From IMG/VR virus record IMGVR_UViG_3300011113_000046, positions 1-34,404 of that record: a DNA stretch of 34,404 nt; one strand, written 5' to 3'. Shown here one piece after another: positions 1-34,404 of this stretch. Position 1 is the first letter of the stretch. Each line of letters begins with the position of its first letter. The position numbers and the translations under genes were made by a program. Under the pieces are notes generated by a model that saw nothing but the letters and a program-made list of their open reading frames with translations, was not told the DNA's origin and ran no database searches. This DNA comes from a virus.

Positions 1-399
1 TACCCTGGATAATCCAAAGCAACCTTCTCCGTCATTAACAAAACTGAATACTGTAGGCATAGGAATCATCAAAGGTTCCTCTGGATTATCTGTAGTAAAG
101 TATACTCCAGTAATAATAGGACGCTTTTCAACATCTTTATTATCCCACAACAGTTTAAATTTTTCTGGACTAATTACTACATCTGAGTCTACCCATAGTA
201 GCCATTCATAATCAGTCTTATCATACCAGTAATCAATTACTGTTTGTCTTTGTCTAGCAATCTGATTGCCTTGACTTCTTAATGTAGAACCAAACTCTAC
301 GCCAGACTTTAGCATTACATCTGCTACGCCTTGCATAAACTTTCCGTCTACCATTCCATTATCGCACCACACTAGTGCAATAGAATCTTTTTTACTCAT
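1..399 (-). CDS. Glycosyltransferase-like protein (3' end outside window)
   Basis: This reading frame is open from an ATG at 399 to the left edge, so 133 residues of the N-terminal part are visible and the C-terminus is cut off. It begins MSKKDSIALVWCDN and contains a run like IARQRQTVIDYW, then YEWLLWVDSDVVISPEKF, where the D-x-D of WVDSD is the usual nucleotide-sugar and metal site of GT-A glycosyltransferases. Phage proteins of this type are often annotated as glycosyltransferase family 2 or as virion-associated glycosyltransferases. It is the last visible gene of the leftward late operon, just after a block of small basic proteins. A role in glycosylating virion proteins or host surface sugars is inference. 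The fold assignment rests on the DSD motif and its hydrophobic context. Confidence 0.7.
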   Translation of the reverse strand, partial: MSKKDSIALVWCDNGMVDGKFMQGVADVMLKSGVEFGSTLRSQGNQIARQRQTVIDYWYDKTDYEWLLWVDSDVVISPEKFKLLWDNKDVEKRPIITGVYFTTDNPEEPLMIPMPTVFSFVNDGEGCFGLSRV

Positions 400-413
400 A
401 GTCCCCTATGTCC

Positions 414-650
414 CTATCTGTACTTTGCTGCTTTTTTGGCTATTGATTTAGGTTGCTTGACAAACTGCTTACCTTTAGCATTACCTGCAGCCTTAGCCTT
501 ATTGGTTGCGGCTTTCTCAGCAGGGCTTAATGCTGCCCATGCTTTCTCAGGTAAATATCTTTTCTTACCCTTAGATGGCTTACCATCAGAGGTTGTCCAC
601 TTTTGTTTAGTCCAGTCTTTTAAAGACTTTTGAGATTTGGCTAATGCCAT
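414..650 (-). CDS. Small basic protein, DUF5872-like
   Basis: A 78-residue lysine-rich protein. The pattern SLKDWTKQKWTTSDGKPS followed by RYLPEKAWAALSPAEKAAT and KGKQFVKQPK matches what I remember of the DUF5872 family found in large and aquatic viruses. No catalytic residues are visible and the molecular role is unknown. The ATG at 650 overlaps the stop of the upstream gene by one base, so translation is probably coupled. The strong positive charge fits binding to nucleic acid or to the virion interior, but that is inference. The DUF number is from memory and should be checked. Confidence 0.75.
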   Translation of the reverse strand: MALAKSQKSLKDWTKQKWTTSDGKPSKGKKRYLPEKAWAALSPAEKAATNKAKAAGNAKGKQFVKQPKSIAKKAAKYR

Positions 651-838
651 TATCTATAACCTCCGCCAGCCTTTTTATATTGAACAGCAAGTAATTGTGC
701 TTTACGGGCTGACCATTCTCCTGGGTCTCCACCCTTAGAGCCAGCCTTAATCTTCTTGAATAACTTAGCCCTCATCTCAGGCTTGGTATAATTACCAGCA
801 GCATTGACCTTAGACTTAGTTTTTTTCTTGGCTACCAT
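650..838 (-). CDS. Small basic protein of unknown function
   Basis: A 62-residue protein with the pattern NYTKPEMRAKLFKKIKAGSKGG then GEWSARKAQLLAVQYK and a GGGYR end. Short proteins with this KAGSKGG...WSARKAQ pattern recur in aquatic phages and large viruses, often next to DUF5872-like genes, as here. The C-terminal YR resembles the YR end of the neighbouring 78-residue protein, which hints at a shared feature such as processing or virion targeting, but two examples prove nothing. It overlaps the upstream gene by 7 bases and the downstream one by one base. Function unknown. Confidence 0.7.
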   Translation of the reverse strand: MVAKKKTKSKVNAAGNYTKPEMRAKLFKKIKAGSKGGDPGEWSARKAQLLAVQYKKAGGGYR

Positions 839-1107
839 TTTACTTTATCTGCCCAATATGCTGCAGACATTTTGCCTTTAGCAATATTCTTTCTATGACG
901 TGCCTTAAAAGATTTCTGTCTTGCTGTAGGTTGTCTATCTCCAGTGACACCCTGCTGACCAAATCGGATTGTCTTTACTTGACTTCCTTCTTTGGCTACA
1001 ACTACGTGTGATTTAGTAGGATGCTTAGGAGTACGCTTTGGTTTATTAAAACCAGACACTCCTGCTCTAGCGAGCCTTGGGTCCCTTTTGCTTTCCATAT
1101 TCCCCAT
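832..1107 (-). CDS. Conserved small basic phage protein (DUF6321-like)
   Basis: A 91-residue protein with a central SHVVVAKEGSQVKTIRFGQQGV and a C-terminal KARHRKNIAKGKMSAAYWADKVKW, both highly characteristic of a short conserved family in aquatic phages that I associate with DUF6321 (label from memory). No enzyme motif is visible. Two in-frame ATGs lie at 1107 and 1098; I keep the first, and neither has a clear ribosome-binding site because the start lies inside the upstream gene. The gene sits in the run of small lysine- and arginine-rich genes that follows the capsid gene, so a minor virion or DNA-condensing role is possible but unproven. Confidence 0.75.
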   Translation of the reverse strand: MGNMESKRDPRLARAGVSGFNKPKRTPKHPTKSHVVVAKEGSQVKTIRFGQQGVTGDRQPTARQKSFKARHRKNIAKGKMSAAYWADKVKW

Positions 1108-1222
1108 ACTTTCCTAAGATTGACCTAATGGTTCCGTTCTTGTTTAACCGAACCACTAGACCATCTTTAATTTGAACTGGATTAAAACCATCGTGGCGCT
1201 TGTAACTACCACTAGATGACAT
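1067..1222 (-). CDS. Tiny hypothetical protein, 51 aa
   Basis: A 51-residue ORF beginning MSSSGSYKRHDGFNPVQIKD and continuing GLVVRLNKNGTIRSILGKYG before a lysine-rich end. Its ATG shares a base with the TAA of the upstream 51-residue gene (TAATG), and its 3' end overlaps the next gene by 41 bases in another frame. The coupling and the low-complexity-free sequence argue that it is real. The VVRLNKNGTIRSILG segment looks like a small beta-hairpin. I do not recognise the family. Confidence 0.6.
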   Translation of the reverse strand: MSSSGSYKRHDGFNPVQIKDGLVVRLNKNGTIRSILGKYGEYGKQKGPKAR

Positions 1223-1377
1223 TATTTCTTCCTTGACTTGCCAGCCTGAGATAGAGCAATAGCAATTGCTTGCTTCTTAGACTTTACTTTTTTCTTGGAC
1301 TTGCCAACATTAAGTTCGCCAGCCTTGAACTCTTTCATTACTTTAGAGATTTTCTTTTGTGCTGCAGCCTTTTTCAT
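1222..1377 (-). CDS. DUF6496-like small basic protein
   Basis: A 51-residue protein: VMKEFKAGELNVGKSKKKVK followed by KSKKQAIAIALSQAGKSRKK. The pattern VM-x-EF-K-x-G-x-L, then K-x-x-KQAIAIALS-x-AGKS-KK, is the recognisable DUF6496 signature known from bacteria and phages. The function of that family is not established. The ATG at 1377 shares a base with the stop of the upstream gene and the TAA overlaps the next ATG, so the gene sits in a chain of translationally coupled genes. It is too short for most gene callers' default cut-offs, but the family match makes it convincing. Confidence 0.8.
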   Translation of the reverse strand: MKKAAAQKKISKVMKEFKAGELNVGKSKKKVKSKKQAIAIALSQAGKSRKK

Positions 1378-1553
1378 TATTGTCCTAGTCCAGGAGTCCT
1401 ACGAGTTCTAGGTACAAACATTCCTGGATACTTTTTCTCAAGTGCTTTCTTAGCGGCAGCCTCTGCTGCAGCAACACCCTTAGGAGATATTTGTTTTTGG
1501 AACTCAGTAATGGCTGCCTTGCCTTTTAATACTTTAGGTTTAGGGGTATTCAT
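1377..1553 (-). CDS. Tiny lysine/alanine-rich protein, 58 aa
   Basis: A 58-residue ORF beginning MNTPKPKVLKGKAAITEFQK, with a middle AAAEAAAKKALEKKYPGM likely to be helical, and a basic end RTRRTPGLGQ. The TAA at its end overlaps the ATG of the DUF6496-like gene. The ATG at 1553 is separated by one base from the stop of the upstream gene. I do not recognise the family; composition and position match the adjacent small basic virion-region proteins. Confidence 0.65.
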   Translation of the reverse strand: MNTPKPKVLKGKAAITEFQKQISPKGVAAAEAAAKKALEKKYPGMFVPRTRRTPGLGQ

Positions 1554-1554
1554 G

Positions 1555-1704
1555 TTACTTCTTCTTGCCCATCTTCTTCATACCCTTTTTCATTTCCATT
1601 TTCTTTTCAGCCTTAGATTCCATCTTCTCACCCTTAGCATAAGCCTTAGCAGCCTTTTTGCCCTTGGCGGTATATGGGAACTTCTTGTTTCCTACTTTTG
1701 GCAT
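1555..1704 (-). CDS. Tiny lysine/methionine-rich protein, 49 aa
   Basis: A 49-residue ORF that starts MPKVGNKKFPYTAKGKKAAK, a pattern (MPxVGxKKFPYTxKG) that recurs in short proteins of aquatic phages, and ends in a repetitive lysine and methionine tail (EKKMEMKKGMKKMGKKK). The extreme charge suggests binding to DNA or packing inside the capsid, but no function is known to me. Its ATG overlaps the end of the 103-residue gene upstream by one base. Confidence 0.7.
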   Translation of the reverse strand: MPKVGNKKFPYTAKGKKAAKAYAKGEKMESKAEKKMEMKKGMKKMGKKK

Positions 1705-2015
1705 TAGATTTGTCCTATCTCTTTCATTACGGCTGCGGTTTTTGGTGTTATGTCTTTTGTCTTAGGCATAGTGTCCGCATCATACGCTTTGCCTAAAATC
1801 TCTGATGCTTTATACGCCTCTTCTACATGGCGTCTAGTAGTTCCTGATGGTTGCATACCTTGTGCTCTTGCATCTCGATAAGCCTGTAACTCAGAGTTCC
1901 ATTTCTTATCAGGTATATCTCTCTTAGCATCTCCTGCATTAACTTGTAAACTCATTACTTTACATCCGAAACATCCTTCAACTTCTGTCGGATGGTCTTC
2001 CCAGTGGTATCCCAT
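1704..2015 (-). CDS. Hypothetical protein with N-terminal CxxC
   Basis: A 103-residue protein. The N-terminus MGYHWEDHPTEVEGCFGCKV holds a CFGC pair with two nearby histidines, a plausible single metal site, followed by a charged helical part (KKWNSELQAYRDARAQGMQP) and a C-terminal helix (TPKTAAVMKEIG). I believe similar short proteins occur after the capsid gene in other actinobacteriophages, but I cannot name a family. It is 9 bases downstream of the preceding gene. A head-completion or minor virion role is only suggested by position. Confidence 0.7.
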   Translation of the reverse strand: MGYHWEDHPTEVEGCFGCKVMSLQVNAGDAKRDIPDKKWNSELQAYRDARAQGMQPSGTTRRHVEEAYKASEILGKAYDADTMPKTKDITPKTAAVMKEIGQI

Positions 2016-2024
2016 ATTCGTCCC

Positions 2025-2294
2025 TTACGCTGCTGTGAAATTAGCCTCAGTTATTCCTAGCCCAGATGATATTAGCGCAGCCTTGGTAGCATCATCTACT
2101 ATATGTTCATGGCCACCAAGATAAAATTCATCATAAGTTGCCATATCCTCATCTAACGGAAATCTTACTTTAGAATAAGTAGCACCGCTTTTGGCAATAC
2201 TAACGCCTTTATTAAGTTTGTAAAAGTAAAACAATCTATGTCTGCCAATAGGTGCTTCTTCTACAACTGGTGTTGTGAATATATAGTTTGCCAT
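2025..2294 (-). CDS. Hypothetical virion-region protein, 89 aa
   Basis: I start this gene at the ATG at 2294 because a clear AAGGAG lies a few bases upstream; a longer frame back to 2354 would begin inside the capsid gene's hairpin and lacks a binding site. The protein begins MANYIFTTPVVEEAPIGRHR and is mostly beta-predicted, with LFYFYKLNKGVSIAKSG and YDEFYLGGHEHIVDD. It follows the major capsid gene directly, separated by a perfect hairpin. Short proteins here in other phages are often head decoration or head-completion proteins; that is inference from position. Confidence 0.7.
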   Translation of the reverse strand: MANYIFTTPVVEEAPIGRHRLFYFYKLNKGVSIAKSGATYSKVRFPLDEDMATYDEFYLGGHEHIVDDATKAALISSGLGITEANFTAA

Positions 2295-2320
2295 TATTCT
2301 CCTTAATGAACTTACTGTAA

Positions 2321-2340
2321 GGCTAGGATTTCTCCTAGCC
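2321..2340 (-). terminator. Perfect hairpin after the capsid gene
   Basis: GGCTAGGA and TCCTAGCC form an 8-bp perfect stem around a 4-base loop, 14 bases after the stop of the major capsid gene and 26 bases before the next start. It has no following run of T on the minus strand, so it is not a classical intrinsic terminator. A 3'-end protecting or partial-termination hairpin that sets capsid mRNA level is more likely. Confidence 0.5.
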
Positions 2341-2354
2341 CTACCGTCAATCAA

Positions 2355-3308
2355 CTAAGCGATTGATGAACCTGATTCGATTCGGAATAGTGCCTCTTCG
2401 CGATAGCGAGCAAAGCCAAGTACGCCGTACCAACCCATTGGGCGGTGACGCATTAACTTGTCAACTACTGGTCCGATTACTACGTGTGGCTCTTCGGCAA
2501 CTGCCTCGGCCAATGCCTGTTGTCCAGCAACGATTGTGCGGTACACCTTTGCAGATGAAGCACCATCAGTTGCAGAGTAAAGACGTGAGGACTCTACGAA
2601 GTATGCACCCTCGTATGTTCCAATTTCTCCTGCCCAAATGCGGTCCTGTGAAGCACCGTATTGGTTAGGAAGCAACCATCCTGCTGAACCTGTCTCAGCA
2701 CGTAGGTCGTGAGATACCTCTGGGTGTAGTCCAGCCCAGTATAGGTTACCCTTACGTCCTGCAGCGCTGTTAGCACGTAACTTAGCAACAGCCCTACGGA
2801 TGTTTGCTGAAGATAGTGTTGCTGCTGCTGTGATAGTTGCAGTTGAAGTTGCTGTTGAACCTGAGTAGATTACGTTTGAACCGCCACGCAATGTTGTCAT
2901 TGCGACTCGGTCAATAGAATCTGCTAGGTTGAAAGCGATGATGTTTGCGATTGCAGGGTCAACATCTGCTAATGAGAATAACTCAAGAGCGCGAGTTACC
3001 AACACTGAGTTACCGTACTCGTTAAGAGTAATAGTTACTGAGGTTGGTGTTGACATTGCTACTGCATCTGGGTCAGTATCCTCTGTGAGGGCTGTAGTTG
3101 CAGCAGATAGGTCAACATAACGTTGTAGAACAACTGTTGAACCTGGTTGTGTTTGGCGTACTGGACGCTTGTCTGCGACTGAACGAATTAGTGGTTCAGA
3201 ACGGAGAGCAAATTCCAGAAGACGGTCATACGCCTTCTGTACTAGACCAGCAGCACCAGCGGTACCTCCTAATGAGGAAGAACCAGTTGATACATAACTG
3301 TTAGGCAT
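2355..3308 (-). CDS. Major capsid protein, N4-gp56 family
   Basis: A 317-residue protein of the N4-gp56 capsid type: an N-terminal helix (GLVQKAYDRLLEFALRSEPL), then PVRQTQPGSTVVLQRYVDLS, a conserved TITLNEYGNSVLVTRALELF, and a long C-terminal part with VGPVVDKLMRHRPMGWYGVL. The family has the HK97 fold and forms the capsid shell. A very strong ribosome-binding site, GGAGGTGAC, precedes the ATG at 3308. It lies directly downstream of the scaffold-like gene, the usual order. The length is somewhat shorter than N4 gp56 but within the range for the family. No delta domain or protease site can be read from the sequence alone. Confidence 0.88.
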   Translation of the reverse strand: MPNSYVSTGSSSLGGTAGAAGLVQKAYDRLLEFALRSEPLIRSVADKRPVRQTQPGSTVVLQRYVDLSAATTALTEDTDPDAVAMSTPTSVTITLNEYGNSVLVTRALELFSLADVDPAIANIIAFNLADSIDRVAMTTLRGGSNVIYSGSTATSTATITAAATLSSANIRRAVAKLRANSAAGRKGNLYWAGLHPEVSHDLRAETGSAGWLLPNQYGASQDRIWAGEIGTYEGAYFVESSRLYSATDGASSAKVYRTIVAGQQALAEAVAEEPHVVIGPVVDKLMRHRPMGWYGVLGFARYREEALFRIESGSSIA

Positions 3309-3332
3309 TTGTCACCTCCAAGTGACTAGAAA

Positions 3333-3818
3333 CTATGATGATTCTTGTGAACGAAGAACATCTAACAATGCATCCATAGAATCTGCATTGTCAATTCTTG
3401 AGTTAAGTTCTTCCATTCTGTCAGGAGTGAACGCGGCCTGTGTTAGAACATCCTGCTGTCTTAGAGCAGCACGGTCTTGTTCTGCCATCTTAGGCTCTTC
3501 TTTCTGCACTTGTATTCCAAACAAATCTGCGTTATCATCGAGCCAGTTAGAAACTGTCTCTTCGTTAACATCTTCAATGTCCTTAAGAATTAAGCGTGCA
3601 GCCTTAGCGTTTACGCCTTTCTTTTCCAGGACTTCTTTGACGGTTCGCTCACGCTGCACTTTGGATAATCCCTCAAGTTGCTCAGTGAGTTCCTTAATAC
3701 GTTTTTCATCGGCTCTCTTTGCTTTCCGTAACTTCTTAATCAAGTCACTTCCATCACCAGAGAAACCTTGGTCAGTATCTAGGTCTTCGTCTTCATCTTC
3801 CCAGTAATTGTTGCTCAT
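3333..3818 (-). CDS. Scaffold-like capsid assembly protein
   Basis: A 161-residue acidic protein. It starts with an acidic stretch (WEDEDEDLDTDQGFSGDGSD), continues into a charged coiled-coil (LIKKLRKAKRADEKRIKELT and following), then a region rich in Glu and Gln and a helical C-terminus (DRMEELNSRIDNADSMDALL). This composition and its position just before the capsid gene are typical of phage scaffolding proteins, which guide capsid assembly and then leave or are degraded. I choose the ATG at 3818 with GGTGG about 8 bases upstream rather than the GTG at 3830, whose binding site would be too close. No sequence motif proves the role. Confidence 0.75.
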   Translation of the reverse strand: MSNNYWEDEDEDLDTDQGFSGDGSDLIKKLRKAKRADEKRIKELTEQLEGLSKVQRERTVKEVLEKKGVNAKAARLILKDIEDVNEETVSNWLDDNADLFGIQVQKEEPKMAEQDRAALRQQDVLTQAAFTPDRMEELNSRIDNADSMDALLDVLRSQESS

Positions 3819-3898
3819 AGCAACTACCACCCTTCTATTCGTTGTTAGTCGCAGGCCGCAGTTCAGTTCGGGGAAACTGGCTGGCTCCTACTATCGGT

Positions 3899-3928
3899 CT
3901 TATACTCTGCATTGGGCCGACAGGTCAA
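3899..3928 (-). promoter_or_regulatory. Candidate promoter for scaffold/capsid genes
   Basis: On the minus strand TTGACC (3923-3928) and TATAAG (3899-3904) are 18 bases apart. They lie in the 120-base gap upstream of the scaffold gene, the only sizeable gap in this part of the late operon, and would let scaffold and capsid be expressed above the rest. One base off consensus in the -35 and one in the -10. No activity is shown. Confidence 0.4.
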
Positions 3929-3938
3929 TGTCAGGATT

Positions 3939-5525
3939 CTAGTATTGTCCGCCTGTTGTGCTAAGTAGCGATGCTTTCGTAGTTCCAGACTTACCAGAGA
4001 ATGATGCAATCTCTCGTTCAGTCAATGCTTTACGTTTGCGTTGTGCTGAGGCTAGAGTATTAAATACTTCTTGTTCTGCCTCTGCTTGGTTGTATCCAGG
4101 AAGTGTTGTTCCATAGATTTCGCTTAACTTCTGTGCGGTAGGTAGGATGTCTGCAATTGTTGCATATCCCTTTTGTGCTTCGGCTTGTGTAATTCCTTGT
4201 GCTGCTAGTTGTTCTGCTACAGCAACACCAGTCTCAAGTCCTTGTACTCTTGCGGCTACGCCAATTTCGGCTGCTGCAATCTGACGTTGAATCTTAGGTA
4301 GTTGTTGGTTAGGGTCAAGAACGTAAGCAACCATATCGGTTGAGCCGATTCCATAATAATCTTTAAGTGTTCTAGCAATTGCAGGGTCAGCATTCTGAAC
4401 TCTTTGAACTGCCATAGATACACGAGTTGATAACTCTGATGGAGATACATCATTCTCAATGAACTGTCTTACATATGCATCATTGTCAAACTGAGTTAAA
4501 CCATACGCTCTAAGTGTTTGACGATATGCATCTTCATTGGATAGATACTCTGCAGGAGTAAGGACACTAAGCCCTTTCTTAATGCGCTGGGCATTAGCAG
4601 CAAATCGTTGCTGATACTCTGGAGTATTCTGTAGTTCTAATGTAATGGTATCTTCTGTATATCCTTGACGAGCAAGGTCAAGAATCTTAGCACCAAGTGT
4701 TGCAAGGCCAAACTTAGCAAATCTATCTGCTACAATCTTGCCAACTGATTCTCTTTGTGCAGCAACTCGTTCTGCTTCTGCGGCTGCTGCCGCTGCTGCT
4801 TTGGCTGCATCATCTGCTGCTTTTTGTTGTGCTGCTGCGGCTGCCGCCGCTATTGCTGCTGCATTTGCATTTGCTGCATTTGCTGCTGCCGCTGCTGCGG
4901 CATCTGCTGCGGCTTGCGCTGCTGCAAGTTGAGCAAGAAGTGCTGCTCTTTCTGCTTCAGATGCTGCTAAAAGTTCTGCTTTAATTCTTTCAAGTTCTGC
5001 TGCACGAGCCTCTGCTTCTGCTTTAGCCTTGGCTTCTGCTTCCGCTTTGGCTTTTGCTTCAGCCTCTGCTGCTGCCTTAGCAGCCGCATCTGCTGCGGCT
5101 TTAGCCGCTGCGTCTGCTGCAGCCTTTGCTGCTGCATCTGCAGCCGCTTTAGCGGCGGCATCTGCCGCTGCATTACCAGTAGCACCAGTTGCACCAACAC
5201 CAGTTGCTGCACCAGATACTGGTGTAATACCAGCAGCCTTAGAAATTGTTTCAAGTTTAGCGGCACTTACACCAGATGTAGGAGAGAATGGGTTAGTTCC
5301 ACCAGTTACTCCACCAGCATATGTACTAGTCGCAGTCTTTGTTGCAGTATTAACAACAGGAATATTTACTTTTTGTCCAACATTAATCTTATTAAGGTTA
5401 GAAATCTGTGGGTTAGCAGCCGCTACTGCGGCAACGCTAACACCTGCTTTGGCAGCAATTGCTGAAATTGTTTGTCCAGATTTTACTGTAGTTGTACTAG
5501 CGATAGGTACTTTAGGAGCAGCCAT
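3939..5525 (-). CDS. LysM-domain, alanine-rich virion protein
   Basis: A 528-residue protein with three parts. Residues 13-57 form a LysM domain (TVKSGQTISAIAAKAGVS, then INVGQKVNIPVV), a peptidoglycan-binding fold. Residues 120-260 are an almost pure Ala/Lys/Glu/Asp helix, including four copies of an 8-residue AAADAAAK unit, likely a long single helix or coiled coil. Residues 265-528 are a mixed helical domain ending FSGKSGTTKASLLSTTGGQY. No signal peptide is seen, and the gene sits in the virion gene block, so I infer a structural or ejection protein that contacts the cell wall rather than a free endolysin. No catalytic residues are visible. The nearest alternative is a tail-tip or internal virion protein with a wall anchor. 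Confidence 0.7.
   Translation of the reverse strand: MAAPKVPIASTTTVKSGQTISAIAAKAGVSVAAVAAANPQISNLNKINVGQKVNIPVVNTATKTATSTYAGGVTGGTNPFSPTSGVSAAKLETISKAAGITPVSGAATGVGATGATGNAAADAAAKAAADAAAKAAADAAAKAAADAAAKAAAEAEAKAKAEAEAKAKAEAEARAAELERIKAELLAASEAERAALLAQLAAAQAAADAAAAAAANAANANAAAIAAAAAAAQQKAADDAAKAAAAAAAEAERVAAQRESVGKIVADRFAKFGLATLGAKILDLARQGYTEDTITLELQNTPEYQQRFAANAQRIKKGLSVLTPAEYLSNEDAYRQTLRAYGLTQFDNDAYVRQFIENDVSPSELSTRVSMAVQRVQNADPAIARTLKDYYGIGSTDMVAYVLDPNQQLPKIQRQIAAAEIGVAARVQGLETGVAVAEQLAAQGITQAEAQKGYATIADILPTAQKLSEIYGTTLPGYNQAEAEQEVFNTLASAQRKRKALTEREIASFSGKSGTTKASLLSTTGGQY
5071..5166 (-). repeat. Four tandem 24-bp coding repeats
   Basis: Four consecutive imperfect 24-bp units (5071-5094, 5095-5118, 5119-5142, 5143-5166) encode the AAADAAAK repeats in the LysM protein. 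The units differ mainly at third positions, so the amino-acid repeat is kept while the DNA diverges, which argues for selection on the protein rather than a fresh duplication. Confidence 0.65.
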
Positions 5526-5527
5526 GT

Positions 5528-6343
5528 TTACGCCAATCCAAAGTCACGAAGGACTTTTAATGATAGTGAGTCTACAGTTTTTCTGGCGTTGTCTGTCTTT
5601 TCCCATCGAGGGTCTTGACGAAGTTCAGTCTCAAACTGCCAGATTGGTTTAACTGATGGCTTACCATCTGTGCCAATATACTGTAATGCTCTACGAAGAG
5701 TAGGGTCATTGAATGTAATGCTATCTGGGTCAATCTCTAGAATGTTAGCCATAGAAGATTTGTAGGCTGAAGCCAATGCTTCAACGCTTGTTCCTTTATT
5801 AATCTGGTCAGCATAACCAGGGAATGCGCTAGCCGAATCTCTACGAATTAATGCTTGTATATCTTCAGTTGTTGTAGTCCCAGCAAAAATACCCTGAGAC
5901 CATGAATCTAAACTTCTTTGCGAATATGACATACCAAAAGCATCAGCATACTCTTTAAGACTTTGTACACTGCCTAGAGTAGAACCACCAATTGGCTTAC
6001 CCTTGGCTGCAATAAGAGCATTAAGGTCTAGTTGTGTATCGCTAAGTCCTTTAAGATATGCATTCTCTAAAGTGGCATCATCTACAACTACACCCTTTGC
6101 AGCAAGTCTTTTCTTCTGCTCTAACTTATATGATTCAAATTCTTGAGCATATACACCAGGCTGTGAAGCCTTTTTCTTTTGACGTGTTTGCGCATTAGAA
6201 GTAAGATTTCTATAGTAACTAGTCTTATAGTATTCTAACTCTGCGTCAGTTGTATTGCCAGCCTTCCATAGGTCAAATACCTTTTGTAGTTCTGGAAACT
6301 GTTTAATTAAATCAGCGGTAATACCGTATGCTGTCTCTGCCAC
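5528..6343 (-). CDS. Hypothetical virion protein, 271 aa
   Basis: A 271-residue mostly helical protein beginning MAETAYGITADLIKQFPELQ and ending SLSLKVLRDFGLA. It has repeated aromatic-rich helical segments (YYKTSYYRNLTSNAQ, LKEYADAFGMSYSQRSLDSW) and an internal FETELRQDPRWEKTDNA. There is no signal peptide, membrane segment or enzyme motif. It is separated by 2 bases from the LysM gene downstream and by one base from the gene upstream, and lies between large virion genes, so I take it as an internal or tail-associated virion protein. I do not recognise a named family. Confidence 0.7.
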   Translation of the reverse strand: MAETAYGITADLIKQFPELQKVFDLWKAGNTTDAELEYYKTSYYRNLTSNAQTRQKKKASQPGVYAQEFESYKLEQKKRLAAKGVVVDDATLENAYLKGLSDTQLDLNALIAAKGKPIGGSTLGSVQSLKEYADAFGMSYSQRSLDSWSQGIFAGTTTTEDIQALIRRDSASAFPGYADQINKGTSVEALASAYKSSMANILEIDPDSITFNDPTLRRALQYIGTDGKPSVKPIWQFETELRQDPRWEKTDNARKTVDSLSLKVLRDFGLA

Positions 6344-6344
6344 T

Positions 6345-7049
6345 TTAGCCTCCTAGTCCTGATAGGAAGTCGCCAAAGTCAAGGCTTTGCTTCTCCGCTA
6401 AATCTTGTGGAGCCTTCTCTTCTACACTCTTCTTGATTAAGGCTTGAGCCTTTTCCTTGGTGTAGCCAGGCTTTGTCTCGGTTACAGTCTTTCCGCCAAC
6501 CTTCTTGGTTGTGGTAATTGTTCCCTTATTAATCATGTCCTGAATAGCAGTATAGAATTCTTTATTCTCACTGTCCGTAGCCTTGCGTCCAAGAACACTT
6601 TTAAGTGTATCATCAATCAAAGATTGAATCTCTTCTGGTTGGAATAGATACTTCTGTACAGACACCTTAGGCTTATTCTCGTCACCAACACCCTGGTTCT
6701 TAGCATACCATTGTAGGTATTGCTCAGGGGTTATTTGACGAGCACCCTTAGATTTCTGATACCAATCACCTGCGCCATCAACTGCTAACTCATAGATTGC
6801 TGCAGCCTTAAGTGGGTCAACAGTGCCATAACCATACTTCTGAAGAGTCTTAATCCAGTTAGCCTCAACCGCTGGGTCAGTATAATAACTAGACTTTAGG
6901 TCAACAACAGATGCAGTAGAAGACTCTATAGTAAGTTCTTTTCCAGTCTTTTTCATTTTAATGGTCTTTGTTTTACCTGGACCAACATAGACTTTTCCAG
7001 CAGTAGAAGCCGTGTTACCATTCTTTAGATTATCTAATGCACCACCCAC
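6345..7049 (-). CDS. Hypothetical virion protein, 234 aa
   Basis: A 234-residue protein with a basic, glycine-containing N-terminus (MGGALDNLKNGNTASTAGKV, then GPGKTKTIKMKKTGKELTIE) and a helical C-terminal half with EFYTAIQDMINKGTITTTKK and a final LDFGDFLSGLGG. No catalytic or membrane motif is seen. The gene is one base from the giant virion gene upstream, which suggests the products are made and used together. I cannot assign a family. An internal virion or ejection-related role is the simplest reading. Confidence 0.68.
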   Translation of the reverse strand: MGGALDNLKNGNTASTAGKVYVGPGKTKTIKMKKTGKELTIESSTASVVDLKSSYYTDPAVEANWIKTLQKYGYGTVDPLKAAAIYELAVDGAGDWYQKSKGARQITPEQYLQWYAKNQGVGDENKPKVSVQKYLFQPEEIQSLIDDTLKSVLGRKATDSENKEFYTAIQDMINKGTITTTKKVGGKTVTETKPGYTKEKAQALIKKSVEEKAPQDLAEKQSLDFGDFLSGLGG

Positions 7050-7050
7050 G

Positions 7051-10000
7051 CTACAAGCCTTTCGTTAAATCATCATTTTCAAGAATACGATTGTATACTC
7101 TACTGAATGATATATATTCATCTAGTAATCCACCAGTAAATGTGTCCCACATTTCCTTGATGTCTTGATTTTCTACTGCGTTAATAGATTTGCTACCCCT
7201 AGTAGCGAGAATACTACGAACATATTCTCTGCCCTCTAGATAGTCAGAAATACCTTGAAGGTCTGCTCTACCTGAAACTCTAGGGTCAGATATAATTTCT
7301 TTAGCAAACTTTAAGAAGTTATATACCTTTTGAGTATCAATCTTGCCACGAACTTCAGCCCACTCTGGGTTTTCTTGGCTAAGTTCTTCAATGAACTGAC
7401 GCTTACGGTCAGCCAAATCTTTGGCATCCTTAACAATTAGGTTAGGCAACCCTCTTCCAATGCGTTCAGCCTCGAGGATATCCATACCTTTGTTATAAGT
7501 AATCCAGCCCTTTTCTGCCTGAGTAGCAGCAATTGCTTCATATGGGTCTTGTGACTCACGGAACTTCTTTGTGCTTCCAGGAGCAACTGGAGTACCACGC
7601 TGGCTTTGATATACGCTAGGTGAGAATTCACCAGAGTTAGCATCGCCTACGATAAACCAACCATATTCTGGATTCTTAGCAATCAGGTCAGATAGTTCAC
7701 GAGAACGTTTCTCTGCCTCAATTGTAGCAGCAATACCAGTATTGTTCTTAGATAAACTTGTAGAGAATACAAAGTACTCTTCTCCATATGTATCATAGAA
7801 CTTCTGAGATGCATTCTCAGGGTCTTCTTCACGCATTCTGTGCCATTCATCAATATAGAATTGATAAGGAGAACGGGTGTTTGTAGCAAAAGGTAGGGTA
7901 AGTTTAGCCGCTGCTTCTAGAGCAAGGATTTGTTTAACCTTAGTATCAATCTCTTTTGTTGTTGGTGCAGTCTCACGAAGTCCATTATCGTATTTATGGT
8001 TTTCTTCCATAGCGATAAGTACTGTTAGGTTGCGGCGTGTTGGGTCATTGTTATCAAATAAAGACCAGATACGCTTAGCACCTGAGTTCTGTACCAACAA
8101 GTCCTTTGTGAATTCACCTGGTGTTGTACCAGTTGGACCATAAGGTAGGATTTCTTTTACTAAAGAAAGTCGCTCTGCATCTGGAACAGCCTTAATAAAG
8201 AATGAAGTTCCTATTTGAACGAACCATCCAGCACCTGGATTCCACCATTGGTTACCCTGGAATAGCAAGTCAAGGCTGGTTTTAGGAATAGCAATAGGTC
8301 TTTCAACCTTACCAAAAGACATACGTTTAACCCATTCACCAGGGATATTGATATATGTCTTACCGTCTCGTTCTTCTGTAATACCAAGACGTTCAGGTGA
8401 GTTGTAAACTATATCCATCTTACGGAAAACAGTTGGGTCATTAACTACAATACGGCTCCACTTTTCAGCCACATCGCCAAATGCTCCAAAGAATGGGAAT
8501 GCATAACGCATTGTATATGCTGCATCTATGCGCTCTGATGTATCATAGACTGTACGACGGAGTTCTGCTCTAGCCCATTGGCGAGCATTGTTCTCTAGTT
8601 TACGTATATACTCTGGTGGAATTGTATCACCAGGATATGTATCTATAGCGTTACGTACAAGTGCTTCCATACGTTTACGGTAGAAATCTACGAATAATGG
8701 TTGACGAACTAGGTTTGTCTCAGGGATTTCACCGAAGTATTTGTAGAACTTATCGCGGATTCCAGAGGCATATCGTATTGCTTGGTGTGTTCCATTAGCA
8801 GCACCTACTTGAGCAGCGTTAACTGCTGGGTAGTTTAGTGTATCTGCACCAAAAGTCTTCTTAATATCATCATATGTAATCTTACGAGTCTTGGCTATCT
8901 CTTTAAGACTTGAAGCCCATGAAGGAAACAGTTCATCTATGTTATCCATGTTTGCTTCTGCAATAGCACGGGCATCTCTACCCATAGCAAGAACACGCAT
9001 AATCTTACGACCCTCATCGGTCTTTAATAGGAAATATTCAGCCTCATCAAGAACCTGTTCTCTTGGCTTATTCTGCAAAAGAATCTGGGTAATCTTAGAG
9101 TTACGTACCTGTCGGTTTACGACTCGTTCATATGCTTGCGCCCAGTTAGGGTCATCGCCACGAATGACTACGAAATCTCCAGTTGTCTCGAACACATTGT
9201 TTAATTTGTTACGAGTATTGGAAAGATGGTCATCTACAATACGAGCAGACTCAGCAATAAACTTCTTCTTAATAAACTCAGCCTGTTCAGGTCCAGCACC
9301 TAGAGCATCTTGGTATGTTATACCATCAATCGTCCTAAGGCCTAAACCAAACTTATCTTTTACTTCTGTTTTACCAGCAAGCATGTTATCAATATCAGCA
9401 ATTTGAGCGTCGATTAGGTCTGGGTCATCAGCCAAATCTCGCATAGCATCTAGTTCGTCCCTGTACGCCTGGAGTTTAACATCGTCACTCCACTGATACA
9501 TATCTTCAAGAGAGGCATCTTTAAATCTATTGTTAAACATCTTGCGAGTTGACTCTCTCAAGCCAGCAACAAGGGCTAATGGTCCAGTTGTTGTTATAAT
9601 ACGAAGGAATCCTTCGCTAACGTTACGAACTGGGTAACCGATACGTGCAAGAACCTCAAACTTAATAAGGGAGTCTAGACCATCAACTAAATCTACAGCA
9701 CCAGCCCTAGTTTTATAGTAGACGCCTACCTTTTCAGAACGACGTGCTCTAGATAATCTGTTCAATGCGTTGTACATTGTATCGATATCAAGAACTGGCA
9801 GTTGTTTTACCAACTGAGTCTCATTCAAAGGCAGTGGAATGATGTACTTAAGGTCTTCAGAGCCAAGAACTGGGGTAGTCTTTGCACCAACTGGTACAAC
9901 TCTACCATCATCTAGCGTTTTTGTTGCTCCAGTATAAGCACGTTCACGGATAATGTTGTGTGCCTTAGAACGTCCACCAGCAAATAGCCCCCATGCTGCA

Positions 10001-11706
10001 CGAACATCTGACTCATCAAATCCAAATTGCTTTGCTACAGTATTAAACAGTTCTTGTTCAATCTTCTGGAAAGCATTAGCACGCTCAGCAGCATTTGTTG
10101 CTGCAGTATACTCATTAAATAATTGTTGTTTACGTTCAACTGTAAAACGAGCCTTACCTAAATCATCTTCAAGACTCTTAATTTCTTTTTTGAGAAGTTT
10201 AACTTCATCAGGTGTAAGAGTCTGAGTATTAAGTCTATTCTTTGCTATGTTGATTTGGTTAGTGTAGGCTTCTTCTTGACGGCCAGCGATACCACGAACA
10301 CGGCTAAGCATATTGTCTACAGTCTGAACTGATTGATTGTCAGTAAAGTCAATCCATCCACGAGGACGCTTATAGAAGAATCCTGTTAAAACTCGAACTG
10401 GTGCGCCAGCAGCGCCTGCTCTAAGGTCAATAAACTTCTGACTTCCAGAAAATGCTTGACGAAGCATAGACGCTTTGTTAAATTCAGGTATACGTGTTGG
10501 GTCAAGGATTGCTTCTGCGCTTAACTTCATGTGAAGTTGGCGAAGTTCATCCTCATAAAGGGCTGCATTTTCTACAGCCTTCTCTAAATCAGGACCCTTG
10601 TTGACAAGGTCCATAGTAAGTTGACCAGTTGCCTTGTCTAGCCCTGCACCAAAAAACTTTGCGGCAGTAACTTCATCTTGTAAGTTACCAATTTTGACAG
10701 CAATGTTGCGGCTAGATGCCATAAGTCTTGTGCCAGCATCGGCATCACCCATAGCCATCTTAATAATATCTGCTTTAGTAGAATGACGTAGCGCTACATC
10801 TTCAATCTTGTTAGCATCTGCTAGGATGTCTGCAAAAGAAGCAGGGTTTGCTGACTCACGAATAGCCTTAACTCGGAATAAATCCGTAGCATCCATGTCA
10901 TCAGTTTTAGTAATGAACTCATTAAAGGTTGCTTTTACTTTATTAGCCCTGAAGCCAGTCTTTTCTCCAGCAAGAATAGCATTAAGTTCTTTAACACCCT
11001 TTACTGAATAGTTGATAGCCTTATATCCTTTTACTATCTTACCACCAATAATGGTTGGGTCTAGAACAAATCGGGAAACTACATCTGTTCCAAATGATGT
11101 GTATCGACCTACAAGTTGTTCTCTAAATGCTTTTTCTGCCTGTTGCTTGTCAAAGATATTAAAATCATTTGCAGCAAAAAGAATGTGGTCCTGTAGGAAC
11201 TTATCTGCACCAGACAGTTTACCAAAACTTACAGTCTTTGCTATACCAGAAAATACGTTTTCAATTTCATCTAGTGGTCTTCCAAAAATTGTACGCTGAA
11301 TTGAGCGACCAGTAGAGATATCACGAGACTTATCCCAAGCCTCTTTAATATTATTGAAAGAAAAGTCATCTTTGTAAATAGGATTATTTTTCTCTGGCAG
11401 TGTAAGTCCAAATGATACTGCCTGAGTTGTAAAGTTGTAGGCTTTTTCTAAACCAATAAATACTTTACCCCAGAATCCTGTTTCTTCTTTAGGAGTATTA
11501 GGAGTCTTAGTATTATAAGACGCAACTGCTTCAGCCCTACTCTTAGGTGGAGTAGACTTACCCATATCTAATGGCAAAGCCATAGATGAGTTAACATTCC
11601 ATCCAGCATAGTAAGTGTTGAACGCACCCATTGTGTCAAAGGCAGAAGGATTTTTAGATTTCTGCAAATCTTGATACGCTTTTTGTGCGGCTTCTCTTTC
11701 GCTCAT
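7051..11706 (-). CDS. Very large virion-associated protein, 1551 aa (ejection-protein candidate)
   Basis: At 1551 residues this is by far the largest gene. It is mostly helical and charged, with no signal peptide. Segments include SGIAKTVSFGKLSGADKFLQ near the N-terminus, RGWIDFTDNQSVQTVDNMLS and a coiled coil with LTPDEVKLLKKEIKSLEDDL in the middle, and AYTMRYAFPFFGAFGDVAEK and FLKFAKEIISDPRVSGRADL towards the C-terminus. Single giant proteins downstream of the portal in short-tailed phages are often packaged internal proteins that are ejected with the DNA. That is the best guess here. I see no RNA polymerase, transglycosylase or MuF motif. It overlaps the upstream gene by 4 bases (ATGA-type), so the two are translated together. 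Confidence 0.75.
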   Translation of the reverse strand: MSEREAAQKAYQDLQKSKNPSAFDTMGAFNTYYAGWNVNSSMALPLDMGKSTPPKSRAEAVASYNTKTPNTPKEETGFWGKVFIGLEKAYNFTTQAVSFGLTLPEKNNPIYKDDFSFNNIKEAWDKSRDISTGRSIQRTIFGRPLDEIENVFSGIAKTVSFGKLSGADKFLQDHILFAANDFNIFDKQQAEKAFREQLVGRYTSFGTDVVSRFVLDPTIIGGKIVKGYKAINYSVKGVKELNAILAGEKTGFRANKVKATFNEFITKTDDMDATDLFRVKAIRESANPASFADILADANKIEDVALRHSTKADIIKMAMGDADAGTRLMASSRNIAVKIGNLQDEVTAAKFFGAGLDKATGQLTMDLVNKGPDLEKAVENAALYEDELRQLHMKLSAEAILDPTRIPEFNKASMLRQAFSGSQKFIDLRAGAAGAPVRVLTGFFYKRPRGWIDFTDNQSVQTVDNMLSRVRGIAGRQEEAYTNQINIAKNRLNTQTLTPDEVKLLKKEIKSLEDDLGKARFTVERKQQLFNEYTAATNAAERANAFQKIEQELFNTVAKQFGFDESDVRAAWGLFAGGRSKAHNIIRERAYTGATKTLDDGRVVPVGAKTTPVLGSEDLKYIIPLPLNETQLVKQLPVLDIDTMYNALNRLSRARRSEKVGVYYKTRAGAVDLVDGLDSLIKFEVLARIGYPVRNVSEGFLRIITTTGPLALVAGLRESTRKMFNNRFKDASLEDMYQWSDDVKLQAYRDELDAMRDLADDPDLIDAQIADIDNMLAGKTEVKDKFGLGLRTIDGITYQDALGAGPEQAEFIKKKFIAESARIVDDHLSNTRNKLNNVFETTGDFVVIRGDDPNWAQAYERVVNRQVRNSKITQILLQNKPREQVLDEAEYFLLKTDEGRKIMRVLAMGRDARAIAEANMDNIDELFPSWASSLKEIAKTRKITYDDIKKTFGADTLNYPAVNAAQVGAANGTHQAIRYASGIRDKFYKYFGEIPETNLVRQPLFVDFYRKRMEALVRNAIDTYPGDTIPPEYIRKLENNARQWARAELRRTVYDTSERIDAAYTMRYAFPFFGAFGDVAEKWSRIVVNDPTVFRKMDIVYNSPERLGITEERDGKTYINIPGEWVKRMSFGKVERPIAIPKTSLDLLFQGNQWWNPGAGWFVQIGTSFFIKAVPDAERLSLVKEILPYGPTGTTPGEFTKDLLVQNSGAKRIWSLFDNNDPTRRNLTVLIAMEENHKYDNGLRETAPTTKEIDTKVKQILALEAAAKLTLPFATNTRSPYQFYIDEWHRMREEDPENASQKFYDTYGEEYFVFSTSLSKNNTGIAATIEAEKRSRELSDLIAKNPEYGWFIVGDANSGEFSPSVYQSQRGTPVAPGSTKKFRESQDPYEAIAATQAEKGWITYNKGMDILEAERIGRGLPNLIVKDAKDLADRKRQFIEELSQENPEWAEVRGKIDTQKVYNFLKFAKEIISDPRVSGRADLQGISDYLEGREYVRSILATRGSKSINAVENQDIKEMWDTFTGGLLDEYISFSRVYNRILENDDLTKGL

Positions 11707-12158
11707 AGCAGATTAGCCCTTAAAATTCTCACATAATTACGGAATGCTTGTGATGAATTTGGGCTTTGTGCTGCGACCTCCAGGGCTGGTAAGTAGGATA
11801 GTAGTCTTTGTTTATCAGAATCTGTATCTGTACTAGTTGGCAACATTAAAGCCTCTGTTCCAGCACCAGCACCAAGTGCTGCGCCGTCAGTTACAGGCAC
11901 ATCTGGTTGCTCTGTTGGAGCAGTAATAGGTGTTACTTGTGGCATAGAATCAATTGGATTCATTAAAGGTGCAGTAACATTACCAGCCATTGGTGCTGCT
12001 TGCTGCTGTTGCATTGTCGCCTGACCTTGTCCATAACCTAAACCTGAATAATATTTTGCGGATTGTGTACCGCTTTGTCCGTTTCCACCAGTAGCAGAAA
12101 CATTTGCTGGATTGTTTTGTGGCGCTGTTGGGCGGTATCCTCCACGATTTTCAGCCAT
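11703..12158 (-). CDS. Pro/Gln/Thr-rich hypothetical virion protein
   Basis: A 151-residue protein that is low-complexity and probably disordered for the first 110 residues (RGGYRPTAPQNNPANVSATG, QGQATMQQQQAAPM, VTPITAPTEQPDVPVTD) with a short helical C-terminus (LLSYLPALEVAAQ, then FRNYVRILRANLL). It sits between the proteasome-like gene and the giant gene. The start at 12158 has AGGAGG just upstream. A flexible linker or portal-associated adaptor is plausible; no family recognised. Confidence 0.68.
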   Translation of the reverse strand: MAENRGGYRPTAPQNNPANVSATGGNGQSGTQSAKYYSGLGYGQGQATMQQQQAAPMAGNVTAPLMNPIDSMPQVTPITAPTEQPDVPVTDGAALGAGAGTEALMLPTSTDTDSDKQRLLSYLPALEVAAQSPNSSQAFRNYVRILRANLL

Positions 12159-12166
12159 TGTTCCTC

Positions 12167-12736
12167 CTACTTAGAATATTGTATTTTAGTAACTATTGGG
12201 CCACCTGTATAGATATCCCATTTAGTTGATATACTTATCGCTTTTTTAATAATTTTTTCTGCTTGTGTTGCAGTTTCAACCCTGTCAACTCTAAGTGCTT
12301 CCATAACACCAATAGCGATGTCCCCACCGCTACCAGAATAATAGATACCGCGAACATCACGGTCCCAAGAGTAATCCTCAAAAATAGGATAAATGATTCC
12401 GCGAATGCTAATAAGAAATTGTGAATCATGCGCTGCCGCATCGCCGTCCTCTTTCATGTCGTAACCTGCATCGATAAACAGTTTACGCATGGCAGGTATG
12501 AATTTCTTTGTAACAAATAAATCTAGATTTTCGCCTGCTCCTGGTTTCGGTGCTTTCCATCCATATTGTAATAGATTTGAGCCTCGACCTGCGCCAGAGC
12601 CTGCAATTAATATTCCGTTGTTCTCGACAATCTTTGGCGTAGCCATATCGATTGGACGACCAGAATCATCTGAAGAGCGTGAGTCGCATCCAATGACAGA
12701 CCATCCGTCGCCTTGAATAGCAGCAAGTGTTGTCAT
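12167..12736 (-). CDS. Proteasome-like Ntn-hydrolase protease
   Basis: A 189-residue protein that resembles 20S proteasome beta subunits and HslV. The N-terminus is MTTLAAIQGDGWSVIGCDSR. If Met is removed, Thr becomes residue 1, Asp falls exactly at position 17 in the GCDSR motif, and a Lys lies at about position 34, matching the Thr1, Asp17 and Lys33 catalytic set of the family to within one residue. Further matches are ILIAGSGAGRGSNLL (residues 42-56), YYSGSGGDIAIGVMEAL (132-148), the HslV-type SGSGG turn, and a C-terminal YTGGPI. It lies between portal and virion genes, where many phages carry the prohead protease. I infer a capsid-maturation or virion-processing protease. Substrates cannot be read from sequence. 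Confidence 0.85.
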   Translation of the reverse strand: MTTLAAIQGDGWSVIGCDSRSSDDSGRPIDMATPKIVENNGILIAGSGAGRGSNLLQYGWKAPKPGAGENLDLFVTKKFIPAMRKLFIDAGYDMKEDGDAAAHDSQFLISIRGIIYPIFEDYSWDRDVRGIYYSGSGGDIAIGVMEALRVDRVETATQAEKIIKKAISISTKWDIYTGGPIVTKIQYSK

Positions 12737-12751
12737 TGTCCCCTCCCACTA

Positions 12752-14518
12752 CTATCGTCTACGAATTGTTCTTACGCTTGCGTTTGCCTGTCCTCCACCA
12801 GTTAGACTTGACAATAAACTTTGTACGTCAGGTGGTCCTGCTGGTGGCATTTCCATTGGAGATGGACCTCCTACTGGAGAGGAGGGAGCAGGGGACGGTT
12901 GCTCAACCTGAGGTGCTACTCCAGCAGGAGGAACTTGTTCTTTAGGTGCGAATGTTTGTTCAATCGCATCTTCGATAGCCTGTCCCTTTTGTCGTGATTT
13001 AATCACTGCAGCAATCTTAGTTACAACTTCAGATGGGTCTTGTCCTTGTGTTGCCATCTGTGGGATTGCTTGAGTGTATGCTTGGAGTGAAGCAAGAAGC
13101 GCATTGCGCATATCTTCAACTTCAATCTTCTCTTGCTCTGCGCTAACATTAACATTAAATGGAAGTTCACGCATTGCCATGTCCTTGGAGATAAGTTTAC
13201 CACCAAGAGCCTGAAGCATAAATATAAGACCTTGTGCTGGATTCAAACCTGCAAGCATACCATATCTAACATCAGCGGAGTAATCTCCCTTGATGTCCTT
13301 GCTTGGTTTGTATTCTAATGCGTATGGAGAACCAGCATCTACACCGCGAATTGTCTTTTGTACATCAAAAATTGTTTCGTCTAGTTCAAAGCATAGACGG
13401 ATTACATCTCGAAGAGCCGTCGCAAATATTGCTTGCGCACTCTTGACCTGAGTATCAAATGCTCCCATAAGTGCCTGGACGCCTTGACCCGTAACGATAG
13501 ACGCATTAACGTTACCTGTTCGTCCCTCTGGGTATCGAGCACCAATTCGGAGTTCTTGATTGAGCAAGTTCTGTTCTGTGAACGCTCCTTGCGGAATGGT
13601 AAGTTCAACTCTTCGGACTCCTGAAGGAGTGTTTGTTCGGATAACTGAATCCCCACCAAGTTGTAGTTCTTGTACATCCATTGGTACGACGATAGGAGAC
13701 TGAACAGATTTCTCAGCCGCTTCCATAGCAAGCATAGCAAAACGGTTGCGAAGCAACTGAATACCAATAACATCATCAAATTGTCCACGCATCTCTCCAT
13801 CGATAGTAGGTCGCTTAGCAATTACGACCATCATCTTACCAATTGGGTTCTTAGCACGAGAAAGAACTAGGTTCTCACGGCTTGGTACATATACTAAAGA
13901 TTGGTCTTTATCGTAGTAACGAACAATCTCAATTAGAGTGTTGGTGTCTTGTTTGAAACCTGAACGACCAAGTAGTTGTACTTCGTATTCAGGGAATTGA
14001 GCAGCCAACTCTCCAAGAGTTAGTGAGTATATCTTAGCGAAAGATATGCATCGTCCATAGCGGTCAAACTCAGGATAAGCCATCCGAGGGTTTTCTACGC
14101 GGATGCGAGGCATCTTTGCTTCGTCATCCATTTCAATGATGAATGGGACGAAACCATAAGTTACATAATAGTCAGCACCTGTGTACATACTGACTTGTAA
14201 ATCTGAGTGATTAAAGTAGTTTGATGCAATACGTGTACGATTGTCAGCAAACTTACGAGCACGGTCATTAACCTGTGAAGCGCTAGAGCAGTTAACTGCA
14301 GGTAGCGGAGCCATAACCTCAGAAAGGTCACGGGCTACAATGTCAATAAAGTTTGCTACTACGTTTGAGTCTACGCCTTCAGGGAAGAAGTCTGGGTATA
14401 CTTCAGCAATCTTGCCTTGGCGGACAGAAAGAATATCCCCAGCACGAGCATCACGCTCTGATGCACGGTACTTCAAAGAAGAAACACGTGCAGCAATCTG
14501 TTCAATGTTTAGTGCCAT
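12752..14518 (-). CDS. Portal protein
   Basis: A 588-residue protein in the usual place directly after TerL. It starts MALNIEQIAARVSSLKYRAS and has NVVANFIDIVARDLSEVMAP and YVTYGFVPFIIEMDDEAKMP near the N-terminus, the stem and wing region of portal proteins, a long helical middle (GIQLLRNRFAMLAMEAAEKS) and a Pro/Gln-rich C-terminal tail (VPPAGVAPQVEQPSPAPSSP). Portal rings dock TerL and form the DNA channel. The length is typical. No unusual insertion is seen, though the disordered proline-rich tail is longer than average. Assignment rests on position, length and overall pattern. Confidence 0.85.
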   Translation of the reverse strand: MALNIEQIAARVSSLKYRASERDARAGDILSVRQGKIAEVYPDFFPEGVDSNVVANFIDIVARDLSEVMAPLPAVNCSSASQVNDRARKFADNRTRIASNYFNHSDLQVSMYTGADYYVTYGFVPFIIEMDDEAKMPRIRVENPRMAYPEFDRYGRCISFAKIYSLTLGELAAQFPEYEVQLLGRSGFKQDTNTLIEIVRYYDKDQSLVYVPSRENLVLSRAKNPIGKMMVVIAKRPTIDGEMRGQFDDVIGIQLLRNRFAMLAMEAAEKSVQSPIVVPMDVQELQLGGDSVIRTNTPSGVRRVELTIPQGAFTEQNLLNQELRIGARYPEGRTGNVNASIVTGQGVQALMGAFDTQVKSAQAIFATALRDVIRLCFELDETIFDVQKTIRGVDAGSPYALEYKPSKDIKGDYSADVRYGMLAGLNPAQGLIFMLQALGGKLISKDMAMRELPFNVNVSAEQEKIEVEDMRNALLASLQAYTQAIPQMATQGQDPSEVVTKIAAVIKSRQKGQAIEDAIEQTFAPKEQVPPAGVAPQVEQPSPAPSSPVGGPSPMEMPPAGPPDVQSLLSSLTGGGQANASVRTIRRR

Positions 14519-14525
14519 TTATATC

Positions 14526-16394
14526 CTAACCATAAGTTTCAGACCATTGCTCTGCAAAGGCCTCGTCTAAATTCACGGAGTATCTCATGTCCTTCTGTCT
14601 ACGGGTAGCCCATCGATTAGTTGAGTACTTAGTAGCAAAAGAACTTTGTTGCATTAATTCACGGACTCGGATGATAGCAAACCAAAGTGCCATCACGCAG
14701 TCAGTTGGGTTTTTAGTATCTGGCTTCCAAGTAATTAGTTGTTGTACCAGAGATTTTAAACCTTCAGAACCTTCATTAGATGGAAGTTCTATCAGGTTGT
14801 TATCTTGAAATCTGCCGTCCCTCAGACTGCCAAACAAGGCAGACATAGAGGCCACACCAAATGATGTGTCCCATTTATTTTTTCCAGTATAGTGAGGATT
14901 TAACTTACATCCATACTGGGCTAAATACTGAACTAGGTCAGTGTCCATCTGATACGCCTTTTGATGGGCGTTGATTTCAACTCTAAACTCTTGTGGCTTA
15001 TATCGTTCAACCCATTCCTCAATAAGAGCACGCTCTTTCTGTGGGCTTGGGTCAACCATATTGACACAATCTAAAACATAAACTTTTCCGTCACCCTTGT
15101 TGTAGGTTACTGCTACGAATGCAGACCTACCTGATACAGCAGGGTCAAAACCTATAACCGTGTAAGTACCTTCAACATGCTTTGGATGGCCTGGCGTTCC
15201 AGCCTTGAGAGGTCCACGCTTTCGCATTCCGTTGCTACTTCCTGCAACGCAGGTTGGTGGGAAGATGGAGTCTTCAACGACATCTTCTTGTTGGTAGACC
15301 ATAGCCCAGATTGACGGAGCAACCTCAGACCTGCGAGTAAAGAGCGAGGGTCCATCCCACTTTGGGTATAGTCCTTGCTCATTTGCTTCGTCCTTCTCAC
15401 CTTCGGCTCTATCTGTCCAAGGCCAAAGTGTTTTCCAGTTATCAGGCTTCTCATCAAACTCCAGCACGGCTGGCTGAGAGAAGTATGTAAACGGAGATTT
15501 GCCACCTGTCCATTGGTCGCCATCTCGTATCATCTTATATAAATCTACAGGGGCGACACGGGTTCCTACTATAAGTAGTTTTCCGTGCCGTCCCAAACGG
15601 GTGATGACTTCTTTTTGAAGCCATTCAATTTGCTTTTCCCACTCATGAGAGTTTGAGTTCATCACCACATCGTCTAGGATAATCAGGTCGGCGCGAGCAC
15701 CATAAATCTGCGACCCAAATCCTAATGCTTGAACCGTAGGGTCCTTTTCGCCAGAGTCGCGTCCAGAGCCTAGGTAAATCATATCAGCAGACCAAGTCTG
15801 CGAGTCAGCCTTATATCCACCATTAGGGCCAAAGGCCATCTGAAGTTTAGTCCAGTTAGGGTGGCTCATCCTTGTTTTGATGGCTGAAAGGAATTTGCGT
15901 GCCATGCCTTGAGTCTTAGAGACTACAATGATTCTGACGTTAGGGTCAGTGGCTATACGGTAGGTCACATAGTTAATCGTGATGACCGTAGATTTGGCGT
16001 GCTCAGGTGGTACATTGATAAGAATACGGTTGCTGGCCGCAGGCTCGTAAGTCATAGCAGGATGAAGCCAACGGGGTTCCCGACCTTCAATAAGGTCCAC
16101 CCAGTCTTTGTGGTGGTCGAACAACTTAGTGTCCAGGAATTGCTCGGAGAAATCCTCAAACGAGATATCCTTCAGATTGGCCATGTCAGCCTTGACACCT
16201 TTACCAGCAAGTCTTGCTTTGTCAGCCTCAGCCTTGAAGTCAGGGTCAGTAAGTGACCATTGGCGGAAGGTAACATCGTTACGACCCACCGCAGCCATAG
16301 CGTCGGTGATGGTCGTGCCTTGAGATAAGAGTTCTAAAACTTGCTTTTGTGCGGCATCCTTAGGGATGTTTTGCTTGCCTGGTTTGCGTCCCAC
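14526..16394 (-). CDS. terL: Terminase large subunit
   Basis: A 622-residue packaging motor. Residues 9-65 form a helix-turn-helix-like segment (TITDAMAAVGRNDVTFRQW), like that of small terminase subunits. The ATPase domain has Walker A PPEHAKST (129-136) and Walker B LIILDD (237-242). The RuvC-type nuclease domain has D417 in IGFDPAVSG, E473 in RVEINAHQKA and D565 in NPTDCVMAL. I prefer the GTG at 16394, with AGGAG five bases upstream, over an in-frame ATG at 16451 that lacks a binding site and would add 19 residues. No separate small terminase was found; the HTH region may be part of this protein or the small subunit may lie outside the window. Confidence 0.93.
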   Translation of the reverse strand: MGRKPGKQNIPKDAAQKQVLELLSQGTTITDAMAAVGRNDVTFRQWSLTDPDFKAEADKARLAGKGVKADMANLKDISFEDFSEQFLDTKLFDHHKDWVDLIEGREPRWLHPAMTYEPAASNRILINVPPEHAKSTVITINYVTYRIATDPNVRIIVVSKTQGMARKFLSAIKTRMSHPNWTKLQMAFGPNGGYKADSQTWSADMIYLGSGRDSGEKDPTVQALGFGSQIYGARADLIILDDVVMNSNSHEWEKQIEWLQKEVITRLGRHGKLLIVGTRVAPVDLYKMIRDGDQWTGGKSPFTYFSQPAVLEFDEKPDNWKTLWPWTDRAEGEKDEANEQGLYPKWDGPSLFTRRSEVAPSIWAMVYQQEDVVEDSIFPPTCVAGSSNGMRKRGPLKAGTPGHPKHVEGTYTVIGFDPAVSGRSAFVAVTYNKGDGKVYVLDCVNMVDPSPQKERALIEEWVERYKPQEFRVEINAHQKAYQMDTDLVQYLAQYGCKLNPHYTGKNKWDTSFGVASMSALFGSLRDGRFQDNNLIELPSNEGSEGLKSLVQQLITWKPDTKNPTDCVMALWFAIIRVRELMQQSSFATKYSTNRWATRRQKDMRYSVNLDEAFAEQWSETYG

Positions 16395-16487
16395 TACTAC
16401 TCCTAAAAACGGTGTTTTAACGGTAAGGTTTAACGGACAGACCTCACCCATTATATATATTATATATAATATATTATATAGGAGGAG

Positions 16488-16512
16488 CGGAGTCTTAAAC
16501 GGAGCGACTCCG
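16488..16512. other. Hairpin in late-operon leader
   Basis: CGGAGTC (16488-16494) and GACTCCG (16506-16512) form a 7-bp perfect stem around an 11-base loop. It would lie in the 5' leader of the leftward transcript, between the promoter candidate and the terminase start. There is no U tract, so a leader structure is more likely than a terminator. Confidence 0.45.
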
Positions 16513-16528
16513 TCTATATATGGAATTT

Positions 16529-16556
16529 ATATTACATATATAGATAACCTGTTCAA
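16529..16556 (-). promoter_or_regulatory. Candidate leftward late promoter
   Basis: On the minus strand TTGAAC (16551-16556) is followed 16 bases later by TAATAT (16529-16534). This is the best sigma-70-like match upstream of the terminase gene and would start the large leftward operon. Both boxes differ from consensus, and the region is AT-rich, so chance matches are common. Confidence 0.35.
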
Positions 16557-16709
16557 ATAGAAAAACCGAACAACTAGGGTGAGAAATATTTTTAAAATGT
16601 CCAATTTATACCTATATGTACCTATATAGGGGGGCTATATAACAGAAAATTTATACGGGATACTATATACCACCCCCGTTGCGAACCTTAATAACCCTAC
16701 CCTCAAAAT

Positions 16710-16741
16710 ATCGACATATCGACATATCTACATATCGACAT
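16710..16741 (+). repeat. Four tandem 8-bp iterons
   Basis: Four consecutive copies of ATCGACAT, the third with one change (ATCTACAT). The inverted core GATATGTC appears a few bases later. Short direct repeats beside an AT-rich stretch are a standard feature of plasmid and phage origins, and also of repressor sites. Confidence 0.6.
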
Positions 16742-16906
16742 ATTTTAGGGGTAATACTATATGTCCGATATGTCTTTATTGGGTAGAATATAACTATTTA
16801 CCCCTATTGTGTTAAATATGCGGTTCTTGACTATCTGCCCTATTAGTTCTATATGTCCGTATTGTCGCCCTACCTATATTACCCATGAGTAATCGAACAT
16901 ATGTTC

Positions 16907-16922
16907 TATGACCTATCTCACA
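16907..16922. promoter_or_regulatory. Weak CRP-like operator upstream of P1
   Basis: TATGA, six bases, TCACA: one mismatch to TGTGA-N6-TCACA. Its start lies 26 bases upstream of the P1 -35 box, the same offset as at P2 and P5, which is the main reason to count it. Confidence 0.4.
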
Positions 16923-16932
16923 TAGAATAGGC

Positions 16933-16961
16933 TTGACTTCTTAGGGGTCGTGTGGTATAAT
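16933..16961 (+). promoter_or_regulatory. Rightward promoter P1
   Basis: TTGACT (16933-16938), exactly 17 bases, TATAAT (16956-16961), with an extended -10 TGG directly before it. The -10 is consensus and the -35 is one base off. The start point is expected near 16968. It is the first of three tandem promoters driving the rightward operon. Confidence 0.8.
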
Positions 16962-16976
16962 GCGCCCTAGTTTAGA

Positions 16977-16992
16977 TGTGATGTAAATCACA
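16977..16992. promoter_or_regulatory. CRP/GlxR-like operator upstream of P2
   Basis: A perfect palindrome TGTGAT-GTAA-ATCACA. It fits the actinobacterial Crp/GlxR consensus TGTGA-NNTANN-TCACA exactly. It lies 26 bases upstream of the P2 -35 box (centre about -53.5) and just downstream of the P1 start, so it could activate P2 and block P1. Confidence 0.6.
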
Positions 16993-17002
16993 CCGACACG
17001 AC

Positions 17003-17031
17003 TTGACTTCTTAGAATAGGCGTGGTAAGAT
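17003..17031 (+). promoter_or_regulatory. Rightward promoter P2
   Basis: TTGACT (17003-17008), 17 bases, TAAGAT (17026-17031), with an extended -10 TGG. From the GCGTGG before the -10 box to past the start point, it is nearly identical to P3, which points to duplication of a promoter unit. Confidence 0.75.
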
Positions 17032-17087
17032 ACGCAGTATCACAATTAAATAGGGTTAGGCAGTTCGGATATATCGCCTAGTAATGG

Positions 17088-17103
17088 TGTGATACACTTC
17101 ACA
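17088..17103. promoter_or_regulatory. CRP-like operator upstream of P3
   Basis: TGTGA-TACACT-TCACA, extended by one more base pair on each side to GTGTGA and TCACAC. The start is 36 bases upstream of the P3 -35 box, exactly ten more than at the other sites, that is one helical turn. Confidence 0.55.
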
Positions 17104-17123
17104 CAAGTTCTAGCGTGTCGGAC

Positions 17124-17152
17124 TTGACTAGCACAATTAAGCGTGGTAGAAT
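17124..17152 (+). promoter_or_regulatory. Rightward promoter P3
   Basis: TTGACT (17124-17129), 17 bases, TAGAAT (17147-17152), extended -10 TGG. The start point near 17159 puts the 25-bp hairpin at 17176-17270 in the leader of the transcript. Confidence 0.75.
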
Positions 17153-17175
17153 ACGCAGTATAACAATTAAATAAG

Positions 17176-17270
17176 GATATGCGGTTAAGCAGTAGTTAGG
17201 CTTGATTAGATATTAGTAGCAGTAGGTCGCCTATGGTATCACGACCCTAACTACTACTTAGCCGTATATC
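17176..17270 (+). other. Long leader hairpin, possible cis-regulatory RNA
   Basis: Arms at 17176-17200 and 17246-17270 pair over 25 positions: 22 Watson-Crick, two G-U and one mismatch. The 45-base loop has a smaller inner stem (TAGG-TCG-CCTA). It lies in the leader between promoter P3 and the first gene, whose ribosome-binding site follows within 10 bases of the stem. Such a structure could block or pause ribosomes or polymerase, or be an RNase III-type processing site. No known riboswitch class is recognised. Confidence 0.6.
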
Positions 17271-17291
17271 CCCTAGCGAAAGGATAGAGTA

Positions 17292-17621
17292 ATGCCGTAT
17301 AACCCTTACGGGGTTAGCGGTAGTATTATCACACCACCTAGAGATGTAAGGGTGTCTAAGGCGTGGCATGGTAGCCGTAGCCGTAGGTTCTCCGAAGTCG
17401 TGGTGCGTGATAAGTCGGGCAATATAATTGCGGTGGTCGAAGATAGCCCTGCGGTTAAATTGGCGAAGCGTAGTCGCAAGTCTGCGCAAGTCGCTACCCC
17501 TACTACCCCTAAGCCACTAACCGAAGCAGAATTGCGGGCTATTGCGTTAGAAGAACGCAGACTACAATTCGAGCATGAACAAGCGCAGAATTATCGTAAA
17601 TTAGTCGGTGAGTATAACTAG
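17292..17621 (+). CDS. Hypothetical basic protein, first gene of rightward operon
   Basis: A 109-residue protein beginning MPYNPYGVSGSIITPPRDVR. The N-terminal half is basic and beta-rich (VSKAWHGSRSRRFSEVVVRD, NIIAVVEDS); the C-terminal half is a charged helix (LTEAELRAIALEERRLQFEH, then EQAQNYRKLV). The start is supported by GAAAGG at 17279-17284. No family recognised. As the first product of the early operon, behind a long leader hairpin, it could be a regulator, but no DNA-binding motif is certain. Confidence 0.7.
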   Translation: MPYNPYGVSGSIITPPRDVRVSKAWHGSRSRRFSEVVVRDKSGNIIAVVEDSPAVKLAKRSRKSAQVATPTTPKPLTEAELRAIALEERRLQFEHEQAQNYRKLVGEYN

Positions 17622-17630
17622 TAGCCGATA

Positions 17631-17680
17631 GTCGTAGCCGATAGGTTCGGGTTCTCTAGGGTTCGATACCCTACTACGAC
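17631..17680 (+). other. Truncated tRNA-like fold (acceptor and T arm)
   Basis: GTCGTAG (17631-17637) pairs perfectly with CTACGAC (17674-17680) as a 7-bp acceptor stem. TAGGG (17657-17661) pairs with CCCTA (17669-17673) around TTCGATA, a standard T arm. Between them only 19 bases remain, holding one short hairpin (CCGA-TAGGT-TCGG), so the D and anticodon arms cannot both exist. The 3' side continues ACGCCA. It may be a relic tRNA, a tRNA-mimicking RNA or an attachment-site remnant. It lies in the 132-base gap between genes and just upstream of promoter P4. Confidence 0.45.
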
Positions 17681-17700
17681 ACGCCATAAGTCGGGGATAC

Positions 17701-17729
17701 TTGACTTGTAGCCGTAGGTATGATATACT
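17701..17729 (+). promoter_or_regulatory. Rightward promoter P4
   Basis: TTGACT (17701-17706), 17 bases, TATACT (17724-17729), with an extended -10 TGA. Unlike P1, P2, P3 and P5 it has no CRP-like palindrome at the fixed offset, so it may be the constitutive member of the set. It starts the 17754-18234 gene cluster. Confidence 0.7.
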
Positions 17730-17753
17730 TACGCCATAACGAAAGGATAAGAT

Positions 17754-17855
17754 ATGTTGCTAGAGATACTAGTGGCAGTTCAGACCTTAGCGATTATCGC
17801 TCTAGTTGCTAGAGTGAATAGATTACAAGGTCGCCTAGAGTATAGGGGTCGATAG
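17754..17855 (+). CDS. 33-residue single-pass membrane peptide
   Basis: A 33-residue ORF: MLLEILVAVQTLAIIALVAR followed by VNRLQGRLEYRGR. The hydrophobic stretch at residues 2-20 is long enough to cross a membrane, with a basic cytoplasmic end. GAAAGG lies eight bases upstream of the ATG and the TAG overlaps the GTG of the next gene, so coupling supports its reality. Tiny membrane peptides in early phage operons can act as antiholin-like or host-takeover proteins; nothing here tells which. Confidence 0.6.
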   Translation: MLLEILVAVQTLAIIALVARVNRLQGRLEYRGR

Positions 17856-18064
17856 TGGACGACCTATACGAATTAGTTAATGAAGAATTGGCTAGACAAG
17901 CGCAGGATATTCTAGCACTTGACCCCAATTCTTTCATAGATTACGATACTGCTATGGCGGATATGATAGAACGCCTAACTGCGGTATGGTATAGCGGTTA
18001 TGAGTTCGGCATGGAAGATAGACTAAACGAAGGTTTAGAAGTAGATGAAGAAGCCGAACTATGA
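17855..18064 (+). CDS. Hypothetical acidic protein, 69 aa
   Basis: A 69-residue acidic helical protein starting at GTG (17855), which shares a base with the preceding stop. Sequence features: DDLYELVNEELARQAQDILA, then DTAMADMIERLTAVWYSGYE and an acidic end GLEVDEEAEL. The high Asp/Glu content suggests DNA mimicry or protein binding, as in anti-restriction proteins such as Ocr, but at this length that is speculation. No family recognised. Confidence 0.65.
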   Translation: MDDLYELVNEELARQAQDILALDPNSFIDYDTAMADMIERLTAVWYSGYEFGMEDRLNEGLEVDEEAEL

Positions 18065-18234
18065 TAACCTTAGAACTAACTCAGAGAGAGTTAGATGTAG
18101 TTAGACAAGCATTACGCACCGAAGAAGAACGCCACAAGCGGAACGACTTTAAGGTGCTAGTATTAGAGATACAAGAATTAAGAAGCAAGATAGTAGATAG
18201 TGTGATTAACACCACACGAAAGGTGCTTGACTAG
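18061..18234 (+). CDS. Small helical protein, 57 aa
   Basis: A 57-residue ORF starting MITLELTQRELDVVRQALRT, with charged helices (EEERHKRNDFKVLVLEIQEL). The ATG overlaps the stop of the previous gene (ATGA). LTQRELDVVRQAL has the feel of a helix-turn-helix start, as in LuxR-type C-termini, but the second helix is not convincing. Its 3' end holds the operator and -35 box of promoter P5. Confidence 0.6.
   Translation: MITLELTQRELDVVRQALRTEEERHKRNDFKVLVLEIQELRSKIVDSVINTTRKVLD
18201..18216. promoter_or_regulatory. CRP-like operator upstream of P5
   Basis: TGTGA-TTAACA-CCACA, one mismatch from TGTGA-N6-TCACA. The start is 26 bases upstream of the P5 -35 box, the same offset as at P1 and P2. It lies inside the end of the preceding gene. 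Confidence 0.45.
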
Positions 18235-18255
18235 GTTATAGCAAGGTGCTATAAT
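18227..18255 (+). promoter_or_regulatory. Rightward promoter P5 for amidoligase operon
   Basis: TTGACT (18227-18232), 17 bases, TATAAT (18250-18255), with an extended -10 TGC. It overlaps the end of the preceding gene and would start transcription near 18262, only about 17 bases before the amidoligase start. It gives the amidoligase/amidotransferase pair its own control. Confidence 0.75.
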
Positions 18256-18278
18256 ATAGGCTACAAGGGGGTGATGAT

Positions 18279-19490
18279 ATGCCGATAGATGAAGAACCTA
18301 CCGAATATGGGTGCGGTTCATGTAGTTATACCACGACTAACGAAGATGACTTGATGTTCGTAGATGATACTCTACTATGTGAAGATTGTAGAGCGTGGTG
18401 TAATAACTGCGAAGAATATACATGGAACGACAATACCCATTATGTAGAAGGTATCGGTGATTACTGCGAAACTTGTTGGGAGAACCACACGAACTATTGT
18501 GAGAGATGTAGCAATACATATTCCGATAGTGAGAGTATGTATCATATCGAAGATAGGGGTGAGTATTGGTGCGAAGGGTGCTATGAGCATGAAGGTTCAT
18601 ACTGCGAAGATTGCGACCAATACTTTAGAGATGAGTGTGAAGGGTGCGGTGAAGGTAGTAGCAGTAGGTCTAACCTAATCCACCAATACTCATACAAGCC
18701 TAGCCCACGCTTCTTTGGTGGAGATAAGCATGGCTTATACTTCGGGCTAGAGTTAGAGATGGAGATTAGGTCGGGTAATCTGCGAGAGAGTTCGCAGTAT
18801 ATCCAAAGTAAAGTAGGCGATAGTATCTACCTTAAAGATGATAGTAGTATCGGTAGGGGTGGATATATGGGGTTCGAGTTAGTATCTCACCCATTATCCT
18901 TCGGTCATTGGACTAGTCAGATGTCTAACCTATGGCAAGGTTTAGATTATCTGCGTGATAATGAGCAAGCAAGGTCATGGGACGCAGAGAACTGCGGTAT
19001 CCATATCCATGTAAGTAGAGCAGGGTTTAAGAGTGGTGCGCATACGCATAGGTGGCTAACGCTTATCTATAAGAACGCACCAGAGATGATGAAGTTCGCA
19101 GGTCGTAAGTCTGACTATGCGAAGTTTAATGATGTGTGGCAGTATGACGAATACGATAGACCATACTTCTCCGTCAAGCACAAGTTAGACGGACGAAGCC
19201 ACACCGAAAGATATTCTGCGGTCAATACGCAGAACGAACACACGCTAGAACTGCGGTTCTTTAGGGGAACTACTAAACCTAGCGGTGTTCTTAGTGCTAT
19301 CGAACTAGCACACGCAAGCATAGAATACACTAGAGATATGACCCTAGCAGATGTTAAGTTAGGCATGTTAAAGTGGGATTGGTTCTATGACTATGTAGAA
19401 ACTAACAATGGTTTCTACCCTAATTTATATGAGCGTATGTCCAAAGTATCTCATGTAAATCTAAAGAATATAGAGATGATAAATGCGTAA
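18279..19490 (+). CDS. Amidoligase with N-terminal zinc-finger array
   Basis: A 403-residue protein of two parts. Residues 10-125 hold eight CxxC pairs (C12/15, C34/37, C41/44, C63/66, C74/77, C98/101, C109/112, C120/123), enough for about four LIM- or treble-clef-like zinc fingers. Residues 150-350 match the amidoligase family related to glutamate-cysteine ligases: LYFGLELEMEI with metal-binding Glu (158, 160), GFELVSHPLSF (E200), NCGIHIHVS (H242, H244) and ERYSAVN plus LELRFFRGT (E324, R326). The family makes amide bonds using ATP. An amidotransferase follows 11 bases later, a pairing known in this superfamily, and would supply ammonia. The substrate is unknown: peptidoglycan, protein or a small molecule. 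GGGGG lies just before the ATG. Confidence 0.85.
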   Translation: MPIDEEPTEYGCGSCSYTTTNEDDLMFVDDTLLCEDCRAWCNNCEEYTWNDNTHYVEGIGDYCETCWENHTNYCERCSNTYSDSESMYHIEDRGEYWCEGCYEHEGSYCEDCDQYFRDECEGCGEGSSSRSNLIHQYSYKPSPRFFGGDKHGLYFGLELEMEIRSGNLRESSQYIQSKVGDSIYLKDDSSIGRGGYMGFELVSHPLSFGHWTSQMSNLWQGLDYLRDNEQARSWDAENCGIHIHVSRAGFKSGAHTHRWLTLIYKNAPEMMKFAGRKSDYAKFNDVWQYDEYDRPYFSVKHKLDGRSHTERYSAVNTQNEHTLELRFFRGTTKPSGVLSAIELAHASIEYTRDMTLADVKLGMLKWDWFYDYVETNNGFYPNLYERMSKVSHVNLKNIEMINA

Positions 19491-19501
19491 GGGGGGTAGT
19501 T

Positions 19502-20404
19502 ATGTGTCTATTGGTAGTATGTAATCCTAACTCGACACCGAGTAAAGATGACTTACACAATGGTGCGTGTAGTAATCCGCATGGCTTTGGCTTTGCGATA
19601 CAGACACCCGAAGGTATTATATCTGAACGCAGTATGTCTGCGAAGAAGTCGGTCAAGCGGTTCTTAGAACTGCGTGAGCAGTATCCCGAAGGCTACGCTA
19701 TGTGGCACGCAAGATACGCTACGCATGGTGTTAAGAACGAACAGAACTGCCACCCTTTCCAAGTAGGTGGTAGCGACTTGACTTATCTCGCTCACAATGG
19801 TGTGTTAGATATTCATATACCGAAAGGTGATAAGCGTAGTGATACTCGTATCATGGCAGAAGAATTACTGCCACGACTAGGTGGTGTGTCTGCGTTAGAT
19901 GACGAATATGTATATGATATGGTGTCGTCTTGGGCTAGTGGTAGTAAGGTAGCAATCATGACCTTAGACCCTAGTGCCAAATATACCATGTATATTATTA
20001 ACGAAAGTCTAGGCACATGGGACGATAGCGGTGTATGGTGGTCTAACCAATCACACAAGCGCACAGTATCCACACCACGCACTACTTCATATACTAACTA
20101 CTATGGGTATGATGACTATCTCGACAAGAGTATAAGTGGTAGTATGGAATTAGATGATTACAATGCCGATATACTAGCCAAGTGTATGTGGTGTGATGAA
20201 GATGTAGACATGGAAGATAATCCATACTACTGCGATATGTGTATGAACTGTTTCGATTGCGGTATGACTATGACGGATTGTATGTGCTACAATGAAGCCG
20301 ACAAGTTCTCCATAGTCCAAGAACAAGAGTATATAAATCGCTACTTATCAGATGATAATTGGCACTCAAAGAAGTGGTATAGTAAAGAACCACTTGACTT
20401 CTAG
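19502..20404 (+). CDS. Class II glutamine amidotransferase with zinc-binding C-terminus
   Basis: A 300-residue Ntn hydrolase. The N-terminus MCLLVVCN puts Cys2 as the nucleophile once Met is removed. Further class II marks are HGFGFA (residues 27-32), HARYATHG (69-76, with R71 binding glutamine), CHPF (83-86), LAHNGVL (96-102, N99 and G100 oxyanion site) and the SDTRIM stretch (113-118). Residues 227-261 carry eight Cys (227, 230, 243, 246, 249, 252, 259, 261) in CxxC pattern, a zinc module not usual in this family. It lies directly downstream of the amidoligase, also zinc-rich, which suggests the two dock through these modules and channel ammonia from glutamine to the ligase. The final product is unknown. 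Confidence 0.85.
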   Translation: MCLLVVCNPNSTPSKDDLHNGACSNPHGFGFAIQTPEGIISERSMSAKKSVKRFLELREQYPEGYAMWHARYATHGVKNEQNCHPFQVGGSDLTYLAHNGVLDIHIPKGDKRSDTRIMAEELLPRLGGVSALDDEYVYDMVSSWASGSKVAIMTLDPSAKYTMYIINESLGTWDDSGVWWSNQSHKRTVSTPRTTSYTNYYGYDDYLDKSISGSMELDDYNADILAKCMWCDEDVDMEDNPYYCDMCMNCFDCGMTMTDCMCYNEADKFSIVQEQEYINRYLSDDNWHSKKWYSKEPLDF

Positions 20405-20519
20405 TATTCCTTCTAGCCCTTGATTGCGGTTAGCGGATTGTCCTGAGCACGACATTAAACTGCTCACCCTCTATCTAGTAAGGTGCTAGGTAGACAACAC
20501 GACAACGAAAGGTAATGAT
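20405..20519. other. Gap of 115 bp between operon parts
   Basis: I see no gene, clear promoter or terminator hairpin in this gap. It ends with a ribosome-binding site (GAAAGG) for the next gene. There is no T-rich run after any stem. Confidence 0.4.
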
Positions 20520-20798
20520 ATGTCAATCACGACAATCAATAGCGATTACCTAGCAAGTATCGCTTACTCTCTACAAGATATTGTAGACGAACTCGCTTCA
20601 CTTCCACTAGATATGGACAATGACTTCTATCCTCGTGGAACTATTGTAAAGGCTAAAGTAGGACAGACACGCTTTAAGCCTAAGTCAGTATGGGTTTCGC
20701 TAGGCGACGGCACATACAAGCATTTAACAGGTAAGAAGGGTCTTATTGCTACCCACTCACGACTTGACGGATATGTCGATGTCGTGTTCTCTGCCTAA
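20520..20798 (+). CDS. Hypothetical protein, 92 aa
   Basis: A 92-residue protein beginning MSITTINSDYLASIAYSLQD, with a helical start and a beta-rich C-terminal half (GTIVKAKVGQTRFKPKSVWV, then LDGYVDVVFSA). GAAAGG precedes the ATG. The C-terminal part looks like a small SH3- or OB-like beta barrel, but this is a guess from alternating hydrophobic residues. No family recognised. Confidence 0.65.
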   Translation: MSITTINSDYLASIAYSLQDIVDELASLPLDMDNDFYPRGTIVKAKVGQTRFKPKSVWVSLGDGTYKHLTGKKGLIATHSRLDGYVDVVFSA

Positions 20799-20825
20799 TA
20801 TATACCACCTAACCGAAAGGATACC

Positions 20826-21023
20826 ATGTCATCACAAGATATTGTAGTTAATCATGAACCTGCTGGCTCATGGAGAGCAGGTTATATTACACTAACAGAT
20901 ACCGAAGATGGCGTGGTATCCTATGGTCTATTTAATAATTTAGAAGAAGCCCAAGCATGGGCTATACAATTACGGAACGCTACCATACAAGCGGTGTGTG
21001 TTCCTGCTTACAGTAGAGGATAA
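20826..21023 (+). CDS. Hypothetical protein, 65 aa
   Basis: A 65-residue protein, MSSQDIVVNHEPAGSWRAGY followed by ITLTDTEDGVVSYGLFNNLE and EAQAWAIQLRNAT. The pattern of beta strands followed by a helix resembles small ferredoxin-like proteins. GAAAGG lies upstream. It is 2 bases before the WhiB gene, so the two are likely co-translated. Function unknown. Confidence 0.62.
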   Translation: MSSQDIVVNHEPAGSWRAGYITLTDTEDGVVSYGLFNNLEEAQAWAIQLRNATIQAVCVPAYSRG

Positions 21024-21025
21024 AC

Positions 21026-21457
21026 ATGAAGAAGGGTCAAGCAACATTTTGGAATTACTATACTGTCAATCGTGGCAGTAAAGAGAATAAAAATATACTA
21101 AGTAAGAACGGATTGTGTCGCAACAGCGACGACCCTGACCTATGGTTCTCTGATGAAATGGAACAAGAGAGGTCGGGCAGACCTTCCATTAAAGATAGTG
21201 AGATGTTAGTTGCTAGAACTATACAAGCACTAGAGATATGTAGTATGTGTAGCGTTAAAGACTTATGCTTAGAAGAAGGTATGCGTAAGGATAACTTAGA
21301 GCATGGCGTATGGGGTGGTGTTATGGCAGGTGAAAGACTTGTCGCAGCAGGAGTTCCGATAGTCGGCTTTGATAGAAGTAAGAAGGTTACATTTGCTAAT
21401 AAAGTTAGGAACAGAATAAAGTTCAACGAAGAGGAGAGATATGAGAAACAGGTATAG
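21026..21457 (+). CDS. WhiB-family Fe-S transcription factor
   Basis: A 143-residue protein with the WhiB signature: C31 in NGLCRNSDDPDLWF, then ICSMCSVKDLC with C72, C75 and C81, giving the four [4Fe-4S] ligands, and the G[VI]WGG turn HGVWGGVMAGERL (residues 93-105). The C-terminal tail is basic (KKVTFANKVRNRIKF), as expected for DNA contact. WhiB proteins are restricted to Actinobacteria and their phages, so the host is almost certainly actinobacterial. In mycobacteriophages such proteins can bind the sigma factor and block host WhiB function. The gene overlaps the lytic-enzyme gene downstream by 17 bases. Confidence 0.92.
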   Translation: MKKGQATFWNYYTVNRGSKENKNILSKNGLCRNSDDPDLWFSDEMEQERSGRPSIKDSEMLVARTIQALEICSMCSVKDLCLEEGMRKDNLEHGVWGGVMAGERLVAAGVPIVGFDRSKKVTFANKVRNRIKFNEEERYEKQV

Positions 21458-21851
21458 AGTTATACTATCAGTCGTGCTTGCTTTTGTTCTTGGCTTTGCT
21501 TCGGCTTTCCCATTGACAGACGCAACTAATAAATATCTGAAAGATAATCAAGAGAAGAAATGGACAGTAGAAGATAGTAAAGCCTACGCACTAGACCAAC
21601 TACTTGATTGGCACTATAAAGAATATAGATGTCTTGTTAAACTATGGGGCAAAGAGAGTGCTTGGAGACCCGAAGCATTTAATAAGATTAAAGTAATGGG
21701 CAAGAATGCTGGCGGTATTCCGCAGTTGCTAGGCTTAGACCCTGCGACACCAGCAACAATTCAAATTGACAGAGGGCTTAAGTATATCTACCACAGATAT
21801 GATACGCCTTGTAATGCTTGGGCATTCTTTCAGAAGAAGGGTTATCACTAA
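21441..21851 (+). CDS. Lytic transglycosylase-like secreted protein
   Basis: A 136-residue protein with an N-terminal signal or anchor segment (RYRVILSVVLAFVLGFASAF, residues 4-23) and a small lysozyme-like domain: CLVKLWGKESAWRPEAF with Glu72 as the likely catalytic acid, then NAGGIPQLLGLDPATP and LKYIYHRYDTPCNAWAFFQK at the C-terminus. This pattern matches actinobacterial transglycosylase-SLT-like domains (aggregation-promoting-factor C-terminus type). Position in the rightward early block is unusual for a lysis enzyme, so it could act during entry or as a signal-arrest endolysin. Two cysteines (64 and 123) could form a disulfide outside the membrane. Confidence 0.78.
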   Translation: MRNRYRVILSVVLAFVLGFASAFPLTDATNKYLKDNQEKKWTVEDSKAYALDQLLDWHYKEYRCLVKLWGKESAWRPEAFNKIKVMGKNAGGIPQLLGLDPATPATIQIDRGLKYIYHRYDTPCNAWAFFQKKGYH

Positions 21852-22090
21852 TGAAACCAAAGAGATACAAGAGTATCTATGATATGAAACCAAAGGATTA
21901 CAATAATGCTATGGACATACGGGGTAATCCAACTTCGGTATGCCCTTGCGGTTGTAATGTATGGTCGCTAAAGGTTAAGTTTGATAGCGACAGCGGAGAT
22001 ATAGAAATGTATTTCCTAGATATGGAGTGTGCTATGTGTGGCACAAGAGCAACAGCGCCGACACCAATCGACGCAGAGAGGATAGACTAA
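21851..22090 (+). CDS. Zinc-ribbon-like protein, 79 aa
   Basis: The ATG at 21851 shares a base with the TAA of the previous gene (TAATG) and starts MKPKRYKSIYDMKPKDYNNA. A longer frame back to 21818 would overlap the transglycosylase gene with no reason to do so. The protein has CPCGCN (about residues 31-36) and ECAMCG (about 59-64), two CxxC pairs typical of a zinc ribbon, with beta-rich sequence between (VWSLKVKFDSDSGDIEMYFL). The function is unknown; it probably binds nucleic acid or protein. Confidence 0.65.
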   Translation: MKPKRYKSIYDMKPKDYNNAMDIRGNPTSVCPCGCNVWSLKVKFDSDSGDIEMYFLDMECAMCGTRATAPTPIDAERID

Positions 22091-22239
22091 TGAAGTTATC
22101 TAAGGTAAAGCAGTTTAAGATAGGCAAGTCTTACTTAAGTTTAGGCTATAACTTTAGAGGCATAGGTATAGGCTTCGGTATAAATAAATATACCTTTGAC
22201 TTAGACTTAGTATTCTTTTGGATTAGTTTGGAATACTAA
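22090..22239 (+). CDS. Hypothetical short protein, 49 aa
   Basis: A 49-residue ORF starting MKLSKVKQFKIGKSYLSLGY, then FRGIGIGFGINKYTFDLDLV and FFWISLEY. The alternating hydrophobic pattern suggests a small beta protein or membrane-associated hairpin. The ATG overlaps the stop of the previous gene (TAATG) and its own stop overlaps the next ATG, so it is part of a tightly coupled chain. No family recognised. Confidence 0.6.
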   Translation: MKLSKVKQFKIGKSYLSLGYNFRGIGIGFGINKYTFDLDLVFFWISLEY

Positions 22240-22406
22240 TGCCTACATATGAATATAGATGTGAAGAGTGTAAGGCACATCAAGAAACTCAGATACACTT
22301 TGAAGTTGGACCTGATTGCCCTGTTTGTTTCAGAACAATGAAGCGAGTATGGTCTGCACCAGGAGTTCAATTCAAAGGTACTGGTTGGTACTCAACAGGA
22401 GGATAA
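22239..22406 (+). CDS. FmdB-type zinc ribbon protein
   Basis: A 55-residue protein beginning MPTYEYRCEECKAHQE, the standard start of the FmdB regulatory family. C8/C11 and C27/C30 (GPDCPVCFRTMKRVWSAPGV) form the zinc ribbon, and the end FKGTGWYST is also typical. FmdB-like proteins are common in Actinobacteria; their exact role is not established. The ATG overlaps the upstream stop, and its own end contains the AGGAGG for the next gene. Confidence 0.85.
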   Translation: MPTYEYRCEECKAHQETQIHFEVGPDCPVCFRTMKRVWSAPGVQFKGTGWYSTGG

Positions 22407-22505
22407 ATGGACGAAGCAATTCAAGTATTAGAACAAGCGAACAAAATGCTTGCTGATATGTTTGGGATAGATGAAGAGGATGACGATGGTATTAAAGTAT
22501 CATAG
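22407..22505 (+). CDS. Tiny acidic protein, 32 aa
   Basis: A 32-residue ORF, MDEAIQVLEQANKMLADMFG then a stretch of six acidic residues and a short tail. AGGAGG lies five bases before the ATG, inside the previous gene. Its own 3' end overlaps the next gene by 20 bases. The strong ribosome-binding site is the best reason to believe it. Confidence 0.5.
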   Translation: MDEAIQVLEQANKMLADMFGIDEEDDDGIKVS

Positions 22506-22692
22506 TGATAGACATGACAAGGTTGTCAATACACTAATGGGCTTTGGCTTTAAGAAGTTAGAGTCTTATCATCTAGCCCAAGAAATAATTGCTAGGCTAG
22601 ATAGATACGCTACTGCTTTAGATGCAGGGCAACGGCAATACAAAGAACTAATAGCAGTAAAGACTAAGAGTAAACCATATTGGAAAGGATAG
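22486..22692 (+). CDS. Hypothetical protein, 68 aa
   Basis: I use the ATG at 22486 because AGAGG at 22475-22479 is six bases upstream; earlier in-frame ATGs at 22471 and 22480 are less well placed. The protein reads MVLKYHSDRHDKVVNTLMGF and then helical sequence (LAQEIIARLDRYATALDAGQ) with a lysine-rich end. No family recognised. Confidence 0.58.
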   Translation: MVLKYHSDRHDKVVNTLMGFGFKKLESYHLAQEIIARLDRYATALDAGQRQYKELIAVKTKSKPYWKG

Positions 22693-22693
22693 C

Positions 22694-22870
22694 ATGACAA
22701 CATTTGAGACAATTAAATTCGAACTACAACTAGATGTCGATGTAGATTTTTCTAATGAAGATTTATATGGACTACTTGATGGGAACTTCGATAACTTATT
22801 TAGCGATAGCGAAGGTAGCGTAACCATGTATAAATATACATTACCTGAAAGAAGCAAGCAACATGAGTGA
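22694..22870 (+). CDS. Acidic hypothetical protein, 58 aa
   Basis: A 58-residue acidic ORF: MTTFETIKFELQLDVDVDFS, then NEDLYGLLDGNFDNLFSDSE and a short C-terminus. The ATG lies one base after the previous stop, with AAAGGA upstream. Alternating hydrophobic and acidic residues suggest a small beta protein. No family recognised. Confidence 0.58.
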   Translation: MTTFETIKFELQLDVDVDFSNEDLYGLLDGNFDNLFSDSEGSVTMYKYTLPERSKQHE

Positions 22871-22994
22871 GCCTATGTGGTTAATGGGCGATGATGTTGC
22901 TTTAGGATTAGCAGATGAATGTGATAATTGTAATGAACTAGAACGCCATTGTGTGTGCGGTGAACCTGATAGAATGTGGGGAGACGATGAGTAA
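22863..22994 (+). CDS. Small zinc-binding-like protein, 43 aa
   Basis: A 43-residue ORF beginning MSEPMWLMGDDVALGLADEC and holding CDNC followed by HCVCG, enough for one zinc site. It overlaps both neighbours by 8 bases. Together with the FmdB-type and zinc-ribbon proteins this is one of several small Cys-rich genes in the operon. Function unknown. Confidence 0.55.
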   Translation: MSEPMWLMGDDVALGLADECDNCNELERHCVCGEPDRMWGDDE

Positions 22995-23124
22995 CAGACC
23001 ACCTGGCATTACTGAGCAAGATGAAGAAGATGAAATGCTAGCAAAGTTTTGGGCAGACTATGGCGAGAGCCTATGGGTTGACCCAGCAGAACAGGAATGG
23101 ATGTGGGATGAGAAGACTAACTGA
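22987..23124 (+). CDS. Acidic short protein, 45 aa, last of rightward operon
   Basis: A 45-residue ORF, MSNRPPGITEQDEEDEMLAK then FWADYGESLWVDPAEQEWMW and a short end. It is rich in Trp and acidic residues. The ATG overlaps the previous gene and its end overlaps the convergent sigma-like gene by 8 bases, so there is no room for a terminator between the two operons; antisense effects there are possible. Confidence 0.6.
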   Translation: MSNRPPGITEQDEEDEMLAKFWADYGESLWVDPAEQEWMWDEKTN

Positions 23125-23839
23125 CCTGCTTATCTTCCTCGCCCCTGTCATCATGCCACTCATGTTCATCGGTGGCGTGATTAGTTTCTTCTACCTCATC
23201 TACTTCGGACTTCTCTTTATCGGGTGAGTCCTCTTCAAGATATGGTCTGAATCCACCTATCTTATTTATTAATCTTTTAACTGCTCGCTTGTGTCTCATC
23301 CGAGCAGTATCCTCGCTAAACAATTCAAGGAAGTTCGCTATCTCCTTGAAGTCGAGAGACTCTGCGTGTCGCAAGAATAGTAATTTTCTATCCTCTTTAC
23401 TTAACTTGTAATACGCAGAGTCAATCTCAAACATCATTACATTTAAGTTACCACCTTCTGATGGTGCTTGTGGGCGATTAGTCCCACCTAGATTTAACTT
23501 ATGACTTACACCATACTCACCACGCAATACTGCTGGTAAGATAGCCTCAACAATTACTGGCTCATAGTAATGTAAGTCAGCAACATCATAGCCAACTGAC
23601 TTGGCTTTCCAACGCTGGCAATAATCTAATGCTTGATTTCTAAGTGAACGATAGATTAAGTTCTTAGCGTCCTTCTCACCTATCGCTTCCCACTCATCAA
23701 GTTTATTTGGGTGCTCAACGAACCATTGATACAGTGATTGTTTAATGTCTTCCATCTCTACCATAGTAAACTTCTTATGGTATTCAGAAGCGACAGCGAC
23801 CACTACATAGTCCCACTTCTCAATGCGTTGCCAATCCAT
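23117..23839 (-). CDS. Sigma-70-like transcription factor
   Basis: A 240-residue protein. The N-terminal half (YHKKFTMVEMEDIKQSLYQW, LIYRSLRNQALDYCQRWKAK) looks like a degenerate sigma region 2. Residues 145-195 resemble region 4 with a helix-turn-helix: YKLSKEDRKLLFLRHAESLD, then FKEIANFLELFSEDTARMRH and KRAVKRLINK. The end is highly acidic (EEDSPDKEKSEVDEVEETNH). Such proteins in actinobacteriophages are annotated as RNA polymerase sigma factors and may redirect host polymerase to phage promoters. It is the last gene of the leftward replication operon. The region 2 match is weak, so it could be a DNA-binding regulator rather than a true sigma factor. Confidence 0.7.
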   Translation of the reverse strand: MDWQRIEKWDYVVVAVASEYHKKFTMVEMEDIKQSLYQWFVEHPNKLDEWEAIGEKDAKNLIYRSLRNQALDYCQRWKAKSVGYDVADLHYYEPVIVEAILPAVLRGEYGVSHKLNLGGTNRPQAPSEGGNLNVMMFEIDSAYYKLSKEDRKLLFLRHAESLDFKEIANFLELFSEDTARMRHKRAVKRLINKIGGFRPYLEEDSPDKEKSEVDEVEETNHATDEHEWHDDRGEEDKQVS

Positions 23840-23845
23840 ATTAAA

Positions 23846-24586
23846 TTATTTCCAAACCTTTCCATCAAATACAAATGACCCGTCCATATTAACTGGAACG
23901 AGATGTGGTATAACTTTATTTCCATCTACATACAAGACACCAAAGCCCTTGTGCCATGTGAACAGTCCACCCTTTACATACTTAGCGAACTTAAAGTCCA
24001 TCAAGCAACCAACTTCCATACCCCATAAAGTCTTTGGATGACCACCGAAGTATGACTGTGTGTAATGTGTAAGACCCATGCGGTGCGTATGACCACAGAC
24101 TACTGACATACCAGCACGCTTGGCTAATCCAAGTGCGGTAGCACCAGCAGTAGGCTGGACATTACCCTCATCACCATGTAAAAGCAGCCAATTTGGGGCT
24201 AATTCATAGGGTTTTTCGTGGTATTTGATACCCAAATCATCCAGTTTCAAGAAGTTTTTTAACTCTAATTCAGGTAAACCTGCGAGTCCAGGTGCTCTCA
24301 TCTTAATAGTGTTAAACAATCTATCCGTATGATTACTACGAATCATATGTTTAATCTTTAATGATTCTAATACACGATATGTTTCATCTCTATCTTTACC
24401 GATAGACTTCTCGTGTTCTAAATCAGTTCCCTTACTCCATTTAGAAATGGTCTGCATATCCATTTCATCTCCGACTGATATTACTTCATCAGGTTTATAA
24501 GACTTAATGAAACGGGAAAGGACAGAGACTGCCTTCCTATCATGGTAAGGCACTTGCAAATCTGACACGCAGACTATAACTTTCAT
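23846..24586 (-). CDS. Calcineurin-like metallophosphoesterase
   Basis: A 246-residue protein with the metallophosphoesterase motif set: VSDLQVPYHDR (D9), SVGDEMDM (D40), RSNHTDRL (N85, H86), LLLHGDEG (H137) and VVCGHTHRM (H166, H168). These are the metal ligands of the two-metal site. The first block reads DLQ rather than the common DxH, with a histidine four residues later. Phage members of the family are usually found near replication genes and may act on nucleotides, nucleic acid 3' ends or small molecules. The start at 24586 lies directly after the upstream stop. Confidence 0.88.
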   Translation of the reverse strand: MKVIVCVSDLQVPYHDRKAVSVLSRFIKSYKPDEVISVGDEMDMQTISKWSKGTDLEHEKSIGKDRDETYRVLESLKIKHMIRSNHTDRLFNTIKMRAPGLAGLPELELKNFLKLDDLGIKYHEKPYELAPNWLLLHGDEGNVQPTAGATALGLAKRAGMSVVCGHTHRMGLTHYTQSYFGGHPKTLWGMEVGCLMDFKFAKYVKGGLFTWHKGFGVLYVDGNKVIPHLVPVNMDGSFVFDGKVWK

Positions 24587-24952
24587 TTACTTATCCCATT
24601 TATCTCTCAGAACTAGCAGTCCTATGATTGCGTAGTTAGCCATATCCTTGAAGGAATCTTCAAGTGATTCGTGCTCTGGATTTTTATTGTTGTCAACTAA
24701 GTTATTTATCCGTGCTAGTTTATCATGCATCCTAACACGAAGACCATTGATTGCACCGCCAGGTGCGTCGGCAATATTGCGTGGACCATAATCCCTATGC
24801 TTAGATAGCAATAGTTTTTCTAGTTCTCTGAATGCTTTATCTACATCTCTTTCGAAAGTGGAACTGATATCTTCACCTCTAACCCCGATTGATTTATGGT
24901 TATGTCCGTTATCTTGAACCCTTGATTTATTAAGTGCTGTATGATTTGCCAT
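24587..24952 (-). CDS. Nmad1/DUF1599-like nucleotide-metabolism protein
   Basis: A 121-residue protein. The second half, from FRELEKLLLSKHRDYGPRNI through INGLRVRMHDKLARINNLVD to LEDSFKDMANYAIIGLLVLR, resembles DUF1599 (nucleotide modification associated domain 1), an all-alpha fold related to MazG-like pyrophosphatases. Members are predicted to act in synthesis of modified nucleotides or in clearing unwanted ones. A GGAG lies upstream of the ATG. The N-terminus is polar and likely flexible. The adjacent phosphoesterase and primase genes fit a nucleotide-related role. The family name is from memory of its motif. Confidence 0.7.
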   Translation of the reverse strand: MANHTALNKSRVQDNGHNHKSIGVRGEDISSTFERDVDKAFRELEKLLLSKHRDYGPRNIADAPGGAINGLRVRMHDKLARINNLVDNNKNPEHESLEDSFKDMANYAIIGLLVLRDKWDK

Positions 24953-24955
24953 TCG

Positions 24956-25297
24956 TCACTCCCCTCTTTCAAGTAGTTTTTTAAGTTCTTCATCTAAGTC
25001 CGTCATCTGTGTGTCAACTATCATATCTTCGATTATGCCTGCCACTACATTAGGTTGTGTCTCTGCTGTAAACAATGTCATATAAGTAGACTCTGCTATT
25101 CCTTTTATGTTCTCTGGACTATCAGCGTATCTGTATATACATCTAAGCAAAGAACCAATCATTAGCCTATACCCATTTGGTAACACCAATGCTGGGTCAA
25201 ACTCTTCGTCATCTTCTAACAGATGGTCGGTTGCATCGAATGCATTCTCGAAGTGCTCACCACATTCAGGACATGGCGGAATCTTTTTCCTAGTCAT
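24956..25297 (-). CDS. Hypothetical protein with N-terminal zinc finger
   Basis: A 113-residue protein beginning MTRKKIPPCPECGEHFENAF and DATDHLLEDDEEFDP: CPEC followed by two histidines looks like a C2H2 finger. The rest is helical (NGYRLMIGSLLRCIYRYADS, VVAGIIEDMIVDTQMTDLDE). It overlaps the TOPRIM gene by 8 bases, and AGGAG lies upstream of its ATG. Possibly a replication accessory factor; family not recognised. Confidence 0.65.
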   Translation of the reverse strand: MTRKKIPPCPECGEHFENAFDATDHLLEDDEEFDPALVLPNGYRLMIGSLLRCIYRYADSPENIKGIAESTYMTLFTAETQPNVVAGIIEDMIVDTQMTDLDEELKKLLERGE

Positions 25298-25913
25298 TTA
25301 CTCCTACCTTCTGAAGGAAGTATTGTGAACCTTCTTGGACGAACATAGAGTTTACATCCTGTCCATCAGGTAATTGTATAATAGTAATTGGTAACTCTCT
25401 TGCTAATGATGTAGCAAATTCTTTTCCTGGTTGGTCTCCATCAGCAAAGACAAACACTCTTTCAAAGTCAGCAAGTAATCTAGTATAATGCTTCTTCCAA
25501 CTATTAGCACCAGGCACTCCGACACATGGTATACCTACTAGTGATGACATAGTAATTGTATCTATCTCACCCTCACATATACCAATGTAGTCTCCTGCTT
25601 TTTCTATATCTAAAACATTATACATCTTAGTATCTGAGCCAGTCATTCCCATGTACTTAGGTTCAACAGCAGGATTAAGAGAGCGAAAACGCAAATCGAC
25701 AACGCCACTCTTGGTAATATACGGTATGGATAATCGTCCTGTGAATGCTTCATGTCCAACCTCAGGCTCCGCGACTACGCCTAATCGAGCCAACCGTGCT
25801 GCTTCCATTGTTATACCGCGACTTTTTAGGTAGGCTTCTGCCTGATAAATGTTTGCCGCGTACTTCTGAGTTGCTTGTCCCAGCAATTCTTTCTGCGATT
25901 CCTTTTGCTTCAC
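25290..25913 (-). CDS. Primase TOPRIM half (split DNA primase)
   Basis: A 207-residue protein holding the catalytic domain of a DnaG-type primase: a helical lead-in (AEAYLKSRGITMEAARLARL), the IGICEGEIDTI motif with E114 and E116, then FVFADGDQPGKEFA with D158 and D160 as metal ligands, and LPDGQDVNSM. The zinc-binding domain that normally precedes it is in a separate frame, 25762-26139, which overlaps this gene by 152 bases. The GTG start at 25913 has a GAAAGGG nine bases upstream, so independent translation is possible. A +1 shift would be needed to fuse the two frames. It could be a natural two-gene primase or an indel. Confidence 0.8.
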   Translation of the reverse strand: MKQKESQKELLGQATQKYAANIYQAEAYLKSRGITMEAARLARLGVVAEPEVGHEAFTGRLSIPYITKSGVVDLRFRSLNPAVEPKYMGMTGSDTKMYNVLDIEKAGDYIGICEGEIDTITMSSLVGIPCVGVPGANSWKKHYTRLLADFERVFVFADGDQPGKEFATSLARELPITIIQLPDGQDVNSMFVQEGSQYFLQKVGVND

Positions 25914-26139
25914 GGATGTCTACCCTTTCTTGTTGCGCAACGATTTGTAACGAATTGCCCTGGACTCCACAAGCAAAGCAGATGAAAATATTTTCATCAA
26001 GATTCGCACTCCCACTTTGGTGCGTGTCACCATGAAAAGGACATTTGAGATTGACTTGACCATGACCTTGGCGTACACTCGCTCCATAATGGATAAGTAT
26101 TTCTCTAATACTCGGTAGGTCATTCACAGTTCCTCTCAA
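25762..26139 (-). CDS. Primase zinc-binding half (split DNA primase)
   Basis: A 125-residue protein with the CHC2 zinc domain of DnaG-type primases: C33, H36, C54 and C57 in LKCPFHGDTHQSG and FICFACGVQGN. After residue 85 the frame continues with an arginine- and serine-rich tail (LPKKSRYNNGSSTVGSIRRS) that does not look like primase sequence, and the expected TOPRIM domain is found in the +1 frame of the overlapping gene. The start at 26139 overlaps the resolvase gene by 20 bases. The basic tail could bind DNA if the split is natural. Confidence 0.78.
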   Translation of the reverse strand: MRGTVNDLPSIREILIHYGASVRQGHGQVNLKCPFHGDTHQSGSANLDENIFICFACGVQGNSLQIVAQQERVDIREAKGIAERIAGTSNSEVRGKHLSGRSLPKKSRYNNGSSTVGSIRRSRGA

Positions 26140-26473
26140 TCCATTGCTCCAAATTCTCTACTACCCAGGCTTTATCTATACCAGCCATGCGTCTTTTAAT
26201 TATAACATACCTAGGTGGAGTTTCATCTAGGCCTCTAGCCTTAGCATAGTTCTCTGCTTCAACTGTGGCTTCTGCCCAGAACTTAGGTAAGTCAATCTTC
26301 TTTGTTGCTTTTAATTCAAAGATATAAGTTTGCCCAGCAACCATAGTAACTATGTCGCCTTCATCTTTAGAACCTGCTTTAGTCAGGCGTTCAGCAAATA
26401 CTTTCTTAGACCTTAACCATTTCATTACTGAAGTTTCAAAGGTTGCACCTTTGCGTTTACCATAACTACTCAC
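26120..26473 (-). CDS. Hjc-like Holliday junction resolvase
   Basis: I start at the GTG at 26473, which has AAGGTGG six bases upstream. The 117-residue protein begins VSSYGKRKGATFETSVMKWL (first residue read as Met), then TKAGSKDEGDIV and YIFELKATKKIDLP. E13, D40 and E53-x-K55 make the PD-(D/E)XK active site of Hjc-type resolvases and VRR-NUC-like nucleases. It could resolve recombination intermediates or trim DNA before packaging. A longer frame to 26527 lacks a ribosome-binding site. The GTG start overlaps the upstream gene by 8 bases. Confidence 0.8.
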   Translation of the reverse strand: MSSYGKRKGATFETSVMKWLRSKKVFAERLTKAGSKDEGDIVTMVAGQTYIFELKATKKIDLPKFWAEATVEAENYAKARGLDETPPRYVIIKRRMAGIDKAWVVENLEQWIERNCE

Positions 26474-26666
26474 GCCATGCCACCTTAGGATACTTAGCAA
26501 AGTTAATGAAGAAGAATAGGAAATCAAGTCTAGTAACCCAAGCGGTAACTTCTGCCACGTCTAACTCAGTCCATTCTATAATAGGATATCTTTCAAACCC
26601 TATACCAAAACAATATCTAGTATTAAATCCAATAGTTACTGTGTATCGTCCGATATCTTTTTGCAT
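26466..26666 (-). CDS. Hypothetical protein, 66 aa
   Basis: A 66-residue ORF, MQKDIGRYTVTIGFNTRYCF then GIGFERYPIIEWTELDVAEV and TAWVTRLDFLFFFINFAKYP, with beta-rich and aromatic-rich sequence and a hydrophobic stretch (FLFFFINF) near the end. The ATG overlaps the stop of the helicase gene (TAATG) and its stop overlaps the resolvase start. Family not recognised. The coupling suggests a small replication accessory protein. Confidence 0.62.
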   Translation of the reverse strand: MQKDIGRYTVTIGFNTRYCFGIGFERYPIIEWTELDVAEVTAWVTRLDFLFFFINFAKYPKVAWRE

Positions 26667-27448
26667 TAGTGGTTCTCTGGAATATCATCAACGAACATAT
26701 ACTCAGGGTTGAAGGCAATCCATGTCATGAGGCCTCCTCCTGCGTCTGCTCTTCCGTATCTGTTTTTAACTGGCGCGACTCCCATTGAGGTCCCAACAAC
26801 TCCGAGAGTGCAGATGAGAGCAGGTAGTTGTGCAACCTTACCCTGAATAGCACTTCGCGGTTGGCACGGAGAACCTGTAACTGCTTCACTAGTATGATGA
26901 AGCACAACAACAGCAGCATTAGTTGCACGAGCAAGATACTTTAACTCCTTCATGATGGCTCGCATAGAAGCGAACTCTTCACCACCATCGGTGGCTACGT
27001 CCATTAAATTATCTACTACAATTAGAACTGGTGGGCAACCCCATAGTTCCTCAAATGCCTGCACTTCTTCATCAATATCTTGAAGCGTTGGCGCAGATTC
27101 AAATGACCAAACAATATGACTACTCTTTGATAGAGTAGCCTTAGTCCAACCTACATCAGATGATAACATTCCTTCTACATCTGACTGACTCTTACCCGAA
27201 ATCATAGATGCTAATCGCATAGCCATCGTATGAGCGTTGGTATCTGCCGATATATATAACGTCGGCACTTTCATTTTAAGTGCTAATGCTAATGCTAAAG
27301 TTGATTTACCCACACCTGGCGCTGCTGCGAACATCGAAACTTCGGAACGACGGACAATGATTTTGTTGGAATCGAACGCCTTAAAGCAGGAAGGTAAAGG
27401 TTCCCCTCCGATACTGGCACGACCAACTGAGCGGACAAGTGTACGCAT
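26666..27448 (-). CDS. RecA/DnaB-like ATPase, replicative helicase candidate
   Basis: A 260-residue RecA-fold protein. Walker A is PGVGKST (residues 44-50), preceded by VSMFAAA; Walker B is VLIVVDNL (141-148), followed by VVVLHHTSEAV (181-190), a motif like the DnaB H3 region, and an arginine-finger-like NRYGRADAGG near the C-terminus. It is shorter than full DnaB (no N-terminal domain) and fits the RepA/AAA_25-like ATPases used by phages for replication or recombination. It is the core of the replication operon, with primase genes just downstream. A structured leader precedes it. Confidence 0.85.
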   Translation of the reverse strand: MRTLVRSVGRASIGGEPLPSCFKAFDSNKIIVRRSEVSMFAAAPGVGKSTLALALALKMKVPTLYISADTNAHTMAMRLASMISGKSQSDVEGMLSSDVGWTKATLSKSSHIVWSFESAPTLQDIDEEVQAFEELWGCPPVLIVVDNLMDVATDGGEEFASMRAIMKELKYLARATNAAVVVLHHTSEAVTGSPCQPRSAIQGKVAQLPALICTLGVVGTSMGVAPVKNRYGRADAGGGLMTWIAFNPEYMFVDDIPENH

Positions 27449-27471
27449 CCTGGTTCCTTTCTATCTTTAAA

Positions 27472-27520
27472 GAAGAGTCGCAACCAAAATGCAACTGGTG
27501 TAATTCGGCTACGACTCTTC
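27472..27520 (-). other. Leader hairpin before helicase gene
   Basis: GAAGAGTCG and CGACTCTTC (27472-27480 and 27512-27520) pair perfectly over 9 bp, and five more pairs, two of them G-U, extend the stem to 14 bp with a loop of about 21 bases. It lies in the 87-base gap between the upstream gene and the helicase start. There is no U tract, so it may be a translation control or processing site. Confidence 0.55.
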
Positions 27521-27535
27521 CTCATTATTTAATTA

Positions 27536-27934
27536 TTAGTTCACTGGTTTGCATTGGTCAGGTGTACCCTGTGGTGAAGGACACGCCCAGAATGCATAAG
27601 GCTTTCCGCTTGCTTTACTGATTCCTTCTCGCCATATACGGGGTCCGTGCTTGCACACTGGCGACGCTGTACCTGATACTGCCGATACCTGGGTTGGAGG
27701 CGAGGATACTAAGGGCTTTGTGCCGATAGTGGAACTCGTGGTCGATAAAGGGGCTAATGTGTAAGCACCTACTACCTTCTGTTGCACAGATGAAATCTGT
27801 GTTGAGTAATCGCCAATGCCTTCTAACAGCACAGACAATTCATCAGCCGTGTTTGCACGGATGTTTATCATATCACCTGTTGGTGTCTTGTAGGAAACTT
27901 GTAGTTTCCAGTCTTCATTTGCCATGTTTCTCAT
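27536..27934 (-). CDS. Hypothetical protein with C-terminal zinc-ribbon-like end
   Basis: A 132-residue protein. The N-terminus (EDWKLQVSYKTPTGDMINIR) is beta-rich, as in OB-fold single-stranded-DNA-binding proteins. The middle is Thr/Ser/Pro-rich and likely disordered. The end (SPVCKHGPRIWREG then YAFWACPSPQGTPDQC) has C, H and two further Cys that can bind zinc. Position between the nuclease and the helicase suggests a DNA-binding accessory role, perhaps an SSB-like protein. Start: ATG at 27934 overlaps the upstream stop (ATGA); a second ATG at 27925 is possible. Confidence 0.65.
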   Translation of the reverse strand: MRNMANEDWKLQVSYKTPTGDMINIRANTADELSVLLEGIGDYSTQISSVQQKVVGAYTLAPLSTTSSTIGTKPLVSSPPTQVSAVSGTASPVCKHGPRIWREGISKASGKPYAFWACPSPQGTPDQCKPVN

Positions 27935-28536
27935 TTCTTAGAAGAGAACTGACAATACTCTGTCAGTCCACATCTATTGCAGTTGTTTGTATTTGGTATA
28001 AAAATTCCAGCCTTGCGTGCTTTGTCAAATCCACTAACAAGATACTCTAACTTCTCATCTGTGTATCCAGTTAAATCTATGAGTGGAGTAGTTCCTTCTT
28101 GTCTTGCCATCCAGTAGGCTCCGTACTTAACATCTACCCCTAGAACTTGTTTAAGTCCTAGGCGGTAGAAGCCAAGTTGTAGCGTGCTGAAAGGGGTTTG
28201 CTGTGAAGTCTTTAGGTCAACCACGACTAATTCACCATCAACTTCAAAGACTCTGTCGATAACCATTTTAACAGGTATACCAGCAAAGGTAGGTGTCAAA
28301 CCCAATTCAACGGCAGGTGCGCCTTCTGGTGTGTGCCAGATTTTCCAGTTGTGATTAGCAATACGCCAATCAATATATGCCTGAACCCATTCAGGTCCAG
28401 TCTTTTGCCAAAAATCTACGTTCTCTTTATTAGGGAATGCTTTGGTAGCACGGCCACCAACCCTAGCGAAGGTTAAATCTTTACCATCTGATTCCTTTGC
28501 CCATGCTTTATCCCAGTAGTTCTGTGCTAGTAACAT
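27931..28536 (-). CDS. RecB/Cas4-like nuclease, C-terminal catalytic part
   Basis: A 201-residue protein starting MLLAQNYWDKAW at an ATG (28536) that shares a base with the TAA of the preceding gene. It holds the catalytic core of a PD-(D/E)XK nuclease: MVIDRVFEVDGELVVVDLKT with a D, and D-L-K at its end, then QLGFYRLGL, and at the C-terminus NCNRCGLTEYC with three Cys, like the Fe-S clamp of Cas4 and AddB. The N-terminal family motif is in the preceding ORF. Together they form one nuclease split in two. Function is likely recombination or end processing. Confidence 0.78.
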   Translation of the reverse strand: MLLAQNYWDKAWAKESDGKDLTFARVGGRATKAFPNKENVDFWQKTGPEWVQAYIDWRIANHNWKIWHTPEGAPAVELGLTPTFAGIPVKMVIDRVFEVDGELVVVDLKTSQQTPFSTLQLGFYRLGLKQVLGVDVKYGAYWMARQEGTTPLIDLTGYTDEKLEYLVSGFDKARKAGIFIPNTNNCNRCGLTEYCQFSSKK

Positions 28537-28727
28537 TATAGGTTCTCCAAATCCCAAGCCTCAGTTGCTGAGTGAAAGGCGGAGCCACCCACAGACCACA
28601 CCGAAGGTTCTTCGGGTAGTTGAAGTAATCGACCTAGGTAATACTGATACCCACAGTCAATGAATGTTGTAAACGCTGAGTATGATATATGCTCAGGTAA
28701 TGTGTATCCTTGCAGTTCTATTGCCAT
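28536..28727 (-). CDS. RecB/Cas4-like nuclease, N-terminal part
   Basis: A 63-residue ORF starting at the ATG at 28727 (MAIELQGYTLPEHISYSAFT, then TFIDCGYQYYLGRLLQLPEE and WSVGGSAFHSATEAWDL). The pattern YSAFTTFIDCGYQYY and GSAFHSATEAW is the N-terminal motif of PD-(D/E)XK nucleases of the RecB/Cas4 type, including a cysteine where Cas4 has its first Fe-S ligand. The catalytic half follows at the TAATG junction. The start site coincides with the predicted transcription start of the promoter just upstream, so translation is likely leaderless; this choice is preferred over the ATG at 28745, which would lie upstream of the -10 box. Confidence 0.72.
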   Translation of the reverse strand: MAIELQGYTLPEHISYSAFTTFIDCGYQYYLGRLLQLPEEPSVWSVGGSAFHSATEAWDLENL

Positions 28728-28733
28728 AAGTGT

Positions 28734-28762
28734 ATTATATACCATTCAGGTAAATTTGTCAA
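28734..28762 (-). promoter_or_regulatory. Consensus leftward promoter for replication operon
   Basis: TTGACA (28757-28762), exactly 17 bases, TATAAT (28734-28739): a perfect sigma-70 match. Six bases separate the -10 box from the ATG at 28727, so the start point should fall on or next to the first base of that codon, giving leaderless mRNA, which is common in Actinobacteria. Confidence 0.85.
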
Positions 28763-28775
28763 CTATAAATTATCC

Positions 28776-28804
28776 TTGACATAAATCTTTATTAGGTGTA
28801 TAAT
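28776..28804 (+). promoter_or_regulatory. Consensus rightward promoter for small nuclease
   Basis: TTGACA (28776-28781), exactly 17 bases, TATAAT (28799-28804). It is divergent from the leftward promoter, with only 13 bases between their -35 boxes, so the two could compete for polymerase. The transcript would start near 28811, and a hairpin follows at 28831. Confidence 0.82.
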
Positions 28805-28830
28805 ATATTATATAAGATAACATATATATA

Positions 28831-28847
28831 AGACCCCTTCGGGGTCT
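28831..28847 (+). other. Short GC hairpin in leader (attenuator candidate)
   Basis: AGACCCC-TTC-GGGGTCT forms a perfect 7-bp stem about 20 bases after the expected transcription start and 36 bases before the nuclease gene. It is followed by an AT-rich stretch rather than a U run, so termination would be partial at best. Confidence 0.5.
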
Positions 28848-28883
28848 ATTATAATATATATATAATATATACAATAGGATATA

Positions 28884-29267
28884 ATGAGCAAACTATCTGA
28901 CTTTGATTTGGACTTATCGGTAGGACAGGCTGGTGAAAAACTAGTCGAAGGGTTACTGACTGGTAACAAAACAATAGAAGTCAAGACTGATTTAAAGTGG
29001 AAGAACACAAACAACATCTATATAGAAACCGAGTGTTGGTCTCACAATAACCAGTCTTGGTATGCCTCAGGCTTATCTGCTACAAAGGCTGAGTACTGGG
29101 CGTTTGTACTCGAAGGTGTGGTACTTATTGTACCAACCAAGATACTACGCAAAGCAGTCGAGTTGTACGGGGAAGAGATAACCTGTGACATAGAACCAAA
29201 CCCAAGCAAAGGATATCTTGTACAACCAGGATATGTGCTCTGGGTCACAAAAGAGTTGGCTAAGTAG
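28884..29267 (+). CDS. Small PD-(D/E)XK nuclease
   Basis: A 127-residue protein starting MSKLSDFDLDLSVGQAGEKL. The pattern GQAGEKLVEGLL, then NKTIEVKTDLKW (E32 and K34) and NNIYIETECW, is the PD-(D/E)XK core as in phage and archaeal Holliday-junction-resolvase-like nucleases. The rest is beta-rich (YWAFVLEGVVLIVPTKILRK). It has its own promoter and terminator, and stands alone on the plus strand between two minus-strand operons. AGGAT lies just upstream of the ATG. It may resolve recombination intermediates or degrade host DNA. Confidence 0.78.
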   Translation: MSKLSDFDLDLSVGQAGEKLVEGLLTGNKTIEVKTDLKWKNTNNIYIETECWSHNNQSWYASGLSATKAEYWAFVLEGVVLIVPTKILRKAVELYGEEITCDIEPNPSKGYLVQPGYVLWVTKELAK

Positions 29268-29289
29268 CAAGGGGAAGGCTACCTAGAAA

Positions 29290-29345
29290 ACACAAAAGAC
29301 CCCCCTTCCAAAGGTGATTACCTAAGGTCGGGGGGGTTTCGTGTC
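29290..29345. terminator. Bidirectional GC-rich terminator
   Basis: A run of C (29300-29305) pairs with a run of G (29330-29336) within longer near-complementary arms (ACACAAAAGA and TTTCGTGT), around a loop holding a smaller stem (GGT-GATT-ACC). It lies between the ends of two convergent genes, so it can stop transcription from both sides. Confidence 0.75.
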
Positions 29346-29377
29346 TCTAAAGGCCGTTTAAAGCCGTTTAAAAGGTA

Positions 29378-29581
29378 TTACTTGGACGTTGGTCCAAAAT
29401 CTTCTTCAGCCTTGTCTGCCCATTTAGCCAATGGACCGAAGACTGCGCCGATTGCAATAGCGTATTGTGGGGCTAGGTCGGCTGCTAATGCCAATCCTAA
29501 AGTGATTGCTGAAGCAAGGACTGCTCGCAAGTAGGACTTGAATGCTGCCTTCTGCTTTGCTGATATCTTGAACTTCTTCAT
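29378..29581 (-). CDS. Holin-like small membrane protein
   Basis: A 67-residue protein with a basic N-terminus (MKKFKISAKQKAAFKSYLRA) and one or two hydrophobic segments (AVLASAITLGLALAADL and YAIAIGAVFGPLAKW), ending in a charged tail. Its ATG overlaps the end of the M15-like endolysin gene by 4 bases. Size, topology and position make it a holin candidate, which would form membrane holes for the endolysin. No sequence motif is decisive. Confidence 0.65.
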   Translation of the reverse strand: MKKFKISAKQKAAFKSYLRAVLASAITLGLALAADLAPQYAIAIGAVFGPLAKWADKAEEDFGPTSK

Positions 29582-30054
29582 TTGCTCTCTTTCTTTTTTG
29601 GAAGTGGCTTTAGTTTTAAGGCCATAGCCCTGGCCTGGTCTACCGTACTGTACACAACTCTATCCATCCAAGAGAACCAAGGAGAAGTATCCTTTGAATG
29701 TTTCTCTTCAATCGATATATGTATGTGTTTTGTATGGGGATTAGAGCCAGTATAGTTTCGGTTGCCCTCACCATTTCTTTCTCTAGACCAAATCTTTTTA
29801 TTAAATATTAAATACTTTACACGCTTGTCTGTCTTTAGATATTCAAATATCTCGGCACAGTCTATGCCATTCTTCGGGTCATGGGTGAGGTCTACTGCTA
29901 GCCCAGTATTGTGGTCCGAAGTCGGACTTGCTTTCAGATGAGCAGCAGATGGTAGAAGACCATCGCTTGCTTTCTTCCTCTTGGGTCTTAATGCCGTCGC
30001 TTGGCGCAGCACAGCAACTGCAGCAGGTGTGGCTTTCTTGGCAACAGGTGTCAT
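29578..30054 (-). CDS. M15-like endolysin (peptidase)
   Basis: A 158-residue protein with a basic N-terminus and an M15-type zinc peptidase core: SDHNTGLAVDLTHD with H48 and D55, then NPHTKHIHISI with H107, H110 and H112 as metal ligand and catalytic candidates. M15 peptidases cut peptide bonds in peptidoglycan (L-Ala-D-Glu or D-Ala-D-Ala types). No signal peptide is seen, so release would need the holin, whose gene overlaps it by 4 bases. The lysine-rich C-terminus (LKLKPLPKKKESK) may help wall binding. Confidence 0.82.
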   Translation of the reverse strand: MTPVAKKATPAAVAVLRQATALRPKRKKASDGLLPSAAHLKASPTSDHNTGLAVDLTHDPKNGIDCAEIFEYLKTDKRVKYLIFNKKIWSRERNGEGNRNYTGSNPHTKHIHISIEEKHSKDTSPWFSWMDRVVYSTVDQARAMALKLKPLPKKKESK

Positions 30055-30057
30055 TGT

Positions 30058-30642
30058 TTACTTCTTCCTTATCCATACTTGCCATCCTTTACGGATTATA
30101 CTAATGTCGTCTTTATGTTTATGTAGCCAGGCATCTATTGCTGGCTTAGGATTCTTATCTGTGCCGTCTGGGTGGTCCCACTCATAGTCATCAAATGCCA
30201 TGATACCCCCTGGCTTTAATAAATCCCAGGATAAATCAGCATCTAATGTTACTGACTCAGGCAGGTGGTCACCATCGATATAGATAAAATCAAATTTAAC
30301 TTCTCTGTGGCTCTTTAACCAGTCACCACTAAATGCTTTATGTGCTTGAACCTTCTTGCCATATGGGGCAGTCTGTTCCTTGTAGGCTTCCTGTATATCA
30401 TCCCAGTTATAGATTGATTCATGTTGTAAGTTACCACACCAAGGGTCTATGTCCACCAGTAATGATGATGGGTCAGTAAGTATATTCTCTAGTAGCCAAG
30501 CAGATGCGTTGCCAGTAAAGACACCTATCTGCAGGAACTTAAGATTTTTCTTACCTTTAAACTCTGCCAGTCCATTTTCAAAGTCTTCGACTGTAGCATT
30601 GTCATAGAACCATTTGGGAAATTTGTCCGCTTTTGTCCCCAT
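30058..30642 (-). CDS. Class I SAM-dependent methyltransferase
   Basis: A 194-residue protein with a Rossmann methyltransferase fold: LKFLQIGVFTGNASAWLLEN (motif I), LLVDIDPW (D64 or D66 for the SAM ribose), FDFIYIDGDH, and LLKPGGIMAFDDYEWD. The pattern matches the methyltransferase group often called Methyltransf_24, which acts on small molecules, sugars or proteins. It lies between the endolysin and a membrane protein in the leftward block, where it might modify tail fibres or glycan. The substrate is not predictable. Confidence 0.82.
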   Translation of the reverse strand: MGTKADKFPKWFYDNATVEDFENGLAEFKGKKNLKFLQIGVFTGNASAWLLENILTDPSSLLVDIDPWCGNLQHESIYNWDDIQEAYKEQTAPYGKKVQAHKAFSGDWLKSHREVKFDFIYIDGDHLPESVTLDADLSWDLLKPGGIMAFDDYEWDHPDGTDKNPKPAIDAWLHKHKDDISIIRKGWQVWIRKK

Positions 30643-30647
30643 TGTCC

Positions 30648-30854
30648 TTATCTTCCTATTAGTTGCTTAACAAGGTCGGTAAGTAATTCTACCTTCTCAT
30701 CCAATTGATTGACCTTATCTTTCAAACTGGACCCTCCATTGGGTTTAAGTTCATTAAGATAATGTTTAACCATCCATCTAATAGATGTTGCTAGTGCTCC
30801 TATTAAAGTGGTTACGGCTACGGCTAGTCCAGCCCAATCAGTTGGTGTCATCAT
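30648..30854 (-). CDS. Small membrane protein with coiled coil (holin-like)
   Basis: A 68-residue protein: MMTPTDWAGLAVAVTTLIGA has one transmembrane segment (residues 7-26), and the C-terminal part (SLKDKVNQLDEKVELLTDLV) is a charged coiled coil. The layout matches many phage holins or holin-like spanin-related proteins with a single membrane helix and a cytoplasmic coiled coil. Two ATGs are adjacent; the first is kept. AGGGA lies upstream. It may be a second holin or an antiholin for the protein at 29378. Confidence 0.65.
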   Translation of the reverse strand: MMTPTDWAGLAVAVTTLIGALATSIRWMVKHYLNELKPNGGSSLKDKVNQLDEKVELLTDLVKQLIGR

Positions 30855-30860
30855 GATTCC

Positions 30861-33065
30861 CTATACGGTTCTAATGGTTACCTCAAGGATACCACCAAAG
30901 CCACTAAAGCCTCTATCTGGTGGGGTTCCACGAGTAAACGATATCTGTTCAATTACAATCTGGCGAGATTCACCAGTTGTGAAGTCTTGTAGTGTAACTA
31001 CGTCTCCACTCTTTTCTATATTTTCAAGTGCTTGAATTCTAGCAAATGCTCTTCCTTCGTATCCAACTTGAACATTGTATCTATCTGTTTCGACATCAAA
31101 GCAATACAGTGGGAACTGCATGATTTGCTGGCGAGGCGTAGCGATAGTAGCCTTAGCCTGGTATCCTTTAAATGTAGGACCCAAAGATGTAGTTGTAGCA
31201 TCTCGTCCAAAGATAAACTTGTATGCCACATATTCTTGCGCTGTCTCAGGTTGAGATGTTGTTACCTCAACTGCTGGAACGGTAGAACTATAAGTAATAA
31301 CATCATACTCTGTTCCATCTTTTGCTATAATATCTAGTGTTGTAGTACCGTATGTAAATTCACCGCGACCCAGTAATCGCTTAAAGTTTTTTGGTTCTAG
31401 TGTACCATATCTGATATTGCCAGTGGTAAGATACCCAGTTGAGATTAATGTACTTGCATCTTCTAGATATGTATAACCAGTACGGGCTACGGTTCCAGTA
31501 GGTGATACTGCAGCCGATGCAATAGTTCCAGATGTTGCTGTAGTATATGTAAATGTTGTAGAGGTTGGAACAGAAACAACTGTATACTCTCCGTTTAATG
31601 CTGCATCAACAGCAGCGACCCATATCTTATCCCCAACAGATAGACCGTGAGCAGTAGATGTAGTAAGTGTGGCAGTTGTACCAGTTCGCGCTTTATTAGA
31701 TACCGCTACCTCACCATATGATGCAGTGCAATATGCAAGTCTATTGGTATTGCCAAGAAAGGCACAACCAGTTGTTTTAAAACCAGTTACTCCAGTATAA
31801 TATAAATCGTTAGCGTAAGCAAAACGAAGTGTTTCTATTTCATTTCCTAAATCAATACGGATTACACCAGGCTCTCCAGCAACAGATGTAGCACACCATA
31901 CAAATTTGTCTCGTGCAGCAAAGTCATAGCAAGGCTGTGTAGTTTCCACAATTAGTGGACCATAGTTTATAGAGCCATCAGTGTCAGAGACAACTGCTGC
32001 ACGGATTCCTTTATCCGTCCCAATCATCATGTACCCAAGGTAATACTTTACCTTATGTACTACTTCTCCTACTGGAAGTTCTGCAGCAACCACAGCCGAT
32101 GTAAGCGTTGGCATTGTTCCACTAGTAGATAATGTAAATTTTTGAATGGTTGATTGAATACCATTATATCCAGCAATATAGACTGCTGAGCCAGATGTTG
32201 TTATACTTGTGTATACATAGTTAGATGATGGATGTGTATACAATGCCGTAGGTAATGCTGTTGCTGAAGGAGCGAACTCATATACTGCGTTATTAAAGCA
32301 AGCAACAATACGTTCTTTGCCAAACTCCATAACTGCATTAGATACAGTAGTTCCAGTAACATCAAACATCTTAGTGCCAGCAGTACTTGAGTCAGCAGTT
32401 AATGCTTTCTTGTATACAGTCATTTTTGTAGCACCGCCTGAGGTAACGTTTGTTACCCAGTATGCGGTTACTCCATCATCACAAATGCCATATACCTTAT
32501 CATCAGTACCAGCATTGTAATCAATAAAATGTGTTTCGTTGCCGCTAGTATCTATTTTGTCTACATCGTATCCATCATGCAATAATACACCATTAGTATT
32601 GCTCCACCGAATAGAGCGAACTTGTTGGTAAGCACGACCATCTGTATGTATAGGTGCTGTTGTAATATGTCCTATTGATGAATTCTTAAGTAGAGTAACC
32701 TGCCCTTTAGTCCAAACATCTACACCTTTACTATCGGCAAATCTATGTGCTACTGTTTCGCCAGCAGATGGGTCATAGAACTTGATGCCTGCTCCGCCAT
32801 GAAAGGAAGACTGAGAACGAATCCACCAACCAGTAAGTGATTGCTCACCTGGTTCTGAACCGTTATCAAACTGGTCTTTGCGGAATGGCGCTGTCTGTCG
32901 ACGGTAAGGTCGAGCATCTGATATAGCGTAGAAAAATGGTAGGCCACCAACAGCAATGTCATATGCCTCAGCAGTATTCTGCCAAGTAGCAGATGAAGAT
33001 ACAATACCTAAATCAACGGCAATCGCTCTACTAGAACGACCTTCGGTAATATCACGACCAGCCAC
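30861..33065 (-). CDS. Large tail protein, beta-propeller-like
   Basis: A 734-residue, beta-rich protein. It has an N-terminal MAGRDITEGRSSRAIAVDLG and many repeating strand patterns (VYGICDDGVTAYWVTNVTSG, NAVYEFAPSATALPTALYTH, VYIAGYNGIQSTIQKFTLST), resembling blades of a propeller. Residues around 460-520 (TATLTTSTAHGLSVGDKIWV, GEYTVVSVPTSTTFTYT) form a small beta module common in phage tail proteins. The end (ILEVTIRTV) is beta as well. It is likely a tail nozzle or tail structural protein; in short-tailed phages the nozzle is a propeller of similar size. AAGGAGC lies upstream of the ATG. Confidence 0.72.
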   Translation of the reverse strand: MAGRDITEGRSSRAIAVDLGIVSSSATWQNTAEAYDIAVGGLPFFYAISDARPYRRQTAPFRKDQFDNGSEPGEQSLTGWWIRSQSSFHGGAGIKFYDPSAGETVAHRFADSKGVDVWTKGQVTLLKNSSIGHITTAPIHTDGRAYQQVRSIRWSNTNGVLLHDGYDVDKIDTSGNETHFIDYNAGTDDKVYGICDDGVTAYWVTNVTSGGATKMTVYKKALTADSSTAGTKMFDVTGTTVSNAVMEFGKERIVACFNNAVYEFAPSATALPTALYTHPSSNYVYTSITTSGSAVYIAGYNGIQSTIQKFTLSTSGTMPTLTSAVVAAELPVGEVVHKVKYYLGYMMIGTDKGIRAAVVSDTDGSINYGPLIVETTQPCYDFAARDKFVWCATSVAGEPGVIRIDLGNEIETLRFAYANDLYYTGVTGFKTTGCAFLGNTNRLAYCTASYGEVAVSNKARTGTTATLTTSTAHGLSVGDKIWVAAVDAALNGEYTVVSVPTSTTFTYTTATSGTIASAAVSPTGTVARTGYTYLEDASTLISTGYLTTGNIRYGTLEPKNFKRLLGRGEFTYGTTTLDIIAKDGTEYDVITYSSTVPAVEVTTSQPETAQEYVAYKFIFGRDATTTSLGPTFKGYQAKATIATPRQQIMQFPLYCFDVETDRYNVQVGYEGRAFARIQALENIEKSGDVVTLQDFTTGESRQIVIEQISFTRGTPPDRGFSGFGGILEVTIRTV

Positions 33066-33100
33066 AGTGCTCCTTAATTAGAAATTTATTTATTTATTAC

Positions 33101-33484
33101 TTAAGCAGATGGACCAGTTATTTCAATCCATTCTTGATTAGGCTCAAACCAGCCATAAAACTTTAAGTTTTCTGGGTCTACCGTTGGATATGGAACTGGA
33201 GATTCCCATCGGCAAGTTGTTTCATTAAGAGTCCAAGATGCCCAAGGTTGTGGTGCTATAAATGCATCACGACCTGCATCATAGGTATAGCCAATACCTG
33301 CATAGTTTTTACGGATTGTTCCATTATAGGAAGTCTGTTTCCATAATGTATGTCCGTGTAACCCTGTTAAAAAGTCTATTCCTGCTTGCTCTGACTCAAC
33401 ACCATCTACGGTGATGACATCATTGTTCACTACGTGAACAGCAAGAACATTGTTATTCTCATCTAGTTTTGCGAAGTGTGCCAT
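33101..33484 (-). CDS. Conserved aquatic-phage structural protein
   Basis: A 127-residue protein of a conserved family in aquatic phages: MAHFAKLDENNNVLAVHVVN at the start, GHTLWKQTSYNGTIRKNYAG, GIGYTYDAGRDAFIAPQPWA and SWTLNETTCRWESPVPYP near the end. The pattern (MAHFAKLDEN ... WKQTSYN ... RKNYAGIGYTYD ... FIAPQP) recurs in cyanophage and pelagiphage structural genes, often beside fibre genes. No enzymatic motif. It is probably a fibre-associated or tail accessory protein. Confidence 0.78.
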   Translation of the reverse strand: MAHFAKLDENNNVLAVHVVNNDVITVDGVESEQAGIDFLTGLHGHTLWKQTSYNGTIRKNYAGIGYTYDAGRDAFIAPQPWASWTLNETTCRWESPVPYPTVDPENLKFYGWFEPNQEWIEITGPSA

Positions 33485-33495
33485 TTATTTTCTCC

Positions 33496-34404
33496 TTAGA
33501 ATGTGATTGAACCATCGCCTGTATATTTATAATATGTGTAACCGCCTGACTCAACTCTCGTTGGTGAACCAGTCGTAGAAGCAGCAGTTACCGAACCACT
33601 CATTCTTAATAAGATAATTCCACTACCACCATTACCTGCAACTGCGGTAATAGGGGTAGGGTTACCTCCTCCTCCACCTCCAGTATTTGCAACTCCTGAA
33701 TCAGCATTTGGAGAACCTTGATTTTGTCCTACTCCGTTACCGCCACCGCCTGCACCACCTAAACCTTTATCCAATCCAGATGCACCACCACCGCCACCTG
33801 CTAATTTACTACTACTTCCACTACTTGTTGCAGTTAACCAACTTAAAAAACTAATTGAATTGTAAGTATCTGTACCTACTCCACCATCTCCACCTTTGGT
33901 TGTAGTTCCATTACTTCCCACTCCTCCTGCGCCTCCACCACCGCCAGCACCATAAGCAGAAGCAGTTGTATCATCGCCACCGTCATAACCTTCTACTGGT
34001 GAATAACTACCAGCGTTACCTAAACCAGGACTACCAGTATATGTTGAACCACCACCTGAACCGCCATTACGACCTGAATACGCACCTGAAGTTTCTACAC
34101 CACCTCCGCCACCACCAGTAGTTGTAATTGTAGTAATACCGCTACCGCTAAATGATGAGTTGGTTCCATTATTTGAAACACCTGTTCTAGTTCCTACACC
34201 TGCACCACCAGCACCAACGGTTACAGTATAAGTACTAGCACTAGTTAAAGTTTGTGAAGCAATTAAACGTAATCCACCAGCACCACCACCACCGCCATTA
34301 CCGCCACCTGTACCACCTGCGCCACCACCAGCAACAACTAATACATCTGCAACGATTGGGATAGTTGTACTTTGGTCCCAGAACTTAGATGACTTAGAGC
34401 CTGT
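33496..34404 (-). CDS. Glycine-rich tail fibre protein (5' end outside window)
   Basis: The frame is open from 33496 to the right edge, so at least 302 residues are visible and the N-terminus is cut off. An apparent start at 33921 is only an internal GTG. The sequence has VADVLVVAGGGAGGTGG near the upstream end, many G-rich blocks (GGGGGGNPTPITAV, AGGGGGASGLDKG) and the C-terminal ILLRMSGSVTAAST and YTYYKYTGDGSITF. This matches glycine-rich receptor-binding domains of the polyglycine type found in phage fibre tips. Such regions are host-range determinants. The Gly-rich blocks are separated by short specific loops. Confidence 0.78.
   Translation of the reverse strand, partial: TGSKSSKFWDQSTTIPIVADVLVVAGGGAGGTGGGNGGGGGAGGLRLIASQTLTSASTYTVTVGAGGAGVGTRTGVSNNGTNSSFSGSGITTITTTGGGGGGVETSGAYSGRNGGSGGGSTYTGSPGLGNAGSYSPVEGYDGGDDTTASAYGAGGGGGAGGVGSNGTTTKGGDGGVGTDTYNSISFLSWLTATSSGSSSKLAGGGGGASGLDKGLGGAGGGGNGVGQNQGSPNADSGVANTGGGGGGNPTPITAVAGNGGSGIILLRMSGSVTAASTTGSPTRVESGGYTYYKYTGDGSITF

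Follow-up and report, generated by a model that had tools for sequence, protein, structure and literature searches.

A phage amidoligase-amidotransferase gene pair with predicted zinc-type modules is a candidate glutamine-dependent amidation system

The analysed DNA, hereafter the window, is a virus record of 34.4 kb (34,404 nucleotides), in which an amidoligase gene and a class II glutamine amidotransferase (GATase) gene occupy positions 18279-20404 (Table 1). The two genes are jointly present or lost and are adjacent in unrelated phages and plasmids; they therefore very likely act as one system. Their sequences and structural models make it probable that this system carries out a joint glutamine-dependent amidation. 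Both reading frames are located exactly as an earlier note on this DNA had placed them, the GATase 11 bases after the amidoligase. Analysis of substitutions showed dN/dS values mostly far below 1 for both genes, indicating purifying selection, with the comparison with one relative (L001) containing too few changes to be informative. Both proteins strongly match PHROGs whose function is unassigned (PHROG 22302 at 1.4e-31 for the amidoligase and PHROG 25883 at 3.1e-40 for the GATase), and neither matches the anti-phage defence families of PADLOC.

Table 1. Positions of the gene pair, its predicted domains and the flanking signals in the window
Feature	Positions	Strand	Description or basis
Predicted sigma-70-like extended -10 promoter, TTGACT-N17-TATAAT	18227..18255	+	Overlaps the end of ORF 18061-18234
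Amidoligase gene	18279..19490	+	403 aa; N-terminal Cys module and glutamine-synthetase-like carboxylate-amine ligase domain
N-terminal zinc-type module, residues 12-123	18312..18647	+	Eight CxxC; conservation, pLDDT, Foldseek, profile matches
Catalytic amidoligase domain, residues 133-390	18675..19448	+	Alignment, AlphaFold2 model, Foldseek
GGGGGG, putative ribosome-binding site between the genes	19491..19496	+	Sequence; within the 11-base spacer
Class II GATase gene	19502..20404	+	300 aa
Ntn-type glutaminase core, residues 1-185	19502..20056	+	C2, H69-A-R71, T74-H-G76, N82, H98-N99-G100, D114
C-terminal eight-Cys zinc-type module, residues 228-262	20183..20287	+	C-2-C-12-C-2-C-2-C-2-C-6-C-1-C

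The catalytic domain of the amidoligase reaches the curated score of Pfam Amidoligase_2 (PF12224; 31.5 bits against a cut-off of 22). Its catalytic set comprises E158, E160, D188, E200, H242, H244, R276, R311, N316, N319, E324 and R326. Conservation was assessed in 70 distinct amidoligases and 65 GATases. E158/E160 are found in 68 of the 70 amidoligases, H242/H244 in 69, and R311, N316, N319, E324 and R326 in all 70; the motifs E158/E160, H242/H244 and R326 named in the earlier note are thus intact and nearly invariant among the homologues. The AlphaFold2 model of the amidoligase has a pLDDT of 84 and a pTM of 0.64, and Foldseek comparisons of the enzyme domain showed resemblance to YbdK (E 1.3e-5), GmaS, glutamine synthetase, Dop, PafA and glutamate-cysteine ligase. 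By score, catalytic motifs and a modelled glutamine-synthetase-like fold, the protein is assigned to Amidoligase_2, and ATP-dependent amide formation is predicted for it.

The GATase matches Pfam GATase_6 (6.4e-6) with 26.7 bits against a cut-off of 27, and also GATase_4; at a looser limit (E up to 1) GATase_6 is matched by 39 of 39 members. C2, N99/G100 and D114 are each kept in 64 of the 65 GATases and R71 in all of them (H69/R71 in 64-65), so that the catalytic residues C2, R71 and N99/G100 proposed earlier are likewise retained across the family. In an orthologue modelled by read-through (described below), the core has a pLDDT of about 90 and matches the GlmS glutaminase (1xff, probability 1.00, TMt 0.51), with further matches to GFAT, PurF and, lower, EgtC (4zfk).

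Linkage of the two genes was analysed in loci found via either protein in two batches, order being scored only on contigs that extend far enough; the loci were counted as one lineage because the wider synteny is common to all of them. The order amidoligase to GATase on one strand, with a spacing of -1 to 35 bases, is kept in every long-enough locus of the lineage. An independent sampling, in which 25 loci with at least 5 kb of upstream sequence were picked by their terminase and not by the pair, showed both genes at the same place in 24. Both genes are missing from this syntenic place in one contig (L253) and in the public genome OX376641 (L262), where the WhiB, transglycosylase-like and sigma-like neighbours remain. 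Outside the lineage, the two genes again stand side by side in Marvin-like mycobacteriophages, OM43 phage MEP402, a Manatee Spring podovirus, MW202733, the gut phages L088 and L179 and Bifidobacterium phage BA720P3. The view that the two genes belong together is borne out by these comparisons: they are adjacent wherever both are visible, are present or absent jointly, and are neighbours in unrelated phages and in plasmids. The distribution suggests a cassette that is gained and lost as one unit.

Several further loci were recorded. Two large mycobacterial plasmids (L173 and L174; M. abscessus pGD21-2 and M. paragordonae) carry a Marvin-like pair with Cys modules. The C. difficile phage AR1086-1 (L175) has an amidoligase with no recognisable GATase beside it, the neighbouring genes being of unassigned function; thus the partner is not always needed. 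A single frame matching both families (L074:2443-4023) was considered as a natural fusion and rejected: its amidoligase is truncated and the GATase start, including Cys2, is missing, which points to a deletion or a chimaeric contig. A third conserved partner or substrate gene was also rejected, neighbours being kept only inside the lineage, with no such gene seen next to the outgroup pairs. A scan of genome contigs for cellular homologues with lineage-specific patterns gave one phage-like MAG contig.

The N-terminal part of the amidoligase is rich in cysteines. Sixteen of the 17 Cys of the protein lie within residues 12-123 as the eight CxxC pairs that the earlier note had described, and none of 20,000 shuffled sequences reaches this count. 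Apart from Cys34 and Cys123, each of these cysteines recurs in about 90-100% of homologues. The first four pairs are spaced CxxC-18-CxxC-3-CxxC-18-CxxC, a LIM-like arrangement, and the AlphaFold2 model has a pLDDT of about 87-94 over residues 11-110. Foldseek comparisons of the module returned the LIM domains of LMO2 (probability 0.89, E 0.046) and FHL2, and a profile of the full family matched first the LIM proteins CRP1, CRP2, FHL and PINCH (CRP1 best, E 0.001). A public phage protein of similar fold already carries the automatic name 'LIM domain containing protein'. However, the score of Pfam LIM (PF00412) is not reached, with only 1 of 49 amidoligases matching (E 0.056), and a profile of the module alone weakly prefers FYVE and Sir2 and is not decisive. 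For these two reasons the module is termed LIM-like rather than LIM; it is predicted to be of the zinc type and may bind zinc. In several close pairs, dS is far higher in the module than in the adjacent enzyme domain; against L009, for instance, pS is 0.98 and 0.28, respectively. This difference suggests that recombination has exchanged the module in a mosaic manner.

The C-terminal module of the GATase contains Cys228, 231, 244, 247, 250, 253, 260 and 262, confirming the eight cysteines noted previously; its CxxC count is matched in 9 of 20,000 shuffles. These cysteines are kept in about 88-95% of the 65 homologues, and also in the GATases of Marvin and the mycobacterial plasmids. Pfam LIM matches only 1 of 39 GATases (E 0.067). 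In the orthologue model the module is tethered by a low-confidence linker (pLDDT below 50).

The region upstream of the pair does not bear out the regulatory claims of the earlier note. The promoter-like site, conserved only in the closest relatives, need not be dedicated to the pair, being one of several alike. Similar sites on the plus strand, each combining TTGACT, a 17-base spacer and a TG ahead of the -10 element, lie at 16933, 17124, 17701 and 18227, upstream of the plus-strand gene block, and short direct repeats lie around 17000-17180. The proposed CRP-like site (TGTGATTAACACCACA, about 18201-18216) falls inside the coding 3' end of ORF 18061-18234. It is common only to the closest relatives, in which the end of this ORF is also conserved, and is absent from more distant ones.

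According to the proposed mechanism, Cys2 of the GATase would hydrolyse glutamine and release ammonia, the amidoligase would use ATP to activate a carboxylate as an acyl phosphate, as in glutamine synthetase-like ligases, and the ammonia would convert the activated carboxylate to an amide. The likeliest role of the LIM-like module is that of an adaptor that would bind the target, recruiting a macromolecule of the host or the phage. The zinc-type module of the GATase would be a flexible, lineage-specific appendage, perhaps contacting the target or a partner. The cassette as a whole would serve an accessory host-interaction function. That the substrate is a protein or peptide recruited through the LIM-like module is plausible, though short of probable.

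The earlier note had read the two Cys modules as matching parts that dock on each other to form an ammonia-channelling complex, which the present comparisons render decidedly unlikely. Both modules occur jointly in the actinophage lineage, in Marvin and in the mycobacterial plasmids, and their distances correlate beyond those of the enzyme cores when all lineages are taken together (partial Mantel r 0.28, 109 pairs, 0 of 500 permutations). However, the correlation is -0.12 in the window's clade alone, and co-variation was rejected as inconsistent. Comparison of the module profiles showed no similarity between them (hhalign probability 2.3). The modules are also lost independently: MEP402, MW202733, the Bifidobacterium phage and the gut phages have no GATase module, yet Cys pairs persist in most of their amidoligases, whereas phiEco32 (L090) and LUZ24 (L091) have CxxC-rich C-termini on their GATases and none on their amidoligases. 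A single-chain pseudo-complex of 698 aa was modelled from an orthologous pair (L013), whose 12-base spacer places both genes in one frame, by reading the stop codon as Gln. The model (pLDDT 82, pTM 0.46; alignment of 121 rows, 27 of them paired) showed no confident interface, and the GATase module sits on a disordered tether (residues 595-629). Because the artificial linker is short and the alignment shallow, this result is a weak negative.

Any target named for the pair is a guess, and the sequence evidence favours none of wall, protein and DNA. Actinobacteria normally amidate stem peptides (MurT/GatD, LtsA), which would fit a cell-wall role: by amidating or extending carboxylates on the stem peptides of peptidoglycan, the pair would block superinfection or resist lysins. 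A conserved transglycosylase-like gene (21441-21851) 1 kb downstream of the pair points in the same direction. Such a role has been proposed for the larger phiEco32/LUZ24/PSA-HP1 cassettes, the related genes being regarded as a peptidoglycan modification cassette against superinfection (PMC5498523), and two later papers, with reference to Iyer 2009, repeat a role in the wall or at the receptor (PMC10580990, PMC11318856). However, a second COOH-NH2 ligase, an ATP-grasp ligase and a gamma-glutamyl cyclotransferase were not recognised in the window or in a near-complete relative of 39.5 kb, in a search that covered all but some small ORFs, and for a LIM-like adaptor a protein is a more fitting target than a small peptide linked to lipid. 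The cell-wall role is thus rather doubtful. A phage-encoded protein-amidating machine, whose tandem LIM-like zinc fingers would select a host protein for amidation of its acidic side chains or C-terminus with glutamine-derived ammonia, is an unlikely reading as well; LIM-type zinc-finger adaptors are best known from eukaryotes. Less likely again is a gamma-glutamyl logic like that of EgtA/EgtC, with the ligase linking an amine to the side chain of glutamate and the Ntn hydrolase removing or transferring the glutamyl group. The ligase model does resemble glutamate-cysteine ligase and GmaS, larger phage cassettes include a gamma-glutamyl cyclotransferase, and the likeness of the GATase core to EgtC, which trims instead of supplying ammonia, is a point against joint amidation. 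However, the EgtC match is poorer than those to GlmS and PurF, and the cyclotransferase was not recognised in either sequence. Amidation of a carboxylated base in hypermodified DNA is highly improbable. A DUF1599 ('nucleotide modification associated') gene at 24587-24952 on the minus strand is present in 18 of 18 relatives tested, but in 0 of 11 other records bearing the pair or the amidoligase (outgroups and phiEco32/LUZ24), so that its co-occurrence is confined to the lineage and was rejected as a clue. Thymidylate synthase, hydroxymethylase and deazaguanine genes were not recognised in the families scanned, nor from gene size in the 39.5 kb relative. Joint glutamine-dependent amidation remains the preferred reading of the pair.

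In IMG/VR, the relatives matched number at least 589. The 39.5 kb relative matches nearly the whole window with permuted ends, its extra parts lying mostly among structural-type reverse-strand genes. The host is likely actinobacterial, because the phage carries a WhiB gene and because Streptomyces phages have the nearest terminases after those of two unannotated Caudovirales. A gene at 12167-12736 on the minus strand, adjoining the portal gene, encodes a proteasome/HslV-like Ntn hydrolase (PHROG 1040, E 1.4e-18) and is perhaps a prohead protease. A link between this gene and the pair by analogy with pupylation was rejected: the gene occurs in 4 of 8 relatives and in 0 of 8 outgroup records.

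Comparison with known systems showed that phage amidoligase-GATase pairs have already been published. The pair of the Marvin group (LittleLaf gp108/gp109), noted previously as cited in PMC10580990, has the order and adjacency of the window pair, with 33% identity in the amidoligase and 35% in the GATase; its amidoligase N-terminus is Cys-rich and its GATase C-terminus has the same eight-Cys pattern. Differences are a lower number of CxxC and a longer C-terminal part in the Marvin amidoligase, a spacer of 78 bases, and an annotation that reads only 'glutamine amidotransferase domain protein'. The cassettes of phiEco32, LUZ24, PSA-HP1 and RHph_N3_19 also place Amidoligase_2 and a class II GATase near replication genes, but they add a second ligase, an ATP-grasp enzyme and/or a cyclotransferase (PMC5498523; PMC3890496; Iyer 2009 as cited by others). 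In phiEco32 and LUZ24 the amidoligases have no Cys module, whereas the GATases carry C-terminal CxxC. In the OM43 phages MEP401/402, in which amidoligase (PF12224) and GATase (PF13522) were reported side by side as auxiliary metabolic genes (PMC10580990), the GATase has no Cys module and the amidoligase only a short Cys cluster. The N-terminal module shares tandem CxxC spacing and model fold with the LIM domains of LMO2, CRP1 and FHL2, but it lies below the Pfam LIM threshold and its zinc and partner binding are predictions. The catalytic fold of the amidoligase model is that of PafA/Dop and the YbdK carboxylate-amine ligases, although identity is about 8-14% and a Pup-like gene was not found. 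The zinc-type modules on the two partners seem undescribed: the literature search returned no description of them on either protein, save the automatic name mentioned above.

Almost all members of an abundant group of small phages, probably of actinobacteria, carry the pair. It is a reduced version of a cassette that has attracted guesses at its role since 2009. Phage amidation of proteins, if true, would reprogram or protect the infected cell. With two genes, one testable active-site mutant for each and mycobacteriophage relatives that infect M. smegmatis, the question of what phage amidoligases target becomes directly testable.
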